Source: Fidelibacterota bacterium
GTDB taxonomy: Bacteria > Fidelibacterota > UBA8477 > JABMPR01
Assembly (NCBI GenBank): GCA_018673925.1
Contig: JABHBL010000056.1
Span: 1 to 64,000 of the forward strand
Direction of reading: 5' to 3'
DNA: 64,000 nucleotides
Part shown: in pieces, positions 1-64,000 of the stretch
Position numbering within the stretch: position 1 is the first letter of the stretch
Layout of the letters: every line of letters begins with the position of its first letter
Notes under the pieces: generated by a model
Seen by the model: only the letters and a program-made list of their open reading frames with translations
The model's database searches: none
What the model was told of the DNA's origin: nothing
Position numbers and translations under genes: made by a program

Positions 1-462
1 GACATCTGATGCATTCCAGATTAAATCAACCATTTTACGCGTGGGCATAATACCACCCAACTGATCTACAACTCGTTGAGCTAGCATGGGAGTCATGGGT
101 ATCAGTAGATGATCGGCATCTGAGCCAATGGATAAATAGTCTGGAGTGACAAAGAATGTCAGGTTGAATCTCGTATTCTCAATTGTTATGCTGGTTTCTA
201 CCGCCACCAATTCCCTCAGGAAGTTTGGGATATTACCTTCTGAAATCTCACCCAGAATTGCCTCTTCCCTTTGAACCAGTTTCATGGATTCAATGGAACT
301 GGCGAACACTGTCCCTGAAAGTGCATGATCCTGACGGGGACTAAGTTCAAGCTTCGGGATTGGATCAATAGCTTGATTTACAATTTCAGATAAAGCTGAC
401 GCGTTCAGCCCCAGGCACAAAGTGAGCATCATTGAAATTATTGAATGAATTCCAGCCCTCAT
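1..462 (-). CDS. conserved exported protein of unknown function (5' part only)
   Basis: Reading the minus strand from the ATG at 462 gives 154 codons without a stop, and the frame runs off the window at base 1, so the C-terminus is missing. The first 23 residues look like a Sec signal peptide: a short basic start, a hydrophobic core and an Ala-Ser-Ala end. The mature part contains FFVTPDYLSIGSD, then LLIPMTPMLAQRV and LPTRKMVD-like text (here MPTRKMVDLIW). I associate this combination with a conserved hypothetical exported family whose function I do not know. It diverges from the hydrolase gene starting near 589. The coding assignment is supported by the signal peptide and the long open frame; the function is not. 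Confidence 0.7.
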   Translation of the reverse strand, partial: MRAGIHSIISMMLTLCLGLNASALSEIVNQAIDPIPKLELSPRQDHALSGTVFASSIESMKLVQREEAILGEISEGNIPNFLRELVAVETSITIENTRFNLTFFVTPDYLSIGSDADHLLIPMTPMLAQRVVDQLGGIMPTRKMVDLIWNASDV

Positions 463-588
463 ATAGGTATTGCTTCCAATCTTTTTGAACAAACCAGGTG
501 TGATTATGCTTCAATCAATATAAGGACACGAATCCAAATCAGGTGTCTTTTCCCTTCCCCGTCAATGCATTCGCCTTATTTTGTTTTA

Positions 589-1434
589 ATGCAGATTCCA
601 TTTCCATCCATGCCTACCATAAATCGCTGGGGTAATTCAGAGGGAGAAGTTCTCTTTTTTCTACACGCAAACAGCTACTCCTCAAAAATGTACCTTCCCT
701 TTCTTGACCCCCTGACAAAAGATTATAATATCCTGGCGCCTGATTTACCGGGTCATGGTGAATCCCGCTGGAATGGTCGCATAGACGCCTGGGTAAATAT
801 AGCGAATTACTATATCGATTATCTCGATAAGAATCCACCAGGAAGACCTATGGTCGCTATGGGACATTCAATTGGTGGGATAGTCATCATGCTCATGGCG
901 ATCCAAAGACCAGATTGGTTTCAAAAAATTATTTTGCTGGATCCTGTCATGCTACCCAAAAGAGTATTGACGGTTCTACGGTCATTGAGGCTACTCTCAT
1001 TAACCCATATCATTCCTTTGACTCGTGCAGCAGCCCGTCGCAGAAATCATTTCGAGACAAGAGCTTCCGCGCTAGAACACTATTCTAAAAAGACTATCTT
1101 TTCACATTGGGAGCCACGGTTTCTTGAGGCGTATGTGGAAACCTGCCTCCGCGAGAATGAAAGCGGTGACTTCCAACTGTCCTGTGCACCACAATTAGAA
1201 TCCAGTATTTATCAGTCTATACCACTAAATGTCTGGTCCCTACCTAAAAAGCTACCAGTTTCTGCTCTTTTCATCATAGGTGAAAAATCAGATACTGTAA
1301 ATCAGCATGGCATTAAACGGCTCAAGCGGTCCCGAGGAAATCATATTGTTAAAAGCATCGTTGCAGGTCATCTTTTCCCCTTTGAAAAACCTGCTGATAG
1401 TATGGCCATTATTAAGGACTATCTGACTACATGA
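589..1434 (+). CDS. alpha/beta hydrolase fold protein
   Basis: A cytosolic alpha/beta hydrolase of about 281 residues. The nucleophile elbow is GHSIGG, with Ser near residue 94. An oxyanion-side HANSYSS segment and a DLPGHGES strand precede it. A late acidic strand (GEKSD) and AGHLFPFEKP supply the likely Asp and His of the triad. The frame is open from 445, but that ATG lies inside the divergent signal-peptide gene and the N-terminal residues it adds look non-coding. The ATG at 589 (alternatives 565 and 610) fits the family better, though none has a clear Shine-Dalgarno. The stop overlaps the next start by four bases (ATGA), so the two genes are translationally coupled. The substrate cannot be told. 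Confidence 0.8.
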   Translation: MQIPFPSMPTINRWGNSEGEVLFFLHANSYSSKMYLPFLDPLTKDYNILAPDLPGHGESRWNGRIDAWVNIANYYIDYLDKNPPGRPMVAMGHSIGGIVIMLMAIQRPDWFQKIILLDPVMLPKRVLTVLRSLRLLSLTHIIPLTRAAARRRNHFETRASALEHYSKKTIFSHWEPRFLEAYVETCLRENESGDFQLSCAPQLESSIYQSIPLNVWSLPKKLPVSALFIIGEKSDTVNQHGIKRLKRSRGNHIVKSIVAGHLFPFEKPADSMAIIKDYLTT

Positions 1435-2045
1435 GAATTGAAATTCACGGTACCACAATTAACAATCGAATTGTCGATCAAGCCGTGGATATTCTCAAAA
1501 ATGGCGGTCTCATTATCTACCCCACAGATACCGTTTATGGACTGGGATGCGATATTACCCAAAAAGCTGCCATTGAAAGAATCTACCGGGTCAAGGGAAT
1601 GGGGAAACAGAAACCCCTCAGTTTTGTGTGCTCTGACATTAAAGACATTTCCAAATATGCAAAAATTTCCACTGTAAATTATCGGAATCTTCGGAAACAC
1701 CTTCCTGGACCCTATACATTTATCCTACCGGGAACCAGAGAGGTCCCCAAGACCTTGCTTTCAAAACAGAAAACCGTTGGAGTACGAATTCCTGACCATC
1801 CACTCACATTGGCCATTGTTGAAGCGCTGGGAAATCCCATTATCTCAACTAGCGTCAATATCAGCGCCAAGAGTTTTGCAAGTGATCCGCAGGAGTTTTC
1901 TGAATATTACGAAGGTCAAGTTGATCTCATCCTGGATTCAGGTCCTACCTGGGCAGAGTTATCTTCTGTGATTGATATGACAGATGACGACCAACCCATA
2001 GTGATCCGAGAAGGACAAGGCGATGTCAGCTGGTGTCTGATATAA
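1431..2045 (+). CDS. Sua5/YciO/YrdC family protein (threonylcarbamoyl-AMP synthase-like)
   Basis: A 204-residue single-domain YrdC-fold protein. The family's best-known reaction is making threonylcarbamoyl-AMP from threonine, bicarbonate and ATP for the t6A modification of tRNA position 37. Visible hallmarks are YPTDTVYGLGCD near the N-terminus, the KQKPLS loop, LPGPYTFIL, VGVRIPDHP and STSVNIS. The C-terminal text (QVDLI, then SVIDMTDD and REGQGDV) follows the YciO subgroup layout more than E. coli TsaC, while STSVNIS is TsaC-like. I therefore leave the symbol empty. It overlaps the upstream hydrolase by four bases and lies 20 bases before an ABC ATPase gene. Confidence 0.88.
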   Translation: MRIEIHGTTINNRIVDQAVDILKNGGLIIYPTDTVYGLGCDITQKAAIERIYRVKGMGKQKPLSFVCSDIKDISKYAKISTVNYRNLRKHLPGPYTFILPGTREVPKTLLSKQKTVGVRIPDHPLTLAIVEALGNPIISTSVNISAKSFASDPQEFSEYYEGQVDLILDSGPTWAELSSVIDMTDDDQPIVIREGQGDVSWCLI

Positions 2046-2065
2046 TAATTTGAAAGGAAGCTATC

Positions 2066-3136
2066 ATGGCTCAAGTAACCCTTAAAAATTTAGATAAATC
2101 TTATGGTGATACACAAATTCTCCATGGTATCGACTTGGAAATCCAGGATGGTGAATTTGCGGTCCTGGTTGGACCTTCTGGATGCGGAAAATCCACAACA
2201 TTAAGAATTGTTGCAGGTCTGGAAGAAGCCAGCGGGGGCGAAGTCTATATTGGTGATACTCGGGTAAATGACGTTGAGCCAAAAAATCGTGATATCGCCA
2301 TGGTTTTCCAAAACTATGCCCTCTATCCCCATATGAACGTCTATGAGAACATGGCCTTTGGGTTACGTCTTCGGAAATATTCTGACAAGCAAATAAAAGA
2401 ACGTGTTGAAGAAGCTGCAGAGATTCTCAGCGTTGAAGATTATTTGTATCGTCGACCCAAAGAATTGTCAGGAGGTCAGCGACAGCGTGTGGCAGTAGGT
2501 CGCGCCATTGTCAGAAAACCTTCCGTTTTTTTATTTGATGAGCCTCTATCAAATCTTGATGCAAAGCTCAGGGTTCAGATGAGAACCGAGATTAAGAAAC
2601 TGCATGCCCGTCTAAAAACGACGATGATTTATGTAACACACGATCAGGTTGAAGCCATGACCATGGGTGATCGTATTGTGGTTATGAAGGATGGCTACAT
2701 CATGCAGGCTGATGAACCCCTGGAAATATATAAACGTCCCCAAAACCATTTTGTTGGAAGCTTTATCGGTTCCCCAGCTATGAATTTTTTCGAGGTGGAA
2801 ATCAAAGCAGGCGAGTTGGTGAATGAGAAATTCTCATTGCCCATCGTTGATGCACATCCAAAGACTTTAAAGGCTTTTGATGGACGCAGAGTTCGGCTGG
2901 GAATTCGTCCAGAGCACTTTCAATTGATCGACTCCCCTTCAAGTATAAATGCAAATCTCGAAGTCAGTGAGCTTATGGGAAATGAATCCTATTTATACTG
3001 TTCTACTGGGATAGATACTTTTATTGCCCGAGTTGCAGACAATGCACCTCGCAAGATTGGAACTGCACTCCGTCTATTTGCTGAACCTGAGACCTATCAA
3101 TTTTTTGATCTGGAGACCGGGGAAAGAATCGACTAA
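2066..3136 (+). CDS. ABC transporter ATP-binding protein, MalK/UgpC/MsmX type
   Basis: A 356-residue ATPase of carbohydrate-importer type. The Walker A is GPSGCGKS (residues 36-43), Q-loop Gln 82, signature LSGGQ (134-138), Walker B LFDEP with Asp158-Glu159, and H-loop His192. The last 120 or so residues form the TOBE/OB region typical of MalK, UgpC and MsmX. The start is supported by GAAAGGAAG about seven bases upstream. It energises uptake at the inner membrane, but no permease or substrate-binding gene lies in the window. It may be a shared ATPase serving importers encoded elsewhere, as MsmX does in Bacillus. That role is inferred from isolation only. Confidence 0.93.
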   Translation: MAQVTLKNLDKSYGDTQILHGIDLEIQDGEFAVLVGPSGCGKSTTLRIVAGLEEASGGEVYIGDTRVNDVEPKNRDIAMVFQNYALYPHMNVYENMAFGLRLRKYSDKQIKERVEEAAEILSVEDYLYRRPKELSGGQRQRVAVGRAIVRKPSVFLFDEPLSNLDAKLRVQMRTEIKKLHARLKTTMIYVTHDQVEAMTMGDRIVVMKDGYIMQADEPLEIYKRPQNHFVGSFIGSPAMNFFEVEIKAGELVNEKFSLPIVDAHPKTLKAFDGRRVRLGIRPEHFQLIDSPSSINANLEVSELMGNESYLYCSTGIDTFIARVADNAPRKIGTALRLFAEPETYQFFDLETGERID

Positions 3137-3204
3137 ATCGCCAGATCTTGGTTTCAAACTGATTCAACGTTCCCTGTATTAAAGAAGAGCTCAGTCAATA
3201 GGTC

Positions 3205-4587
3205 TTATTCAGGACCTCTAATCATACGATACATGGCATCCCAGGGTGGTAGCACGATGGGTTTAACCTGCAGCGCTTGAGCAGTTCTTTTATCCAGATA
3301 TTTTTTGGGAAGGATCACTCCATAAAGATATTGATCAAACCAGGCATCATCCATGAGCCAGTAACCTTTATTTCCACGTTCTGTACCCCATGAATTTTCT
3401 ACCCGCCACTGTCTCGCCTCTTTATCCACAAGATCAACACCAACAAAGACCATAGCATGAGTAGGAATGGATTCGCCATACAGGAGTTGCTCACTTTTGG
3501 TCAGGCTAAAGTCCACACCCAATAAGGCTTCATAGTCATAGATACCGCGAACCATGAGTCCATCAGATCCAAGATGCTCTTGTCCAACATCGCAGGCAAA
3601 CCAGATCGGTTCATCAGCCAGGACCGCCTTCAATGTTTGTGCTTTGATGACATCCCCAGGGATATTCAAAACAGCCATATCAGGTTTCTCAACCATATCT
3701 CTATCAAGAGTAATACTATAGGTTTGATAATAGTCTTTGGTAGGGTTCTGGAGCAGATAGACATAATCAGCCAGATCATGATTGACAACATCATCTCGAA
3801 ATTGTTGCGGGGTGTAAACTTTGGTTTTGCTCAATTTTTCATCTTCATCCTCATATTGCCAGGTGAAAGATTGAGGAGGTTCACCCAAGGCCAGAGCCAG
3901 AATTCGATATATATCTCCCATCGCTTTTTGATGAATCTTTGCCTGTGCTTTGGCGTCTGCTACCATACGGATTTCAGAAGCTGCTTTGCGAAGTCTTTTT
4001 CTCAGAAGATTATTCATATCTCCCGTTTTTGAGCTGGCGTAGGTTTCGGGCATGGCAATCATGGGGACCAGGCCATACTTTGCAACCAGATCTACCACCA
4101 TGTTCCATTGACCCCCATCACCGATAGGGGAATCCAATAAAAATTCCAGTTCGCGGTCATGAATATCACGCTCTCGCATGAGGATCATCTGATTTAAAAA
4201 GAGATTTGATTTCTCCAGCTTATCATAAAAAAAGAGGAAGTTTTGAGAAAACTCAAATTCTTCTAGATCATATTTCTCGATCACCACAGGACGTAGAATA
4301 TTGAGTCCTGCAAAGAGCCAGCATCTCCCACTACTCTTCTGGTTACTAATTCCTTTCACATCAATTTTATCGGAGAAGAGGTGTTGTTGTCTTGTCCTAG
4401 TTGCTTTATCAACAGACAGGGACTTGATGCTATTGTTGGCCAGGGCATTCTGCCGAGCCACATTACTTTTGTCTGCATTAAAATTTTTCGAATACATAGA
4501 GAGTGCAGCTTTATCAAGTATCTTCATTTCCTGTCCAAAGCTTATAGAGACGATAATGCATAATAGGATCTGAACGAAATTTTTCAT
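3205..4587 (-). CDS. pepC: exported aminopeptidase C / bleomycin hydrolase family (C1B)
   Basis: A 460-residue papain-fold cysteine peptidase of the bleomycin-hydrolase type. The catalytic Cys is about residue 89 in SSGRCWLFAG, the His about 377 in PTHAMVFVG, and the Asn about 398 in VENSWG. The usual oxyanion Gln sits in NQKSSG. Unlike the cytosolic lactococcal and yeast enzymes, it begins with a plausible signal peptide (hydrophobic residues 4-18, ending SFG). It is therefore probably periplasmic and may trim imported peptides. AAGGGG eight bases before the ATG supports the start. It is followed by a 73-base gap to the upstream oxidoreductase gene, so co-transcription is uncertain. Confidence 0.9.
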   Translation of the reverse strand: MKNFVQILLCIIVSISFGQEMKILDKAALSMYSKNFNADKSNVARQNALANNSIKSLSVDKATRTRQQHLFSDKIDVKGISNQKSSGRCWLFAGLNILRPVVIEKYDLEEFEFSQNFLFFYDKLEKSNLFLNQMILMRERDIHDRELEFLLDSPIGDGGQWNMVVDLVAKYGLVPMIAMPETYASSKTGDMNNLLRKRLRKAASEIRMVADAKAQAKIHQKAMGDIYRILALALGEPPQSFTWQYEDEDEKLSKTKVYTPQQFRDDVVNHDLADYVYLLQNPTKDYYQTYSITLDRDMVEKPDMAVLNIPGDVIKAQTLKAVLADEPIWFACDVGQEHLGSDGLMVRGIYDYEALLGVDFSLTKSEQLLYGESIPTHAMVFVGVDLVDKEARQWRVENSWGTERGNKGYWLMDDAWFDQYLYGVILPKKYLDKRTAQALQVKPIVLPPWDAMYRMIRGPE

Positions 4588-4660
4588 GATGTATCCCCTT
4601 TTGTATGAATGCTCTTAAACTATATATGATTGGTGGTGTAAAAAACTGCTTTTCCTGAGA

Positions 4661-7522
4661 TCAATTCTGCAAAACTGATTGCTTAATAATGGCTTCATGG
4701 ATGAGGGACACCAGTGGCTGGTATGATTGATTCGTAGCCAGGGTCATTCCTATTTCACAGGTTCTGCTGGTTGAATAATACCCATCAGCGTCAATGTCCC
4801 GAATTTCATTTGATTCCATCTTTGTAGCACTTTCAGTTAAACCGGGAACCAGTAAGCCCCTATCCCCTGCAAATCCACAGCAGCCAGTATCCAGAGGAAC
4901 GATGACCTCCTGGGCACAGCGTTGTGCAATAGAGACCATTTTATCTCCAAGACCCATATGCTGAGTTGAGCAGGTCACGTGTAAAACAACCTTTTCCTTC
5001 ACATGCCACAGGCTGAGTTTTTCCAACACTACATCATGGAGGTATTCCACCATATCATAAATTTTCAACGCCCGCCATCGGGCCAGATGAATTCCAGACA
5101 AAATCTCATCATAACGGTCAAGATGCTTTGAGCAGGGGCTCGTATCCATAACGATGGGCAACTCACCCTCACGAGAACTGTTCCAAAGTATCTCGGTTGT
5201 ATGAATAGCCGCTTGCAAGGCAGCTTCTGAATACCCTTTGGAACTAAAGGCAAGACCACAGCAGAGATTTGATACGTCCTGGGGATAGCCGAAACCAATA
5301 TCAGCATATCTGAGTATTCCTGCGAAGGCTTCAGCAACAGGAAGACCCTCCTGATCAGGATTTGCCAGACTGCGCGTCAAGCATGAGGGGAAGTAAATAA
5401 CATCTACTGCTTTGGATTGAGGAGGTAAAACCCCAGTTGCCGATTTCAGTTGCGGATTTATAGCAGGAATGTAACCTCGAGATATTTTGATTAACGTTTT
5501 CAGTCCCTGCTGAATTTTCTCACTTTTCATAGCATATCTCAGCGGGTTGATTAAATGGAGCAGAACTCTTACACTCCTTAAGGTCCAACTAAAATATTTC
5601 TGGGCAATCCCATGAATGACCTTCGCTGTAGTTCCGTGGCTTTCCGCCCGCAATTTCTTCATCATGAGGCCGGTATCAATATTTACAGGACAACTCAGGC
5701 TGCAGAGGCCATCTACAGCGCAAGAATCAACGCCATTAAACCGAAAGCTCTTTTGCAATCGTTTGATACTGGTCTCATTGCCCGGTAAACCTCCCAGACT
5801 CTCAATTTCTCGTAAGACACCAATACGTTGACGAGGGGATAGTGTAAAGTCTTCGGAGGGACAAACCGGTTCACAGAGTCCGCATTCGATGCAGGGATCG
5901 AGGATGTCATCAACCAGCGGAATAGGTTTGATATTTTTTAAGTGTATTTGATCATCTCGGCTGATGAGTACATCGGGGTTCAATATGCCATTGGGATCAA
6001 GGAGCTCTTTAATCTCCTGCATCATTTTGTAGGCTGTTTCTCCCCATTCCTTTTCAACAAAGGGTGCCATATTTCGACCCGTACCATGCTCTGCTTTGAG
6101 GGAACCATCATATTTATCCACAACCATCTCAATTAGATCAGACATGAAGGCTGCATAATTTTCAAGAGTATCTGTTTGGTCCAGATCCAGACTCAATTTG
6201 AAGTGAAGATTTCCATCCCCAGCATGCCCAAAAATGACGGCATCATCATAGGCATAGCGAGCGAATAAGGATTGAAGATCTTTAATGGCCCTGGCAAGAT
6301 CTTTCACCTTGAAACAAATATCTTCACTGAGTACTGAAGTGCCTGAAGGTCTGGTGGCAGCATGGTGGGGACCCAATTCTCGTCGAATCTTCCAAAGCCG
6401 GTCCCTTTGTATGGGATCGTTAAAAAACCGAGGTATGCTGGCGGCATGCTTCTCGTTTATAATCTGTACCGCAGTTTCCACGATACTGTTCAATTGATTG
6501 TTGTCATTCGATTGATATTCGATCAATAACGCCGCAGAGCCAGGAGCGATATACATATCCTTATCAAATGGTAAGCCAGGGAGATGCCTCACAGCTTTCA
6601 GAGCTGAATCATCCATGATTTCAAGAGCAGAACTCCCGGCTTTCCTTAATTTTGGAACCAGACGAGCAGCCTCAATGATGGAAGGAAGAAATATGAGGGC
6701 GGTAGCCTTATGTGAATAAAGAGGAACCGTTTTTAAGGTCACTCTCGAGATGAATCCCAAGGTACCCTCAGAGCCCACCATGAGATGTGCCAAAATGTCC
6801 AGGGGCTCCTCATAGTCCAAAAAACTATTCAAGGAGTAGCCCATAGTATTCTTAAGCTTGTATTTGTCCCTTATGCGTTGCTTGAGAGTTTCATTGCCCT
6901 GGATTTGATCACGAAGACGGTTGAGACCATCATGTATGTGGGGTGCTTGAGATTGAAGCCTGGATCTATCCTGAGGATTTGCTGAATTCAGGATCAACCC
7001 ATTTGGTAAAACCAACTCCATACCAGCCAGTGTCATATAGCTATTAAATTGAGTCCCAGATCCGATTCCGCTGGCATTATTGGCCACAATACCGCCAATC
7101 AAGGCCGAACGGATAGAACCTGGATCCGGTCCAATCCGATACCCCAATGCCTCAAGACGCTGATTTGCTCTGGCAGCCACGACACCTGGTTCCATAACAA
7201 TGTACTGACCCTGTTCCAGGACCTCCATATTGCGCCAGTCCTGTTTGATCTCAACTAAAATATCATCGGAGATAGATTGACCGGAAAGACTGGTCCCCCC
7301 TGCCCGGAAAACCACGCGTCGGTTTCGTGCATTGGCTTCTCTAAAAATGTGGGTGATATCTTTGGCAGTTGAAGCTTTGATGACTATTTGAGGGAGTAGT
7401 CGGTAAAACCCTGCATCCCTGGCATAGGCATGTCTATGGATCAGACCTGTAAATACTGATGCTTTTGGGAGCACTTTTTTGAGCGCTCGGAGGGTGAGTC
7501 TTCTAGAGTTTTTAATATCCAT
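4661..7522 (-). CDS. fused FAD-linked oxidase / Fe-S / CCG-domain oxidoreductase (D-lactate or glycolate dehydrogenase-like)
   Basis: A 953-residue single chain. Residues 40-180 form the FAD-binding type 4 domain (RAGGTSLSGQS, GGIVANNASG). Residues 230-520 form the FAD-oxidase C-terminal domain with GHAGDGNLH (432-440) and EHGTGRN (478-484). A ferredoxin-like region follows with CIECGLCEPVCP (544-555) and a second cluster CAVDGLCSLSCP. The last 270 residues carry cysteine-rich CCG modules (LCCGLAF, GCCGFAGDRG). This is the YdiJ/Dld-II architecture, in which a D-2-hydroxyacid such as D-lactate is oxidised and electrons pass through Fe-S centres to the respiratory chain. The exact substrate cannot be fixed from sequence. 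No typical signal peptide is seen. Confidence 0.9.
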   Translation of the reverse strand: MDIKNSRRLTLRALKKVLPKASVFTGLIHRHAYARDAGFYRLLPQIVIKASTAKDITHIFREANARNRRVVFRAGGTSLSGQSISDDILVEIKQDWRNMEVLEQGQYIVMEPGVVAARANQRLEALGYRIGPDPGSIRSALIGGIVANNASGIGSGTQFNSYMTLAGMELVLPNGLILNSANPQDRSRLQSQAPHIHDGLNRLRDQIQGNETLKQRIRDKYKLKNTMGYSLNSFLDYEEPLDILAHLMVGSEGTLGFISRVTLKTVPLYSHKATALIFLPSIIEAARLVPKLRKAGSSALEIMDDSALKAVRHLPGLPFDKDMYIAPGSAALLIEYQSNDNNQLNSIVETAVQIINEKHAASIPRFFNDPIQRDRLWKIRRELGPHHAATRPSGTSVLSEDICFKVKDLARAIKDLQSLFARYAYDDAVIFGHAGDGNLHFKLSLDLDQTDTLENYAAFMSDLIEMVVDKYDGSLKAEHGTGRNMAPFVEKEWGETAYKMMQEIKELLDPNGILNPDVLISRDDQIHLKNIKPIPLVDDILDPCIECGLCEPVCPSEDFTLSPRQRIGVLREIESLGGLPGNETSIKRLQKSFRFNGVDSCAVDGLCSLSCPVNIDTGLMMKKLRAESHGTTAKVIHGIAQKYFSWTLRSVRVLLHLINPLRYAMKSEKIQQGLKTLIKISRGYIPAINPQLKSATGVLPPQSKAVDVIYFPSCLTRSLANPDQEGLPVAEAFAGILRYADIGFGYPQDVSNLCCGLAFSSKGYSEAALQAAIHTTEILWNSSREGELPIVMDTSPCSKHLDRYDEILSGIHLARWRALKIYDMVEYLHDVVLEKLSLWHVKEKVVLHVTCSTQHMGLGDKMVSIAQRCAQEVIVPLDTGCCGFAGDRGLLVPGLTESATKMESNEIRDIDADGYYSTSRTCEIGMTLATNQSYQPLVSLIHEAIIKQSVLQN

Positions 7523-7564
7523 CAGGTTAACTGAATGAATGGATATAGCACGTTAGATAACCCT

Positions 7565-8200
7565 TTAGTTAAATGTGAGTGTCAAAATTCTTTCTGTAAC
7601 TGTTGTGACAGGTAGACAGGCTGGAATGACAGCGACATCGGCATCCATGTAACTCACAACAGAAATCGTACGCTCATCATTGCTTAGCATGGACTCATAG
7701 AGGACCTCCAGATGATCACTTGATAGGCTAAAGGATCCGTCTATATCTAATGCATCAACTACCAGATCGAGAGTGAATACACCTGTAGTGGTATCAGCAG
7801 ACCAGGTTCCGTCTGAAGTTAGAGTTGATATGAGAACACTTGGAGCGCATCCCGATGCCCAGTTAACTGGTAAATTACCAGAGAGAGTCCCACTCAGGTC
7901 GTTCCTCAAGGTCACAGTACCCCCGATGGGATCGGTATCCGTATCCGTATATAGGTCTTCCTCAACTAATATTAGCGTCCCGGCATCAATGGTAACTGAG
8001 TCTACACCATCCTGAGAAGTAACAAAAGCCAGGGTGGTGTCACGAAGTGTGGTTGACTCGACATTAATCGTCATTTCCGTTAAAGTGTATACCCCGGTAA
8101 GTGGATGGTTGATTTCAGGAGTAGTTTCATCATCCTCACAGCCAATTAAAAATCCCCCAATGATTGAAATGATCAATCCAGCTCTAATGATGTTTAACAT
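7565..8200 (-). CDS. putative lipoprotein of unknown function
   Basis: A 211-residue lipoprotein. I start it at the ATG at 8200 because AAGGAG stands eight bases upstream. A GTG three codons earlier overlaps that ribosome-binding site. The signal peptide ends in a lipobox FLIGC, with the acylated Cys at about residue 21 followed by acidic EDDE. The mature part is rich in Thr, Asp and Ser and alternates hydrophobic and polar residues, suggesting a beta-sandwich or lipocalin-like fold. I do not recognise a family with certainty. It lies downstream of the FadL porin gene but is separated from it by a strong terminator, so it probably has its own promoter. Confidence 0.75.
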   Translation of the reverse strand: MLNIIRAGLIISIIGGFLIGCEDDETTPEINHPLTGVYTLTEMTINVESTTLRDTTLAFVTSQDGVDSVTIDAGTLILVEEDLYTDTDTDPIGGTVTLRNDLSGTLSGNLPVNWASGCAPSVLISTLTSDGTWSADTTTGVFTLDLVVDALDIDGSFSLSSDHLEVLYESMLSNDERTISVVSYMDADVAVIPACLPVTTVTERILTLTFN

Positions 8201-8220
8201 GATAGTCACTCCTTGAGAGC

Positions 8221-8246
8221 AAAAAGGCCGCAGGAGCGGCCTTTTT
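8221..8246 (-). terminator. intrinsic terminator of the FadL porin gene
   Basis: A perfect 11-bp stem (AAAAAGGCCGC with GCGGCCTTTTT) around a four-base AGGA loop, about 22 bases past the porin stop codon. The A- and T-runs make it work in either direction. Confidence 0.9.
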
Positions 8247-8267
8247 ACTTATCATTTATTCTGTTAC

Positions 8268-9845
8268 TTAAAAACTCTTTGTGAAACCTAATGCAAATAC
8301 AGTTGCTGTCTTCATATAGGTTTCATTACCCATACCAGCAGCAACAGCCACGTTCTTACCTTCTTCATAAGAGGTATTTGAAAAACCAAGGCTAATGGCC
8401 ATTTGAGGATTCAAGGCATACTTTGCGCCCAGACCTATGGTGTTTGAATTCAAACTATAGCCGAGATCTGTCTGATAAAGTTCCATGGCACCGGAGGTTG
8501 CCATGAGATAACCACCACTGAGCAGTAGAGATTCGCTAAGGGCAAATTCGACACCAACAGCAATTTCGTTACCGTTTTCAACGTTTGCCTCTGCTCCATC
8601 CCAATTTACATCTTCATTGAAATACATGTTGTAGTCAACAGCAACATTCAATGATGGCATAACCAGGTAGGACAGTCCAAGACCAAACATGGCTGGCATA
8701 TCAGCGTTAGAGGTTTCGTCGTTAACATATAATTGGGCATTAGCATCGTCATTGGAATTTGTTAATTCCATGGCTGCCATACCTTCATAACGGATACCAA
8801 TATTGAGTTTGTCCATTAGGCTAATGTTTAGACCTACGATTGGTGCAAAGCCAGTTCCTGACTGAGTAGCATCAACAACGAGATCAGCAGTTGCTGCATC
8901 TAGTCCTGCCCCTTGAGCAGTATAGCCAGTTGCAGTAGCTGTAGCAGTGGCTGCAGCAGTAGTATAGGCACCCTGGGCAATATTGGGAGTCCATGTGGCT
9001 TCATCAAAACCAGGTACTCCAAGTGCAGTTAAACCAGCGCCAAGAGCATCTACATCGGCTTGAGCCATTTGACTACCAAGCACGAGGTTGGCAAAAGTGA
9101 AATCACCAGCACCACCGTCGATGAGAGGCTGTAAGGAAGCAGCACCACCAGTGGCTGAAGTAGCAGCACCAGTATATAGAGCTGCAACACCACGCATAAC
9201 ATCACCTGGGGCAAAATCACCATCAGCTGTTTCGACCTTGATGTCTTTCAAGTGACCTTTGTAGCTATTGGATGCAGAGAAAAAACGAGCTCCTACGGAA
9301 ACAGAGAGCATGTCATTTATGGCATAAGATACGGATCCTTGACCACCGAGATAAGTGGATGAACCGTTGAATTCAACATCGAGGTTATAGCCAGTTACAC
9401 CAGCCGCTGCCATCATGGGAACCAATGCTGAAACAGGAGCTTCAAATGAAGGGAGACCATCAGCAAATTCAGCACTGCCACCGCCACCAATTGGTACAAA
9501 TCCTGCTGAAAATACCAGCTTGTCCATTTTGTAAGCAAAGTAAAAGTTAGGAAATACAGGGGCAAATGTGGTTCCCTCAAAAGTGTCGTTGTTGAGTGAA
9601 GCAACGTCACTTGTAATAGTTCTAGTCTGTGTAATGGTTTGGCTACTCAGATATAGGTGCATTCCGTTGTCCAACTTGGTTAATCCCGCTGGGTTGAAGA
9701 ATACAGCATCCAGATCTGTAGAAGCTCCACGAGCCATCATGCGGATTTGGTCAGCACTCTGGTTTGTGTTTTCTACCATACCGCCACCAAATGCGATGCT
9801 GATCATCAGCAAAAGGGGTAATACGCGCAAAAGCTTACTCATCAT
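8268..9845 (-). CDS. FadL/OmpP1/TodX-type outer-membrane transporter
   Basis: A 525-residue outer-membrane barrel for hydrophobic solutes such as long-chain fatty acids. A signal peptide (residues 1-20, ending AFG) is followed by the FadL plug-region signature ARGASTDLDAVFFNPAGL. The end GFTKSF has the terminal Phe of a beta-barrel assembly signal. Alternating hydrophobic strands are evident through the C-terminal half. It is longer than E. coli FadL because of an Ala/Thr/Gly-rich low-complexity stretch around residues 210-330, likely an extended surface loop. AAGGAGAG precedes the double ATG (9845 or 9842). It stands as a single transcription unit ended by the hairpin at 8221-8246. Confidence 0.9.
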   Translation of the reverse strand: MMSKLLRVLPLLLMISIAFGGGMVENTNQSADQIRMMARGASTDLDAVFFNPAGLTKLDNGMHLYLSSQTITQTRTITSDVASLNNDTFEGTTFAPVFPNFYFAYKMDKLVFSAGFVPIGGGGSAEFADGLPSFEAPVSALVPMMAAAGVTGYNLDVEFNGSSTYLGGQGSVSYAINDMLSVSVGARFFSASNSYKGHLKDIKVETADGDFAPGDVMRGVAALYTGAATSATGGAASLQPLIDGGAGDFTFANLVLGSQMAQADVDALGAGLTALGVPGFDEATWTPNIAQGAYTTAAATATATATGYTAQGAGLDAATADLVVDATQSGTGFAPIVGLNISLMDKLNIGIRYEGMAAMELTNSNDDANAQLYVNDETSNADMPAMFGLGLSYLVMPSLNVAVDYNMYFNEDVNWDGAEANVENGNEIAVGVEFALSESLLLSGGYLMATSGAMELYQTDLGYSLNSNTIGLGAKYALNPQMAISLGFSNTSYEEGKNVAVAAGMGNETYMKTATVFALGFTKSF

Positions 9846-9981
9846 TTTCTCTCCTTGTTTATTGTCTTAATACAGAATCGACTTGAATATCCGTATCTGT
9901 TTAAAGTGATCACGTAAAATAGAAGTGCTTTTCAACGAAGCAAATTAAAATGTGCTTAAGTAAAATGCTCCAGTTTGTAAA

Positions 9982-10440
9982 TTAAAACTGAACATACCAG
10001 TCGGTCTGTTCGTTAATTTTTTTCTCACGGATAACAATCCCCCGCGGTGCAGAGTTTTCTGGAATAACAATATATTTTTGAATTTCCTGAAACAATTCTT
10101 CATTAGCCAGCAATTGAGCCGGGTCCAGGAGTAAGCCAATCACCATGAGTTGATACTCTCCAGTTTCCAATTGGATAAAATAATCGACACTAGATGTACC
10201 AGAACTAATGGGGTCGCTATAAGTAATAAAATAGTCAATGACCTTATATTCTGGTTCATCTATACGATCAAACTCAAGGTCTTTATCGAATACAACAACC
10301 ACAGCACCTTTAAGTGAATCTGACCAACTCGTAAAGATCACTGCCCCATCGACACCGGCCACAGCTTCCAGGCTTTCCGGTGTTTCGCAAGCGGTCATCA
10401 ATAGGAGCGAGATAATGATAATTAGGAGTGCTAACCGCAT
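9982..10440 (-). CDS. small lipoprotein coupled to a TonB-dependent receptor
   Basis: A 152-residue lipoprotein with a hydrophobic N-terminus and lipobox LMTAC (Cys near residue 18). The mature domain has short beta-like segments and no motif I recognise. Its ATG shares one base with the stop of the upstream TonB-receptor gene (TAATG), so it is translationally coupled. It probably serves with the receptor, perhaps as a surface or periplasmic accessory. That role is inferred from gene order only. Confidence 0.8.
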   Translation of the reverse strand: MRLALLIIIISLLLMTACETPESLEAVAGVDGAVIFTSWSDSLKGAVVVVFDKDLEFDRIDEPEYKVIDYFITYSDPISSGTSSVDYFIQLETGEYQLMVIGLLLDPAQLLANEELFQEIQKYIVIPENSAPRGIVIREKKINEQTDWYVQF

Positions 10441-12656
10441 TAGAATCGCCTCTCAACAGTGAATGTCGCGATACGCTCTTCTTCAATGTTTCGCTCGAGC
10501 TGGGTATAGTAGTATTGGAAGACATTCTCCACCCTTACGAGGAAATGCCAGTCTTGATATGAACTACCAATACCAACATTCATTATATGAATGGGAACCC
10601 TGGCATCAGCACCTGTGAGATCGTTTTCTTGAAAAAGTTCCACGCTTTCCATGCGGCTAAGATATCGATATTCAAAAGAGGCATCCATTCCCCAATAGTG
10701 CATCCCCAGGGAACTGATCCAGTGATATCGATGGCGGTATGACAAGGTATCCAGAATCTCACCCTCCGTATCTGTTTCCATAGGATCCAATATCGTAAAG
10801 GCCGACTTATAATCTACTGAGTTATTGAAGGCACTTAATCCAACACCCAGCTCCAAACCCATAATACGGGCATCTGCTATATTCGTAAAGTGAATAACAG
10901 CATCCGAATTGGGGACCGGCTCTATAAAATTTTCAAATTTGTTGTGAAAAATGGCCGCATCCAGTTTGAACAGATCTAGAAAACCAATTTGTCCTGCCAG
11001 CAGGGTGAGGCCAAATTCACGGTTAATACTAGTTTCTGAAATCAAATCCGGGTTGGGTTCTACCGTAAAAATACTTCTACGGGCTGATGTGAACATTTCA
11101 GCCACCGTGGGTACCCTGAATCCCTTGCCCGTGGATATCCGCAACCCCAGCCAGGGAGAAGGTTTCCAATTGATGGCAAGTTGCGGTGTGAAGACCTCAT
11201 CCTGACGCTTACCATCTACTTGATAAGTTTCCCAGCGACTTCCTGCAGAAAGCGTGAATTGATGCAACCTCTTTTCCAGTAATAGGAAGGTTGCGAAAGA
11301 ATTGCTGTTATGATCACCAAATATTTGGGCATTCACATTATTCTGCTGGAAGGTCAATCCAAAAATACTGGTTAGACTTTTGGTCCAACTTTTACTGGCT
11401 TGCACTTCTTCATAAAAGCGGTTTTCGTTTGAGTAATCAGGATCTACACCAAAAGCAGACCATTCATTCCAGTACGCGCTGGTCTTGGTTTTTATGGCCA
11501 GATCCGGGGAATACACATAGTTGTAATGACCATTGAGGACAACTTTCCTTCCCTGTGTCCCGTCATTTGAAGAGCCTTCAGGTGCCTCAAATGGGTTGGC
11601 AGAACTCTTCCAAATTGAGGTTAAGCCTGCCTTATCATCCAGGATGTTTATAAAAAAAGCTGCGGAGTGAGCACTACCAAAATTCAATTTGAGTTTAGCA
11701 GAAATATTGACTGCCTCCTCCCAATTCAATTCCATAAAACCATCATCGCTACGTTTTTGAATCCGTATCCAGGCTGCATGATTTCCTATGCTTCGGGAAT
11801 GGGATATCTCTGTATTGTACAACAATCCACGTGATTCACGCCAACGCCATTCATCAACACGGGGATGACTATAAACACCAATTTTTGTTGAAATTCTAGT
11901 TTCCGGTTTGTGTGGAGCATTTCGGGTGATGATGTTGACAACTCCTCCCATGGCACTGGAGCCATACAGGGCCGAACCACCTGATTTGACAATTTCTACC
12001 CGATCTACTTCTGAAGTGGGTATGGTAGCCCAGGTCACATTGCCTGCCGCACTCCCCAGCATGGGAATTCCATCGAGTAAAAGCAGTGAGCGGGTACCGG
12101 CACCCATGGTATACCCTGAAGTGCCCCTGATATTCAATTGTCCTTTGATTGTGGATACCCCTGATTCATACGAAAGGATATCTATCATATTGACTACGGC
12201 CTTGGCCTCTATTTCTCTGGGACCAATGGCTGAGACTGAAAAGGGAGATTCAAGGATATCCTGGGCTTTTCTGCTGGAAGTGACAACCACTTGGGGAGAG
12301 GCCAGGACATTGAATTTCAACTGGACTGATAGTTGAACGGGAATATCAAGAACTACAGCAATATTTTTCTCATTATATGGTGCATAACCCATCATGGAGA
12401 ATGAAAGGGTATACTCTCCTGGAATCAATCCGTCTAGTTGGTAGTATCCATCAAAGTCACTGCTGGTTCCATAGGAACTACCCTGTATATGAATATTAAC
12501 GCCTGGGAGTCCTTCACCCGTTTTTGAATCAGTCACCCTCCCCTGAATACTTCCTTTGGACTGACCAAATCCTGAATGTGCAAACATGCTTACGAGCAGA
12601 ATCAGATACAGAATTGACCGCCAAGGTCTTATTTTTTGAAAAATTTGTGAATTCAT
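10440..12656 (-). CDS. TonB-dependent outer-membrane receptor with carboxypeptidase-regulatory-like N-domain
   Basis: About 738 residues. The frame extends to a TTG at 12695, but the ATG at 12656 gives a normal signal peptide (hydrophobic core, end HSGFG) and is preferred. The order is a CarboxypepD_reg-like beta-sandwich (GSIQGRVTDSKTGEGLPGV), then a plug domain with LLLLDGIPMLG and VEIVKSGGSALYGSSAMGG, then a 22-strand-type barrel ending in RRF. It imports a scarce ligand across the outer membrane using TonB energy. The plug is BtuB/CirA-like, but the ligand (metal chelate, cobalamin or glycan) is not evident. The gene follows DUF58 by 53 bases and overlaps the downstream lipoprotein gene by one base. 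Confidence 0.92.
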   Translation of the reverse strand: MNSQIFQKIRPWRSILYLILLVSMFAHSGFGQSKGSIQGRVTDSKTGEGLPGVNIHIQGSSYGTSSDFDGYYQLDGLIPGEYTLSFSMMGYAPYNEKNIAVVLDIPVQLSVQLKFNVLASPQVVVTSSRKAQDILESPFSVSAIGPREIEAKAVVNMIDILSYESGVSTIKGQLNIRGTSGYTMGAGTRSLLLLDGIPMLGSAAGNVTWATIPTSEVDRVEIVKSGGSALYGSSAMGGVVNIITRNAPHKPETRISTKIGVYSHPRVDEWRWRESRGLLYNTEISHSRSIGNHAAWIRIQKRSDDGFMELNWEEAVNISAKLKLNFGSAHSAAFFINILDDKAGLTSIWKSSANPFEAPEGSSNDGTQGRKVVLNGHYNYVYSPDLAIKTKTSAYWNEWSAFGVDPDYSNENRFYEEVQASKSWTKSLTSIFGLTFQQNNVNAQIFGDHNSNSFATFLLLEKRLHQFTLSAGSRWETYQVDGKRQDEVFTPQLAINWKPSPWLGLRISTGKGFRVPTVAEMFTSARRSIFTVEPNPDLISETSINREFGLTLLAGQIGFLDLFKLDAAIFHNKFENFIEPVPNSDAVIHFTNIADARIMGLELGVGLSAFNNSVDYKSAFTILDPMETDTEGEILDTLSYRHRYHWISSLGMHYWGMDASFEYRYLSRMESVELFQENDLTGADARVPIHIMNVGIGSSYQDWHFLVRVENVFQYYYTQLERNIEEERIATFTVERRF

Positions 12657-12709
12657 GAAGTTGACGAATATAGAGTTGATGCTAAAGTCAGACAACTTGA
12701 AAAGCGGAT

Positions 12710-13606
12710 TTAGCGCACAGAGTGTCTTTTATTCAAATATGCCAGTAGAGCTACATCCAGTGATTGATCAGTAGTTAAAGGGACATAATCCACATGCTGC
12801 TCACGACTCCGTGCACCTAGTTTGGTTCTAAAATCATCTACAGCAGTCTGATAATCCTTTTGAATATGCCATGGCTCTGTCGCCATGACCTCACCAGACT
12901 CCATATCCTTAAATTTAGCCTGAGCATCAAAGGCAAAATCAACTTCACGGGGGTCCAGAATGTGAAACACCAGGACTTCATGCCTATCATGCCTGAAATG
13001 TTTGAGACCATTCAGAATATTCTCAAGATCATCTAACATATCTGAAATAATGATCACCAGGCCACGACGATTGATACGATCTGCGAGATGATGGAGACTA
13101 TGACCAATGGCGGTTTCTTCACCGGGGGTGACATGTTCGAGATGACTGAGAATATTATTCAACATAGAGGGACGGGATGAAGGTCGTATATGGGTACGTA
13201 TCTCTGTATCAAACAGGGTGAGACCTACTGCATCCTGTTGTCTGAGTAAAAGATAAGTGAGGGCTGCAGAAAGATAGCTGCCATACTGCAATTTGCTGAT
13301 ATCTCCAGAAGCATAGGCCATGGATTTAGACATATCCAGCATGAGGTGGGCTTTAAGATTGGTTTCTTCTTCAAATTGTTTGACATAAAAGCGATCTGTC
13401 TTGCCATAGAGGCGCCAGTCCAGATAGCGTAGGTTGTCCCCTGGACCATAGGCTCGGTGTTCAGCAAACTCCACTGAAAATCCATGATAGGGGCTTTTGT
13501 GGAGACCCACAATGAATCCTTCAACCACCATCCTCGCCCTGAGCTGCATATTTGCCAGGGTCGCCAAGGTACGGGGATTCAAATATTTTCGTTTATCAGT
13601 CGCCAA
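12710..13606 (-). CDS. DUF58 / von Willebrand A-like protein
   Basis: A 298-residue DUF58 protein. The family signature FAEHRAYGPGDNLRYLDWR is complete, followed by TDRFYVKQFEEETN and the MIDAS-like DMSKSMAY. The family usually works with MoxR-type AAA+ ATPases in assembling or activating cell-envelope complexes. Here the MoxR gene lies two genes upstream on the same strand, separated by a metalloprotease-barrel gene. The first codon is TTG at 13606, with AGGA about nine bases upstream. The family N-terminus (KYLNPRTLATLANMQLRAR) aligns from this point, so the TTG start seems genuine. There is a 14-base gap to the preceding gene. Confidence 0.9.
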   Translation of the reverse strand: MATDKRKYLNPRTLATLANMQLRARMVVEGFIVGLHKSPYHGFSVEFAEHRAYGPGDNLRYLDWRLYGKTDRFYVKQFEEETNLKAHLMLDMSKSMAYASGDISKLQYGSYLSAALTYLLLRQQDAVGLTLFDTEIRTHIRPSSRPSMLNNILSHLEHVTPGEETAIGHSLHHLADRINRRGLVIIISDMLDDLENILNGLKHFRHDRHEVLVFHILDPREVDFAFDAQAKFKDMESGEVMATEPWHIQKDYQTAVDDFRTKLGARSREQHVDYVPLTTDQSLDVALLAYLNKRHSVR

Positions 13607-13620
13607 TTTTATTGTCCTAC

Positions 13621-16506
13621 TTAAAAGGGGTTTACCAAGGCCATTCTCAGATAGGATCTATCCCAAAAACTTATTCCAGTGTCACTGCTTGCCCAATAAT
13701 CTGCATCCCCTCCCCAGCCATAGGCTAGAGTTACCAGAGGAAGTTTAGCCAGGCTAATGTCGAATTTTAGCTCAGCTCCATAGGTTTCCAGAGCTTTTTT
13801 GGAATCAGGGATATATCCAAAATCATAGAATAGAGCTGTCGTGATATTCTGAACACCTAATCCAAATATATTGACGGGGACATCCTCCAGGATGGGCATA
13901 CGTAATTCTGTCACTGAGTAAATCAGTTCATCGGCTGGATATTGACCGACCTGTCCTCTCAAGCTATATGATTCTGGACCATCAAACAGACCCGTACTTC
14001 GAATGGCAGTCATATATTGCGTTGAAAAATATAAAGGTCCTGATTCTGAGAAACCCAACTCATCCTGAATCCGAATATCACCAGTTTGACCCACATATTT
14101 CATCCGTCCGTAGAGAACAACTGGCAGAGTGGGAATATCATAATTAAAAAAGCCTTCTACCCAATATTTGCTGTAATCATTTTCACCCCAGATACTCGAG
14201 GAAGCGGTTTCTGCGTGGGCAAGAAATCCTATCCCATCACGTGGCAGAAAAAAGGTTGAGGCATGGGGTCTCTGAGATTTCCAGATATAGGTGAGCCCAG
14301 CGTTGAATTCATCTGTGGTTGGTGTGGGAACCAACTGGCCGTTTTCAGGCTCTACCATATCATCAAAAGTCACCAAATCGCGCCTCATGACTTGAAACTT
14401 CCATTGAAGACTATGATTCGAAGAGAGTGATTGACCCGTGTTCATGGGAATATTGGCGGCCAGCCCGACACCATTTCGATTCTCAATAAAATTGAATCTG
14501 TAGGTGCTGTAATAATTCATGCTCAGGTTCTTCATTCCATAAAAGTGTAGGGCTGGTAAAAACTGTAGGTTGGTATAACTGAAATATCCTCCGATATAAT
14601 TATCGAAGTAGGGAAAGATTCCACCTAACTGGAATATGTGTTTCCCAAGAGCGTCTTCGGCTGCACCCAGCAATATTAAAGCATCACCCAGGGGCCAGAT
14701 AAATTTAAACAGGGGTCGTATTGTTTTGAGTGATTGATATGGTTGGGGCTTTTGCAATAGCATGTCAGCGTTATAGTCAATTGCTGGCATTTGAATATCT
14801 GGAGATTTGGTACGCCAGGCGTTGAAAGGTTCTCTGATCTGCAAGCTTAACTCTGGCGCTACTCTAGTATCTTCTACAGCCCTTATTCTCACGGTATCAA
14901 CATCGGCCAGTGTAGAGGCAATAATTCTATTCGAATCTGGAAGTCGTTGTCTGGAATAAATCCCCTCGGCTACATCCGTCATCTGCGTAATCTTCAAACT
15001 ATCCAGGTCAACGCGGTAGAGATTGGGGGTTGAATTCCGATATGATGTATAAATGATAGCTGATGCATCCGCAGACCAAATGGGGTAGACATCCTCTTCT
15101 GGGTCGTTGGTTACTTTTCTAAAACCAGTACCATCTTGATTCATGATGGCAATATCCACAGCCCCATTAATATCCTGTATCATAAAGGTCAGCTTTTTAC
15201 CATCTGGTGACAAATCAAGGCTCTGGAGCTGGACATCTCCCTCGAAATGGCTCAACTGAATCCGCTTGCCTGATTCGATATCCTGGTAAAATATCTGGGT
15301 TGTTTCAGTGGGATGAGCCACAAAGAAAACCCCTGCTCCATCTTGGGAAAATACAGGGTGGAGAGCTCGAAAGCTTTTTGTAAGCCAACGTTTCTGCATG
15401 GTTTCAGTATCTATGAGTCGAAGATCATTCAAAAGGGAACCGTGACTCCCGCGGTGATATTCAGCAATAACAAGCTGTTTTGAATTTGGAGACCAGGCTG
15501 GATTCCCATTGAAGCGCCCAGAATGAATTTCCTTTACCTGACGAGTAGAGTCAGTCTTTTGCAGATAAAGTCCATAGTCCCGCATTTTTGTATCGCGTCG
15601 GCCCACGACTGCAATATGCCCTGCATCTGGTGAAATTGATGCACTCTGAACCCTTGTGAACCCTTTTAATGGAAGTGGTTCACCAACCTCACCAATGGTC
15701 TCCTTTTGGGCTTTATAACCATAATAATAGGTATTCATGGCTCGACGCCATTCCTCGTCAAAATCTGCCAATGATTGACCGGTGGCTTCCTTAAATGCAG
15801 TTTTGAAATCATACCAGTATGGATACTTGTTTTGCTTCTTCAATAAGTAAAGACGGTGATTTGAAATTTTCACCAGCGTGGAATCACCATATTTCCATGC
15901 TAGATACAGCACTTTGGCATAACCCTGGTCGTGGGCACCCAGTTGATCCATCGTATTTTGGTAAGTATGAATCTTCATTCTGGAATCGCTACGACCCACA
16001 CGCCAGACTTCAGTCATGTATTCTGCCATCCCTTCAATCCACCAGCTTGGGATGGTAATACCACCAAAGATTCCAGCCCAGGTTCGATGAGCCTGCATTT
16101 GAACGACGTGCTGAAATTCGTGGGTGATAACCAGTTTCAACCATTTATCAGATCCACCAAAGTGTCCGGCCACATCATTTTGACTGACCCAGATAAAAAT
16201 CTGATTACTGGGCATGGCAAATCCGTTCATTATTTCATCTTCAGCAGAAAATACGATGTCGGTTTTACCAAAGTCCTTTACTTCCAACTGATCCATAATC
16301 GGCTGATAGGTCTGCTCAGCGATGAGAGCACCTTTTTTCGCAATGGATTCCAGACCTTGGTGAAAGTGAATATTGAAATGCTCTGTTTCCAGGGTTTGCC
16401 ATTTCAATTCAGGATGGGTACGTTGGTTCCACAGCCACATGTTCTGTGCAGAAACGCTTTGGGTATATAGCAAAATAGTTAGAATTACTAACCACTGAAT
16501 GGTCAT
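13621..16506 (-). CDS. HExxH metalloprotease - TolB-type propeller - outer-membrane barrel protein
   Basis: About 961 residues when started at the ATG at 16506, which gives a clean signal peptide (residues 1-20, ending SVSA). The frame reaches a GTG at 16629, but the added residues look non-coding. Residues 35-170 form a gluzincin-like domain with HEFQH (129-133) and a downstream WWIEGMAEY. Residues 280-560 repeat PD40/TolB-like blades (LSPDGKKLTF, IWSADASAIIY). The last 320 residues look like an Omp85-type 'surface antigen' barrel ending in ALVNPF. It is probably an outer-membrane protein with a periplasmic protease and propeller. It sits between moxR and DUF58, so a shared envelope task is likely. 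Confidence 0.85.
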   Translation of the reverse strand: MTIQWLVILTILLYTQSVSAQNMWLWNQRTHPELKWQTLETEHFNIHFHQGLESIAKKGALIAEQTYQPIMDQLEVKDFGKTDIVFSAEDEIMNGFAMPSNQIFIWVSQNDVAGHFGGSDKWLKLVITHEFQHVVQMQAHRTWAGIFGGITIPSWWIEGMAEYMTEVWRVGRSDSRMKIHTYQNTMDQLGAHDQGYAKVLYLAWKYGDSTLVKISNHRLYLLKKQNKYPYWYDFKTAFKEATGQSLADFDEEWRRAMNTYYYGYKAQKETIGEVGEPLPLKGFTRVQSASISPDAGHIAVVGRRDTKMRDYGLYLQKTDSTRQVKEIHSGRFNGNPAWSPNSKQLVIAEYHRGSHGSLLNDLRLIDTETMQKRWLTKSFRALHPVFSQDGAGVFFVAHPTETTQIFYQDIESGKRIQLSHFEGDVQLQSLDLSPDGKKLTFMIQDINGAVDIAIMNQDGTGFRKVTNDPEEDVYPIWSADASAIIYTSYRNSTPNLYRVDLDSLKITQMTDVAEGIYSRQRLPDSNRIIASTLADVDTVRIRAVEDTRVAPELSLQIREPFNAWRTKSPDIQMPAIDYNADMLLQKPQPYQSLKTIRPLFKFIWPLGDALILLGAAEDALGKHIFQLGGIFPYFDNYIGGYFSYTNLQFLPALHFYGMKNLSMNYYSTYRFNFIENRNGVGLAANIPMNTGQSLSSNHSLQWKFQVMRRDLVTFDDMVEPENGQLVPTPTTDEFNAGLTYIWKSQRPHASTFFLPRDGIGFLAHAETASSSIWGENDYSKYWVEGFFNYDIPTLPVVLYGRMKYVGQTGDIRIQDELGFSESGPLYFSTQYMTAIRSTGLFDGPESYSLRGQVGQYPADELIYSVTELRMPILEDVPVNIFGLGVQNITTALFYDFGYIPDSKKALETYGAELKFDISLAKLPLVTLAYGWGGDADYWASSDTGISFWDRSYLRMALVNPF

Positions 16507-16652
16507 ACATGGTGAAAAGTAGCGACGAATCTTCCTACCTATTACTCGCAAAGAACCATTGGATCTCTGGATAGAATTATCGTCGGGACCATTTTCCTCG
16601 TTATGACAACTCTGACAGTTTCTAAACACAGAGGATATCCGATTTAATCAAT

Positions 16653-16761
16653 ACCACTTCCTGTCCTTCGAGAGCCTCAGGATGACGAAAGTGGTGATCA
16701 GCAATAAAGCGAGTTCTATTCACGAGCCTCTTGTCCTCGTCATCCCGAGCGGAGTCGAGGG
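16653..16761. repeat. palindromic intergenic element A (downstream of moxR)
   Basis: This 272-base gap between genes holds two inverted copies of a roughly 22-base motif. One is at 16665-16686 (plus; CCTTCGA, CTCAGG and ATGAC in order) and the other at 16739-16761 (minus). The first copy is framed by ACCACTT (16653-16659) and AAGTGGT (16689-16695), giving a small hairpin. Two further copies of the core lie on the other side of moxR (17816-17837 and 17864-17884). I see no coding frame here. Confidence 0.7.
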
Positions 16762-16778
16762 ATTAGGGATTAATAAGC

Positions 16779-17750
16779 TCAAAACAGCTTTTTGATGATC
16801 TCATCTACTGAAACGCCATCAGCTTCAGCATTGAAATTGGTGAGAACGCGGTGTCTTAAAACGGGAAGTGCCACCGCTTTGACATCCTCAATAGATGGGG
16901 TGGGATTGCCCATCATCGCAGCTCTGGTTTTAGCACCCAGAATAAGATATTGTGAGGCTCTGGGTCCTGCTCCCCAGCCAACCCATTTCTGAATAAAATC
17001 CGGTGCATCATCTGAATCAGGTCGTGTCTTTGCCACCAGATCAACTGCATAGTCAATCACATTGTCTGCTACTGGGACTCGACGGATTAAATCCTGATAT
17101 TCCATAATAGCCTGTCTATCCAGAATTTTCTCCAGAGTAACAGAAGCACCAGAGGTGGTTTGATCGACAATTTGGCGTTCTTCATCTCGACTTGGATATT
17201 CTACTCGCAAATTGAACATAAATCGATCCAGCTGAGCTTCAGGCAATGGGTAGGTTCCTTCCTGCTCAATGGGATTTTGAGTTGCCAGAACAAAGAAAGG
17301 TTCATCCAGGACATAGCTTTCAACACCAGCAGTTACACGATGCTCTTGCATGGCTTCCAAAAGGGCTGCCTGGGTCTTGGGAGGGGTTCTATTTATTTCA
17401 TCGGCGAGAACGATATTGGCAAAAACTGGTCCCTTAACAAAACGGAATTCACGTTTACCTGTGCTATGATCTTCTTCGATAATATCGGTTCCAGTAATAT
17501 CAGAAGGCATCAAATCTGGAGTGAATTGAATACGTGAGAAGGAAAGATCCAGCACTTCGGCCAGGCTTTTGATAAGGAGGGTTTTGGCTAAACCAGGTAC
17601 TCCAACCAGCAGGGCATGTCCCCGCGAGAGCATGGCGATAACCAACTGCTCAATAACTCTATCCTGTCCAACAATTGCCTTTGATAATTCTTTTTTCAAT
17701 CGGTCAAAAGCATCAACCATTTCATTTAGTTTCTTAACATCATCAGTCAT
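16779..17750 (-). CDS. moxR: MoxR-family AAA+ ATPase
   Basis: A 323-residue cytosolic AAA+ ATPase of the MoxR clade. Visible motifs are Walker A GVPGLAKT, Walker B LADEINR, the MoxR text TPPKTQAALLEAMQE, sensor 1 ATQNPIEQEG with YPLPEAQLDRF, and a C-terminal helical lid. MoxR proteins act as chaperones that activate or assemble envelope-linked partners, commonly DUF58/VWA proteins. A DUF58 gene follows downstream on the same strand after the 961-residue protease-barrel gene. The start is the ATG at 17750, without an obvious Shine-Dalgarno. Both flanks carry related palindromic repeats. Confidence 0.92.
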   Translation of the reverse strand: MTDDVKKLNEMVDAFDRLKKELSKAIVGQDRVIEQLVIAMLSRGHALLVGVPGLAKTLLIKSLAEVLDLSFSRIQFTPDLMPSDITGTDIIEEDHSTGKREFRFVKGPVFANIVLADEINRTPPKTQAALLEAMQEHRVTAGVESYVLDEPFFVLATQNPIEQEGTYPLPEAQLDRFMFNLRVEYPSRDEERQIVDQTTSGASVTLEKILDRQAIMEYQDLIRRVPVADNVIDYAVDLVAKTRPDSDDAPDFIQKWVGWGAGPRASQYLILGAKTRAAMMGNPTPSIEDVKAVALPVLRHRVLTNFNAEADGVSVDEIIKKLF

Positions 17751-17776
17751 ACTTATTAATCACCTTCCGGAACGGT

Positions 17777-17898
17777 TTAGAAATAGATATCTACAAAATA
17801 CACTTGTCTTCAAACCCTTCGACAGGCTCAGGGAGACAAGTGTCTGTGATGAAATTACAGACTGTCTTGCTGAGGCTCTCGATGCATAGTATTTCTAA
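17777..17898. repeat. nested palindromic intergenic element B (upstream of moxR)
   Basis: Outer arms TTAGAAATA (17777-17785) and TATTTCTAA (17890-17898) enclose a perfect 10-bp inverted repeat, ACACTTGTCT (17800-17809) with AGACAAGTGT (17834-17843). Two oppositely oriented copies of the core motif, shared with element A, are at 17816-17837 and 17864-17884. It could be a small non-autonomous repeat or a strong RNA hairpin. There is no coding potential. Confidence 0.7.
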
Positions 17899-17966
17899 TA
17901 ATTATCAGAACCTATGCTGAGATTTTAATCACTGGGAAGTTATTTGTTCATATGTTCAATAAAATA

Positions 17967-17994
17967 AAAATCCCCCGATTACTCGAGGGATTTT
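17967..17994 (-). terminator. terminator of the rplU-rpmA operon
   Basis: A 12-bp stem with one mismatch (AAAATCCCCCGA with TCGAGGGATTTT) around a TTAC loop, 22 bases after the rpmA stop. It is followed on the minus strand by a T-rich tract. Confidence 0.85.
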
Positions 17995-18016
17995 GAGGTT
18001 TGTACTGGAATCCAAG

Positions 18017-18274
18017 TTAAGCTTCTGGGTAGACGCTTACCTGTTTTCTCGTGCGGTCTTTACGTTCAAAGGTCACAAAACCGTCGATCTTTGCGAAAAG
18101 GGTATCGTCACCACCGATGCCAACATTTTGGCCGGGGTGGATGGCGGTTCCGCGCTGACGGACTATGATACTTCCAGCAGAAACGAATTCTCCACCATAA
18201 CGTTTTGTACCCAGTCGCTTAGCATGACTCTCGCGACCATTTTTGGAGCTACCAACACCTTTTTTATGAGCCAT
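18017..18274 (-). CDS. rpmA: 50S ribosomal protein L27
   Basis: An 85-residue full-length L27, a small protein of the large ribosomal subunit near the peptidyl-transferase centre. It starts [16 protein letters not shown] and has the family text [10 protein letters not shown] and [10 protein letters not shown]. Position 2 is Ala followed by HKKG, so there is no long N-terminal pro-sequence of the Firmicutes type. It lies two bases after rplU and before a clear terminator, the usual rplU-rpmA pair. Confidence 0.98.
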
Positions 18275-18276
18275 TG

Positions 18277-18762
18277 CTATTCTCCTTTTTCAGCGGCCGG
18301 TTTAGCTGCAGCCTTTTTAACGGCTGGTTTCTTAGCAGCTGGAGCTTTCTTAGCTGCTGGCTTTTTGGCGGCTGTTGCCTTTTTAGCTGCTGGCTTGGCT
18401 GCTTTTGTCTCAGCAGTAGCCTTAGCTGTGGTTTTCTTAGCAGCAGGTTTTGCTGGTGCAATACCTTCTACTTTAATCTGTGTAAAACCCTGGCGGTGTC
18501 CTTGTTTCTTCTGGTAACCCTTGCGGCGTTTCTTCTTGAAGACGATGATTTTCTTAGCGCGACCGTGAGCCACAACTGTTCCGTCGATGTCAACATTGGT
18601 TAGCTCAGGTGTGCCAACCTCAAGACTTTTACCGTCAGAGTAAGCCAGTACGCGCTCGACATTGACCTTTTTACCAGGTTCAGCATCGAGAGTCGGAACG
18701 TTCAGGACCATGCCAGGTTTCACCTTGAACTGTTTCCCTGCAATTTGGATAATTGCGTACAT
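18277..18762 (-). CDS. rplU: 50S ribosomal protein L21 with a Lys/Ala-rich C-terminal tail
   Basis: The first 105 or so residues are a normal L21 ([28 protein letters not shown]), which binds 23S rRNA domain VI. A further 56 residues form a low-complexity tail of PAAKK, KATA and KAAK units like bacterial histone-H1 or HU tails. E. coli L21 stops at about 103 residues. AAAGGAG stands eight bases before the ATG, and a near-consensus promoter lies 30 bases upstream. The tail probably contacts rRNA or another polyanion; this is inferred from charge only. The tail is in frame with no stop, so it is not an artefact of a missed stop. Confidence 0.96.
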
Positions 18763-18792
18763 AACTTTATCTCCTTTATTAAAAAGCCAGCG

Positions 18793-18821
18793 AATATAGA
18801 CGGCACCTGTTCCGCTGTCAA
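18793..18821 (-). promoter_or_regulatory. sigma-70 type promoter of rplU-rpmA
   Basis: On the minus strand TTGACA (18821-18816) and TATATT (18798-18793) are separated by exactly 17 bases. Transcription should begin near 18786, giving a leader of about 24 bases that carries the AAAGGAG site. Confidence 0.85.
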
Positions 18822-18882
18822 CGGATTATCATCATTTTTCCCATTCAAGTTAGATCAGTCCCAAACAGGAAATTTGCCTGGA

Positions 18883-18912
18883 TTGATTTTAATTGAATAC
18901 TTGAGGTATGAT
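18883..18912 (+). promoter_or_regulatory. possible promoter of the Lgt-like fusion gene
   Basis: TTGATT (18883-18888) and TATGAT (18907-18912) with an 18-base spacer, about 32 bases before the chosen start. Both boxes deviate from consensus, so this is tentative. Confidence 0.35.
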
Positions 18913-18944
18913 TCTGATATTAGAAGATAATTATGGAGAGCAAT

Positions 18945-20819
18945 ATGGTATTTAATGCAACCCAGCAATGGTTGGATGCACACATAAATGTATGGCAATT
19001 TTTTGGTTATCTGAATGTCTTGTTATCCACCGGGTTTTTGCTTTTTATGGGGTACAAACGTGGATGGGATCGCACGAACTGGACGCTCCTGGTCACATCA
19101 TTCGTCTTTGGAACCGGTTTGGGTACCATGCTGCTACCCAGTATCATGGGGGCACTGCTTGGGGGCATACTAGTTTTCCTACTGGTTAGACATCTCTTAC
19201 GATTTCCACACCCCTCAGCAGACCTATTTGCCATCTATGTGATATTATTTATTGGGATTGGCCGCCTGGGATGTCTTTTCTCCGGCTGTTGTTTTGGTAC
19301 CGTGACCTCCCTCCCATGGGGAATTTCTTATGGACTGGGCAATCTCTCTCATTGGCTGCATTTTCATACGGGGCAGATCAATGATATAAATGGCCCTGGT
19401 CTTATCATTCATCCCGTGCAACTATATGAATCATTATTCCTGCTCCTGGGAGCCCTGCCAGTAGTTCTTCGTGCCCAGCGAAAAAAAATCGAAGGACGAA
19501 TTATTTTGTCCGGGTTTATCAGTAGCTACTTCCTGTTTCGCTTTGGCTTAGAGTTTTTTCGTGATATGAGTAATGTCTGGTGGAGCGAAATCTATGTCGG
19601 ACCTGTATCTCTATTCCAAAGCTTTCTGCTAGGTATAAGTGGTTTGAGCCTGTTTTATGCATTGCGTGTGTCAAGGTATCCCTCCGCGGAAGTTATACCA
19701 CTTAAGCAACTCAGCATTCATTCCAAGAAAGCTGTAACGCCCCTACTTTTTACAATGCTCACAGGCACCGTTCTGCTGTCAAATCACTTCCAGCGAATTC
19801 AAATTATTCTACTACTGGCTCTTTTGGCGGGATTGGTTTACCTCAGGATCTCAGCTCATTTCGCTTCTCAATCACACCTGAACCTGCGTTTTTCACCACA
19901 GACTGTTGGGGCCTTTAGTATACTCCTATTGGTCAGCACAAACACATTTCTGGCTTCTCCGGATCAGGAAGCCGCGCCTCTGGTAAGCAAAAGCAAATGG
20001 CTTTATGGCATTAACGAGCACAATCAAAAGCTGATCAGAATTGGCAACCAAAACCTGAGTTTCAGTAATTATGTACGAGTCAAGAAAATCCTGCGAAAAC
20101 AGGAAGGCATTTTTTATGAAGATTCTACTTTGCATATGCAAGCCATGAAGGATCTAAAGAACCCCCGCTTGAGTTATTCATTAGGTGGAAGTCTATCCAG
20201 GTTTGAGTATGAAAAGGTATCCTGCGGAGGTGAGAGCGTTACCGAAACAGTGACTTCTACCAGCTTCCTCGCCATAGTCGACCAGGAAAGAGCAATAACT
20301 AAGGGCATGTCTTCCTATTTGAATGGACGCTTTGAATACACCACAGGATCATTTCGAGCAGACAATGATTCATCCAGAGGGTATAGCTATACTTTTGGAG
20401 TCGTCAATGCTGGGCTGGAACGAGAAATTATTGGGGCTGGTCTGGGTCTTGGTGTGGGTTACACCCCAGGACTGGATATGGAACATGTACCCGTTATTCC
20501 CAGCTTTTATCTCAGGCTGGGTCCACGTGAATTCCATCTGGAAACCGGGCTGAATGATCGCTATTATGTTCAACCGGGATTTGCCAATTTGCATCTAAGC
20601 ATCGGTCATAAACCTACGCGTGGGCAGGGCTATCAAGTGGGAATTGGAAATCGAGGACCGCTACTTCTGGCAACCCTGGGACCCTATGCCACTGTGACCA
20701 ATCTTCAGCTGGGCAATCTTCCCAAACTTGATCTCACGGTGCAACTCCTGGGTAATAATCTGGGGTTTTCCACCACCGTGGGCTTCAAATTCCCCAGGCA
20801 TTCCAAAGCAGGGCACTAA
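18945..20819 (+). CDS. Lgt-like integral membrane protein fused to a beta-rich C-terminal domain
   Basis: About 624 residues. I prefer the ATG at 18945 because GGAGAG lies four bases upstream; an ATG at 18933 is also in frame. Residues 15-235 are a multi-pass domain of the prolipoprotein diacylglyceryl transferase superfamily, with GRLGCLFSGCCFG (106-118), HPVQLYES (156-163) and FRFGLEFFRD (198-207). Two or three more membrane segments follow to about residue 320. Residues 325-624 are Gly-rich alternating strands without membrane helices, resembling an outer-membrane or periplasmic beta-protein. Canonical Lgt ends near 290 residues. The Cys-rich GCCFG variant occurs in family members not shown to be Lgt. 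The gene converges with, and overlaps by 35 bases, the next gene. Confidence 0.75.
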   Translation: MVFNATQQWLDAHINVWQFFGYLNVLLSTGFLLFMGYKRGWDRTNWTLLVTSFVFGTGLGTMLLPSIMGALLGGILVFLLVRHLLRFPHPSADLFAIYVILFIGIGRLGCLFSGCCFGTVTSLPWGISYGLGNLSHWLHFHTGQINDINGPGLIIHPVQLYESLFLLLGALPVVLRAQRKKIEGRIILSGFISSYFLFRFGLEFFRDMSNVWWSEIYVGPVSLFQSFLLGISGLSLFYALRVSRYPSAEVIPLKQLSIHSKKAVTPLLFTMLTGTVLLSNHFQRIQIILLLALLAGLVYLRISAHFASQSHLNLRFSPQTVGAFSILLLVSTNTFLASPDQEAAPLVSKSKWLYGINEHNQKLIRIGNQNLSFSNYVRVKKILRKQEGIFYEDSTLHMQAMKDLKNPRLSYSLGGSLSRFEYEKVSCGGESVTETVTSTSFLAIVDQERAITKGMSSYLNGRFEYTTGSFRADNDSSRGYSYTFGVVNAGLEREIIGAGLGLGVGYTPGLDMEHVPVIPSFYLRLGPREFHLETGLNDRYYVQPGFANLHLSIGHKPTRGQGYQVGIGNRGPLLLATLGPYATVTNLQLGNLPKLDLTVQLLGNNLGFSTTVGFKFPRHSKAGH

Positions 20820-21681
20820 CCGCTCGCAGAAGCGCAAATCCTTCGTTGTCATCTTCCCAGGATTGATCTGTCTGGTTGTTGGTAATAACACAAAATACAT
20901 AATCACCACCCGGAGCATTTACCAGGACAACTTCTGATCTGGATGCATTAACAGCTCCCTGTTTGGAGGCAACTTGAATCGTTCTCGGAATGACTGAGAG
21001 TGCTTCATCATCCCAATATATTCGTGTAAGATACCGGTACATTTCCTCACTGGCCCAGGTCGATACAGCTTGATTCTCATGAATCAACTGAACCAATCCA
21101 GCCATTTCACGGGGGGTGGTTTGACCCCATCCATAAATTTCCCAATGGGACTTTCGTCCCGGTGTTCTTGAATTCATCCGTGTCTGAGGGAAACTGTTAT
21201 CTGCCAACCACTGATTTATCTCAACGCCGCCCCCAGCTAATTGCTGACACCATAAACTGGCGAGATTATCGCTGTACGTGATCATCAGGGAAATAACTTT
21301 TGACAGTGAAATCCTTGAGCTGTCTTTAAAACAACTCAACATTCCATCATCTGAGTAATCCACCAAATCAGCAGACCAGATAAAGGTTGAATCGTAATCG
21401 AGCTCCCCATTCTGTATTTTTTTAAAGAGTGTGATTAATATGGGCACTTTGACCATACTGGCCGTTGGAAAAAGTGAATCTGCATTCAGGCTCAGTTCCT
21501 GGCCTGTTTTCAAGTTCTTTGCATATACCCCAACGTCGCCATGAAACGCATTACTAAGCGTTTCCAGTTCATGTATAAGGTTCTGGGATGTTGGTCTGGG
21601 TGGGTTCTGGGTTGATACGCATGCGGATAAGACAAACAGGATGCATCCTACACTCAGGAATTTCAGAAAATGAATTTTCAT
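20785..21681 (-). CDS. class A beta-lactamase-like serine hydrolase lipoprotein
   Basis: A 298-residue lipoprotein with lipobox VLSAC (Cys21) and a penicillin-binding/beta-lactamase fold. The nucleophile motif is SMVK (Ser75, Lys78), the second motif YSDN (137-139 SDN), and the third a KxG variant, ASKQGAVN. The substrate may be a beta-lactam, or it may be an uncharacterised ester or peptidoglycan hydrolase. I cannot place a convincing Glu166-equivalent, so antibiotic resistance should not be assumed. It is the last gene of a long minus-strand run and overlaps the convergent Lgt-like gene by 35 bases at its 3' end. Confidence 0.82.
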   Translation of the reverse strand: MKIHFLKFLSVGCILFVLSACVSTQNPPRPTSQNLIHELETLSNAFHGDVGVYAKNLKTGQELSLNADSLFPTASMVKVPILITLFKKIQNGELDYDSTFIWSADLVDYSDDGMLSCFKDSSRISLSKVISLMITYSDNLASLWCQQLAGGGVEINQWLADNSFPQTRMNSRTPGRKSHWEIYGWGQTTPREMAGLVQLIHENQAVSTWASEEMYRYLTRIYWDDEALSVIPRTIQVASKQGAVNASRSEVVLVNAPGGDYVFCVITNNQTDQSWEDDNEGFALLRAVSALLWNAWGI

Positions 21682-21712
21682 GATGGGATAAACCTTCCAG
21701 GTAATTTGGTAG

Positions 21713-22141
21713 TCATTCGGGAAGGTGAATTAAATCGATACCAGCTTCTTTCGCATGAGTTTTGATACGTTCATCTCGATACAACTCACCATAAAAAATA
21801 CGTTTGATTCCGGAATTCGCGATGAGTTTAAAACAGTTATAACATGGGCTGGCCGTGACATAGATATCCGCCCCCTCAATGCCTCCACCATTTCTGGCAG
21901 CTTGAACAATGGCATTGGCTTCAGCATGGACAGTACGAACACAGTGACCGTTATCCATTTCATGGCCAATTTCATCGCAGTGAGGTAGACCACGGATGGA
22001 GCCATTGTATCCTGTAGACAGAATCATTTTATCGCGAACAATGACAGCACCTACAAATTTGCGATCACAGGTGGATCGCGTGGAAACATCCTTAGCAATC
22101 TGCATAAAATATTTATCCCAGGAGGTTCTGTCCTTAGTCAT
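21713..22141 (-). CDS. dCMP deaminase family protein
   Basis: A 142-residue zinc-dependent deaminase, likely converting dCMP to dUMP for thymidylate synthesis. The zinc and catalytic motif is VHAEANAI (His and Glu) with SPCYNC (two Cys). The family N-terminus STCDRKFVGAVIV and the CDEIGH insert characterise dCMP rather than cytidine deaminases. AAGGAA stands about nine bases before the ATG. It lies 13 bases after the asparaginase gene in the same run. Confidence 0.92.
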   Translation of the reverse strand: MTKDRTSWDKYFMQIAKDVSTRSTCDRKFVGAVIVRDKMILSTGYNGSIRGLPHCDEIGHEMDNGHCVRTVHAEANAIVQAARNGGGIEGADIYVTASPCYNCFKLIANSGIKRIFYGELYRDERIKTHAKEAGIDLIHLPE

Positions 22142-22154
22142 TTATCCAATTTCC

Positions 22155-23138
22155 TTATTCAATAATCATTGTTTTGGTTGTACCAATAATGCGTTTTGCA
22201 TGATTTTTTAATTCTGGCTTCCACCACTTTTTCAGCTTTTCCGACCAGGGCTCTTGGATGAAACCAATATCTTCTAACATCTTCAACACCATCTGTCCAA
22301 TGGCTCGATAATTACCATCCAGAACCTTTACAGCCAGTCCATAGACCTGTCCATCTGGCATTATAAAACCTGCAGCAGAAACCGCTTCAGCGCCTCCTTT
22401 GGACAAGATTTTCGCAGGGAAACTCTCCATAAGTGCCGTATCAAAGCGACCCTCACCACCCACCAGGTGTGGGTGGCCATTCATAGCCTGGAAAATCTGG
22501 CGACACTCCTGATTCTTTTGTTGGCTTATTCGAGCAAAAGCCATAGCCACCTTTTGTAGAGGCAGGTGAAACACAGGTGCTGAGCAACCATCCACCCCCC
22601 TATGAATCTCATCAGAGGAAGTATATTCTTTCACAATATCATAGATGTATTGTTGTACAGGATGATCGGGATCCAGATAATCCTCAGGACTATACCCCAA
22701 TTGAACACAGGTCGTCAACATCCCGGAATGCTTTCCTGAACAATTGTTGTGAATTTGCTGTGGTGCAATTCCTGCCGCTTGAAGCGCCTTAGCGCTTTCT
22801 CTATGGATAGGGGGATGAATCCCACAAGCCAGATGCTCGGGACCAATTCCTGCTTTTGAAAAGATCTGGGATACGGTTTCAGTATGAACAGGCTCACCAC
22901 TGTGGGAAGAGCAAATGACGGCCAGCTCTTCTGAATTCAGCTTAAAATCATCGTAAGCACCTGAACGCAAAACTGCCATCCCTTGAAGTGGCTTGGCAGA
23001 TGACCGAACGTAGGTTGGGTATTGCGTATCCCCATAGGCTTTAACAATCTCGCCAGTAGCATCAGTGATAACCCCATAACCTACATGGAAGCTTTCAACT
23101 TGACCCGAACGTGTAACCTGGGTAATCAGTGATTTCAT
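22155..23138 (-). CDS. asparaginase II family protein
   Basis: A 327-residue member of the thermolabile (Rhizobium-type) L-asparaginase family, which releases aspartate and ammonia from asparagine. Recognisable stretches are RSSAKPLQ, CSSHSGEPVH, NNCSGKHSGML and GVDGCSAPVF. This family is unrelated to the EcAII amyloid-type asparaginase. No signal peptide is seen, so it should be cytosolic. Its ATG overlaps the stop of the upstream PdxJ-like gene by four bases, showing translational coupling. Confidence 0.9.
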   Translation of the reverse strand: MKSLITQVTRSGQVESFHVGYGVITDATGEIVKAYGDTQYPTYVRSSAKPLQGMAVLRSGAYDDFKLNSEELAVICSSHSGEPVHTETVSQIFSKAGIGPEHLACGIHPPIHRESAKALQAAGIAPQQIHNNCSGKHSGMLTTCVQLGYSPEDYLDPDHPVQQYIYDIVKEYTSSDEIHRGVDGCSAPVFHLPLQKVAMAFARISQQKNQECRQIFQAMNGHPHLVGGEGRFDTALMESFPAKILSKGGAEAVSAAGFIMPDGQVYGLAVKVLDGNYRAIGQMVLKMLEDIGFIQEPWSEKLKKWWKPELKNHAKRIIGTTKTMIIE

Positions 23139-23821
23139 TGAACCTGAGCTTTGAAATCCCGAACGGCTGTTTCCAACCCAACAAAGATTGACCGTCCAAT
23201 TATGGCACGACCCACAACCACATTTTCTACGGCTTCAATGCTCACCAGGGGCAACGCGTTTTGGAAGGATATGCCACCGTTGACAGCGACACCAAGGCCA
23301 TTTTTCTCTGCTGTTCTTGCCATGAGGGCAATTTGCTCCTGTGCTTCAGCCTGTCCAGCCACGCTGATATTTTCAGAATAGTGGTTTACGCTGAGCTCAA
23401 CCATGTCGGCCTGTAGACGATAAGCTTTTTTAAGGAGTGCTAATTCTGGATCAAGACAGAAAGAGATCAGCTTCCCGGCATCCTTTAATTGAGGAATAAA
23501 TGTTTCAAGGTCAGCACCATAGTCATCAAACAGGTTATCCCCAGTAAATGTGACCTGTGAAACAGGGAGGTTTACTGCTAACTGGAGAAGTTCAGCACGT
23601 GGAGTTATCCTCAGAGCAAATCGAGTACCCATGGCTGCAGCTATGGTCAATTCCAGATCTTTCTCAGTGAAGTTTGCAGAACGTCCGTCATAAGTCAGAC
23701 TAAAACCATCTACCCCTGACAACCCTGCAATAGTTACGACGCCAGGTAATGTGAGACCATCCACTTTAAGTTGCTGCTGGGCATTGATAAAACCATCCAG
23801 GTTGAGTTCCATTTGAGCCAT
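23135..23821 (-). CDS. PdxJ-like TIM-barrel protein lacking the usual catalytic residues
   Basis: A 228-residue protein aligning end to end with pyridoxine 5'-phosphate synthase. ELNLDGFINAQQQL matches the N-terminal strand and GRAIIGRSIFVGLETAV matches the C-terminal phosphate-binding end. The central VHLREDRRHI of PdxJ is replaced by SLTYDGRSAN, the NLEMA strand by ALRITPR, and the NAGHGL loop by VNGGIS. By eye, the catalytic His, Glu and second His are therefore all missing. It may bind a phosphorylated ligand without making pyridoxine phosphate, or catalyse something else. GAGGA stands about six bases before the ATG. It is coupled by a four-base overlap to the asparaginase gene. Confidence 0.75.
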   Translation of the reverse strand: MAQMELNLDGFINAQQQLKVDGLTLPGVVTIAGLSGVDGFSLTYDGRSANFTEKDLELTIAAAMGTRFALRITPRAELLQLAVNLPVSQVTFTGDNLFDDYGADLETFIPQLKDAGKLISFCLDPELALLKKAYRLQADMVELSVNHYSENISVAGQAEAQEQIALMARTAEKNGLGVAVNGGISFQNALPLVSIEAVENVVVGRAIIGRSIFVGLETAVRDFKAQVQ

Positions 23822-23849
23822 GATATCCTCGATTTATTTTTTTAAGTGA

Positions 23850-25022
23850 TCATTTCACCAGTTTTGAAACTGGTACTAGATCAAACCCTGCCTCTGCAAG
23901 AGCAGGTAAATATTTTTTTAATGTCTTTAATGTATTTGGTCTGCAATGCCCGATACCAATGGCTTCCCCTTGTTCCTTGGCAATACGAGCCAGACGGAAA
24001 AGTTCACCTGCGATAGCCTCCTGATCATCAACTTCATCAAGAAAAACATCTCGACTATTGGTGGGTACTTTGCGTTCTCTGGAAACAGTTTCCCCTACTG
24101 AGGCCGCAATTGTCCTGCTATCAACGAAAAACATTTTCTGTTCGGTTAAAAAATCTGTAACTCCTGTCATCACTTTGCGGCTCTGAGTTCCACCACTCCC
24201 CTGATGGTTATTCATTCCAGCAGCCTTGGGAACATCTTTGCGAGCCTTTTTCAAGCGTCGGACTATTTCACCATCGCTGAGATCCTCAGATAAGGCATAA
24301 TCAGGCTCACTGGTTGAGTTGGTTACAGTTACCATGGGCATGTGAATCAAGGTTTGGATGGATCTATTATTTAAGCGCTCATCAACCTGAGTTGAATAGG
24401 GGCGGCCAGGTATGACCGCTGCCGTAAATGGTTCTTTAAGTGAGATGAAGCCGTTGATGGTTTCATTCATGGAATAACCAAAATCATCAATGATGACTGC
24501 TAGCTTGGGTCGTTTTGAAACCTTGGCAATATCTGCTGGTAAAATTGATGTCGGAGCTGCTTTTTCTTCGGGATACTCAAAGCGATATACCGACCAGACG
24601 GTGGAATCACTTCCAACTTGGAATTCCCAATGATCATCGGCATCTGCTGTTTGCTGAACCTGGAAACCAAAACCGCCTAAAGTACTTTCCAGCAATTTTT
24701 TTATGTCTGAAGAACGGATGCTCTTTTGATCAGAAATCTCAAAGACCCTGGTTCCCATGCCATCATCACTCAAACGTCCCTCAACAAATTCAAGGCTGGG
24801 GAAGCGCCGGGTCAGAGTCTGGTCCATACGCGTGTTTAAAGTAAAATAGCCCTCATAAAACCCCTGCTCAGACATAAGCTCAGGTTCATATGTGTTAGCC
24901 TGATTCCACATAATAACCCAGACTACGACTACAACCAGGATCAAGCTCAGAAGAAATATTTTAAGAAAATTGCCACTATTGGGATTGGATTTTATTCGCT
25001 CTTTATAATACTGATATCTCAT
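23850..25022 (-). CDS. divergent polysaccharide deacetylase family protein, membrane-anchored
   Basis: A 390-residue protein with one membrane anchor near the N-terminus (about residues 21-40). A spacer region follows, and residues 170-388 form a divergent polysaccharide-deacetylase (YibQ-type) domain. Hallmarks are KLAVIIDDFGY, AAVIPGRPYS, LIHMPM, NNHQGS, FFVDSRT and AIGIGHCRP. The DD, H and N-H residues match the metal site of NodB-like enzymes. It should face the periplasm and may act on peptidoglycan or a surface glycan; YibQ-type proteins have no firm substrate. A TATAAT box lies only about nine bases before the ATG. Confidence 0.88.
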   Translation of the reverse strand: MRYQYYKERIKSNPNSGNFLKIFLLSLILVVVVVWVIMWNQANTYEPELMSEQGFYEGYFTLNTRMDQTLTRRFPSLEFVEGRLSDDGMGTRVFEISDQKSIRSSDIKKLLESTLGGFGFQVQQTADADDHWEFQVGSDSTVWSVYRFEYPEEKAAPTSILPADIAKVSKRPKLAVIIDDFGYSMNETINGFISLKEPFTAAVIPGRPYSTQVDERLNNRSIQTLIHMPMVTVTNSTSEPDYALSEDLSDGEIVRRLKKARKDVPKAAGMNNHQGSGGTQSRKVMTGVTDFLTEQKMFFVDSRTIAASVGETVSRERKVPTNSRDVFLDEVDDQEAIAGELFRLARIAKEQGEAIGIGHCRPNTLKTLKKYLPALAEAGFDLVPVSKLVK

Positions 25023-25030
25023 GATGACTT

Positions 25031-25058
25031 ATTATAGTTTTCTACTGGGCTGAGTCCA
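25031..25058 (-). promoter_or_regulatory. possible promoter giving a near-leaderless transcript
   Basis: On the minus strand TGGACT (25058-25053) and a perfect TATAAT (25036-25031) are 16 bases apart. A start near 25024 would leave only about two bases before the ATG at 25022. Confidence 0.4.
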
Positions 25059-25113
25059 CCGAAAAACATTTTTTCCAGGAGATAATTCAGCCAATTTCTA
25101 TTTTTCATCCGGA

Positions 25114-25566
25114 TTATTTGAATTCCAGTTTCATGATGAGCTCACCCTCTTCCATTTCACCTGTATCGATAAACCCCAGCTTCTCATAAAATCCTTTGGG
25201 GTTGCCATCCTTGGGAACATAGCTGAGCAGAAATTCAACGCTTTTAGGGAGGCTTTTCACATGTTCAATCACCAACTCTAGAGCTTCATAACCGTATCCA
25301 TGACCCTGAAATTTTTCATCTATCATATAGCGCCACAGATAGTATTCTGGTTTTTCCATATCAAGCTCCAGCATGACAAAACCAACTGCAGTGTCACCAT
25401 GATAAATTCCACGATACCAGGCCTGAGGATGAAACAATGCCTGAGCCAGTGAGACTGCATTGCTTGCTACAAAACCAGTTTGATTGTCTGCCACCTTAAG
25501 TTTAAGAATGTCCCGATAATTGGACTTATCAAGTTCTCGCAACTCTATGATTGGTTCAGACATCAT
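25114..25566 (-). CDS. GNAT acetyltransferase, spermine/spermidine (BltD)-like
   Basis: A 150-residue GNAT-fold acetyltransferase. The CoA-binding segment is QGHGYGYEALE, preceded by YYLWRYMIDEKF. The C-terminus FYEKLGFIDTGEMEEGELIMKL resembles the Bacillus BltD polyamine acetyltransferases. The acceptor is thus perhaps a polyamine, but this is a family-level inference. Its start lies inside the end of the uridine kinase gene (11-base overlap), so the two are co-translated. A 91-base gap separates it from the next gene downstream. Confidence 0.85.
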   Translation of the reverse strand: MMSEPIIELRELDKSNYRDILKLKVADNQTGFVASNAVSLAQALFHPQAWYRGIYHGDTAVGFVMLELDMEKPEYYLWRYMIDEKFQGHGYGYEALELVIEHVKSLPKSVEFLLSYVPKDGNPKGFYEKLGFIDTGEMEEGELIMKLEFK

Positions 25567-26185
25567 GTTTTTCCTTCAAGACCGCATTGATCTTTGTACG
25601 TATCAGATCAACTGCTACATGGTTCATCCCACCCTCGGGAATAATCAAATCTGCAACATACTTGTTCGGTTCTACAAATTGTGAATGCATGGGTCTCACA
25701 GTAGCTTTATACTGATCAATAACTGAATCTACAGAACGACCCCGTTCATTGATATCACGTTTTAGTCGACGGATAAAGCGAATATCTGAAGGTGTATCAA
25801 CATATAGCTTTACATCCATTTTTGCAGTTAGTTCAGGATAATAAAGTGCCATAATTCCTTCAATTATGATGACTCGGTGAGGATCCACCTTGCGAGTATC
25901 TTTAGCTCTGTTGTGAGTGGCAAAATTGTAAATGGGAATTTGAACCGTCTTCCCCTGACACAACGCATCCACATGTTTGACCAGTAGCTCGATCTCCAGT
26001 GATGAGGGATGATCAAAATTGATTGTCGCTCGCTCTTCCCTGCTTAAATCAGATAAATCCCGGTAATATGAATCAAGATCCAGGCGTAAAACCTCACCTG
26101 GTCCATACTCCTGTACTATGTTTTTGGCAATGGTCGTTTTCCCTGAACCAGTACCACCTGCGATTCCAATTATTATTGATTTCAT
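25556..26185 (-). CDS. udk: uridine kinase
   Basis: A 209-residue cytosolic kinase phosphorylating uridine or cytidine to the 5'-monophosphate for pyrimidine salvage. The P-loop is GGTGSGKTT near the N-terminus. LDLDSYYRD, NFDHPSS, PIYNFATHNR, IIIEGIMALY, RFIRRLKRDI and RPMHSQFVEP are all standard Udk blocks, and the length is typical. It lies 41 bases downstream of the DUF819 membrane protein gene and overlaps the GNAT gene. Confidence 0.96.
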   Translation of the reverse strand: MKSIIIGIAGGTGSGKTTIAKNIVQEYGPGEVLRLDLDSYYRDLSDLSREERATINFDHPSSLEIELLVKHVDALCQGKTVQIPIYNFATHNRAKDTRKVDPHRVIIIEGIMALYYPELTAKMDVKLYVDTPSDIRFIRRLKRDINERGRSVDSVIDQYKATVRPMHSQFVEPNKYVADLIIPEGGMNHVAVDLIRTKINAVLKEKHDV

Positions 26186-26226
26186 GCCTTTTCCCTTAGC
26201 AATGATTCTGATGAACAGTCCAAAGA

Positions 26227-27381
26227 TTAAAAGAGAACTGCCCTGAAAATGTAGGCAAATCCAACACCTAAATAATTTCCTATGGCGTATCCTATTATAC
26301 CCGTTGTCAATCCGGATAGGATGATCTCCTTATTGTTCAAAGCTTTAGCTACAACTGGAACAAAAGGTGGCGAGCAAACCGCTGAAACAGAGGTTATAAG
26401 GAAAGTATCTGTATCAATATTTAAGAGTTTGCAGAAAACAGCGTGGAGCAGCATGGTACCGAACACAATAAAATTGACGAAAAACATCATGGACCAGTTG
26501 ATATTCACCAATTGTTCCAGGTTTGCCATGGATCCCACAATGAGACTGAATACGAGAATGATGTACATCCCGAATTGAAAGGTCATGGGAATCTCTCTTA
26601 TCTTTCTAATAAATGATGATCCAATCCCCAGCGTGGTAATCAAGAGCATGATAGCCGCAGTTGAATATTCTTCTGGTATCAGCTGAGATATCCCAAAACT
26701 CAAACCCAATATAACAATGGAAATACCGAGGCCGGCCAATAGACCTGCAAGGATTCGTGGTTTGAAAATCCCTATATAGGAATGGATATCCTCGCTGCTT
26801 TCGAGATTTGCATTTTCCATAATAACTGATTGAAATTTTGGCAGCACCCTGTTAAAAACTTTCTGACCAATACTCATGACAAAAATAAGGTAGATAATCC
26901 CATTGACGGCATCGTAGGTGTGCATCATGATGTATTGGGTTGAGTCCACATTCAAAGCTGTTTTTATGGCGGCTAGATTGGGCGTACCACCAGTGTAAAG
27001 CCCTATAGCCATTCCACCCAATTGCCAGGTGTTTTCAACATTGGCTCGAATCATCCAGCTACCTAGACCAGCCACAAAAACAACCAGTACTGTAGCACCA
27101 AGCATGGATAAAATGGCCTTTCCGGCGGAATTCAACCAGGAACGAACATCCAGAGAAAACAGGAGGAGTGGTAAGGCTAACGCTACTGAAATTCCACTTA
27201 ACTCATCCTGCACTCCAGCTGCACCTTCAGGCAAAAGACCACTATTTCCCAGTAGAATGCCAAATACATAGGCCAATATAACTGACCCGATTTTGTTAAT
27301 CAGGCTCGACTTATAGCACAACCACAAAATCAATGCTGGCATGAGGAAGTAGAACGCAATTAGTCCTGGAATTGGTATCAT
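26227..27381 (-). CDS. DUF819 family multi-pass membrane protein
   Basis: A 384-residue integral membrane protein with roughly ten to eleven hydrophobic segments across its full length. It matches the DUF819 (YjcL-like) family: LLLFSLDVRSWL, IGLYTGGTPNLAAIKTAL and SAVCSPPFVPVVA. The GGTPN segment in the first half and the SPPFVP segment in the second suggest an inverted-repeat carrier architecture. The substrate is unknown. The stop of the preceding DUF4180 gene is 17 bases upstream, and udk follows by 41 bases. A role in nucleoside or organic anion transport would be speculation. Confidence 0.82.
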   Translation of the reverse strand: MIPIPGLIAFYFLMPALILWLCYKSSLINKIGSVILAYVFGILLGNSGLLPEGAAGVQDELSGISVALALPLLLFSLDVRSWLNSAGKAILSMLGATVLVVFVAGLGSWMIRANVENTWQLGGMAIGLYTGGTPNLAAIKTALNVDSTQYIMMHTYDAVNGIIYLIFVMSIGQKVFNRVLPKFQSVIMENANLESSEDIHSYIGIFKPRILAGLLAGLGISIVILGLSFGISQLIPEEYSTAAIMLLITTLGIGSSFIRKIREIPMTFQFGMYIILVFSLIVGSMANLEQLVNINWSMMFFVNFIVFGTMLLHAVFCKLLNIDTDTFLITSVSAVCSPPFVPVVAKALNNKEIILSGLTTGIIGYAIGNYLGVGFAYIFRAVLF

Positions 27382-27398
27382 GTGATTATTCCTTCAAA

Positions 27399-27758
27399 TT
27401 AGGTAGTGAGCCAAACTTCTGCTTCTTCTCTATTATCATAAAATCTAAAGTGATTTGATCTGCTCATTTCAAACATCAATTCCTTAAATCGCAGGGATTG
27501 TTCTGCGTTTGGAGGTAAAAGGATGGCCACTTTCGCCTGATAGTTGGCAAATTTTTGCATGGCTGCTCCAGCCAAGCCGCTTCTTAAATTGAAAAAATCC
27601 AATGAGAGATTTTTCTCACTCAGCAACAGAAGGTTTGAGTTGTGATAATAGCACAAACTTAGAAGATCATTCAAATCACTCTCTCGATCTATGCATAAGT
27701 CGCTTTCGCTGAGATCAATGTAATCAATTCCCCTAAAGGATTTTAAGGCACTATCCAT
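27399..27758 (-). CDS. DUF4180 family protein
   Basis: A 119-residue soluble protein matching the DUF4180 pattern: LLLLSEKNLSLDFFNLRSGLAG, MQKFANYQAKVAIL and a final EEAEVWL. This family has a STAS-like compact alpha/beta look; its function is unknown. CAGGAG about ten bases upstream supports the ATG at 27758. It is the first gene of a nine-gene minus-strand run and has a good promoter at 27790-27819. Confidence 0.8.
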   Translation of the reverse strand: MDSALKSFRGIDYIDLSESDLCIDRESDLNDLLSLCYYHNSNLLLLSEKNLSLDFFNLRSGLAGAAMQKFANYQAKVAILLPPNAEQSLRFKELMFEMSRSNHFRFYDNREEAEVWLTT

Positions 27759-27789
27759 CCAGCTTGTTCTCCTGTTTTAGTGGGATTTC

Positions 27790-27819
27790 AATATAGTCTA
27801 ATACAACGCGATTTTTCAA
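27790..27819 (-). promoter_or_regulatory. sigma-70 type promoter of the DUF4180-DUF819-udk run
   Basis: On the minus strand TTGAAA (27819-27814) and TATATT (27795-27790) lie 18 bases apart. The expected start is near 27783, leaving a leader of about 25 bases with CAGGAG before the ATG at 27758. Confidence 0.7.
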
Positions 27820-27881
27820 CATGTAGTGCGTGGTATTGTGCCTTCCTCAAAAAAATAATTGTTGAGAAATCGCGTGGACAG

Positions 27882-27910
27882 TTTGTTGCAACAAAATCAT
27901 GCGCTATTTT
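27882..27910 (+). promoter_or_regulatory. possible promoter with overlapping palindrome before the N-acetyltransferase gene
   Basis: TTGTTG (27883-27888) and TATTTT (27905-27910) are 16 bases apart. The -35 lies inside a perfect 14-bp palindrome TTTGTTGCAACAAA (27882-27895), a possible operator. Confidence 0.4.
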
Positions 27911-27946
27911 AAGTCAATTGAAGTGTCCAAATAAAATTGGAAAAAC

Positions 27947-28756
27947 ATGACTCTTACAAATCCGGGTGTATATGAAAAAGAAGCCCTCGCCTTTCTAGAG
28001 CGATTCGATTTCTCAGGTACCAAACCCTCTCTTGAGCATATCGCTGAAGTTTCGAGGTATTTCAGCCGGCTCCCCTATGAGAATATCAGCAAGATATTGA
28101 AACGCAACCAAGTGCTTGGGACCAACCGACTCAGATTGCCTGATGAAGTTACTCACGACCATTTTGCCTGGCATCTGGGTGGTACCTGCTTTTCCCTGAC
28201 TTATTTCCTATGTGGGATTTACACTTTGCTGGGATATAACGCCCAGCCATTGATCTGTCATTTAAATTGGGGCGAAAACACTCATTCAGCAGTCGTAATT
28301 CAATTTGCAGGATCACGGTATTTGGTTGATCCTGGCTACATGATTTTCAGGCCATTTCCATTGAGAAAGTCCAATATTGAAGCTCGGCTTTCTGCTGAAA
28401 CGGGACTCTCCTTGCGCTTCGATGCTGATAAAGATGAATATGCTGTTTATACCTATCGTAAAGGACAATTCGTTCGGCGTTATCGATTTAATGACACACC
28501 AATCTCATGGGATCAGTTTGCTATTTTCTGGGAGAATTCGTTTAACATGCCAGGCATGGATGATCTCACCCTCACCCGCGTTGAAGGTCAGGAGATGATC
28601 TTTGTTCAAGGAGATTTTATAAAGATAACCTCTCCGGAAACGATTGAGAAAATCCGTGAAGTCAACCTGGCTGAAAAAATTATTAAAGAGCGTTTCAAAA
28701 TACCCCTGGAGAAGCTCGAGGAAGCCAGGTATGTGCTTAAGCAGAGGCCGAAATGA
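27947..28756 (+). CDS. arylamine N-acetyltransferase family protein
   Basis: A 269-residue NAT-fold protein with a complete Cys-His-Asp triad: Cys81 in GGTCFSLTYF, His113 in NTHSAVV, and Asp128 in YLVDPGYM. RLPYENISK near residue 41 is the family's first conserved block. Such enzymes transfer acetyl groups from acetyl-CoA to aromatic amines, or act as acyltransferases in secondary metabolism; the real substrate is unknown. It is divergent from the DUF4180 run and overlaps the next gene by four bases (ATGA). Confidence 0.85.
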   Translation: MTLTNPGVYEKEALAFLERFDFSGTKPSLEHIAEVSRYFSRLPYENISKILKRNQVLGTNRLRLPDEVTHDHFAWHLGGTCFSLTYFLCGIYTLLGYNAQPLICHLNWGENTHSAVVIQFAGSRYLVDPGYMIFRPFPLRKSNIEARLSAETGLSLRFDADKDEYAVYTYRKGQFVRRYRFNDTPISWDQFAIFWENSFNMPGMDDLTLTRVEGQEMIFVQGDFIKITSPETIEKIREVNLAEKIIKERFKIPLEKLEEARYVLKQRPK

Positions 28757-29274
28757 AAACCATAGAACCGCAACTTGTTAAATATTTTATAGGTGCTTTA
28801 TACTCAGATAATGATCTCCTCGAGCAGGCTATATCTCAATGTGAACAGCTTATAGGAGATATTGATCTCAGAAGTGAGTCTTTTCCTTTTGATTTGACTT
28901 CCTATTATGATGTTGAGATGGGCAAAACTATCTCAAGAATCATCTTTAGTTTTGAAGTATTACTTTCTCCAGGAGACTTGGTTCGCCTCAAGGTCTTATG
29001 CAATCAAATTGAGGATGAATTGAAAGTTAATGGATCGAGAAAGGTCAATCTGGATGTGGGCTATCTGGATTTTCACAAATTGGTTTTAGCTTCAGCTAAG
29101 TACAATGGTCAAAAAATATATCTTGATCAGGGAATATACGCAGACCCCACACTCCATTTTGAGGGGGGGCAATTCCATGCATTCGAGAACACTTTCCCCG
29201 ACTTTAAATCAAATGCTTACCATGAAGTATTTCTAAAAATTCGCAATACATACAAGGCTCAGCTCAAAAGCTGA
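28753..29274 (+). CDS. DUF4416 family protein
   Basis: A 173-residue soluble protein that I recognise as DUF4416. Typical stretches are FIGALYSD near the N-terminus, FPFDLTSYYDVEMG, RKVNLDVGYLDFHKLVLAS and a late IYLDQGIYADPTLHF. The function is unknown; the family is common in anaerobic and deep-branching bacteria. Translation is coupled to the preceding acetyltransferase (four-base overlap). It converges with the next gene across a ten-base gap. Confidence 0.82.
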   Translation: MKTIEPQLVKYFIGALYSDNDLLEQAISQCEQLIGDIDLRSESFPFDLTSYYDVEMGKTISRIIFSFEVLLSPGDLVRLKVLCNQIEDELKVNGSRKVNLDVGYLDFHKLVLASAKYNGQKIYLDQGIYADPTLHFEGGQFHAFENTFPDFKSNAYHEVFLKIRNTYKAQLKS

Positions 29275-29284
29275 GGGGTTTACG

Positions 29285-31645
29285 TTAAGCCTGAGATTCA
29301 GTGACCTTCTGTAACTCTCTCGCTCTTGTGTAAAATTCTTCCAGTTCCATCTCTTTTAGATATACCAATCCATGGGCTGCACGAACTCGTGGATGAGTGT
29401 TTTCATACCAGAAATCTCTACCCATTACTCTTTTCATGTCCTGGTGTTGCTGCACCTGAATGGCCTGGGCTAAACCGGAGAATGGACCGTTGAATTCGAA
29501 ACTGGGAAAAGGGGCATCCACTTGTGATTGGAAACAATATTTGAAAGTTTCTTTCATGATGGCCATTGAGTTTAGGGATACTGGCACAAAGATATTTACG
29601 TCGGTCGGTTGAAATTTGAACCAAACATTACGGTAACCCCACACCCTTAGAGGTGCTTCGGGATGTCTCTCTTTATAGAGACGGATGGCTTCGGCAATGG
29701 CCTGCATCACCTTGTAGTGGGTATCTGGACCACTGGCTTCAGGATCAAGTGCCAAGGTGACTACAGTAGGTCTGATTTTTTCCATGTATTCGAGAATGGG
29801 CTGAACATCGCGATCCATAGTTGGATCCTCAGTGAAGATGTCACCCTTATAGAAACCAAGTCGTAGGTGGTGAACATTTTTAATAGGGGTTCCGTAGTGT
29901 CCCCAGACCAGGTCCGCTTCCCACTCCCTGATACGCCCTTTGAGCAATTGCATCACGGGGTCATCTTTTTGACCGGGATATCGGGTATCCAGATATTCTA
30001 TGAGTTCATTCATTTTAACTGTGAGCGTATCCAGGTTATACTCTGGATATAGGATGAGCAGATTGCGAATAAGACGACGGGATGAGCCATTGTTTCGCAA
30101 GGTTCGACTATGATGTGCGACTCCATCTAGGTAGGTATAAATATCTCTCTGAGCACCTGCCTCATTATGGGCATCATAATAACTTTCTGCCTTGAGACGA
30201 TTAAACTGTTCTGTCCCCATATGCTCCAAGGCATTGAGAATTTGATCTTTGACAAATTCATTGGTCACAGCGTTAAAACCGCTGGTCATGTATGCAAAAT
30301 GATGTTCGTTTCGAGGAGTTCGCACGAGATGAACAATATGAGCGAGATAACCCAGCATAATGTCATCGTGGTGAGGAGCAGTGTGAAAAAACACATCGTC
30401 TTCAACAGGCGTCAGCCCTCGATTTAGCTTCCCCGCCAAATCCTGGAAGATCCTTTCCTTGATCTCTGGAAGCTCTGCACTGCTCTTCTTAAGAGCGATT
30501 GCAGGGACCTGCTTTTCTGCAACCTGGCCCTCAGTAATATCTTGAATGGGTGTTCGTGAACGCATGGAAAGCGTGATGAGGTGCTGGTCGATAAGCTCTT
30601 CGGATATTTCGGCAGATCTTTCTATTTCGTGGGCTTGCCTTCTGTCAAGAAACACTGCAGCTCCTGAAGTGATATAAAAGCGAGCATTTCGCATGTTGTG
30701 CAGGGCGCCAGCCGGATAAGTATTGTTGGCTGGTTCCTGGACAGATCCCGCTACAATTTTAGCTTTTGCTTCTCCAGCGGCAAAAATCAAGCAGGTTGCA
30801 TCAGGATTGTGGGTAATGGTTTGGAGGCCTATAGTGATTACCAGGCGTTTCTGAGAAACTTCAATGCCACCTAAATCGCCAGCTGCCGCAGCTTGTGTTT
30901 CAAAATTTGTTGGTGTCAGACGGGTCGTCGAGTAATAATCAGATCCCCGAACATTGAAGGCGATGTGGCCATCGGGACCAATCCCACCCAGGAAGAATCC
31001 AATGCCGTCTTTCTCACGAATGCGTCTTTCATAGTCTGTGCAAAATTCATCAACCCGTTCAATGGCTTCTTTTTGAAGACGGCCTTTGGTTGTCTTTGGT
31101 TGGCGGAACCTCAAGCTGAGATCCACCACATCATCTGGGAATATTTCGTTGTAGGTCTTCCCCTGGGGCAAGATGATCTGCGTGGCATCTATGAGTTGGG
31201 CACGTTCAGCGCTAATACCAAATCCATTGATGTAATATTTCATCACATAGTCAAAGAAGCTGTTGTGCTGAGTAGGAGAAATGGGGAAAAACTCATCTAT
31301 TTGAACGAACTGCAGATTCTGTAAATCTGGTTTGCGTGAATGATCAAATCCCACTTCTTCCAGAAAGGCACTGGTTGTTTTGTCTTCCCAATGCTTCAGG
31401 TAATGTTCAGCATAGCGGATGAAATATTCTGGTGTTTTACCTGTAGGTAGCGAGACAACACCTTCAGGATTGCTCTGAACCCACTCCAAAAATCTCAGGG
31501 CAGTCAGCTGACCGAGACTGGGAAAGTTATTTACCTGGATGACAGGAATTTTTTCATCTGGATCATAACAAAAATTAAGCTTTGAAAGATTAAGGAAGTG
31601 GTTTTCGACAGCCGTTGGCGGATTAAAAATATTCTTTTTATTCAT
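29285..31645 (-). CDS. glucosamine-6-phosphate deaminase (NagB)-like / PIG-L deacetylase-like fusion
   Basis: About 786 residues from the ATG at 31645 (an in-frame ATG at 31684 adds 13 unlikely residues). The N-terminal 370 residues are a sugar-phosphate isomerase/NagB domain: VVSLPTGKTPEYF, QIDEFFP, GGIGPDGHIAFN and TYPAGALHN. Residues 410-770 resemble a PIG-L/LmbE zinc deacetylase with APHHDDIMLGYL, the counterpart of the AHPDDE motif. NagB converts glucosamine-6-P to fructose-6-P and ammonia; PIG-L enzymes remove acetyl from GlcNAc groups. One chain could thus deacetylate and deaminate an amino sugar. Such fused proteins are known in Bacteroides. Confidence 0.88.
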   Translation of the reverse strand: MNKKNIFNPPTAVENHFLNLSKLNFCYDPDEKIPVIQVNNFPSLGQLTALRFLEWVQSNPEGVVSLPTGKTPEYFIRYAEHYLKHWEDKTTSAFLEEVGFDHSRKPDLQNLQFVQIDEFFPISPTQHNSFFDYVMKYYINGFGISAERAQLIDATQIILPQGKTYNEIFPDDVVDLSLRFRQPKTTKGRLQKEAIERVDEFCTDYERRIREKDGIGFFLGGIGPDGHIAFNVRGSDYYSTTRLTPTNFETQAAAAGDLGGIEVSQKRLVITIGLQTITHNPDATCLIFAAGEAKAKIVAGSVQEPANNTYPAGALHNMRNARFYITSGAAVFLDRRQAHEIERSAEISEELIDQHLITLSMRSRTPIQDITEGQVAEKQVPAIALKKSSAELPEIKERIFQDLAGKLNRGLTPVEDDVFFHTAPHHDDIMLGYLAHIVHLVRTPRNEHHFAYMTSGFNAVTNEFVKDQILNALEHMGTEQFNRLKAESYYDAHNEAGAQRDIYTYLDGVAHHSRTLRNNGSSRRLIRNLLILYPEYNLDTLTVKMNELIEYLDTRYPGQKDDPVMQLLKGRIREWEADLVWGHYGTPIKNVHHLRLGFYKGDIFTEDPTMDRDVQPILEYMEKIRPTVVTLALDPEASGPDTHYKVMQAIAEAIRLYKERHPEAPLRVWGYRNVWFKFQPTDVNIFVPVSLNSMAIMKETFKYCFQSQVDAPFPSFEFNGPFSGLAQAIQVQQHQDMKRVMGRDFWYENTHPRVRAAHGLVYLKEMELEEFYTRARELQKVTESQA

Positions 31646-31840
31646 GGCGTCATTATGCTTGTTGGAAATGCAATTTACAACCATTTATTGCATGAACTCT
31701 TTTCCATAAATGCAATATTATCAATACATGCATGTTGGTGTTTGTTAGTTTTATTTACTAACTGTATTTTTTTCTATTAGAGGATATGAATGCCAATCGT
31801 AAAATTGTAATTTCAGTGATTATTGGCTATGTTGAACGAT

Positions 31841-32509
31841 ATGACTAAAACAAACAATACAGCCATTATCGTTGCTGCTGGAAGTGGCAGCAGGTTGGCT
31901 AGTGAAACACCTAAGCAATATCTGAAATTGAAAGGTGTTGAAATCTTAGCCTATTCGGTTCAGTCTTTCAGAAGTCACCCAGAAATTGATGAAGTCATTA
32001 TAGTCACATCAGAGAATTTTCTTGAGCATGTCAGCAATCAACATCCAGAGTGCAAAGTTGTGAAAGGTGGCGAGACCAGACAAGATTCCGTCTTTAATGG
32101 GTTACAAGCCTGCTCACCAGATACGCATGTTATTTTAGTTCATGATGCTGCCCGGCCTCTGATTCCTTCTCGGGTCATCGATAGATGCCTCGCCAGCCTG
32201 GAAACATATGATGGTGTTGCCCCTGCATTAAAACCGGTTGATTCTATGATTCAGCTAGAGGATACGGGATTCAAAAACCTCCAACGCGACAACCTGAGGA
32301 TTATCCAAACCCCCCAATGCTTCCATATAGATATTCTGAGATCTGCTCATGCTTCAGGGAAGATTGACACAGATGAAATGGGTCTTGTAAAACAAAGTAA
32401 CGCCCAAGCCCGTCTGGGTTTCATTGAAGGCGCTCCAGAAACTATGAAGGTGACCAGACAAATCGATCTAGATATTATCGAGAAATACCTCGACACAGTT
32501 GAGAATTAA
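31841..32509 (+). CDS. ispD: IspD/TarI-type cytidylyltransferase
   Basis: About 222 residues from the ATG at 31841. The frame also allows an ATG at 31829 and a TTG at 31823, with no good ribosome site for any. Motifs are VAAGSGSRLASETPKQYLKL (nucleotide loop and substrate Lys), VHDAARPL, PVDSMI and QTPQCF. Two close families share these: IspD, which makes CDP-methylerythritol for isoprenoids, and TarI/Bcs1, which makes CDP-ribitol. The next gene encodes a CDP-glycerol-transferase-like protein, so a polyol-phosphate role is a real alternative. The symbol is given for the wider family and is not certain. Confidence 0.75.
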   Translation: MTKTNNTAIIVAAGSGSRLASETPKQYLKLKGVEILAYSVQSFRSHPEIDEVIIVTSENFLEHVSNQHPECKVVKGGETRQDSVFNGLQACSPDTHVILVHDAARPLIPSRVIDRCLASLETYDGVAPALKPVDSMIQLEDTGFKNLQRDNLRIIQTPQCFHIDILRSAHASGKIDTDEMGLVKQSNAQARLGFIEGAPETMKVTRQIDLDIIEKYLDTVEN

Positions 32510-32528
32510 ATAAGCAAAAAGCTTCCTT

Positions 32529-33593
32529 ATGACACCTACCCTCGATTTAGTCTATTCCACGACCAAGGGATACGCCAGTTTACTACCCCTCTTTTCCCAC
32601 ATGAAAACTCTGGGCTGGCAAGTCAGGCTGGAAAAGGTACATCGCAATTGTCTCCGAAACAGACGGCTTAGAAAAACCCTCTCCAAACAGATCGTCATCG
32701 CCTATGACAAACCTCTCGTCCGCCTCGAAAAATGTGGTTGGAAGGGAGAGTTTTTCTATATAGAACATGGTTTGAGCCCTATGAAATACTACACCTACAA
32801 ATATGATTTCTTTCAGCGGGCGGCCCTGCTTTTTTATCCCGGAGAAGTGTTTAAGCGCAAGATGGAAGCCATCAACCCGCAATTTGAACGTGGCCTCCTC
32901 GGAGGATATCCTAAGGTGGATGAACTTGTAAATTCAGAAATTGACCGAAGCCAATTATGTTTGAAATATGGTTTAAATCCTGAGAAGCCCGTCATTCTTT
33001 TTGCCCCTTCCTGGGGTGGCAAGCAGAACAAGCACTCTGGTATTCATAACGCTAAACACCTCACATCGCTTGAAAACCTGCTCATCGTTCCTCATTCTGC
33101 TGATTACCCTCTGGCAAAAAATTATGGAGCGGTTAAACCTGGTGACGGAAACATAAATCAGTTCCTGCATCTCGCAGATGTCGTCATTAGTGATATTTCT
33201 TCAGTATTGGCAGAGGCTTCTATTATAAATAAGCCTGTTGTCCAACTCATTCTACCAGCCTACCCAGGATGTTTTCCTGAAGTGGAAAGCCGGAAATCTG
33301 GAACCTGGGTTTCCAAGGATATTCTGGCTAAAGAGCAGCAGACAGATCGTTCTGCGAGACCTTTTAAAATTCCCTATATTGATGAAGATTGGATTATGGG
33401 ACATACTGCAACTTCCTCTGAGTTAGAAACAGCAATTCGGGATGCTCTCACCAACCCACAGCAGTTTGCTGAACAGCGAAAATATTGGGCTGAACAAAGT
33501 TGTTGGAAGGCTGATGGCAATTCATCGAGTCGGATTAGCACCATGATTGGGCAATTTTTAAAGGATGGATCGGTCCTACAAGTGACACACTAA
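32529..33593 (+). CDS. CDP-glycerol glycerophosphotransferase (TagB/TagF)-like protein
   Basis: A 354-residue GT-B-like protein. The C-terminal half has the family text: VILFAPSWGGK, LIVPHSADYP, FLHLADVVISDISSVLAEASIINKPVVQL and a late HTATSSELETAI. An N-terminal EHGLSP segment corresponds to the acceptor side. The family transfers polyol-phosphate from CDP-glycerol or CDP-ribitol to surface polymers. It follows the IspD/TarI-like gene by 19 bases, which could supply the activated donor. No membrane anchor is visible, so it would act at the cytosolic face of the inner membrane. Confidence 0.75.
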   Translation: MTPTLDLVYSTTKGYASLLPLFSHMKTLGWQVRLEKVHRNCLRNRRLRKTLSKQIVIAYDKPLVRLEKCGWKGEFFYIEHGLSPMKYYTYKYDFFQRAALLFYPGEVFKRKMEAINPQFERGLLGGYPKVDELVNSEIDRSQLCLKYGLNPEKPVILFAPSWGGKQNKHSGIHNAKHLTSLENLLIVPHSADYPLAKNYGAVKPGDGNINQFLHLADVVISDISSVLAEASIINKPVVQLILPAYPGCFPEVESRKSGTWVSKDILAKEQQTDRSARPFKIPYIDEDWIMGHTATSSELETAIRDALTNPQQFAEQRKYWAEQSCWKADGNSSSRISTMIGQFLKDGSVLQVTH

Positions 33594-33607
33594 GTGCCAG
33601 TGAATCC

Positions 33608-33637
33608 TTGCCTTTACAATTTGCCTAACTATATAAT
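33608..33637 (+). promoter_or_regulatory. possible internal promoter before the licC-like gene
   Basis: TTGCCT (33608-33613) and a perfect TATAAT (33632-33637) with an 18-base spacer. It lies in the 122-base gap between the glycerophosphotransferase-like and licC-like genes. The expected start is near 33644. Confidence 0.5.
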
Positions 33638-33715
33638 CAAGTCCTGAACTTATATCCAGGTCTTCAATTTTAACGAGTATTGAGATTTTAGGTTTATGAA
33701 AAATAAAGGTGCGAT

Positions 33716-34396
33716 GTGAGAGCGATAATTCTAGCAGCTGGTATAGGATCCCGACTGGGGAATCCCCGTCCAAAACCCCTGACCCAACTTTCTACAGGGG
33801 AAATGATTATGAGCAGACAGGTCGAATATCTGAAACAAATCGTGTCAGTTGACGATATTTTCGTTGTGATTGGGTTTAAAAAGGATCTTATCATGGAAGA
33901 GTTCTCTGAACTAACCTATGTTTTTAACAACATCTATGATAGAACCAATACCTCAAAAAGCTTGCTAAAGGCCATGCGCAAAGTCAGAGCCGATGATGTT
34001 ATCTGGCTCAATGGTGATGTGGTTTTCGACCCAGAAGTTTTGAACAGAATTGTAGAATCAAAAACTTCATGCATGGCAGTAAACACGGCTTCTGTGGCCG
34101 ATGAAGAAGTAAAGTATACACTGTTCCATGATGGTTCCATTAATGAGGTCTCCAAAACGGTAAAGAATGCCCTGGGCGAGTCCGTGGGCATTAACAAAAT
34201 CATATCAAGTGATATTCCACTCTTCATTGAGATGCTGGAACAGTGCGATGATAATGACTATTTTGAACGCGGGATTGAATTCGCTATTGAGAAGGGATTA
34301 AAAATTTTCCCTGTAGATGTATCAGATGTGCTTTGCATTGAAGTTGATTTCACTGAAGATCTTGAGAAAGCAAATAGCGAACTGGGAAAGGCGTGA
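33716..34396 (+). CDS. LicC-like nucleotidyltransferase (phosphocholine cytidylyltransferase-like)
   Basis: A 226-residue sugar-nucleotidyltransferase-fold protein starting at a GTG at 33716. The start is marked by MRAIILAAGIGSRLG, followed by RPKPLTQL, FNNIYDRTNTSKSL and WLNGDVVFDP. The NIYxxTNNxxSL-like segment is what separates LicC phosphocholine cytidylyltransferases from hexose-phosphate enzymes. It probably makes CDP-choline or a related CDP-amino alcohol. Its stop overlaps the GTG of the LicD gene (GTGA), which is the usual partner that uses CDP-choline. Confidence 0.8.
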   Translation: MRAIILAAGIGSRLGNPRPKPLTQLSTGEMIMSRQVEYLKQIVSVDDIFVVIGFKKDLIMEEFSELTYVFNNIYDRTNTSKSLLKAMRKVRADDVIWLNGDVVFDPEVLNRIVESKTSCMAVNTASVADEEVKYTLFHDGSINEVSKTVKNALGESVGINKIISSDIPLFIEMLEQCDDNDYFERGIEFAIEKGLKIFPVDVSDVLCIEVDFTEDLEKANSELGKA

Positions 34397-35478
34397 ACAA
34401 TTTCTTTTTTACAGCGCTTAAGATTCTCCGTCTCTCAAATATAAGATACACAATCGGGGCGGAGTCACTGGTTGGACTCGTTGAAGAAGATCTATATAAG
34501 TACACCCACAACTTACGAGTATACTTATTCCCCACATCGTTCCTGAGTTTGATAATCCTGGCGTTCAAACTCCTCTTCTCAGGAATTATTTTGAAACCGA
34601 AATTCAATCATGGCAATCTTTACTATAAACTGCGCTATAAACCAAGCCCCCTCAAAAAAGAAACAACCTTTATCAGCATCACCCCTCTCAAGACTACGGA
34701 AAGTGGCTATATCGCATTTTTGGGAGGGCATGATACATTTTTTCCGATTGAGGAACTAAATGAGCACTCATTACATACCTTCAAATTGGATGATCATTCT
34801 CTCAGTGTACCCAGCAATTATAATCAATTTGTGGAAAAATATCGTAATGAGTTAATGTCCGGTTTTTATCAGAAGCATCAGGTGCAGTTTGATTCAGAAT
34901 CTGAAAAAATTGCAGTTAGGTTCATGCATGAAAACGTTAGGGTTATGAATGAAATCGGCATCGATTTCTGGATTGAAGGAGGGACGCTTCTTGGTGCTCT
35001 GAGAGATCAAAAGTTAATCCCTTGGGATCATGATCTTGACTTTGGAATGAAATACGAATCTGAAGCCCAAATGAAACAACTTATTCGAAAGTTGCGTCGT
35101 CACTTCTATGTAAGTGTACGATCCTTTCCCAAGACTTCCAAAATCTGGCATTTGGGAAATTATAGAGTGTTAAAAATATTTCCACGGAAATATTTGTTTT
35201 TCAAAGAGGATTTGTGTCTCGATCTTTTTGTTTACTACGAAGGGACACTTCCTGGTAAGGATGAGATTGTCTACAAATATGTGGTTTGGGACCGAAATGC
35301 CTACCACCGCAAAGAATTCTTTGATACAATTAACAGTATTAATTTTTATGGTGGCGATGTTCCAGTTCCAGCCAAAGCAGAAGAATTTATTGAAGTAAAG
35401 TATGGCAAGGATTGGCGCACTCCCATCAAGGAATGGAATGTCGCCCTGGATGATGGATCCATCTACAGAGCAGATTGA
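34393..35478 (+). CDS. licD: LicD family phosphotransferase
   Basis: A 361-residue protein. The C-terminal half is LicD-type, with GGTLLGALRD (196-205), IPWDHDLDFGM (209-219) and LCLDLFVYYE. The conserved acidic pairs bind metal and CDP-choline. LicD proteins attach phosphocholine (or in relatives ribitol phosphate, as in fukutin and FKRP) to surface glycans. The N-terminal 170 residues are an extra domain with one hydrophobic stretch (about 46-66). Translation starts at a GTG overlapping the licC-like stop. The GT29-like gene follows after three bases. Confidence 0.85.
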   Translation: MNNFFFTALKILRLSNIRYTIGAESLVGLVEEDLYKYTHNLRVYLFPTSFLSLIILAFKLLFSGIILKPKFNHGNLYYKLRYKPSPLKKETTFISITPLKTTESGYIAFLGGHDTFFPIEELNEHSLHTFKLDDHSLSVPSNYNQFVEKYRNELMSGFYQKHQVQFDSESEKIAVRFMHENVRVMNEIGIDFWIEGGTLLGALRDQKLIPWDHDLDFGMKYESEAQMKQLIRKLRRHFYVSVRSFPKTSKIWHLGNYRVLKIFPRKYLFFKEDLCLDLFVYYEGTLPGKDEIVYKYVVWDRNAYHRKEFFDTINSINFYGGDVPVPAKAEEFIEVKYGKDWRTPIKEWNVALDDGSIYRAD

Positions 35479-35481
35479 GTC

Positions 35482-36114
35482 ATGACAAACTTTACCTTAC
35501 AGGATCTCTCCTCCTCCTTTCAGAAATTAAAAGATGCTTCTATCCTCATTATTGGGAACGGTCCTAGTGCAGCAGAACACGAGTTGGGTAAAGAGATTGA
35601 TAACTTTGATCAGATCATTCGCATCAACAATTACGTTACTCACAACCTTGAAACCCATGTCGGGTCTCGAACGGATATCTGGATCAATGGAGCCAACCAG
35701 GGTTTAAAGCGTCGAACTGATATCCCTGAAAATATTTTGGTAATGATTCCACCTGTAGTTTTAAAGCGAAAAGGTGATGCCATACATCCACGCATAGAAA
35801 AACGACTTGGGACAAATAAATATGAACTCTTACCTCTTGAGATCATGTCTGAGATGGAATCTAGCTGTGGTCTTGATCGTCCCACGACTGGATTCTTTGC
35901 CATTTATTTCTGTTATCTATTGGGTCTTGATGTGACGTTGCATGGGTTCGATTTTTTTGTCGGTTCAACTGCTCATTATTTTGACAGCCCTCTTAAGCGC
36001 TGGCTAAAAGAGAAGGGAATCATTCGCAAAGCTGGAAAACATGATGTGAGTGGAGAAAAGGAATTTGTTGAGTCTCTTATCCGGCAAGGGAAAATTAAAC
36101 TCCTGGCAGTCTAA
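35482..36114 (+). CDS. GT29 (sialyltransferase)-like glycosyltransferase
   Basis: A 210-residue protein with the order of sialyl motifs found in GT29 enzymes. The large motif is ILIIGNGPSA with IIRINNYVT and HVGSRTDIWI. The small motif is RPTTGFFAIYF with LHGFDFF. A late HY (AHYFDS) and a C-terminal Glu (EFVESLI) complete the pattern. Family members transfer sialic acid or related nonulosonic acids from CMP-sugars. A bacterial GT29-like protein beside neuA and neuB genes fits that role, though animal-type donor specificity is not assured. It ends four bases inside the convergent transporter gene. Confidence 0.75.
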   Translation: MTNFTLQDLSSSFQKLKDASILIIGNGPSAAEHELGKEIDNFDQIIRINNYVTHNLETHVGSRTDIWINGANQGLKRRTDIPENILVMIPPVVLKRKGDAIHPRIEKRLGTNKYELLPLEIMSEMESSCGLDRPTTGFFAIYFCYLLGLDVTLHGFDFFVGSTAHYFDSPLKRWLKEKGIIRKAGKHDVSGEKEFVESLIRQGKIKLLAV

Positions 36115-37013
36115 TGTCCTCGTTTCAATGTCAGCAGTACCAGACCTGAAATAGTAATTACACCTCCTACAATCACATTCCAGGATACAATCTCACCAAA
36201 AAATGACCAGGCCAGAATCGAGGCTAATATTGGTTCTCCGAAGGGCATAGCTCCAACAATTGTGGGTCGTATATACTTGACAGCATAGTTCATACTGTTA
36301 TGCCCAATCAGGGTGGGCAATATGACCAGACCTAGCAGCCACTTAACATCGCCTGATAGAAATTTCATATCAATACCGAATCCCAGAGTTATTCCTAACA
36401 GAGTCAAGGCAGCAAACAAGTAAAGCCAACGTGTGTACATGATATTGCTAATATCCCTGCGTACATGTTGACCAATAAGAAGTACAACGGACATGAAAGC
36501 TGAGCTGGCTAAAGCATAGAAATTTCCTGTCGTTGCGTCTGTTCCCCAATCAAACCCGGAACCTTGAACAATGAATGCCCCAAAAATGGCAATCCACAAC
36601 CCCAGTAATGCCGCCCAAGGCAATTTGTGCTTGAGGACGAACCGTTCATAAATAAGCGTAAAGATTGGAGCCATGGTCGCGAAAAGAGTAGCATTCGCGA
36701 TGGAAGTCATTTTAATGGCTGAATAAAAAAATGCGAAGTGTAAGGCTAGAAATATACCTGCGATGATGATTGGAAGGAATTTACCTGTCTTGAGAGGTTT
36801 CTGGTGCTGGACAATGCCATGGGTCCATAGCATCGTGGAAGCACCAGCCATGCGCCAAAATGCGATTGTGAGTGCCGCCATCTCCGGAAGAAAACGAGCA
36901 AGCGGACCTCCAAAGCTGACACCCAAAAGTCCAAATGCGAGGATGAGATAAACTTTTTTGTTCATAGGCTTGAACATAAACCGGGTGACTGAATTGGGCA
37001 CGTGCTGATTCAT
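36111..37013 (-). CDS. EamA/DMT-superfamily transporter
   Basis: A 300-residue membrane protein with about ten transmembrane helices in two EamA repeats. FGGPLARFLPE lies near the first helix, and the repeat ends are PFGEPILASILAWSFFGE and ISGLVLLTL. The start is the ATG at 37013; ATGs at 36977 and 36965 are also possible. It lies opposite in direction to the surrounding glycan genes and overlaps the GT29-like gene by four bases. Export of a small metabolite is likely, but the substrate is unknown. It may be unrelated to the glycan cluster. Confidence 0.85.
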   Translation of the reverse strand: MNQHVPNSVTRFMFKPMNKKVYLILAFGLLGVSFGGPLARFLPEMAALTIAFWRMAGASTMLWTHGIVQHQKPLKTGKFLPIIIAGIFLALHFAFFYSAIKMTSIANATLFATMAPIFTLIYERFVLKHKLPWAALLGLWIAIFGAFIVQGSGFDWGTDATTGNFYALASSAFMSVVLLIGQHVRRDISNIMYTRWLYLFAALTLLGITLGFGIDMKFLSGDVKWLLGLVILPTLIGHNSMNYAVKYIRPTIVGAMPFGEPILASILAWSFFGEIVSWNVIVGGVITISGLVLLTLKRGH

Positions 37014-37095
37014 GCCAATCTGATCATATCTGACTCAGAAGGTAAGTAGATAAAATTGTGGGCTGTGATGGGCATCTCTCCATATATATTGCAGG

Positions 37096-37779
37096 ATGTC
37101 AATTTTTTGCATAATTCCAGCTCGCGGGGGCTCCAAAGGTGTTCCACACAAAAACATTGCACCGTTTCTGGGGCAACCCTTGATAAGTCACTCTATTAAG
37201 TATGCGCTGGAATCCATGCGGGTTGACCGTGTATTTGTTTCTACAGATGATGAGCAGATCGCGAACATTTCCAGGAGTGATGGAGCTGAGGTTATCCCGA
37301 GACCAGCGGATATTGCTGGTGATACAGCTACTACTGAATCCGCAATTTCTCATGCAATTGAGTGGTGGCAAGCACAGAATTTAAACCCAACAACCATCAT
37401 CTTACTTCAGGCTACTAGTCCATTGCGGCCAAAGGGTTCTCTGGACAAAGCACTGGAAATATTTCAATCAGAAGGTTTTGATTCATTACTCAGCATCTCT
37501 CCCACCCATCGGTTCTTCTGGAAAGTTGAAGGGTTAGAAGCACGGGCCGAGTATGATTTTATGAATCGGCCGAGACGGCAAGACATGACAGAAGCTGATA
37601 TCAGATATGTTGAAAATGGTTCCGTATATGTTTTCTCATTAGACCATTTTAACCGCACGGGGAATAGACTTGGAGGGAAAATAGGATATACCATTTTCCC
37701 TGAAGAATTCAGCCCTGAAATAGACATACCGAGTGATTTTAACTTGCTGGAAGAGATAGCTGAAAACTTAGAAAGATAG
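37096..37779 (+). CDS. neuA: CMP-nonulosonate (acylneuraminate) cytidylyltransferase
   Basis: A 227-residue CTP:nonulosonate cytidylyltransferase. The N-terminal nucleotide loop is IIPARGGSKGVPHKN. FVSTDDEQIA, LLQATSPLRP and RYVENGSVYVF complete the family pattern. It activates a free nonulosonic acid (sialic acid, Kdn or a relative) to its CMP form. AGG abuts the ATG and no good Shine-Dalgarno is seen. It is the first gene of the neuA-neuB-phosphatase-waaA-like series, with 30 bases to neuB. It is cytosolic and short, with no extra esterase domain as in E. coli NeuA. Confidence 0.92.
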   Translation: MSIFCIIPARGGSKGVPHKNIAPFLGQPLISHSIKYALESMRVDRVFVSTDDEQIANISRSDGAEVIPRPADIAGDTATTESAISHAIEWWQAQNLNPTTIILLQATSPLRPKGSLDKALEIFQSEGFDSLLSISPTHRFFWKVEGLEARAEYDFMNRPRRQDMTEADIRYVENGSVYVFSLDHFNRTGNRLGGKIGYTIFPEEFSPEIDIPSDFNLLEEIAENLER

Positions 37780-37808
37780 ATCGTTTCACTAAAATATTGG
37801 AGGTTGCT

Positions 37809-38858
37809 TTGCCAACTCTACAACTGGGTTCACATCAAGTAGGTAATTGTGAACCAACCTATATCATCGCTGAAATTGGTATCAACCACCAGGGTGAGGT
37901 AGAAATTGCAAAAAAGCTGATTCAGGAAGCGGCTGATGCAGGAGCCAACGCAGTTAAATTTCAAAAGCGCAGTATCAAGCGCATCCTGACCCATGAAGGT
38001 CTTGAGATGCCTTATGACAATCGTAATTCATTTGGCAAAACCTATGGTGAGCATAAAAAAGCTCTGGAGCTTTCTGAGGATAATTATCAGGAACTCTTGA
38101 GTTTTGCCACGGAACACAAGGTTGATTTTATTGCTTCTGGGTGGGATGAGGAAAGTATCGATTTTCTTGATGCTTTAGGCGTACCATTTTTCAAAATGGC
38201 TTCAGCAGATTTGACCAACATACCTTTGCTTGTACATACAGCAAAAAAGAATAAACCCATGATTCTTTCTACTGGCATGGCTAACATGGAAATGGTAGAA
38301 ACAGCTGTAAGGGCCATCAAACCATATGATGTACCGTTATGCGTTCTCCAGTGTACATCTACTTATCCTTCTGTATTTGAAGAGGTCAATCTCGGCGTGA
38401 TTGATACTTTTAAACAAAGATTTCCTGATGCAGTGATTGGTTATTCTGGCCACGAATTAGGAATTGCCATTACTGAAGCAGCTGTGGCTCTTGGTGCTAA
38501 AATTGTGGAACGACATTTTACTCTTGATCGTACCATGAAGGGTGGTGATCATGCTGCCTCTCTAGAGCCAGGTGGATTTTCTAAACTGGTTCGGGATATC
38601 CGCCATATTGAAGCAGCCATGGGCGGTTCAGCCAAGCAAGTCCAGGATTCTGAAGCTCCCATATTCAAGAAATTAGCAAAAAGCATTGTCTCCCAGGTAA
38701 ACATTTCCTCTGGTACAGTGCTTACAAGAGACATGCTCACAACGAAGGGGCCAGGCACAGGCATATCACCAGCTCGAATGGATGAGCTCTTAGGAAAAAT
38801 GGTTATCAAAGACATCGCTGCTGATGTTGTACTCAAGGATGAAGACATCAACTGGTAA
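37809..38858 (+). CDS. neuB: nonulosonate (sialic acid / Kdn) synthase
   Basis: A 350-residue NeuB-type aldolase condensing phosphoenolpyruvate with a hexose or hexosamine derivative. The catalytic TIM barrel shows IIAEIGINHQGE, AVKFQKR, FFKMASADLTN, LSTGMA, LQCTSTYP, GYSGHELG and ERHFTLD. A C-terminal SAF (antifreeze-like) domain occupies the last 65 residues. Translation starts at TTG 37809, because a perfect GGAGG sits five bases upstream; the frame also opens at TTG 37797, inside that site. The KdsC-type phosphatase gene 12 bases downstream suggests a 9-phosphate product. Confidence 0.93.
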   Translation: MPTLQLGSHQVGNCEPTYIIAEIGINHQGEVEIAKKLIQEAADAGANAVKFQKRSIKRILTHEGLEMPYDNRNSFGKTYGEHKKALELSEDNYQELLSFATEHKVDFIASGWDEESIDFLDALGVPFFKMASADLTNIPLLVHTAKKNKPMILSTGMANMEMVETAVRAIKPYDVPLCVLQCTSTYPSVFEEVNLGVIDTFKQRFPDAVIGYSGHELGIAITEAAVALGAKIVERHFTLDRTMKGGDHAASLEPGGFSKLVRDIRHIEAAMGGSAKQVQDSEAPIFKKLAKSIVSQVNISSGTVLTRDMLTTKGPGTGISPARMDELLGKMVIKDIAADVVLKDEDINW

Positions 38859-38870
38859 ACTGGAGTTCAA

Positions 38871-39368
38871 ATGATATCTGAACAACTTCAAGCCAAAGCT
38901 CAAAAGATCAAGTTGGTAGTAACTGATATAGATGGTGTTTGGACCGATGCAAAAATTTATTACACAGCAGACGGAGAACACCTGAAAGCTTTTAGCTATT
39001 ATGATGGCATGGGGACCGCTCTATTATCAAAGGCTAACATCCGAACAGCCATCATCACTGGAGAAAATTCTCAACCTGTTGCCCGCAGGGCAGAGAAACT
39101 AAAAATCGAGGATGTTTTTCTCGGGATTCATGACAAGCTTGAGGTTTTGGAGTCACTCATGGAAAAATACAAGCTGGACCCCTCTGAAGTAGCTTATATC
39201 GGCGATGATTTAAATGACTATACTGTTATGCAGGTAGCAGGTCTCACCGCTGCACCTTCTAGCACGCCAGCATTCCATATCCTCAAACCAGATATTTTAT
39301 TAAGCCGTGCTGGTGGTGATGGTGCCTTCCGAGAATTTGCTGATCTCATTATAGCATCTCAACAATGA
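38871..39368 (+). CDS. KdsC/Kdn-9-P-phosphatase-type HAD phosphatase
   Basis: A 165-residue C0 (cap-less) HAD phosphatase. The nucleophile motif is VTDIDGVWTD, motif II IITGEN, motif III Lys in HDKLEVLE, and motif IV IGDDLNDYTVM. The C-terminus GGDGAFREFADLI matches the tetrameric KdsC fold. KdsC releases phosphate from Kdo-8-P, but neighbouring neuB points rather to Kdn-9-P or Neu5Ac-9-P, as in the Bacteroides thetaiotaomicron Kdn operon. TGGAG lies five bases before the ATG. The stop overlaps the next start by four bases. Confidence 0.88.
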   Translation: MISEQLQAKAQKIKLVVTDIDGVWTDAKIYYTADGEHLKAFSYYDGMGTALLSKANIRTAIITGENSQPVARRAEKLKIEDVFLGIHDKLEVLESLMEKYKLDPSEVAYIGDDLNDYTVMQVAGLTAAPSSTPAFHILKPDILLSRAGGDGAFREFADLIIASQQ

Positions 39369-40636
39369 AAACGATTTTCTATTTTTTTTACAACATTCTT
39401 CTTTATATAGCTTTACCTTTTGTATGGGTTATCGCTTACTTCAATGATAAGCTTGCCGGGAGTTTGTCAGGACAAAGAGATATAACTTCAAGAGTTTTAA
39501 CTTTTAAAGATAAAGTTAAATCTGATCCAAAACCGGTTATCTGGACTCATGCTGCCTCTGCTGGTGAGTTTGAACAGATGCGTCCCATCTTAAACAGACT
39601 CTCTGAACTGGATGTTTACATCTATCAGACCTTCACCTCTGCTACTATTTTCTATAAAGCCTCTCACGATAAAATCTTCCACGGAGTGAGCTTTCTCCCC
39701 TGGGACCTATATACACGTGTGAATCGTTTCGCTACACTTCTAAAACCAGATCTATTTATTAACACCAGGCACGATATATGGCCAAATCTTCAGCGTTCAC
39801 TTCACAATAACCAGATCAGAAATATTCTTATCAATGCCAATCTCTATCAGAATTCCAAACGACTAATCCCAGGTTTGCGTGGGATCAACGCCTTGGTTTT
39901 TAATCAAATCGATCACATATACACTGGTTCTAGCTCTCTCAAGTCAATGTTGGAAAAGATATATGCTGGACAAATAGATGTGGTAGGTGACTCACGATTC
40001 GATCAAGTGCACGAACGCTCAAGAAATAATGCCGAAATGTTGATAACTAAACAGTTAATTGCTGACCGGCGGGTCGTTGTGTATGGGTCTGTAGGGGATA
40101 GTGATCTAGGAATTATCACGGATGCAATTGCTCAAGTCCCAACCGACAAGGCTTTCATGCATATAGTCGTACCCCACGAGACAGCAGAGAGAGATCTCAT
40201 TCCATGGGAAACTGAACTTTATCGGCAAAAGGTTAAATCAATCCGGAAAAGTGAAATTGAGCAATTTAAAAATGAATCTGTGATAATTTGGGACAGTGTT
40301 GGTCAGTTAGCAGACTTGTATAAATATGCTGATCTGGCGTTTATTGGAGCTGGATTTGGGGCGGGTGTTCACTCTGTAACAGAAGCTGCCATATATAATG
40401 TTCCCTGCTCCCATGGACCCAATTATGATATTCTTGCAGAGGCTATTGATCTGGTTGAAGAAGGACTCTCAACAGTTGTCAATGAAGTTGATGATCTCAC
40501 AAAGTTTTTGGCAATGTCCGAGGATACCATCTCTGAACTTTCCCAGTTAATTGATACCTTCGTTAACGAACGTCTTGGTGCTACTGATAAAATCATTGAG
40601 AGTGAACCTCTATTTCGTTCCCTTACTCCACAATAA
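39365..40636 (+). CDS. waaA: WaaA-like (GT30) Kdo/nonulosonate transferase
   Basis: A 423-residue GT-B transferase of the 3-deoxy-manno-octulosonate transferase family. An N-terminal membrane segment (about 5-24) is followed by the catalytic THAASAGEFEQ (the Glu of the SxGE motif), TFTSATIF and HDIWPNL. The donor-side C-terminal part includes GSVGDSD, VVPHETAERD and GAGFGAGVHSVTEAAIYNVP. Usually the second motif is ELWPN; here Glu is replaced by Asp. WaaA adds Kdo to lipid A at the cytosolic face. Its coupling to neuB and a phosphatase leaves open transfer of another ulosonic acid. Confidence 0.82.
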   Translation: MKTIFYFFYNILLYIALPFVWVIAYFNDKLAGSLSGQRDITSRVLTFKDKVKSDPKPVIWTHAASAGEFEQMRPILNRLSELDVYIYQTFTSATIFYKASHDKIFHGVSFLPWDLYTRVNRFATLLKPDLFINTRHDIWPNLQRSLHNNQIRNILINANLYQNSKRLIPGLRGINALVFNQIDHIYTGSSSLKSMLEKIYAGQIDVVGDSRFDQVHERSRNNAEMLITKQLIADRRVVVYGSVGDSDLGIITDAIAQVPTDKAFMHIVVPHETAERDLIPWETELYRQKVKSIRKSEIEQFKNESVIIWDSVGQLADLYKYADLAFIGAGFGAGVHSVTEAAIYNVPCSHGPNYDILAEAIDLVEEGLSTVVNEVDDLTKFLAMSEDTISELSQLIDTFVNERLGATDKIIESEPLFRSLTPQ

Positions 40637-42308
40637 AATTAAGTAGCAATTCCTGGCCAAAATCTGCGTGGAATGTCACAAGCGTATCACCACCTGTAGA
40701 TTCAATCTGTACCAACCCATTGATGCCAACCTGCTCAGGTGCAGCATTCCTGTTCCACCAATGGCGAGAGATTCCGTCCTCCATATCATCTTTAAATTTA
40801 AATTGATAACTCCCTTTTGACAGATCGATAGCTATCCGATAATTCGTACTATCTTTGAACTCACCTTTATCATACCATACCATCCCATTAACATCACTTA
40901 TGTAAAACTCATTTTCAATAGCACGGCCTAGATTGTTGGTTTGAATTGAAAGGATGAATTGTTTAGGAAGACTTTGAGGTTTTTCATAATTGGATGTTAA
41001 AACATTATTTCCCGGGTAATCATCAGTCATATGTTTTGGGAGTTCAACTTCAACTTCATAAACTCCTGACACGCGCATTTTCTTCCAGCTCAATGCCGGC
41101 AACGTTACTTTCTCACTCTCAAGAAACTCTAAATTTCCTTTCCACGTATACTTCTTCTTACGTTGTCCCTTCACCCCGTATTTGATCAATAGTTCTTTTA
41201 GTGGATACTTACCTCGGTTCTGTATAACTATCACTGAATTCCCACTGCCAGGATTGACCCGACTATATCTATCACTAGTACTGGGAACAATTATATCTAC
41301 CAGTGCAGCATCATACTTAAAGTTTGGTGGTCCATAGCTAAACAGCTGGTGACTCATTCTCAGTGTCCCATCCTTCTCACCATTATCCGCAAAGGGCTCA
41401 ATACTATAGTCTAATGTAATTGTATCTCCAGATGCAACCTTCGGAGTTAGCTCAAATTCATACTCATCAACTTTTGTTCCTGGACACCATCCTGCTCTGT
41501 CAAAAGGCCAGGTCCCCCCCTGGGGATAGATTGGATTATTACCACAATCTTTCCACACATTCCATCTGTAGGTTTCCCAACCATTCAATCGGTAGGTATG
41601 TGTTTTACTATCCCATTCACAACAATTATAAGGTCCCTCATGTCCGTGACCAGAAATGGTGGCTTTTAGACTGAAAGCTTCTGCTTCCTGTGACAAAACT
41701 ATTTGTTTCTCCTTTAGTAAACTATCTGATGCCAGGTATTCATACTTATAATGCCCGTAAGGGTAAATATTTTCCACAGATATTACTTTTCTCGCAGGCA
41801 CTCCTTTAATAAACACGAATTCCAAATTCAACAATTCCTGATTATTGCCAGATATCAATTCACGAGAACCCCTCAGTAGCGGAGCATACTCAGAAATTTC
41901 ATATACCCACTCCCAGCCAATCTCCCCACCGAGTTCAAGTCTTTTCCCATAAGGTGTTACGAAACTAGCCAGAGTAAATATTTCCAGGCTATCCTCTTGT
42001 GGCACTTTGATAAATGTGTTCCATATATAATCCCATTCACCACAGGGATACTTGTCTCCTGCAGTAGCAGAATCACACTTTAAGGTTTGGACCATTAGGA
42101 TTTGAGACCATTCCGTATTGCCATCAGGGAAGTTGACCATCGTCTTATATTGAGCGCCCCAGCCTACGGGACTTGGATCCTCAAAGGTGATAGGATTTAC
42201 TCTTAAAGTATCTCCAGACCATGTTCCACAAAAGCTCGAAGAGAGAAACAGTGTAGTAACTGAAATAATTAAAACACTATCTTTAATAAAACTTCTTGAT
42301 ATCATCAT
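40623..42308 (-). CDS. exported PNGase F-like peptide:N-glycosidase
   Basis: A 561-residue protein with a signal peptide (residues 1-27). It carries the two-jelly-roll PNGase F core, which cleaves the GlcNAc-Asn bond of N-glycans. CGEWD (89-93) corresponds to the catalytic Asp region, Glu163 to the second acidic residue, and CCEWD (229-233) to the catalytic Glu. SGHGHEGPYN and DRAGWCPG (270-277) are also characteristic. About 280 extra C-terminal residues look like beta-sandwich domains, longer than the Elizabethkingia enzyme. It should be periplasmic or secreted. It converges with, and overlaps by 14 bases, the waaA-like gene. Confidence 0.85.
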   Translation of the reverse strand: MMISRSFIKDSVLIISVTTLFLSSSFCGTWSGDTLRVNPITFEDPSPVGWGAQYKTMVNFPDGNTEWSQILMVQTLKCDSATAGDKYPCGEWDYIWNTFIKVPQEDSLEIFTLASFVTPYGKRLELGGEIGWEWVYEISEYAPLLRGSRELISGNNQELLNLEFVFIKGVPARKVISVENIYPYGHYKYEYLASDSLLKEKQIVLSQEAEAFSLKATISGHGHEGPYNCCEWDSKTHTYRLNGWETYRWNVWKDCGNNPIYPQGGTWPFDRAGWCPGTKVDEYEFELTPKVASGDTITLDYSIEPFADNGEKDGTLRMSHQLFSYGPPNFKYDAALVDIIVPSTSDRYSRVNPGSGNSVIVIQNRGKYPLKELLIKYGVKGQRKKKYTWKGNLEFLESEKVTLPALSWKKMRVSGVYEVEVELPKHMTDDYPGNNVLTSNYEKPQSLPKQFILSIQTNNLGRAIENEFYISDVNGMVWYDKGEFKDSTNYRIAIDLSKGSYQFKFKDDMEDGISRHWWNRNAAPEQVGINGLVQIESTGGDTLVTFHADFGQELLLNFIVE

Positions 42309-42349
42309 ACAAGTCTCAATAGTTTAATGTTTAGTTCATTAAAAGAAAC

Positions 42350-42391
42350 CGCCTCACTATTTCCCGTGTACTTCATGGTAATAGTGAGGCG
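42350..42391 (-). terminator. stem-loop, probable terminator downstream of tpx
   Basis: An 11-bp perfect stem (CGCCTCACTAT with ATAGTGAGGCG) around a 20-base loop, 30 bases past the tpx stop. It is followed on the minus strand by a modest T-rich stretch. Confidence 0.65.
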
Positions 42392-42420
42392 ATTAAATGT
42401 TGGCCATTTTATGAATAGTT

Positions 42421-42921
42421 TTATCCCAGTTTGGAGACAACCTCGTCATAATTTGGTTCGTCAGATATGACAGGAACCTGCTGGGTGTAGGAAACTGTTC
42501 CTTCACTATCAACCAGAATCACAACTCTTGACAGAAACCCTTTCATGGGTCCGTCAACAACTTGTAATCCGTAATCTTTTCCAAACTGTCCTGTTTCAAA
42601 ATCGGAGAGGGTGATCACATTTTCCAGGCCTTCTGCACCACAAAACCTAGATTGGGCAAAGGGGGTGTCTCTAGAGATACAGAGAACTTTTGTATCAGGA
42701 AGTTTGCCAGCTAACTCATTAAAATATCGAACAGAAGCCGCGCATGTTCCTGTATCAAGACTGGGAAATACATTTAGCACAAGGCGCTGTCCTTTATAAT
42801 CAGCCAGGCTTACTCTGGAGAGATCCTTAGCGACCAGTTCAAAATCTGCTGCCTTCGATCCCACTGCCGGTAACTCACCAATGGTGTGAACTGGATTACC
42901 GCGTAATGATATTGTTGCCAT
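42421..42921 (-). CDS. tpx: thiol peroxidase
   Basis: A 166-residue atypical two-Cys peroxiredoxin reducing hydroperoxides with thioredoxin. The peroxidatic Cys60 lies in DTGTCAASVR and the resolving Cys94 in SRFCGAEGLEN. The N-terminus LRGNPVHTIGELPAVG and the length are standard for Tpx. AAAGGA stands about ten bases before the ATG. The 141-base upstream gap contains a 19-base imperfect palindrome (42978-42996) that could be a redox operator. Confidence 0.96.
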   Translation of the reverse strand: MATISLRGNPVHTIGELPAVGSKAADFELVAKDLSRVSLADYKGQRLVLNVFPSLDTGTCAASVRYFNELAGKLPDTKVLCISRDTPFAQSRFCGAEGLENVITLSDFETGQFGKDYGLQVVDGPMKGFLSRVVILVDSEGTVSYTQQVPVISDEPNYDEVVSKLG

Positions 42922-42977
42922 ATTTTTTATTCCTTTATAATGGTGTTGATATTTATGCCGGCTAATCTAACCCTAAA

Positions 42978-42996
42978 TCAAGTTTCGAAAGCTTGA
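42978..42996. promoter_or_regulatory. imperfect palindrome upstream of tpx
   Basis: TCAAG and CTTGA arms surround a self-complementary TTTCGAAA centre, about 57 bases before the tpx ATG. A possible -35-like TTGATT overlaps it on the minus strand. Its role as an operator is only a suggestion. Confidence 0.35.
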
Positions 42997-43062
42997 AATA
43001 CCAGAAACATATCGACTATACCTTTCAGAGCATTTCCCTGTCCTACTCTATGGGGCGATATT

Positions 43063-43491
43063 TTATTGTATTTCCCACACTTCCACATCCCCTTCGATGA
43101 GATTGAATAGAGGATGGAGTACTATATCCCTAGTCTCGTTAAGCATATGATATTTTGCCAGATCCCTGATCCTTAATTTTTCTAAGAGATGATTTTTCTC
43201 ATAGACTACCTGTCCTGTTGTCACAGGTATATATTTTACATCCATATACAATCCTATCTTGCTCTCATCAAACTGGTACTTTCGTTGTTTTGCTTCTTCC
43301 AGAACAGCCAAAAGGTAGGAGTTAATGTGGTTTACAGGATGCTGTGTTGCTTTAAATCGTTGGAGCTGAGGGTGATTTCGGTAACCTTTGGTCGTGCCCT
43401 CCAGAACATGTTTTGCCAGCAAAGTTTCTCGCCATAATGCGACCAACCCTTTGCTATCTAGATATTTGGGATGGAGGGACCATATTCTCAT
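43063..43491 (-). CDS. pyrimidine-dimer DNA glycosylase (T4 endonuclease V family)
   Basis: A 142-residue protein with the full signature of the Pyr_excise family. MRIWSLHPKYLDSKGLVALWRE is followed by LLAKHVLEGTTKGYRNHPQL, a His/Asn-rich middle (HPVNHINSYL), then LRIRDLAKY and HPLFNLIEGDVE. T4 endonuclease V cleaves at UV-induced cyclobutane dimers; many bacterial relatives are assigned by homology only. The gene lies 63 bases after rhlE on the same strand. It is a plausible UV-repair gene for a surface-water organism. Confidence 0.85.
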   Translation of the reverse strand: MRIWSLHPKYLDSKGLVALWRETLLAKHVLEGTTKGYRNHPQLQRFKATQHPVNHINSYLLAVLEEAKQRKYQFDESKIGLYMDVKYIPVTTGQVVYEKNHLLEKLRIRDLAKYHMLNETRDIVLHPLFNLIEGDVEVWEIQ

Positions 43492-43554
43492 TACCGAAAC
43501 TATATCACTAAAGGAGAAATTAGAAATAAAATATGTGCGGTAATGATTGAGCGT

Positions 43555-44832
43555 TTACTTCGGTGATTTTCGCCCAGAGGGTCTTCGGCGTTTGGGGCGA
43601 CTTCCGCCCCCACCTGAATTCGCAGGTCTCGATTTTTTCCGCAAACCATATGGCACTGCAGCATCTTTAGCTGCCACCTCAGGTTTATAATTCAAAAAGG
43701 GATGTTCAGAAATAGTTTTGATTTTTTGCTTTATCAATTTTTCAATATCGCGGAGATAGGCTTTCTCTTCCTCATCACAAAAAGAAAGGGCGATACCGCT
43801 GGCCCCAGCTCTCCCTGTTCTACCAATTCGGTGCACATAGGTCTCGGATATATTGGGTAAGTCATAGTTTACTACGTGGGACAATTCCTCAACATCAATA
43901 CCCCGTGCGGCAATGTCTGTTGCAACAAGTACTTTGGTCTCGCCACTCTTAAAATTTCCCAATGCCCGCTGGCGTGCTGTTTGTGATTTATTGCTGTGAA
44001 TCGCTTCAGCTGCAATACCTGCTCGATCCAATAACTTGACTATTTTATTCGCACCATGTTTAGTCCGGGAAAAAACAAGGACTGATTCCATGGGCATCGT
44101 GTTTAGCAGGTGAATGAGAAGTTTTGTTTTGCCAGGCTTGCTGACAAAGTAAACGGCTTGTTCCACTTTCTCGGCCGTGGTCTGATCTGGTGTCACAGAC
44201 ACCTTTTCAGGATTGCCCAGAATTTTTCGAGAAAGGGCAACAATATCTGGGGGCATGGTTGCAGAGAAAAACAAGGATTGGCGCTTGGTTGGCAATAAGG
44301 CTATGAGCTTGCGAATATCATGGATAAAACCCATATCCAACATCCTGTCTGCCTCGTCCAGGACTGAATATTCAACATCCTTCAAACTGATAAATCCCTG
44401 TCCAATTAGATCAAGGAGACGCCCTGGGGTTGCAACGAGTACATCAACACCCCGCTCAAGAATTCTGGTCTGTGCTCCCTGTTTTACACCACCAAATATG
44501 ACGGTGTTTTTAATGCCGGTATGCTCCCCATATACACTAAAACTCTCTCCTATCTGGATAGCAAGTTCCCGAGTGGGGGTAACTATGAGAGCTTTAATCT
44601 TCCGATGGCCTCGATGGTTCTGCTTATTCTGATGTTTGAGATAAAGATGTTGGAGAATGGGTATGGCAAAAGCGGCCGTTTTTCCTGTGCCCGTCTGAGC
44701 GCATCCAAGCAGATCTTTGCCCCGTAATAGAATAGGAATGGATTGTTCCTGAATGGGAGTTGGATTGGTATAGCCTTCGGCACTCAATGCCCTGAGGATT
44801 GGGTCAATAACCCCTAACTGTTGAAAGGTCAT
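43555..44832 (-). CDS. rhlE: DEAD-box RNA helicase, RhlE type
   Basis: A 425-residue ATP-dependent RNA helicase. The Q motif (PTPIQEQ) is followed by Walker A AQTGTGKT (45-52), PTRELA, DEAD ([13 protein letters not shown]), SAT (FFSATMP), [10 protein letters not shown] and [10 protein letters not shown]. After the two RecA domains a short basic tail rich in Arg, Gly, Ser and Lys (last 40 residues) suggests RNA binding, as in RhlE. It lies nine bases after the larger DEAD-box gene, so the two helicases are likely co-transcribed. This fits cold-adapted RNA metabolism. Confidence 0.92.
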
Positions 44833-44841
44833 ACTAGGCTA

Positions 44842-46644
44842 TCACTTCTTACGACTTCGTCGCGGGCTAATGCCGCTCTTTTTACTTCGGCCGCCACGTC
44901 TACCACTCTGACTCATTCCATATTCTTTTTGTTTGGAGAATTTTTTCTTCTTCGTTGGTAAAGGAGTTGGCTTGTCTGTGGAAATTTCCAGCTGAACTTT
45001 GACGCCTTCATGTTCCTGGCCATGCAATTTGTCTACGAGCTTATTCACCACGCCTTGTTCAATATCGAAGAAGGCAAATTTTTTCATAATTTCTATGGCA
45101 CCCACATCAGCATCATTAGAATTTAGAGTTTTATTAATTAAACCAATCAAGCGTGTTGGAGTTAAATCGTTTTTCATTCCCAAGTTAATAAACAATCTGG
45201 TGAAAGTTTTATGGTGGGGACCTTGCTCTCGCCGGCTATCCACCCTATCACCTCTATCACCCCGTTTGTTTCTATCTCGTCGGCCTGGGCGTTCTCCACG
45301 TTCTGGTTTGTCATTTGCTGAAACATTGATATCAGTAGCATGCTTGTAGTAGGCCAGGAAACGATTGAATTCGGCTGACACAAAATGCTTAATAAGTTCT
45401 TCCCGACTCAACCATTCCAGCTTTTCATAGATGGCTGGCATGAAGGGACCGATTTGCTTATCATCAACTTCAACTTTTTCGATTTTATCAATGAGAGAGT
45501 ATAGCTGCTTGGAACAAATATCTTGACCTGTGGGGACAAGTTCTTTGTTGAATTTTAGTTTGAACTTATTTTCTATTGATCTAATTTTTCCAAACTCACG
45601 GGTGTGAATGATGGCAATGGAGATACCACTTTTCCCAGCTCTTCCGGTTCTACCGCTTCGATGTATATAGACTTCTGAATCATCGGGGAGGTTGTAGTTG
45701 ACCACATGCGTTAGATCGTTAATATCCAGTCCTCGTGCAGCCACATCAGTTGCTACCAGAATCTGTAACTTTTTTGATCTAAACCTTTTCATCACTTCAT
45801 CGCGCTGTGCCTGAGATAGTTCACCATGGAGCGCATCAGCATTGTATCCGTCATGCATAAATTTGTGTGCAACATCTTTGGTCTCCTGTCTTGTTCGACA
45901 AAAAACCAGACCATAAATGTTTGGATTTGAATCGGCGATTCGCTTTAGAACTTCATATCTATTCTTAGCCTGAACCATATAATAAATATGCCTGACGTTA
46001 GCAGCACCCGTATTCATCTTAGTGGCAGCGATTTCAATGGGGTTGTTCATGTAAGTCTTGGTCATCCGCTGCACTTCTTTTGACATCGTTGCCGAGAAAA
46101 GGAGTGTCTGTTTAGTTGAAGAAGTCTGTGCAAGGATAGCGTCAAGATCTTCCTTAAAACCCATGTTAAGCATTTCGTCAGCTTCATCCAAAACGACCCG
46201 CTCTACATTTCCCAGAAGCAGTCTTTTTCGTTTTATTAAATCTTTGGCTCGACCAGGTGTGGCAACCACGATTTGAGCAGCTTTTCTCAGTGCTCTAATT
46301 TGAGTGTCAATCGGGGCGCCGCCATAAACTGGGACAACACCGATTTCTTTGATGTTCTTTGCGAAATTATTCAAATCCTTTGAAATCTGGATACAGAGTT
46401 CCCTGGTGGGACAAAGGATGAGTGTCTGTGTTCTTTTATCTTCAGGTTTGGTGAGGTGTACAGCAGGTAAACCAAAAGCACCGGTTTTCCCTGTCCCCGT
46501 TTGAGCAAAGGCAACTAGATCCTGAGTTGAGGTTAACAGGTGTGGTATTGTCTTTTCCTGAATAGGGGTTGGGTTTTCAAAACCCAGTTTTTGAATAGCC
46601 TGGACAATGTCATCATATAGGCCGAGTTGAGCGAAAGCATTCAT
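44842..46644 (-). CDS. deaD: DEAD-box RNA helicase, DeaD/CsdA type
   Basis: About 600 residues from the ATG at 46644 (a TTG six codons earlier is less likely). Motifs are Walker A AQTGTGKT (47-54), PTRELCIQ, VLDEADEMLNMGF, LFSATMS, ATDVAARGLD and HRSGRTGRAG. After the helicase core comes an Arg/Asp/Gly-rich linker (GRRDRNKRGDRGDR). A DbpA-type RNA-binding domain follows (FTRLFINLGMKNDLTPTRLIG to about residue 565), then a basic tail. DeaD acts in ribosome assembly and mRNA turnover at low temperature. A 274-base region with several palindromes precedes the gene. Confidence 0.92.
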   Translation of the reverse strand: MNAFAQLGLYDDIVQAIQKLGFENPTPIQEKTIPHLLTSTQDLVAFAQTGTGKTGAFGLPAVHLTKPEDKRTQTLILCPTRELCIQISKDLNNFAKNIKEIGVVPVYGGAPIDTQIRALRKAAQIVVATPGRAKDLIKRKRLLLGNVERVVLDEADEMLNMGFKEDLDAILAQTSSTKQTLLFSATMSKEVQRMTKTYMNNPIEIAATKMNTGAANVRHIYYMVQAKNRYEVLKRIADSNPNIYGLVFCRTRQETKDVAHKFMHDGYNADALHGELSQAQRDEVMKRFRSKKLQILVATDVAARGLDINDLTHVVNYNLPDDSEVYIHRSGRTGRAGKSGISIAIIHTREFGKIRSIENKFKLKFNKELVPTGQDICSKQLYSLIDKIEKVEVDDKQIGPFMPAIYEKLEWLSREELIKHFVSAEFNRFLAYYKHATDINVSANDKPERGERPGRRDRNKRGDRGDRVDSRREQGPHHKTFTRLFINLGMKNDLTPTRLIGLINKTLNSNDADVGAIEIMKKFAFFDIEQGVVNKLVDKLHGQEHEGVKVQLEISTDKPTPLPTKKKKFSKQKEYGMSQSGRRGGRSKKSGISPRRSRKK

Positions 46645-46810
46645 CGTGTTAGTTTGATCCAATTAATATTTAGTATGTTGTTATTTTCATTTCGTTTAGT
46701 ATAAACGCGTTCACCCCTGCAACTAACCATATCTGAAAATGAGAGCAAATCGGTGTTTTTTGATTTGAATGGCGACAGATAAGGGATATAGCCTATTTAC
46801 ATTGCCCAAA

Positions 46811-46894
46811 AACCATTTAGCAGACCCCAAATGGTTCAAATTTGGAGGAAGATCTCAGGACTTCCTGATCATGACGGAGAAGCGACGTCGCTTC
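46811..46894. repeat. cluster of palindromes between the SGNH hydrolase and deaD genes
   Basis: Within the 274-base non-coding gap I see AACCATTT/AAATGGTT (46811-46818 and 46829-46836), TCAGGA-CT-TCCTGA (46855-46868) and a perfect 16-bp palindrome GAAGCGACGTCGCTTC (46879-46894). They could form the end of the hydrolase transcript or a structured deaD leader. No open frame is supported here. Confidence 0.6.
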
Positions 46895-46918
46895 AACCAC
46901 CCATACTATTGCCTATAC

Positions 46919-47611
46919 TCAGGATCCTTTGCTTAGTTCCTTGAGTGCATGCTTAAGCAGTTTAGACATTTTGATATAGCCGGTCTTATTGGGATGCACT
47001 CCATCATAGGTGTACTTTTGCTTTAGACCATTTTTACTGTCTGCCATGGGAGCAAAATAATCCAGATAAGTGATCCCATTTGCTTCGGCATAACCTTGCA
47101 ACATTTTGTTCAGCTCCACGATTTTCTCTGCTGGCTGAATCTCTTTCTTCCAGGGATACTCATAAGCCGGCAACACAGATGACAGCACAACATGTATATG
47201 GTTGGCAAGGGCTAATTCACACATAGAAACGATATAACCATGGATCTCATCCAGCGACATGGGCCCAGTATTCCCTGCAATATCATTTGTCCCTGCCAGA
47301 ATGACCACCACATCAGGTTTAAGATCGATGACATCCTGCCTGAAGCGCAGTAGCATTTGCGGTGTGGTTTGTCCGCTGATCCCTCTAGCGATATATTTTG
47401 AAGATTCAAAGAATTCAGGATAAAATTTGGGCCAGCCCTCTGTAATGGAGTTCCCCATAAGCACCACCCGAGATTCTCCTGCCGTGGGGGGGCTCAGTTG
47501 TTGGTTTTCCTTCTGGAAGCGCTTCAGATTTGCCCAATCCTGAGCCACTAACTCCGGAGATGATCCGATCATCAATAGAGCGATAATGGGAATATGACAC
47601 AAAAATCTCAT
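46919..47611 (-). CDS. exported SGNH/GDSL hydrolase
   Basis: About 230 residues. The ATG at 47611 is preferred: GAGGAG lies about ten bases upstream and the result is a proper signal peptide (hydrophobic residues 5-16, ending LVA). An in-frame ATG at 47647 would bury that. The SGNH blocks are GNSITEGWP (Ser), ARGISGQTTPQ (Gly), AGTNDIAGN (Asn) and YDGVHPNKTGY (Asp and His). The protein should be a periplasmic or secreted esterase, perhaps acting on an acetylated glycan. It is downstream of a small membrane protein gene. Confidence 0.88.
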   Translation of the reverse strand: MRFLCHIPIIALLMIGSSPELVAQDWANLKRFQKENQQLSPPTAGESRVVLMGNSITEGWPKFYPEFFESSKYIARGISGQTTPQMLLRFRQDVIDLKPDVVVILAGTNDIAGNTGPMSLDEIHGYIVSMCELALANHIHVVLSSVLPAYEYPWKKEIQPAEKIVELNKMLQGYAEANGITYLDYFAPMADSKNGLKQKYTYDGVHPNKTGYIKMSKLLKHALKELSKGS

Positions 47612-47680
47612 GCTTTTGATTCTCCTCAATTCTTTAATGGAAGACATTCGTACAGAACAGGATGTGCAGTTTACATTTTT

Positions 47681-48316
47681 TTATAACCAGCCCAACCCAA
47701 AGCCAAAAATCAATACAGCAAGTACATCAACACCCCAGATGGTCCCAACGGTGATCAGCTTTTGTTTCATGGTAGGCATATCATAGACCCAGAAAGCAAC
47801 CACAAAAAAGGTGAGGTATCCAAACAGGAATATAAGCCATGGAGTATTTGCATCCCAGTAAGCCCAATCCCAGGTGAGGGCATCAACAGCATTGAGCAGT
47901 ATCTCGATAAACACGCAAAAAATGGAGCCAGCTATCGCTATGAACCATCTATTCGGTACGCCGAGAATCTTATCCTCTTTGTTGGGAAGTAAGAATTTTG
48001 TCCAAATAATACCCGACACGGCAAACATAAACATGATCTCAATGTTCAACCCGATAAGTATGAGGTATGCCGTATCCCCTGGTGCGCACCAGAGTGGTGC
48101 CCAACCTGCCAGCTTAAAAATAACGGAGTTCATGATCTCATTGAACCAGTCCATCCCCCAAAAGGCCAAACCGGCTAGAACAGCGACGTAATTTTTTTTC
48201 TCCATCTCAATAGCATAGACATAAAATACAAACGCCAGTAATGGAATGACATACCATTGGAAGTTTGAACCATCCCGCAGAATAGTCATCGCTTGTTGTG
48301 AAAAATCGCTGGGCAT
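47681..48316 (-). CDS. multi-pass membrane protein of unknown function
   Basis: A 211-residue integral membrane protein with about six hydrophobic segments. Trp-rich stretches such as FWGMDWFNEIMN and ALTWDWAYWDANTPWL lie at the membrane interfaces. It has no catalytic motif I recognise. CAGAGGGGAG just upstream of the ATG supports the start. It is separated from the upstream DUF4199 gene by a strong terminator and precedes the SGNH hydrolase gene by 69 bases, so co-transcription with the hydrolase is possible. Confidence 0.75.
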   Translation of the reverse strand: MPSDFSQQAMTILRDGSNFQWYVIPLLAFVFYVYAIEMEKKNYVAVLAGLAFWGMDWFNEIMNSVIFKLAGWAPLWCAPGDTAYLILIGLNIEIMFMFAVSGIIWTKFLLPNKEDKILGVPNRWFIAIAGSIFCVFIEILLNAVDALTWDWAYWDANTPWLIFLFGYLTFFVVAFWVYDMPTMKQKLITVGTIWGVDVLAVLIFGFGLGWL

Positions 48317-48389
48317 AATGTCTCCCCTCTGTTTTGAATTTGAGACAAACTAATCGTCTGGATTGAAAGAAAAAGCAGAATGAGAATTA

Positions 48390-48422
48390 AAAAGGTCCCA
48401 GGATATATTCCTGGGACCTTTT
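48390..48422 (-). terminator. strong bidirectional terminator after the DUF4199 gene
   Basis: A perfect 14-bp stem (AAAAGGTCCCAGGA with TCCTGGGACCTTTT) around a TATAT loop, 28 bases past the stop of the DUF4199 gene. A- and T-runs flank both sides. Confidence 0.92.
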
Positions 48423-48449
48423 AATACAACTCATACTAATGTATTGAGA

Positions 48450-48947
48450 TTACTCTGAGACATCACCCTCTGGCTTGATCTTCAGGAAAAAAGCTACAAT
48501 AGCACTTGTGATTACACCCATCACCGGAGCAAAGATCGTACTCTGAATGATGTAATTTTTGAGGTTAAAATATGCTTCTGCTTCTTCCAGTGTGGTTAGA
48601 CCATTCGCGACACCATAACTGATTGCATTTTCAAAATAGTGTGGGCTTATGACATATGCAGTTATCAGTTGTCCAAAGGGGCTTAGTATTCCAACGATAA
48701 GTGAAATAACTACACCGCTAAGGAAACCCTCCTTGTATGTCATTTTCCCATTAAAATCGGTAGCTCGCTTATCCCTTAAGGCGAACACATAAACAGCTAT
48801 GGCTATAGGCGCAAAAACATTCGTATAGGTCGCGTGCTTCTCAATGTGAGTACTATGTAGACCAGTGACTCGCTCCAGGAGCATCCAGACCAGGGTCACA
48901 CCCATAAAGATGAGCCCCCATTTTATTTCTGTTTTATATTTCTGCAT
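48450..48947 (-). CDS. DUF4199 family membrane protein
   Basis: A 165-residue inner-membrane protein with four hydrophobic segments. The family pattern is an N-terminal IKWGLIFMGVTLVWML, a cytosolic loop with MTYKEGFLSGVVIS, and a final pair of helices before a charged tail. DUF4199 is widespread in the Bacteroidota and relatives; its function is unknown. AGGAGG stands four bases before the ATG, one of the best ribosome sites in the window. It is eight bases after the VOC gene and closed by the terminator at 48390-48422. Confidence 0.85.
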   Translation of the reverse strand: MQKYKTEIKWGLIFMGVTLVWMLLERVTGLHSTHIEKHATYTNVFAPIAIAVYVFALRDKRATDFNGKMTYKEGFLSGVVISLIVGILSPFGQLITAYVISPHYFENAISYGVANGLTTLEEAEAYFNLKNYIIQSTIFAPVMGVITSAIVAFFLKIKPEGDVSE

Positions 48948-48955
48948 GGTGCCTC

Positions 48956-49333
48956 CTATTGCCTAGAATGGATTCCGATGGAATTACCTTCACTATCTTC
49001 AAGGATGGCAACAAAACCATGTTCACCAATGGCATGTTTGGGAACCAGGACCTTGCCTCCAGCTGCGACCACACGACCCTCCTCCTGAGCACAATCAGCT
49101 GAGTTAAAGTAGACCATGGTTCCACCCTTTCCCGGTGAATATCCATCACTCTTGACCAGAGCACCAGATGCATAGAGACCATTTTCGACCCCAGGAAAAC
49201 CCATTAGTTTTTCATCTGCAAAACTAAAATCTTCGAATTCCCCGCACTGGAGCACTGACTTATAAAAATGGACTGCCCTCACCATATCTTCAACATAGAT
49301 TTCAAACCAACCAACAACATTTGCTTGACTCAT
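48956..49333 (-). CDS. VOC-family glyoxalase-like protein
   Basis: A 125-residue vicinal-oxygen-chelate fold protein. WFEIYVEDMVRAVHFYKSVL is the first beta-alpha unit, followed by GTMVYFNSADC and GFVAILEDSEGNSIGIHS with a metal-ligand Glu. It is related to the small 'glyoxalase/bleomycin resistance' proteins whose substrates are mostly unknown. AAGGAG stands seven bases before the ATG. It forms a two-gene unit with the DUF4199 protein. Confidence 0.87.
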   Translation of the reverse strand: MSQANVVGWFEIYVEDMVRAVHFYKSVLQCGEFEDFSFADEKLMGFPGVENGLYASGALVKSDGYSPGKGGTMVYFNSADCAQEEGRVVAAGGKVLVPKHAIGEHGFVAILEDSEGNSIGIHSRQ

Positions 49334-49432
49334 AATTAACTCCTTAACTTGAATAAATATATGACTCCAGCGGTCACCTTTTAATATTCACCTCATTCAG
49401 ATGAAATACAAGTCTGTTTAGAGTTCAGATTT

Positions 49433-50026
49433 TTAGCTACGGTATTTGTCGGATAGACCCACACCATTCAGGATCATGGGTGTGATTTTTTCAATGCGAT
49501 TGAGTTTTGTTTCTGCTCGTTTTGTATTGGAAATATAGTCAGCATATTCCCGCCGTTTTGAGAGGTTCAATGCATCAAAACTGGAACTTAACTTTGCTTG
49601 GGTTTTTAAAATTTTTTCGAGTTCATCAGGAATAATAAGAGGCTTTTGGGTGTCTGCTTTTAATTCTTTACCAGCTTTCTGGTTATCAATGGCTTCCAGA
49701 GTGTAGGACTTCACCACAGCTATGTTGATTTCATCCGCATGCTGGAAACGCATCTGGCGTTGGGCCTTAGTTATACCCTCCTGAGCATTTACAAGCAGAC
49801 CCTTTTCATCTTTTAACAGAGCGCCCTGGTAGTACCACAAACTGACAAATGATTTATATCCACCAATACTGACAATATTCTTTTTCTCATACATGTAAAC
49901 AGGACCACCCCACTTGATGGTCTCTTCTAAACCCAGTTCTAATAATGCTTTTCTAAGTTTAGACAGGGCTTTCGCCCAATGGGGTTGATTTTGGATATAT
50001 TGATTTACACTTTTAGCTCTGTACAT
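49433..50026 (-). CDS. YdeI-like DUF1801 protein
   Basis: A 197-residue soluble protein. The N-terminal 110 residues follow the DUF1801 pattern: LRKALLELGLEETIKWGGPVYMY with SIGGYKSFVSLWYYQGALL. The C-terminal 85 residues match the YdeI bacteriocin-protection-like helical tail (FDALNLSKRREYADYISNTKRAETKLNRIEKI, in part). YdeI in Bacillus has been linked to antimicrobial-peptide tolerance; the mechanism is unclear. It stands alone, 99 bases from its downstream neighbour. Confidence 0.83.
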   Translation of the reverse strand: MYRAKSVNQYIQNQPHWAKALSKLRKALLELGLEETIKWGGPVYMYEKKNIVSIGGYKSFVSLWYYQGALLKDEKGLLVNAQEGITKAQRQMRFQHADEINIAVVKSYTLEAIDNQKAGKELKADTQKPLIIPDELEKILKTQAKLSSSFDALNLSKRREYADYISNTKRAETKLNRIEKITPMILNGVGLSDKYRS

Positions 50027-50054
50027 AATTTAGTCTTGCTTGAGATTTTGAGAG

Positions 50055-51332
50055 TTATCTACTCCGACGACTCACCAGTTTATTTAGGAAAGTTGATTTT
50101 AATGGCTCAATGGCCATGAGAGCCTTAACGGGAGATGTTTTTTCGAGCAGACTTAAGACCCTACCAAGGGTTCGATGACTGAATCCATCATAGTCATAAA
50201 AGATAAGATCTGACAACTTGCCTCGCTCAATGGCCATGGCGGCATATTTATCGAAGCTGCTTTCCGGTGTGTAAATTCTTTGCGGGCGTGCCTTCATTGT
50301 GGCTGAGCCCGTAGTGCAATAAGTAGGACAGACACCGCAACCGAGACAAACCTCCTCATCTCGAACTGCTTTCTGTTTTTTACGACCATCCTTTTCATAT
50401 TTCACCATTTCAATGGCATCCACCGGGCAGGCAGATTCGCATTTCGCACATCCCGTACAGGTCTCCTCATTGATATCCAGGATCCAACTGGATGACACGA
50501 TGGCATTATTCATATCAAAGGTTTTAATAGCCTCCATCATACCACAGCAACATCCACAACAATTACAGATATAACTCAGGTCGTTCTGAACATTATCTCC
50601 AGTCTGAGCCAATCCAGCTTCCTTGCTCATTTCCAGAAGTCTCATGGATTCAGACTCGGAAATATGTTGCGCCAGACCATTATGAACCAGAACATCTGCT
50701 GCCCCACCAAATGAGAGACAATTATTTTGCTCATGATCACAAGCCTTGCCTAAATGTTCAGCTTTATGACGACAGGCACACAGAGAAACTGCATGAGAGC
50801 TGGCGTTTTTAACTACATGAGATGCCCGATCATAGTCCAGGATTTCGATATGATCTCCCTGGGGCAGAGATTCTTCTCGGGGTAATGAACGACCCACCTG
50901 GGTCTGTCCCTCAAAAACGGCCCGACTAAAGCGATCATTCTCAAGCATATATTTTTCAAAAAGCTGGGCAATTTCTGCCATGGGGGCGTCTGGTCTAGAC
51001 CGCATAAATGTGTATTCAAAAAAACCGATGACCACAGGTGGGAGTGCCACATAACGATGACCCTTACGCTCGATATCCACCACCAGTCCGCGATGAGCTA
51101 AATCCTGAATCAGGTCATTCAGCTTTGCTTCATCCATCTGGAGTTTTTCAGCCAACTTGGAGGTTCGAGTTGGGATCGTAGGGAAACGACGTACGAGCCT
51201 GGCTTCATCAGGCGTGAATAATAGTTCTAAAATTTTTGTAAAGGTTGGTGATGCAGGAGCACCTGTTATGTGACGGTCAAACCGTTGTTGAAGTAGGCGG
51301 TAGTCTCGATGCTCAGTGACAATATGTCCCAT
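50055..51332 (-). CDS. winged-helix / cysteine-rich 4Fe-4S protein
   Basis: About 425 residues from the ATG at 51332, which has GAGGGA five bases upstream; a TTG eight codons earlier is rejected. Residues 30-95 look like a winged-helix (LAEKLQMDEAKLNDLIQDLAHRGLV). A cysteine-rich centre follows with CACRHKAEHLGKAC (185-198) and CNCCGCCCGMM (256-266). Two ferredoxin motifs are CTGCAKCESACP (292-303) and CLGCGVCPTYC (329-339). I know similar '4Fe-4S dicluster' proteins annotated without function. The combination suggests a redox-sensing or electron-transfer role. It is divergent from pyrG across 341 bases. Confidence 0.83.
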   Translation of the reverse strand: MGHIVTEHRDYRLLQQRFDRHITGAPASPTFTKILELLFTPDEARLVRRFPTIPTRTSKLAEKLQMDEAKLNDLIQDLAHRGLVVDIERKGHRYVALPPVVIGFFEYTFMRSRPDAPMAEIAQLFEKYMLENDRFSRAVFEGQTQVGRSLPREESLPQGDHIEILDYDRASHVVKNASSHAVSLCACRHKAEHLGKACDHEQNNCLSFGGAADVLVHNGLAQHISESESMRLLEMSKEAGLAQTGDNVQNDLSYICNCCGCCCGMMEAIKTFDMNNAIVSSSWILDINEETCTGCAKCESACPVDAIEMVKYEKDGRKKQKAVRDEEVCLGCGVCPTYCTTGSATMKARPQRIYTPESSFDKYAAMAIERGKLSDLIFYDYDGFSHRTLGRVLSLLEKTSPVKALMAIEPLKSTFLNKLVSRRSR

Positions 51333-51409
51333 AGTTCCCTCGAATTGAATTAGCAAATAATATAGGTGCGAAGAGCAACAATATATGCCCTGTTTTTAAT
51401 TGAAAGAGC

Positions 51410-51437
51410 TTGGCCTTGGGAGACCTTTTGCTATATT
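51410..51437 (+). promoter_or_regulatory. possible pyrG promoter
   Basis: TTGGCC (51410-51415) and TATATT (51432-51437) with a 16-base spacer. Transcription would start near 51443 and give a leader of roughly 230 bases. Confidence 0.4.
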
Positions 51438-51440
51438 GCT

Positions 51441-51466
51441 TCACATGAGAGCTGGCATTCATGTGA
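51441..51466. promoter_or_regulatory. perfect inverted repeat at the presumed pyrG transcript start
   Basis: TCACATGA and TCATGTGA are separated by ten bases. It is either a dimer-repressor operator over the transcription start or a hairpin at the 5' end of the pyrG leader. The rest of the 51333-51673 gap shows nothing else that I can name. Confidence 0.5.
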
Positions 51467-51673
51467 CCCTAAAATTCCCCCTCATTTCCGACCTCCTAAA
51501 AGCATCCTCCCTTAAAGGTTCTGTTTTAAACCGGTGGAAGCGTCACAAACGTTAGGCCATGCATTTCAAGGTGGAAAATATCAGCCCTAAGACTCTCACA
51601 TCAGCACTGGCTCCACCAGCAAAACGAACACCCCAAAACATACTGACAATAAAAAGAAATATTTGAGGACACC

Positions 51674-53296
51674 ATGGAAGCGCATCAAGCCAAACACATT
51701 ATTGTAACAGGGGGTGTCATCTCTGGTCTAGGAAAAGGTATTGCGGCTGCTTCCCTTGGCATGTTGCTGGAGTTAAAGAACAAAAAAGTGACTATCCAGA
51801 AACTAGATCCCTATCTAAATGTGGATCCCGGCACCATGAATCCCTTCCAGCATGGTGAAGTGTTCGTCCTGGATGATGGAACTGAAACCGATCTAGATTT
51901 GGGGCACTACGAACGATTTATTGATGCAGACATGACCAAGGCCAACAACAGCACGGCTGGTAGTATCTACTATGAAGTGCTGGAAAGAGAGCGTCGCGGG
52001 GATTACCTGGGTGGAACTGTACAAATCATTCCTCATGTAACTGATGAAATCATTAAAAGAATCAAAAAACCGGAACGAATTGATCCCAACCTAGATGTGG
52101 TTATCACGGAAATTGGTGGTACGGTTGGTGATATCGAGAGCCTATCCTTTCTTGAGGCAGTGCGACAATTTCAGCAGGCTCGCGGTCGTGAGAATGTCAT
52201 CATCCTGCATGTGACCCTCATTCCATACATTGATGCCAGTGAGGAATTAAAAACGAAACCCAGTCAACATTCAGTCATGCGCCTAAGAGAGATCGGTTTG
52301 CAGCCAGATATCCTTTTCTGTCGTACACAGCATGAACTAACAGATGATGTGAGACAGAAATTGGCCTTATTCACAAATGTAAAGCCCAATGCTGTCATAC
52401 AGGGTCTCGATGCCAAATCCATTTATGAAGTTCCCCTCTTGCTGCAAAAAGAACATCTTGCTGGTATTGTTATGGAAAAACTCCACATGGAAAATGTGAC
52501 CTCTGATACCACTAAGTGGGAGCAGTTTGTACATCACATATTGAATCCTGAGGATGAAATCACAGTGGCCGTAGCCGGTAAATATACTGCCATGGTGGAC
52601 GCCTATAAGAGCATCATTGAATCCTTTATTCACGCTGGAGTTGATAATCGTTGTAAGGTAAATATTGAATTTGTGGATGCCGAAGATCTGGAGTCTGATT
52701 CCGGTTTGGAAAAAGTTCTGGGACATGTCCATGGAATTTTGATTCCAGGTGGTTTTGGATCACGAGGCATCGAAGGCAAAATACGGGCTGCTCAATATGC
52801 CCGAGAAAAGCAAATTCCATTCCTGGGTCTGTGTCTTGGTTTACAGGTAGCGGTCATTGAATACGCTAGGAATGTGATGGGTCTTAACGAAGCAGATTCT
52901 GAAGAGTTTTCAGAAGCTACTCCCCATCCTGTTATTCATCTTATGCTCTCACAACATCATGTAACTCACAAAGGTGCCAGTATGCGTTTAGGTGCATATG
53001 ATTGTGTCCTGAAGGACGGGACCAAATCTTTTCATGCCTACGGTGAAGGAAATGTTTCAGAGCGTCACCGTCATCGCTTTGAGGTAAACAATGCCTATAG
53101 AGATCAACTGGAAAATGCTGGTATGATCATCTCAGGAGCCTCCCCGGATAATGAGCTGGTTGAGATGGTTGAGATTGCAGATCATCCCTGGTTTGTTGCA
53201 ACTCAAGCTCACCCTGAGTTCAAATCCAGAGTAGCTAGAACGCATCCCCTGTTTAAAGATTTTGTGAAAGCATCTCTTCACTTTAAGAATCAATAG
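51674..53296 (+). CDS. pyrG: CTP synthase
   Basis: A 540-residue CTP synthase that aminates UTP to CTP with glutamine-derived ammonia and ATP. The N-terminal synthetase domain starts IIVTGGVISGLGKGIAAAS and contains LDPYLNVDPGTMNPFQHGEVFV. The C-terminal class I glutamine amidotransferase carries IPGGFGSRG, the nucleophile Cys in FLGLCLGLQ, and the His-Glu pair in AQAHPEFKSR. The length is typical. TTGAGGA lies about five bases before the ATG. It is the first plus-strand gene after the divergent 341-base gap. Confidence 0.98.
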   Translation: MEAHQAKHIIVTGGVISGLGKGIAAASLGMLLELKNKKVTIQKLDPYLNVDPGTMNPFQHGEVFVLDDGTETDLDLGHYERFIDADMTKANNSTAGSIYYEVLERERRGDYLGGTVQIIPHVTDEIIKRIKKPERIDPNLDVVITEIGGTVGDIESLSFLEAVRQFQQARGRENVIILHVTLIPYIDASEELKTKPSQHSVMRLREIGLQPDILFCRTQHELTDDVRQKLALFTNVKPNAVIQGLDAKSIYEVPLLLQKEHLAGIVMEKLHMENVTSDTTKWEQFVHHILNPEDEITVAVAGKYTAMVDAYKSIIESFIHAGVDNRCKVNIEFVDAEDLESDSGLEKVLGHVHGILIPGGFGSRGIEGKIRAAQYAREKQIPFLGLCLGLQVAVIEYARNVMGLNEADSEEFSEATPHPVIHLMLSQHHVTHKGASMRLGAYDCVLKDGTKSFHAYGEGNVSERHRHRFEVNNAYRDQLENAGMIISGASPDNELVEMVEIADHPWFVATQAHPEFKSRVARTHPLFKDFVKASLHFKNQ

Positions 53297-53459
53297 GACC
53301 GTCCTCGTTCATTACCAGCGAGCTTCTATTAATAAAAAGAAGTAGATTTCACAAAATAATATTTATTTTATAGTCTGATCAGCTAACCCAAACTCAGTCG
53401 AATTCATCATCTCGTGCCGCCAGGCACCAATACCCAATTATCAAATTGAGGAGTATGCA

Positions 53460-54143
53460 ATGCAAGCTAAGACTGTAGCCAGTTCGGGTCATAGACAAAG
53501 ATTAAGAGATCGATTCTTCCAAAACGGGATTGAATCCTTCCATGACTATGAAGTCCTTGAACTCTTGCTCACCCTGGCAACGCCCAGGAAAGACATGAAG
53601 CCCCAGGCCAAGGAACTCATCAGAAGATTTGGAAGCCTGGCGGGAGTATTGGAGGCTCCTACCTCAGTTCTCCTCGATGTGAAAGGGATGGGACATGCCA
53701 ACGTTTTTGTGCTCAAACTTCCCCATGCAGTTGGCCGGAGATACTTATTTGAGCAAACAGAGGGCAAAGATTATCTAAGATCCAGTAAAACAGTGAAAGA
53801 TTATCTCACCCACAACTTACGTGAAAGAAATCGTGAGGTTTTTATGGTCATATTCCTGGATGGTCAAAATCAGATTATCAAAATGGAAGAGCTTTTTAGT
53901 GGATCTCTCACCACATCGGCTATCTACCCAAGAGAGGTCATCCAGAAGGTCTTGAGCTATGATGCGGCCAGTGTCATTCTGGTTCACAATCACCCATCAG
54001 GTTCACTGACCCCCTCTGGAAGTGACCGCGCGGTCACCAAAAAACTCCAGGTTGCTCTGAATTCCATAGATGTAGAAGTTCTAGATCATCTCATTGTAGG
54101 GGGGAATGACTTTTTCTCATTCGCGGATCATCGTTTACTATAA
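53460..54143 (+). CDS. radC: RadC family JAB-domain protein
   Basis: A 227-residue RadC (DUF2466). An N-terminal helix-hairpin-helix-like region (GHRQRLRDRFFQ, VLDVKGMG-type text near 72-80) precedes the JAB/MPN domain. Its JAMM metal motif is complete: His176 and His178 in VHNHPSG, Ser186 and Asp189 in TPSGSD. The C-terminus LDHLIVGGNDFFSF is standard. Despite its name, a repair role is doubtful, and its biochemical function remains unsettled. GAGGAG stands seven bases before the ATG. A diverged, ligand-less paralogue follows directly downstream. Confidence 0.95.
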   Translation: MQAKTVASSGHRQRLRDRFFQNGIESFHDYEVLELLLTLATPRKDMKPQAKELIRRFGSLAGVLEAPTSVLLDVKGMGHANVFVLKLPHAVGRRYLFEQTEGKDYLRSSKTVKDYLTHNLRERNREVFMVIFLDGQNQIIKMEELFSGSLTTSAIYPREVIQKVLSYDAASVILVHNHPSGSLTPSGSDRAVTKKLQVALNSIDVEVLDHLIVGGNDFFSFADHRLL

Positions 54144-54265
54144 ATTCCATCTGAGGACACAAGAAAATTAAGTCGAAAATGAGTGATCAAAATAGCCATT
54201 CAAATTCCTCCATCTGTATCTTATTAATTTATATTAACCTACGCAATCCGCAGAAAGCAATTTTG

Positions 54266-54293
54266 TTGACAATCATTAATGATGATCTATATT
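54266..54293 (+). promoter_or_regulatory. near-consensus promoter of the pseudo-RadC / cytochrome operon
   Basis: A perfect TTGACA (54266-54271) and TATATT (54288-54293) with a 16-base spacer. Transcription should start near 54300. This places the ATG at 54279 inside the promoter, and supports translation from the TTG at 54330. Confidence 0.8.
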
Positions 54294-54302
54294 ATCATCA
54301 TT
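54272..54302. promoter_or_regulatory. overlapping AT-rich palindromes over the promoter (possible operator)
   Basis: ATCATTAATGAT (54272-54283) is a perfect 12-bp palindrome in the spacer. AATGATGAT (54278-54286) and ATCATCATT (54294-54302) form an inverted repeat around the -10 box. The NAT-rich pattern recalls Fur-type boxes, but no regulator is identified. Confidence 0.5.
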
Positions 54303-54329
54303 AAGCTTTACAAACAAATTGGAGATCGT

Positions 54330-54878
54330 TTGAGATTTGGATATCTAATAATATTAGTAGCTGGTTTGTCATCGTGCAGCCTATCTCCCCAGGATGCTCC
54401 TAATACGCAACATTCCTCAAGACGAGCTCACTCCGGAAAATACTTTATCGGAGATACACATGGTGCGGGTAGCCGCAACCTATTTGTCAAACCTGATGGC
54501 AAGAATTGTCTTAACTCCAGTAGGGCGGTGTCCGAATATCTGAATAAGCATCATCGCGAACGTAACAGGGATGCTGTTTTTATTATCCTCCTTGATGGGA
54601 AAAACCAGGTGATAAATATGGATGAGTTAGGATCAGAGGTTATCTCTGCACCCTCATTTTATATGTCGGAGGTGACACAAAAAGCGACCGACCTGGGAGC
54701 TACATCAGTGATCCTGGTGCAATGCCTCCCTACACGATCATCAACACCTTACAACCACGATCGAGAGATATCAAAAAACATGAAGCTGGCTCTTGGAACT
54801 ATCGATGTGGGACTGCTGGATCATCTCATTGTAGGTCGCAATGAGTGTTTTTCCTTTGCTGACAATCATCTTCTATAA
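54330..54878 (+). CDS. RadC-derived pseudoenzyme with a lipoprotein signal peptide
   Basis: About 182 residues from TTG 54330, with GGAGA four bases upstream. The N-terminus is a lipoprotein signal ending in lipobox GLSSC (Cys16). Residues 45-182 align with the JAB domain of the RadC encoded just upstream: RERNR, LLDGKNQVI, ATSVILV, STP, IDVGLLDHLIVG and FSFAD. By eye nearly half of roughly 126 positions are identical. The JAMM ligands are gone: His-Asn-His-Pro has become QCLP and the Ser is Tyr; only the final Asp remains. An exported, ligand-less RadC is unlike any family use I know. The frame is intact, which argues against a decaying pseudogene. The cytochrome gene follows after 13 bases. 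Confidence 0.78.
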   Translation: MRFGYLIILVAGLSSCSLSPQDAPNTQHSSRRAHSGKYFIGDTHGAGSRNLFVKPDGKNCLNSSRAVSEYLNKHHRERNRDAVFIILLDGKNQVINMDELGSEVISAPSFYMSEVTQKATDLGATSVILVQCLPTRSSTPYNHDREISKNMKLALGTIDVGLLDHLIVGRNECFSFADNHLL

Positions 54879-54891
54879 GAACGGAAAACAT

Positions 54892-55839
54892 ATGAGAGTT
54901 CTTTTAATTCTAATGCTCATGCTTAGTCTCATATCATGTAGCATTCTATTACCTATCAAGGTTGATAGGGCCGGTGATATCAATATTATATCCACACCTG
55001 AACGACTGGTTCGTGGTGAATATCTTGCCGAGCATGTCGCGGGTTGTACAGATTGTCACAGCCAACGTGATTGGTCAATTTTTATGGCCCCTGCTAAAGC
55101 AGGAACACACGGTGCTGGGGGCGAGGTATTCAATGAGGAGATGGGTACACCTGGGACAATATATGCACCCAATATTACACCTGCAGCATTGGATTCCTGG
55201 ACAGATGGAGAAATTGTGCGGGCTATTACCAGCGGGGTGAACAAAGAGGGGGTCCCACTTTTCCCTATTATGCCCTATCCAAATTATGCACGAATGAGTC
55301 AGGAAGATATCTATAGTATCGTAGTTTATCTGAGAACGCTTAGGCCGATCGTGAATGATGTTCCCAAACGTAAGTTGAATTTTCCTTTAAGTCTGATCGT
55401 CCGTACCATTCCAAAACAAGCTGAGTTTGGTACTCTCCCCTATAAAACGGATACCGTTGCCTACGGGAAATACATGACAACAGCAGCAGGCTGCATGGAC
55501 TGCCACACACCTATGAAAAAAGGACAACCGGTAGCAGGGATGGAATTCGCAGGGGGGTTCACAATGGGAATGTTATCTGGAGGTACAGTGAATTCAGCTA
55601 ACATTACACCTCATGAAACAGGTATTAAAACCTGGACGAGAGAGGGCTTTATCCAGCGCTTTAAAGCTTTGGATTTTCCTGCAGCACGTGAGGCCCCGCT
55701 GTCAGAGAATCAGGTAAACACGCCCATGCCCTGGACATATTACGCGACAATGCAGGCTGAGGATTTAGGTGCGATCTACGATTACTTAAGAAGTATTCCT
55801 GCTATAGATAATACAGTTGTAAAGTACCCCGAATTGTAA
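54892..55839 (+). CDS. diheme c-type cytochrome lipoprotein
   Basis: About 315 residues from the ATG at 54892 (the frame also opens at 54841 inside the previous gene). The signal peptide ends in lipobox LISC (Cys16). Two class I cytochrome c domains follow: CTDCH (52-56) and CMDCH (201-205), each with a downstream Met-Pro axial-ligand candidate (IMPYPNY, TPMPW) and SEEDIYSIVVYLR-like helices. Similar diheme proteins act as electron-transfer subunits of dehydrogenases. It should be membrane-tethered on the periplasmic side. It shares a promoter with the RadC-like lipoprotein and has no dehydrogenase gene beside it. Confidence 0.88.
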   Translation: MRVLLILMLMLSLISCSILLPIKVDRAGDINIISTPERLVRGEYLAEHVAGCTDCHSQRDWSIFMAPAKAGTHGAGGEVFNEEMGTPGTIYAPNITPAALDSWTDGEIVRAITSGVNKEGVPLFPIMPYPNYARMSQEDIYSIVVYLRTLRPIVNDVPKRKLNFPLSLIVRTIPKQAEFGTLPYKTDTVAYGKYMTTAAGCMDCHTPMKKGQPVAGMEFAGGFTMGMLSGGTVNSANITPHETGIKTWTREGFIQRFKALDFPAAREAPLSENQVNTPMPWTYYATMQAEDLGAIYDYLRSIPAIDNTVVKYPEL

Positions 55840-55848
55840 GGCGTGGGA

Positions 55849-56445
55849 TTAGTCTTCTAGCTCTTCTTTCAAAATTATATCTGATTCTAATTCAGGATGA
55901 TCACCCCTGATATCAGCATAAAACTCTCGGATAAAATCCATATCCTTTTTGAAATCTCCTGACGGGATAAACGACGGTCCAGTCCCCGCTATTTTGTTTG
56001 CAAAATCTACATAACCCAGTAAAAGGGGTACCTGGGCTTTATACCCCATGTGATAAAAACCAGACTTCCAATGATCCCGTTTGGAGCGAGTCCCAGATGG
56101 AGCCAGAGCGATAATAAGATTCTCATTTGCTGCAAAATGATCAGCGATTTGATCAACCACACCATGGGCACTTCTCCGATCGATTGGAATGCCACCCAAC
56201 CATTTCATAAATCCGCCAAAAGGTTTTTTGAATAGAGTGTGCTTTCCCAGCCATGAAATTTTTATGCGCATGATGAACATGACACCCAGAAGATGAATAA
56301 AATCCCAATTACTGGTATGGGGTTCGCAAATCAGAATAAACTTTCCCTGTGGTGACAGATTGCCCTTAAACTCCCATCCTGCTAATCGAAACCAGGCTCT
56401 GCCCAGCATCAATTTAAACACACCGGATCGTTTATTTTTTTTCAT
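55849..56445 (-). CDS. PlsC-like acyltransferase
   Basis: A 198-residue acyltransferase of the lysophosphatidate acyltransferase superfamily. The catalytic HX4D motif is PHTSNWD, followed by FKKPFGGFMKWLGGIPIDR (motif II) and LAPSGTRSK (motif III, EGTRS-like). The family adds an acyl chain to a lysophospholipid or similar acceptor at the inner membrane. It is shorter than PlsC and lacks an obvious N-terminal membrane helix. It is the last gene of the minus-strand run and starts three bases after the HI0933-like gene. Confidence 0.85.
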   Translation of the reverse strand: MKKNKRSGVFKLMLGRAWFRLAGWEFKGNLSPQGKFILICEPHTSNWDFIHLLGVMFIMRIKISWLGKHTLFKKPFGGFMKWLGGIPIDRRSAHGVVDQIADHFAANENLIIALAPSGTRSKRDHWKSGFYHMGYKAQVPLLLGYVDFANKIAGTGPSFIPSGDFKKDMDFIREFYADIRGDHPELESDIILKEELED

Positions 56446-56448
56446 GAG

Positions 56449-57720
56449 CTATCTCCCAAAATCATTATTTCGCATCGATCGTCCAGCCAGAAATCCGGTT
56501 GACCAACTTGAGGTCAAATTATAGCCCCCGGTTTCACCATTTACATCAATAACTTCACCGGCAAAATACAGCTTTGATGCTAAATTTGATTCCATAGTTG
56601 TGGAATTTATCTCTTTTAATGAAACGCCTCCAGATGTCACAATAGCACGATCATAGGAGTCGTGACCAATGACCTGCATGGGAAATTCTTTTAAGAGTAT
56701 TCTCAACCGCTTACGTTCTTCTCCTGTGACCTGATGCAATTTTTTAGCTGTATCTATTTCTAGCAAATCCACAAAAAGGTCGATCATCTTGAGCGGCAAT
56801 AGGGATTTCAATAAACTTCTGAAATTCTGCTTACTGTTATTTGATAATTCTCGAAGCAGTCGCTGATCCAATTTCTTATGATCTAGAGCTGGTTTGAGAT
56901 CAATTTTGATTTGAACTTCCTTCCGTGTGTCCAGCATGCCCACAAGGGTTTCACTCAAGGTTAATATTATTGGACCTGTGACACCTTTCCGTGTGAACAT
57001 CATTTCCCCAAACATTTCGGTGACTTTTTTACCTTCATCCCAGATTGAGAGTGATACATTTCTCAGGCTGACACCCATCACTCTTTTTGCGATGTCCCCG
57101 GCAGTGAGGACAGGCACAAGAGATGGAGCAGTATCTATGATGGTGTGGTCAAAACTTTTTGCCATAGTATATCCATCACCTGTTGAACCAGTTGCAGGAT
57201 ATCCTAATCCTCCCGAGCATACACACACTTGATCCGCCAGGACTTGAGACTGGTGAGCTCCTTGCGTCACCTGGAGAACATATTGACCCCTCTCATTTTT
57301 TTGAATTCCAGTCACATGTGTTTTCATGACGATGGGGATTTTTAATTCACTCAATTTCTTTTCAAACGCTACAACAATGTCTGTTGCTCGATCACTCTCA
57401 CAGAAGTATCGACCTCCCCGCTCCAGCTTGGTGGGAACCCCCAAATCATTTATGTATTTTAGCAAATCATGATTAAAGAATTGAGAAAATGCATACTTGA
57501 GAAAACGACCTTTTTTGCCAAATCGATTCAGAAAGCTCTGCATGCTCTCCTCATTCGTGATATTGCAGCGACCCTTGCCTGATATACGCAACTTGAGGCC
57601 GGTTTTATGCATTTTTTCCAGGATAACAATACGATGATTCGAATTATAAGCTTCTACGCCAGCAATAAGTCCGGCTGGTCCAGCACCGATTATAACAGTA
57701 TTGTAATGCGATTCTAGCAA
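56449..57720 (-). CDS. HI0933/YhiN-type flavoprotein
   Basis: A 423-residue FAD-dependent oxidoreductase of the HI0933 (YhiN, BaiN-like) family. The dinucleotide fold starts at VIIGAGPAGLIAG. KLRISGKGRCNITN, GGLGYPATGSTGDGY, FTRKGVTGP, TSGGVSLKEI and GEVIDVNGETGGYNL are family blocks. The physiological reaction is unclear. The start is TTG at 57720, one base after the preceding stop; no in-frame ATG precedes the FAD motif, so the TTG is almost certainly used. Confidence 0.92.
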   Translation of the reverse strand: MLESHYNTVIIGAGPAGLIAGVEAYNSNHRIVILEKMHKTGLKLRISGKGRCNITNEESMQSFLNRFGKKGRFLKYAFSQFFNHDLLKYINDLGVPTKLERGGRYFCESDRATDIVVAFEKKLSELKIPIVMKTHVTGIQKNERGQYVLQVTQGAHQSQVLADQVCVCSGGLGYPATGSTGDGYTMAKSFDHTIIDTAPSLVPVLTAGDIAKRVMGVSLRNVSLSIWDEGKKVTEMFGEMMFTRKGVTGPIILTLSETLVGMLDTRKEVQIKIDLKPALDHKKLDQRLLRELSNNSKQNFRSLLKSLLPLKMIDLFVDLLEIDTAKKLHQVTGEERKRLRILLKEFPMQVIGHDSYDRAIVTSGGVSLKEINSTTMESNLASKLYFAGEVIDVNGETGGYNLTSSWSTGFLAGRSMRNNDFGR

Positions 57721-57721
57721 A

Positions 57722-58279
57722 TCATTGTGCCTGTTGTGCTAACCAGGATGATGCCAATATCCCATAAACAGCTAAATCAACAAATTCATCCCATTTGAGG
57801 GCATGTTGCTTGAGGATACCTTCAGATTCCATACCAATTTTTTGCATGACGCGACCAGATGATGGGTTTCGGGTCATATGGCTGGCATGAATCTTATTCA
57901 ACTGCATCGTCTCGAATCCATATTTGAGTAAGGCTTTTGATGCTTCAGTAGCATAACCTTGGTCCCAATATGGTTTGCCAACCCAATAACCAAGTTCAGC
58001 TCGATTGAAACGAGGCGTAACAATTAGACCAGCCGCCCCCATTAATAATTTGGATTTTTGATCAATCATGGCAAATACAACACCCCCGCCTGATTCAAAA
58101 TCTTCCTGATGAGTTTCTATCCAGGTTTCAGCCATACCATCTAGATAAGGATGTGGAATATTGAGTGTCATTTCCGCAACTTCATACACACCAGCTAACT
58201 CCTGAATAGCAGCAGCATCAGATGGTTGGAAACCTCTAAGTAATAGTCGTTCTGTTTTAATTTCTGGATACTTTTTCAT
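57722..58279 (-). CDS. GNAT acetyltransferase, RimJ/RimL type
   Basis: A 185-residue acetyltransferase of the RimJ/RimL subgroup. The start TERLLLRGFQPSD is diagnostic. AELGYWVGKPYWDQGYATEA carries the acetyl-CoA loop, and IHASHMTRNPSSGRVMQKIGM follows. It could acetylate a protein N-terminus or a small amine; specificity is unknown. It lies between glmM (49-base gap) and the HI0933-like gene (no gap). Confidence 0.9.
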   Translation of the reverse strand: MKKYPEIKTERLLLRGFQPSDAAAIQELAGVYEVAEMTLNIPHPYLDGMAETWIETHQEDFESGGGVVFAMIDQKSKLLMGAAGLIVTPRFNRAELGYWVGKPYWDQGYATEASKALLKYGFETMQLNKIHASHMTRNPSSGRVMQKIGMESEGILKQHALKWDEFVDLAVYGILASSWLAQQAQ

Positions 58280-58328
58280 GGGCTTTTCAGTCCCAGACTG
58301 ATACTAGTATTTTGAGCGCAGCTTAGGC

Positions 58329-59696
58329 CTATAATAAATCCTGAATCTCTGTTTTAAATTCGTTTACCAGAGAAGCTGCCACTGTCTGGCTTGATCCCTC
58401 TGCAAAGATACGGACAATTGGTTCTGTGTTTGAGGCACGAAAGTGTACCCAGCGATCCTTCCAGCTAATCTTCACCCCATCCTCAAGATTTGGAACCAGG
58501 CTGGCATATTTTTCAGCTAGTGATTGGAGAATATCGGCAGGCTGGTAGCCTTGAACATTAATTTTGTCCTTAACCATCTCATAGCGAGGTAGATCATCTG
58601 CAATTTCACGTATGGACTGTTTGGTTTCAGCCATGAGCGAAAGGATGAGACCTGAAGCAACCAGAGAATCGCGCCCAAGATGAGATTCAGCTAAAATGAC
58701 ACCACCATTACCTTCACCTCCAATGAGGGTATCCAGTTGCTGCATTTTGCGGGCAACATGAATTTCACCAACAGGTGTTCTCAGTACCCTACGACCATAT
58801 CGTTCAGCCAGATCATCCAGAGCTTTGGTAGAACTTAAATTGGTAACCAGAGGTCGACGATCGTGCTCAGCTGCATGTCGGAGGGCGTGGTAAGCAGCCA
58901 GGACCAGTGTGTATTCTTCAACAAGAGGATTTCCATATCCATCGATGACTGCCAGTCTATCAGCATCTGGATCAGTAGCGATTCCTAAATCAGCTCCCAC
59001 GCGACTCACAGTCCTTCTTAGTTCCATAAGATTTTCCGGGAGAGGCTCAGGGGTATGAACAAAATTTCCATCATTATCACAATTTATGGGGAACACTTCA
59101 CAGCCTATTCGCTCCAGGAAGGCAGGCAGTGCTTCTGACCCGGCGCCATTGATGGCATCGATAACAACCTTGGGTCGCAACTCACGAATGGCATCGACAT
59201 TTACCAGATCCAGAGCCATCACATTCTCAATATGGCGCTCGATTCTATCATCCAGCTTGGTAACTGAGCCAGTCAACTCAGATTCAAGAGGCCCGGCTGT
59301 CTTCACTTTACCCAATTCGATTTGAAGTTGCTTGTGTTCTTCAGAATCTAGAAACAAGCCTTCGTCACCTACAAATTTGAGGGCATTCCATTCGATGGGG
59401 TTGTGGCTGGCAGTAACGATGATTCCACCCTTGGCATTCAGGTCTTTTACCATCAGTTGAGCTGTGGGTGTGGGACAAATTCCACAGTCAATAATTTCAC
59501 AACCCAATTGGTTTAGGATTTTTTCAACCACACCCTTGAACATTTCTCCGGAGGGTCGGCTGTCCTGGGCAATAACAATACGGCCTTTATCCATGAGTTG
59601 AGCAAAGGCCCTGGTATAAACTTCAACGACCTCTTCATCGAAACCATCATTGATGATTCCGCGAACTCCTGAGATTCCTGATATTAAAATTGGCAT
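58329..59696 (-). CDS. glmM: phosphoglucosamine mutase / phosphohexomutase
   Basis: A 455-residue alpha-D-phosphohexomutase interconverting 6-phospho and 1-phospho sugars, most likely glucosamine. The phosphoserine motif is TASHNPIEWNALKF (Ser near residue 96). The metal loop ATDPDADRLA and the sugar-binding GEGNGGVIL follow, and the C-terminal phosphate-binding loop is RASNTEPIVRIFAE. GGAGG lies four bases before the ATG. The sub-family (GlmM versus ManB) is not fully separable by eye, so the symbol is probable. Its product supports cell-wall and nonulosonate precursor supply. Confidence 0.88.
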   Translation of the reverse strand: MPILISGISGVRGIINDGFDEEVVEVYTRAFAQLMDKGRIVIAQDSRPSGEMFKGVVEKILNQLGCEIIDCGICPTPTAQLMVKDLNAKGGIIVTASHNPIEWNALKFVGDEGLFLDSEEHKQLQIELGKVKTAGPLESELTGSVTKLDDRIERHIENVMALDLVNVDAIRELRPKVVIDAINGAGSEALPAFLERIGCEVFPINCDNDGNFVHTPEPLPENLMELRRTVSRVGADLGIATDPDADRLAVIDGYGNPLVEEYTLVLAAYHALRHAAEHDRRPLVTNLSSTKALDDLAERYGRRVLRTPVGEIHVARKMQQLDTLIGGEGNGGVILAESHLGRDSLVASGLILSLMAETKQSIREIADDLPRYEMVKDKINVQGYQPADILQSLAEKYASLVPNLEDGVKISWKDRWVHFRASNTEPIVRIFAEGSSQTVAASLVNEFKTEIQDLL

Positions 59697-59723
59697 TTTT
59701 CCTCCCTGAGGGATACAACTGAC

Positions 59724-60221
59724 TTAGATCAGCTTGTATCCATATAAATGTTCTATGGTCGTTTTTCCAATGGTAAATGGCTTGCTATCCTCAAAGATAA
59801 ATCCTTGTCGATTATACCAGTCAATGGCTGGCAAGTTTTCAACCATGACACCCAGCCATACACGATCAGCGTTATAGTTTTTTTTGGCGATATTAATTCC
59901 GTATTCCATCATCCGCTTTCCCAGCTTCAATTTTTGATATGATGGTAAAACATAGAGCGATGTAATGAAGAATTGAAGGTCCTGTTGATTCCAATAGGTT
60001 TTGCTATATCCTACGATGATTTGATCAACCAGGGCGACACATCCATCTACAATTTTGGAGTCATACAAATTCTGGAGTTTTTTAATGGCATAATAGGAAT
60101 CATGAAATTCTTTCCTGTCCACCTCTGGCACAAATGCTCCGTAAGCATCAGCCCAAGTATCCCAGGCGACCCTTTGAATTGAGGGCAAGTCAGATCGACG
60201 CCAGGGACGCACGCCATTCAT
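59724..60221 (-). CDS. GNAT acetyltransferase
   Basis: A 165-residue GNAT-fold protein. VRPWRRSDLPSIQRV is the first strand-helix unit. SLYVLPSYQKLKLGKRMMEYGI includes the CoA loop (a QKLKLG variant of the Q/R-x-x-G-x-G pattern), and LGVMVENLPAIDWYNRQGF completes the fold. The acceptor is unknown. It overlaps the DUF423 gene by four bases and precedes glmM by 27 bases. Confidence 0.88.
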   Translation of the reverse strand: MNGVRPWRRSDLPSIQRVAWDTWADAYGAFVPEVDRKEFHDSYYAIKKLQNLYDSKIVDGCVALVDQIIVGYSKTYWNQQDLQFFITSLYVLPSYQKLKLGKRMMEYGINIAKKNYNADRVWLGVMVENLPAIDWYNRQGFIFEDSKPFTIGKTTIEHLYGYKLI

Positions 60222-60604
60222 GATCGAAACGTGGCCTTAAAGAGAGCATAGGCTAACCATGACCAACCAACAATAAATGCAACGCCACCAATTGGAGTTA
60301 TCGCTCCAAAATATTTTTTTCCACTGATTGCCAGGATATACAGACTTCCTGAGAACAAGAAAATTCCAATGATTATCAGATAACCAGAAACATTCAGCTC
60401 TTTAGGGGTCAGATAACTTGAAAGACCCGGCAGAATCAGGAGTAGCAGGGAGTGAATAGCCTGATAGAATACTGCCTTTTCCCAAATGCTTTGTCCATAA
60501 CTATCTAGAACGCTTTTTAAAGCATGAGCACCAAAAGCACCTAAACCGACAGTCAGAATTCCAAAGATTGCCCCTATTAAGGCAAAAAAAGTTGCAGGCA
60601 TCAT
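60218..60604 (-). CDS. DUF423 family membrane protein
   Basis: A 128-residue protein with four transmembrane helices and the DUF423 signature: GLGAFGAHAL near the N-terminus, WEKAVFYQAIHSLLLL in the second helix, FSGSLY and ITPIGGVAFIVGWSWLAY. Function unknown. It overlaps both neighbours by four bases (GT2 upstream, GNAT downstream), typical of a tightly packed operon. Confidence 0.9.
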   Translation of the reverse strand: MMPATFFALIGAIFGILTVGLGAFGAHALKSVLDSYGQSIWEKAVFYQAIHSLLLLILPGLSSYLTPKELNVSGYLIIIGIFLFSGSLYILAISGKKYFGAITPIGGVAFIVGWSWLAYALFKATFRS

Positions 60605-61653
60605 ACTTCGATGTCTCGGGCTCGTTTTTGACCACGTATAAAGTACTGAAAGAAAATAGAGCCTCCATACATCCTGCGTAGAGTTGCTGCAACCGCCTGA
60701 GGTTTCCGCTTTTTTCCAGCTTCTTTATGTTTTTTAATGAGGAGAAATGGATGGAAAAGATTCCAACCAATGGCCATAGTAATCGCTGCCATTCTTTTCC
60801 AGTCGCGAATCAAGGCTGAGAATACAAAGGCGACTCCTTCAAGCACAAGACGGGCTGGAAAAATGGCAGCCAAATAAGCGAATGGATAGTTCTTGATAAT
60901 CATCATCAAATTGTTGCGATGATTCAAATATTTTTTCTGATAGCGATCTGGAGGTAGGGTCCAGCCGGAATGGTGAAATATTCTAGATTTTGGAGCATTG
61001 ACCACTCGCCACCCAGCATTATGAAATCTCCAGCACAGATCAATTTCCTCCATGTGAGCAAAAAAATCTTCATCAAACAAGCCTACATCCTGAAGGGCTG
61101 CTCCGCGTATCAAGAGGGCTGTTCCGCTGGCCCAAAAGATATCTCTTGGTATATCGTAATAGCCATCATCCTTCTCTGTGGTAGTGAATATTCTGCCCAA
61201 AGCGTACGGGAAGGCCAGTATATCTATTAACCCACCGACACCTCCTGCATAGTCGAAAACTTCGGGGTTTTGAGCGGACATGATTTTGGGTTGCACGGCA
61301 GCAATGCTTGAGTCAATCTCCATCTGCTCAACCAGGGGGCTGATCCAATCAGAATCATGGGTTGTATCATTATTTAGAACGAGATAATAATCTGATTCAA
61401 CTTCTCGTAATCCGACATTACAACCACCGGCGAATCCCAGGTTTTCAGTGTTTTGAATAACTTTTACATTGGGAAATTCTCGATGAACAAAGGCAACACT
61501 ATCATCGGATGATGCGTTATCCACGACAACAATTTCCAGGTGATCATATTTTGTGGCTTCCAAGGAACGCAAACAGGGTTCAAGGATCTCAATCCCATTC
61601 CAATGAGGGATAATTACTGTAACTTTAGGACTCTTGATTTGTTGCGCTGTCAT
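60601..61653 (-). CDS. family 2 glycosyltransferase (rhamnosyltransferase-like)
   Basis: A 350-residue GT-A glycosyltransferase. VTVIIPHWNG, IVVVDNASSDDSV, NTENLGFAGGCNVG and LVLNNDT (DxD-like) form the nucleotide-sugar site. DEDFFAHMEEIDLCWRF is the acceptor-side block typical of WbbL/rhamnosyltransferase-type enzymes. A C-terminal hydrophobic pair (about 265-305) suggests membrane association. It probably adds one sugar to a surface polysaccharide. It is the first gene of a seven-gene minus-strand run; I see no convincing promoter in the 183-base gap upstream. Confidence 0.9.
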   Translation of the reverse strand: MTAQQIKSPKVTVIIPHWNGIEILEPCLRSLEATKYDHLEIVVVDNASSDDSVAFVHREFPNVKVIQNTENLGFAGGCNVGLREVESDYYLVLNNDTTHDSDWISPLVEQMEIDSSIAAVQPKIMSAQNPEVFDYAGGVGGLIDILAFPYALGRIFTTTEKDDGYYDIPRDIFWASGTALLIRGAALQDVGLFDEDFFAHMEEIDLCWRFHNAGWRVVNAPKSRIFHHSGWTLPPDRYQKKYLNHRNNLMMIIKNYPFAYLAAIFPARLVLEGVAFVFSALIRDWKRMAAITMAIGWNLFHPFLLIKKHKEAGKKRKPQAVAATLRRMYGGSIFFQYFIRGQKRARDIEV

Positions 61654-61836
61654 AGCTTAAAAGATACACTCAAGGGGTGGCGATTCAAATCATTGTGGAT
61701 TTAAAAAGATCATTTGATCATGGATTTTCAACTAGAATCAGAATGTTCTAATTATGTGCTCGTCAAATGCTCTTTGGTAAGACAAGTATTTGATACTGTT
61801 GAAATATTTTGTAAATAAGACGCTCGAAAAGATAAG

Positions 61837-62280
61837 ATGTCAATTGAGCAAAAAGGGAAGCGAGAGACTTCGATGGATAAGATGAATGTTCGTGATTTTA
61901 TGACAAAGGAACTGGTTGTCTTTACTCCTGAAACGGATATCTACACCGCTATAGATGAATTGGTAAAATCTGAGATCTCAGGTGCACCTATTGTGGATGG
62001 TGATGGTCGACTCGTTGGCATTATTTCTCAAAAGGATTGTCTACGTACTCTTGCAAATGGTGCCTTTCACGATGCACCAGCGGGTCCAGTCAGCGAATAT
62101 ATGACTGAGGCTGTCATGAGTATTGGTCCCGATATGGATATCTTTACAGTGGCTGATCTGTTCTTGAACAATGTCTATCGTAGAATTCCCGTTGTAGAAG
62201 ATGATGTGGTCATTGGCCAGATCAGCCGACGAGACATTTTACGTGCAATCCAACACATGATCGGAAGCGCCAAAGCTTAA
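61837..62280 (+). CDS. CBS-domain pair protein
   Basis: A 147-residue protein made of two CBS motifs (a Bateman module). The first is MNVRDFMTKELVVFTPETD to GIISQKDCLRTL and the second VSEYMTEAVMSIGPDMD to GQISRRDILRAI. Such stand-alone modules sense adenosine nucleotides and regulate partner enzymes or channels. An alternative ATG at 61873 (MDKMNVRDFM) would give a more typical length; neither start has a decisive ribosome site. It precedes the transhydrogenase operon by 143 bases. Confidence 0.88.
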   Translation: MSIEQKGKRETSMDKMNVRDFMTKELVVFTPETDIYTAIDELVKSEISGAPIVDGDGRLVGIISQKDCLRTLANGAFHDAPAGPVSEYMTEAVMSIGPDMDIFTVADLFLNNVYRRIPVVEDDVVIGQISRRDILRAIQHMIGSAKA

Positions 62281-62339
62281 AATCAATTGCCGGCCTTTGA
62301 AGCGGTACATCACAGCATTAAAAATGGTGAAAACTCCTC

Positions 62340-62367
62340 TTGTCAGGGGCAGGTGTTCAGATATCTT
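62340..62367 (+). promoter_or_regulatory. possible promoter of the pnt operon
   Basis: TTGTCA (62340-62345) and TATCTT (62362-62367) with a 16-base spacer, about 57 bases before the GTG of pntAA. It is moderately good and unconfirmed. Confidence 0.35.
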
Positions 62368-62423
62368 GGCGCCATGATAATTAATACCAATATTGTAATA
62401 TTAACCAACACAGGAGAGACCCA

Positions 62424-63566
62424 GTGAAGATCGGTATACCCGTCGAGACAACTTCTGGAGAGACCCGCGTTGCGATGGTCCCCGGAATGGTTACTGCATT
62501 TACTCGCTTGGAGCATGAAGTCATCATTCAAAAGAATGCTGGAGCAAACTCATTCATTTCAGATGAAGAATTTGAAAAGGCTGGAGCCAGTATAGTTGAT
62601 GATGCAAAATCGCTTTTTGCGGGAGCAGATGTCATCTTTAAAGTTCAGCCACCCAGTGCTGATGAAGTCAAAATGATGAAGGATGGAGCCATCTACATGG
62701 GCTATCTCGCTCCATTAAGCAATCATGAAACCCTCAATGCCATGAATGCAAAAAAAGTTACCAGCTTTGCCACCGAGTTCATTCCTAGAATTTCTCGTGC
62801 TCAAAGCATGGATACACTGAGCTCCATGGCTACTCTAGCTGGTTACAAGGCTGTACTGATCTCGGCCAACCATTTAGGAAAAATCTTTCCTTTGCTCATG
62901 ACCGCTGCAGGGTCTATTCCTCCTGCTACTACTTTTGTTTTAGGAGCTGGTGTCGCAGGTCTTCAGGCAATTGCTACCGCTAAACGTCTAGGTTCAAGAG
63001 TCGAAGCCTTTGATCCACGACCTGCCGTTGAAGAGCAGGTAAAAAGTCTTGGTGCTACTTTTGTCCACATGGAAGTTCCTGAAGAGAATGTTGAAACAAC
63101 CGGAGGATACGCGAAGCAACAATCCGATGCCTTTCTCATTGCTGAGCAAGAAGCAATTGGGGCGCGCTTGCCTAAAGTTGATGTGATTATCACTACTGCT
63201 CAGATTTTTGGCAAGGCAGCACCCATCCTCATTACTGAGGAGATGGTAAAAATGATGCGACCTGGTTCGGTAATTATTGACCTGGCCATTGAAGGTGGTG
63301 GTAATTGTGAGCTTGCTGAAGCTGGCAAGACTGTGGTTAAACATGGTGTCACCATTGTTGGTACTTTGAACCTGCCCGCCACATTGCCCATCAATGGTAG
63401 TGGAATGTTTTCAAAAAACCTCCTCAACCTATTCAAGAACATCTTTCAGAATGAGGACAACTCACTTGATTTCGATGAAGAAGTCACGGCTGGAGCTTGC
63501 ATCACTCACGCTGGAGAAGTTCAGAACGATCTTGTTAAGAAATCCATATCAGGAGGGAATGCATAA
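62424..63566 (+). CDS. pntAA: NAD(P)+ transhydrogenase subunit alpha, part 1
   Basis: A 380-residue NAD(H)-binding subunit (domain I) of the proton-translocating transhydrogenase. Blocks are KIGIPVETTSGETRVAM, GYLAPLSNHE, EFIPRISRAQSMDTLSSMA, VLGAGVAGLQAIATAKRLG and EGGGNCELAEAG. Translation starts at GTG 62424 with GGAGAG five bases upstream. It lacks the membrane part found in E. coli PntA; that part is encoded by the next gene, the three-subunit arrangement known from Rhodospirillum. The enzyme makes NADPH from NADH using the proton gradient. Confidence 0.95.
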   Translation: MKIGIPVETTSGETRVAMVPGMVTAFTRLEHEVIIQKNAGANSFISDEEFEKAGASIVDDAKSLFAGADVIFKVQPPSADEVKMMKDGAIYMGYLAPLSNHETLNAMNAKKVTSFATEFIPRISRAQSMDTLSSMATLAGYKAVLISANHLGKIFPLLMTAAGSIPPATTFVLGAGVAGLQAIATAKRLGSRVEAFDPRPAVEEQVKSLGATFVHMEVPEENVETTGGYAKQQSDAFLIAEQEAIGARLPKVDVIITTAQIFGKAAPILITEEMVKMMRPGSVIIDLAIEGGGNCELAEAGKTVVKHGVTIVGTLNLPATLPINGSGMFSKNLLNLFKNIFQNEDNSLDFDEEVTAGACITHAGEVQNDLVKKSISGGNA

Positions 63567-63865
63567 TGGAAAGTCTAATTGTATCCATCTATGTTTTCAC
63601 TCTCGCCGTCTTTATCGGCTTTGAGTTGATTACAAAGGTTCCACCACTGCTGCATACGCCTCTCATGTCTGGTTCCAATGCCATTTCAGGTATTACTGTA
63701 GTGGGTGCCCTACTGGCAGCCAATGCCAATAATTGGAAAGTAAGTACCATTCTGGGAGTTCTAGCCATCGCTTTCGCCATGATCAATGTGATTGGTGGAT
63801 TTATGGTAACTGACCGCATGCTTGGTATGTTTAAAAAAGATAAAAAGACTGAGAAAGGGGCCTAA
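63566..63865 (+). CDS. pntAB: NAD(P)+ transhydrogenase subunit alpha, part 2
   Basis: A 99-residue membrane subunit with three helices. FIGFELITKVPPLLHTPLMSG is interrupted by GANAISGI-like text (SNAISGITVVGAL), followed by AFAMINVIGGFMVTDRML and a basic tail. These are the standard pieces of PntAB, domain II of the proton channel. Its ATG shares one base with the pntAA stop (TAATG), and the pntB start overlaps its own stop. Confidence 0.95.
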   Translation: MESLIVSIYVFTLAVFIGFELITKVPPLLHTPLMSGSNAISGITVVGALLAANANNWKVSTILGVLAIAFAMINVIGGFMVTDRMLGMFKKDKKTEKGA

Positions 63866-64000
63866 TGATGATCTATTTAGAACAGTTCACCTATCTCCTG
63901 GCTTCAGCACTTTTTATTATTGGTTTGAAGTTTCTTGGTTCAGCTAAAACTGCCCGTAGGGGTAACCAATATGCGATGATGGCTATGGCCATCGCCATCG
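63865..64000 (+). CDS. pntB: NAD(P)+ transhydrogenase subunit beta (5' part only)
   Basis: 45 codons from the ATG at 63865 (or the next codon, 63868) to the window edge: MMIYLEQFTYLLASALFIIGLK and then GSAKTARRGNQYAMMAMAIAI, split here for brevity. This is the first helix pair of PntB, the NADP(H) and proton-channel subunit. GAAAGGGG lies about six bases upstream. The remainder lies outside the window. Confidence 0.9.
   Translation, partial: MMIYLEQFTYLLASALFIIGLKFLGSAKTARRGNQYAMMAMAIAI

Follow-up and report, generated by a model that had tools for sequence, protein, structure and literature searches.

Genes and features of the radC locus

The window, a 64,000-nucleotide stretch of DNA that is part of a 3.41 Mb assembly, contains an intact radC gene followed directly by a gene for a predicted lipoprotein with a second RadC-type JAB domain. 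The gene order is CTP synthase, radC, the lipoprotein gene, a cytochrome gene and a convergent acyltransferase gene. The features discussed below are the following.

53460-54143, + strand: radC, intact, presumed source of the duplicate; PF04002 and PF20582; TIGR00608 and NF000642 above cut-off
54266-54293, + strand: sigma-70-like promoter, TTGACA-N16-TATATT, before the lipoprotein-cytochrome pair; 11/12 consensus matches
54330-54878, + strand: predicted lipoprotein of JAB/RadC fold without JAMM ligands; TTG start, 182 aa; PF04002, 84.3 bits; orthologues in 7/19 genus genomes
54330-54377, + strand: predicted signal peptide MRFGYLIILVAGLSS with lipobox Cys16, invariant in 7/7
54507-54509, + strand: Cys60 (Tyr in RadC), gained, invariant, by alignment
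54570-54572, + strand: Asp81, replacing the JAMM catalytic Glu, by alignment
54720-54728, + strand: Gln131-Cys132-Leu133, replacing RadC His-Asn-His, by alignment
54750-54752, + strand: Tyr141, replacing the JAMM Ser, by alignment
54759-54761, + strand: Asp144, the sole JAMM residue kept, by alignment
54846-54848, + strand: Cys173 (Phe in RadC), gained, invariant, by alignment
54892-55839, + strand: downstream gene of the pair, encoding a diheme c-type cytochrome lipoprotein (CTDCH, CMDCH); ATG start, 314 residues

The lipoprotein frame runs from TTG 54330 to the stop at 54878, the extent already given in the earlier note, and 13 nt separate its stop from the cytochrome ATG at 54892. TTG is the start codon in all seven orthologues and the earliest possible one of the frame in three of them (L006, L007 and L010). 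An upstream ATG at 54279, also open in frame, was rejected as the start, as it lies 5' of the conserved -10 box (54288-54293) and TTG is found in 7/7. Elsewhere in the window, positions 50055-51356 encode a protein that contains 4Fe-4S ferredoxin domains and resembles the TrmB-like family weakly, with a score under the cut-off of that family.

Residues 62-180 of the lipoprotein match PF04002 (RadC-like JAB) with 84.3 bits and an E value of 8.5e-24 against a Pfam cut-off of 22.1, far beyond chance, which substantiates the claim of a RadC-type JAB domain right behind radC. No other Pfam family was found in the lipoprotein at E 0.001. At the same threshold it shows no match to UPF0758_N, whose place is taken by the signal peptide and a linker; the neighbouring RadC carries UPF0758_N and retains HNHPSG..PSGSD. 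The proposed loss of the helix-hairpin-helix part agrees with this difference. In BLAST comparisons with the radC proteins of the seven genomes, lipoprotein residues 44-182 correspond to RadC residues 89-227 (48-50% for the two best RadCs), and the multiple alignment with RadC of the genus is ungapped for ~139 residues. Scores of 72 bits for TIGR00608 (cut-off 133.85) and 84.2 bits for NF000642 (cut-off 180) place the lipoprotein under the curated NCBIfam RadC cut-offs. It resembles RadC (UPF0758; PF04002, TIGR00608) in this ungapped homology, in the JAB fold of its models and in adjoining its probable parent gene, but differs in having neither an N-terminal domain match nor a JAMM site, in falling below both NCBIfam cut-offs, and in possessing a predicted signal peptide and two fixed cysteines.

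The former metal site, the predicted fold and the signal peptide

The JAMM motif is given in PMC300881 as a Glu followed by H-x-H, Ser and Asp (EXnHS/THX7SXXD), and PMC11981726, where it treats RadC-like DinG, places the Glu of RadC-like domains at the start of strand 1. In 7/7 orthologues this Glu is replaced by Asp81, the first His by Gln131 and the Ser by Tyr141, with Asp144 retained. The second His is Leu133 in six and Gln in G015 (QxQ); the intervening residue is Cys132 in six and Asn in G015 (QNQ). Both zinc-ligand His residues are replaced in every orthologue, and four of the five JAMM residues are gone. The changes of HxH to QxL and of the JAMM Ser to Tyr had been read correctly from the window, and the metal-site loss is fixed among the seven. 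The replacement of the catalytic Glu by Asp81, the kept Asp144, the two gained invariant cysteines and the conservation in relatives are additions to that reading. G015 is the deepest lipoprotein branch, and its QNQ may be a preserved step between HNH and QCL.

HNHPSG is kept by the RadCs from the motif scan of fetched loci and by the RadC fragment of G014. The viral RadC-alignment scan, from which the best 80 of 527 were kept and 52 checked, yielded RadC-type stretches with HNHPSG in 48/52 and HxHP in the remaining four. At fourteen positions, all the lipoproteins share a residue that none of the 17 RadCs has. Such class-specific changes occupy 6/17 columns of the former active site (81 and 131-146, a stretch defined by the JAMM motif) and 8/107 of the others, with a Fisher p of 0.004 that is uncorrected for kinship and comes from a test devised after the alignment was seen. 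This distribution suggests that the former active site was rebuilt rather than left drifting. Because four of five JAMM residues are lost, the domain is presumably non-enzymatic.

The JAB fold is retained in two AlphaFold2 models. The first was calculated from six lipoproteins and no RadC sequence, an alignment unbiased towards RadC, and has a mean pLDDT of 57.9 (low confidence); from residue 61, eleven of its thirteen blocks lie at 56-82 and the last two at 52 and 32. Its best Foldseek matches are chains of 2qlc, the Chlorobium RadC crystal structure (E 5.2e-10, TM 0.80 by target). The alignment of the second model also included 58 RadC-type sequences, 50 of them from viral contigs and 8 from bacterial loci and the window, which biases it to RadC. 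Its mean is 72.1 and its TM 0.86; from mature residue 41 onward, twelve of its thirteen blocks score 76-95 and the other 65. RadC and its structure have been described before, as have inactive JAB/MPN scaffolds; among the latter, the inactive (MPN-) members Rpn8, CSN6, KIAA0157 and EMC8 are metal-less and reused as structural subunits. The lipoprotein is like these MPN- members in that the JAB fold is kept in the models, both zinc-ligand His residues are lost and the Asp stays. Unlike these eukaryotic proteins, it is bacterial, derived from RadC, predicted to be exported and encoded beside a cytochrome gene. Foldseek lists BRCC36-KIAA0157, Rpn8-Rpn11 and EMC chains at E 0.01 or worse, beside equally weak cytidine deaminase matches.

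All seven orthologues have Arg or Lys at position 2 following the TTG start, a hydrophobic run and an invariant Cys16. A lipobox had been ascribed to this gene, and its product is one of the 4/7 lipoproteins that fit a strict PROSITE-like pattern; of the three that depart from it, G018 has Cys at -4, G006 has Trp at -2 and G015 has Asn at -1. Among the neighbouring cytochromes, 6/7 fit the same pattern. Cys60 and Cys173 are present in 7/7 lipoproteins at positions occupied by Tyr and Phe in the genus RadCs; in 17/17 genus RadCs the C-terminal 141 residues are free of Cys. In both models DSSP assigns Cys60 to a short strand or bridge and Cys173 to the start of the last strand, with modest confidence around them (blocks of 44 and 52 in the first model, 65 and 85 in the second); this is consistent with a disulfide but no proof of one. 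A Cys60-Cys173 disulfide is probable, and a fixed pair of new cysteines is expected of an exported, disulfide-bonded domain. The conserved signal peptide, supported by these two cysteines, points to export of the lipoprotein.

Distribution, selection and history

Orthologues occur in 7/19 genomes of one Ca. Neomarinimicrobiota genus (G000, G004, G006, G007, G012, G015 and G018), each located between radC and the diheme cytochrome lipoprotein gene. In a 245-genome set of the phylum, searched at E 1e-30 or better, these seven score at least 292 bits and the next match 156.5; those matches beyond the seven that were fetched as loci carry HNHPSG. A scan of genome contigs with two short peptide patterns, which distant relatives could escape and in which near copies of the window genome were possibly omitted, gave seven loci, namely five of these lipoproteins (Candidatus Neomarinimicrobiota MAGs) and two Bacteroidota RadCs. 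When the RadC of the window served as the only query, a viral scan confirmed nothing. The range is small, one genus as far as searched, and the gene is dispensable, since it is missing in most of that genus.

Relatives were also inspected for disrupted frames, the expected mark of a decaying duplicate, and all seven frames are intact. Nei-Gojobori dN/dS values for the lipoprotein are 0.071-0.185 (12/21 pairs with measurable dS, the rest saturated), compared with 0.013-0.037 for radC (13/21 pairs) and 0.041-0.083 for the cytochrome (9/21). The lipoprotein gene evolves faster than radC and is under purifying selection, not decaying.

In a 42-row tree, the lipoproteins form one clade (100/99) within a group that also holds the genus RadCs (87/73), and this combined group is separate from the RadCs of the other genus in the family and from those of the order and phylum. 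Such a placement is as expected from a radC duplication, and the location beside radC points to a tandem one. The length of the lipoprotein branch, together with a program warning about the long branch and odd letter make-up of G015, leaves the exact position among the genus RadCs unsure.

Sixteen radC-to-acyltransferase loci were read; the lipoprotein and cytochrome genes are both intact in seven, neither is intact in nine, and in none is a single one of them intact. Additionally, the G017 contig ends 327 bases past radC with no lipoprotein seen, the end of radC in G014 is followed by another gene and the pair is absent, and G008 has no radC match. Mapped onto a tree built from the flanking genes of 17 genomes, presence of the pair needs five changes, at least four of them forced by strong branches, and is no more clustered than shuffled labels (187-192 of 500 shuffles were as low); these change counts cannot separate gain from loss. 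One gain in the ancestor of 11 genomes that group together (89/87, midpoint root), with four joint losses (G009, G010, G011 and G013), is inferred, because the lipoproteins form one clade at one locus and branch broadly as the genomes do, as judged by eye. In G009, which lacks the pair, an in-frame relic of the cytochrome C-terminus lies between radC and the acyltransferase gene (L016:1399-1497); this is direct evidence of one loss and indicates that a cytochrome gene was formerly there. A gene for a small GIY-YIG protein is located between radC and the pair in G015 (L011:2223-2513) and between radC and the acyltransferase gene in G013 (L019:2004-2384), with a relic in G011 (L013:1356-1497), so this gap takes in other DNA too.

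The cytochrome neighbour and the possible role of the lipoprotein

Close orthologues of the cytochrome (73-100% identity) occur in the same 7/19 genomes as the lipoprotein, so the pair noticed in the window recurs in relatives as a pair. At E 1e-10, cytochrome matches extend to 11/19 genomes of the genus; outside the seven they are relatives at 35-37% and one at 56% in G008. The G008 relative lies beside a small single-heme cytochrome gene, without a lipoprotein (L042:1495-2433 and 1161-1556). Two CxxCH motifs are present in 7/7 cytochromes. The solved-structure relatives of the cytochrome are cytochrome subunits of glucose, fructose, alcohol and aldehyde dehydrogenases (best E 8.1e-26). It is like the cytochrome c subunits of membrane-bound fructose, glucose and alcohol dehydrogenases in matching them, but has 314 residues and two CxxCH, whereas the matched chains have 444-486 residues in five of six cases and 320 in the sixth. 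The genes flanking it are those of the lipoprotein and the acyltransferase, and not a dehydrogenase.

A promoter shared by the two genes had been proposed. The site at 54266-54293 has TATATT in 7/7 orthologous loci and an exact TTGACA in 5/7. A consensus scan of the region found no more promoter-like sites than shuffles did, and the weight of this promoter therefore rests on its conservation. The conserved promoter-like site and the 13-nt gap favour co-transcription, and a terminator-like hairpin at 54825-54845, which lies in the last part of the lipoprotein gene and precedes the cytochrome gene, speaks against it in this genome. By folding, the corresponding site gives a weak hairpin or none in each of the six other genomes; the hairpin here is probably due to chance and argues only mildly against one uninterrupted transcript. 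A dyad, TGAT-N-TATATTATCA, covers the -10 box at window positions 54283-54297 and is partly conserved in the seven loci; it is possibly the operator of a dedicated regulator. A wide regulon of this dyad was not seen in its own genome, where one exact and two one-mismatch matches were found, compared with one for a reversed-pattern control.

The earlier interpretation of an exported, zinc-less RadC fold reused outside the cell membrane is largely supported. The explanation that accounts best for the data, and in which our confidence is evenly balanced, is that a radC duplicate has become an exported, non-catalytic binding subunit for the diheme cytochrome lipoprotein. A tandem duplicate of radC would have arisen once, in an ancestor within the genus, lost its N-terminal helix-hairpin-helix part and zinc site, and acquired a lipoprotein signal peptide and, probably, the Cys60-Cys173 disulfide. 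The product would be exported, held by a lipid anchor at the periplasmic face, and co-produced with the lipid-anchored diheme cytochrome c. It would most likely be non-catalytic, with the rebuilt face of the former active site (D81, Q131, R136, S138, Y141 and E146) serving as a binding surface that docks or stabilises the cytochrome, or hands it a partner. Confidence in the cytochrome as that partner is moderate, as adjacency alone could yield joint loss. A more specific version, in which the RadC/JAB fold has left the cytosol and, with its new disulfide and remade active-site face, acts as an assembly or electron-transfer subunit of the periplasmic diheme cytochrome lipoprotein, is rather less likely than not and is offered tentatively. 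If true, it would give an electron-transport role to a fold otherwise known from zinc peptidases and inactive scaffolding relatives.

The exported pseudoenzyme might instead bind another ligand, such as peptidoglycan, a substrate or an outer-membrane protein, the two genes sharing a locus and perhaps regulation. This alternative deserves serious attention, though we lean against it. Adjacency and a shared promoter are no proof of contact, and joint loss is weak proof of interaction because the genes adjoin and one deletion removes both. A related cytochrome exists in G008 without the lipoprotein, and the conserved linker RRA..GKY, in which R31, R32, A33, K37 and Y38 are invariant in 7/7, could be a separate binding part. 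The count over the 16 loci (seven with both genes, nine with neither, none with one) weighs for the cytochrome.

An enzyme of altered chemistry, acting for example through Asp81, Gln131, Cys132 and Asp144, would also explain why new residues have become fixed at the former active site without drift. This is improbable, as the JAMM site has lost four of its five residues, both zinc-ligand His among them, and Cys132 is Asn in G015.

The failure of the strict lipobox in 3/7 orthologues leaves some room for the hydrophobic N-terminus being an uncleaved anchor that holds the JAB domain on the cytosolic side. The charged residue 2, the short hydrophobic stretch, the invariant Cys16 and the acquired cysteines make this quite improbable, as does the neighbouring c-type cytochrome; c-type cytochromes are matured outside the cytosol. 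That the gene is a non-functional or decaying radC duplicate is hardly credible: its change is faster than that of radC (dN/dS 0.07-0.19 versus 0.01-0.04) and it is absent from most of the genus, but intact frames in 7/7, purifying selection and conservation of the promoter, the start codon, the signal-peptide Cys and the two gained cysteines rule out decay.

If the duplicate is indeed an exported binding subunit, the locus represents a natural experiment in which a fold has been parted from both its metal site and its compartment while the parent gene still adjoins it. It would be a testable example of a JAB domain becoming inactive independently in bacteria, and G015 provides a species with a possible intermediate (HNH, QNQ, QCL). 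The function of RadC is itself unsettled and its DNA repair role is doubted, according to PMC11981726, citing Attaiech 2008. Among the matches listed in a search of the open full-text literature, a scope outside which most subscription journals lie, no title or opening of an abstract concerns an exported, ligand-less or inactive RadC. The genome of the window contains two more short RadC-type JAB genes (L002 and L003, on contigs C60 and C68), and the copy on C68 keeps HNHPSG.
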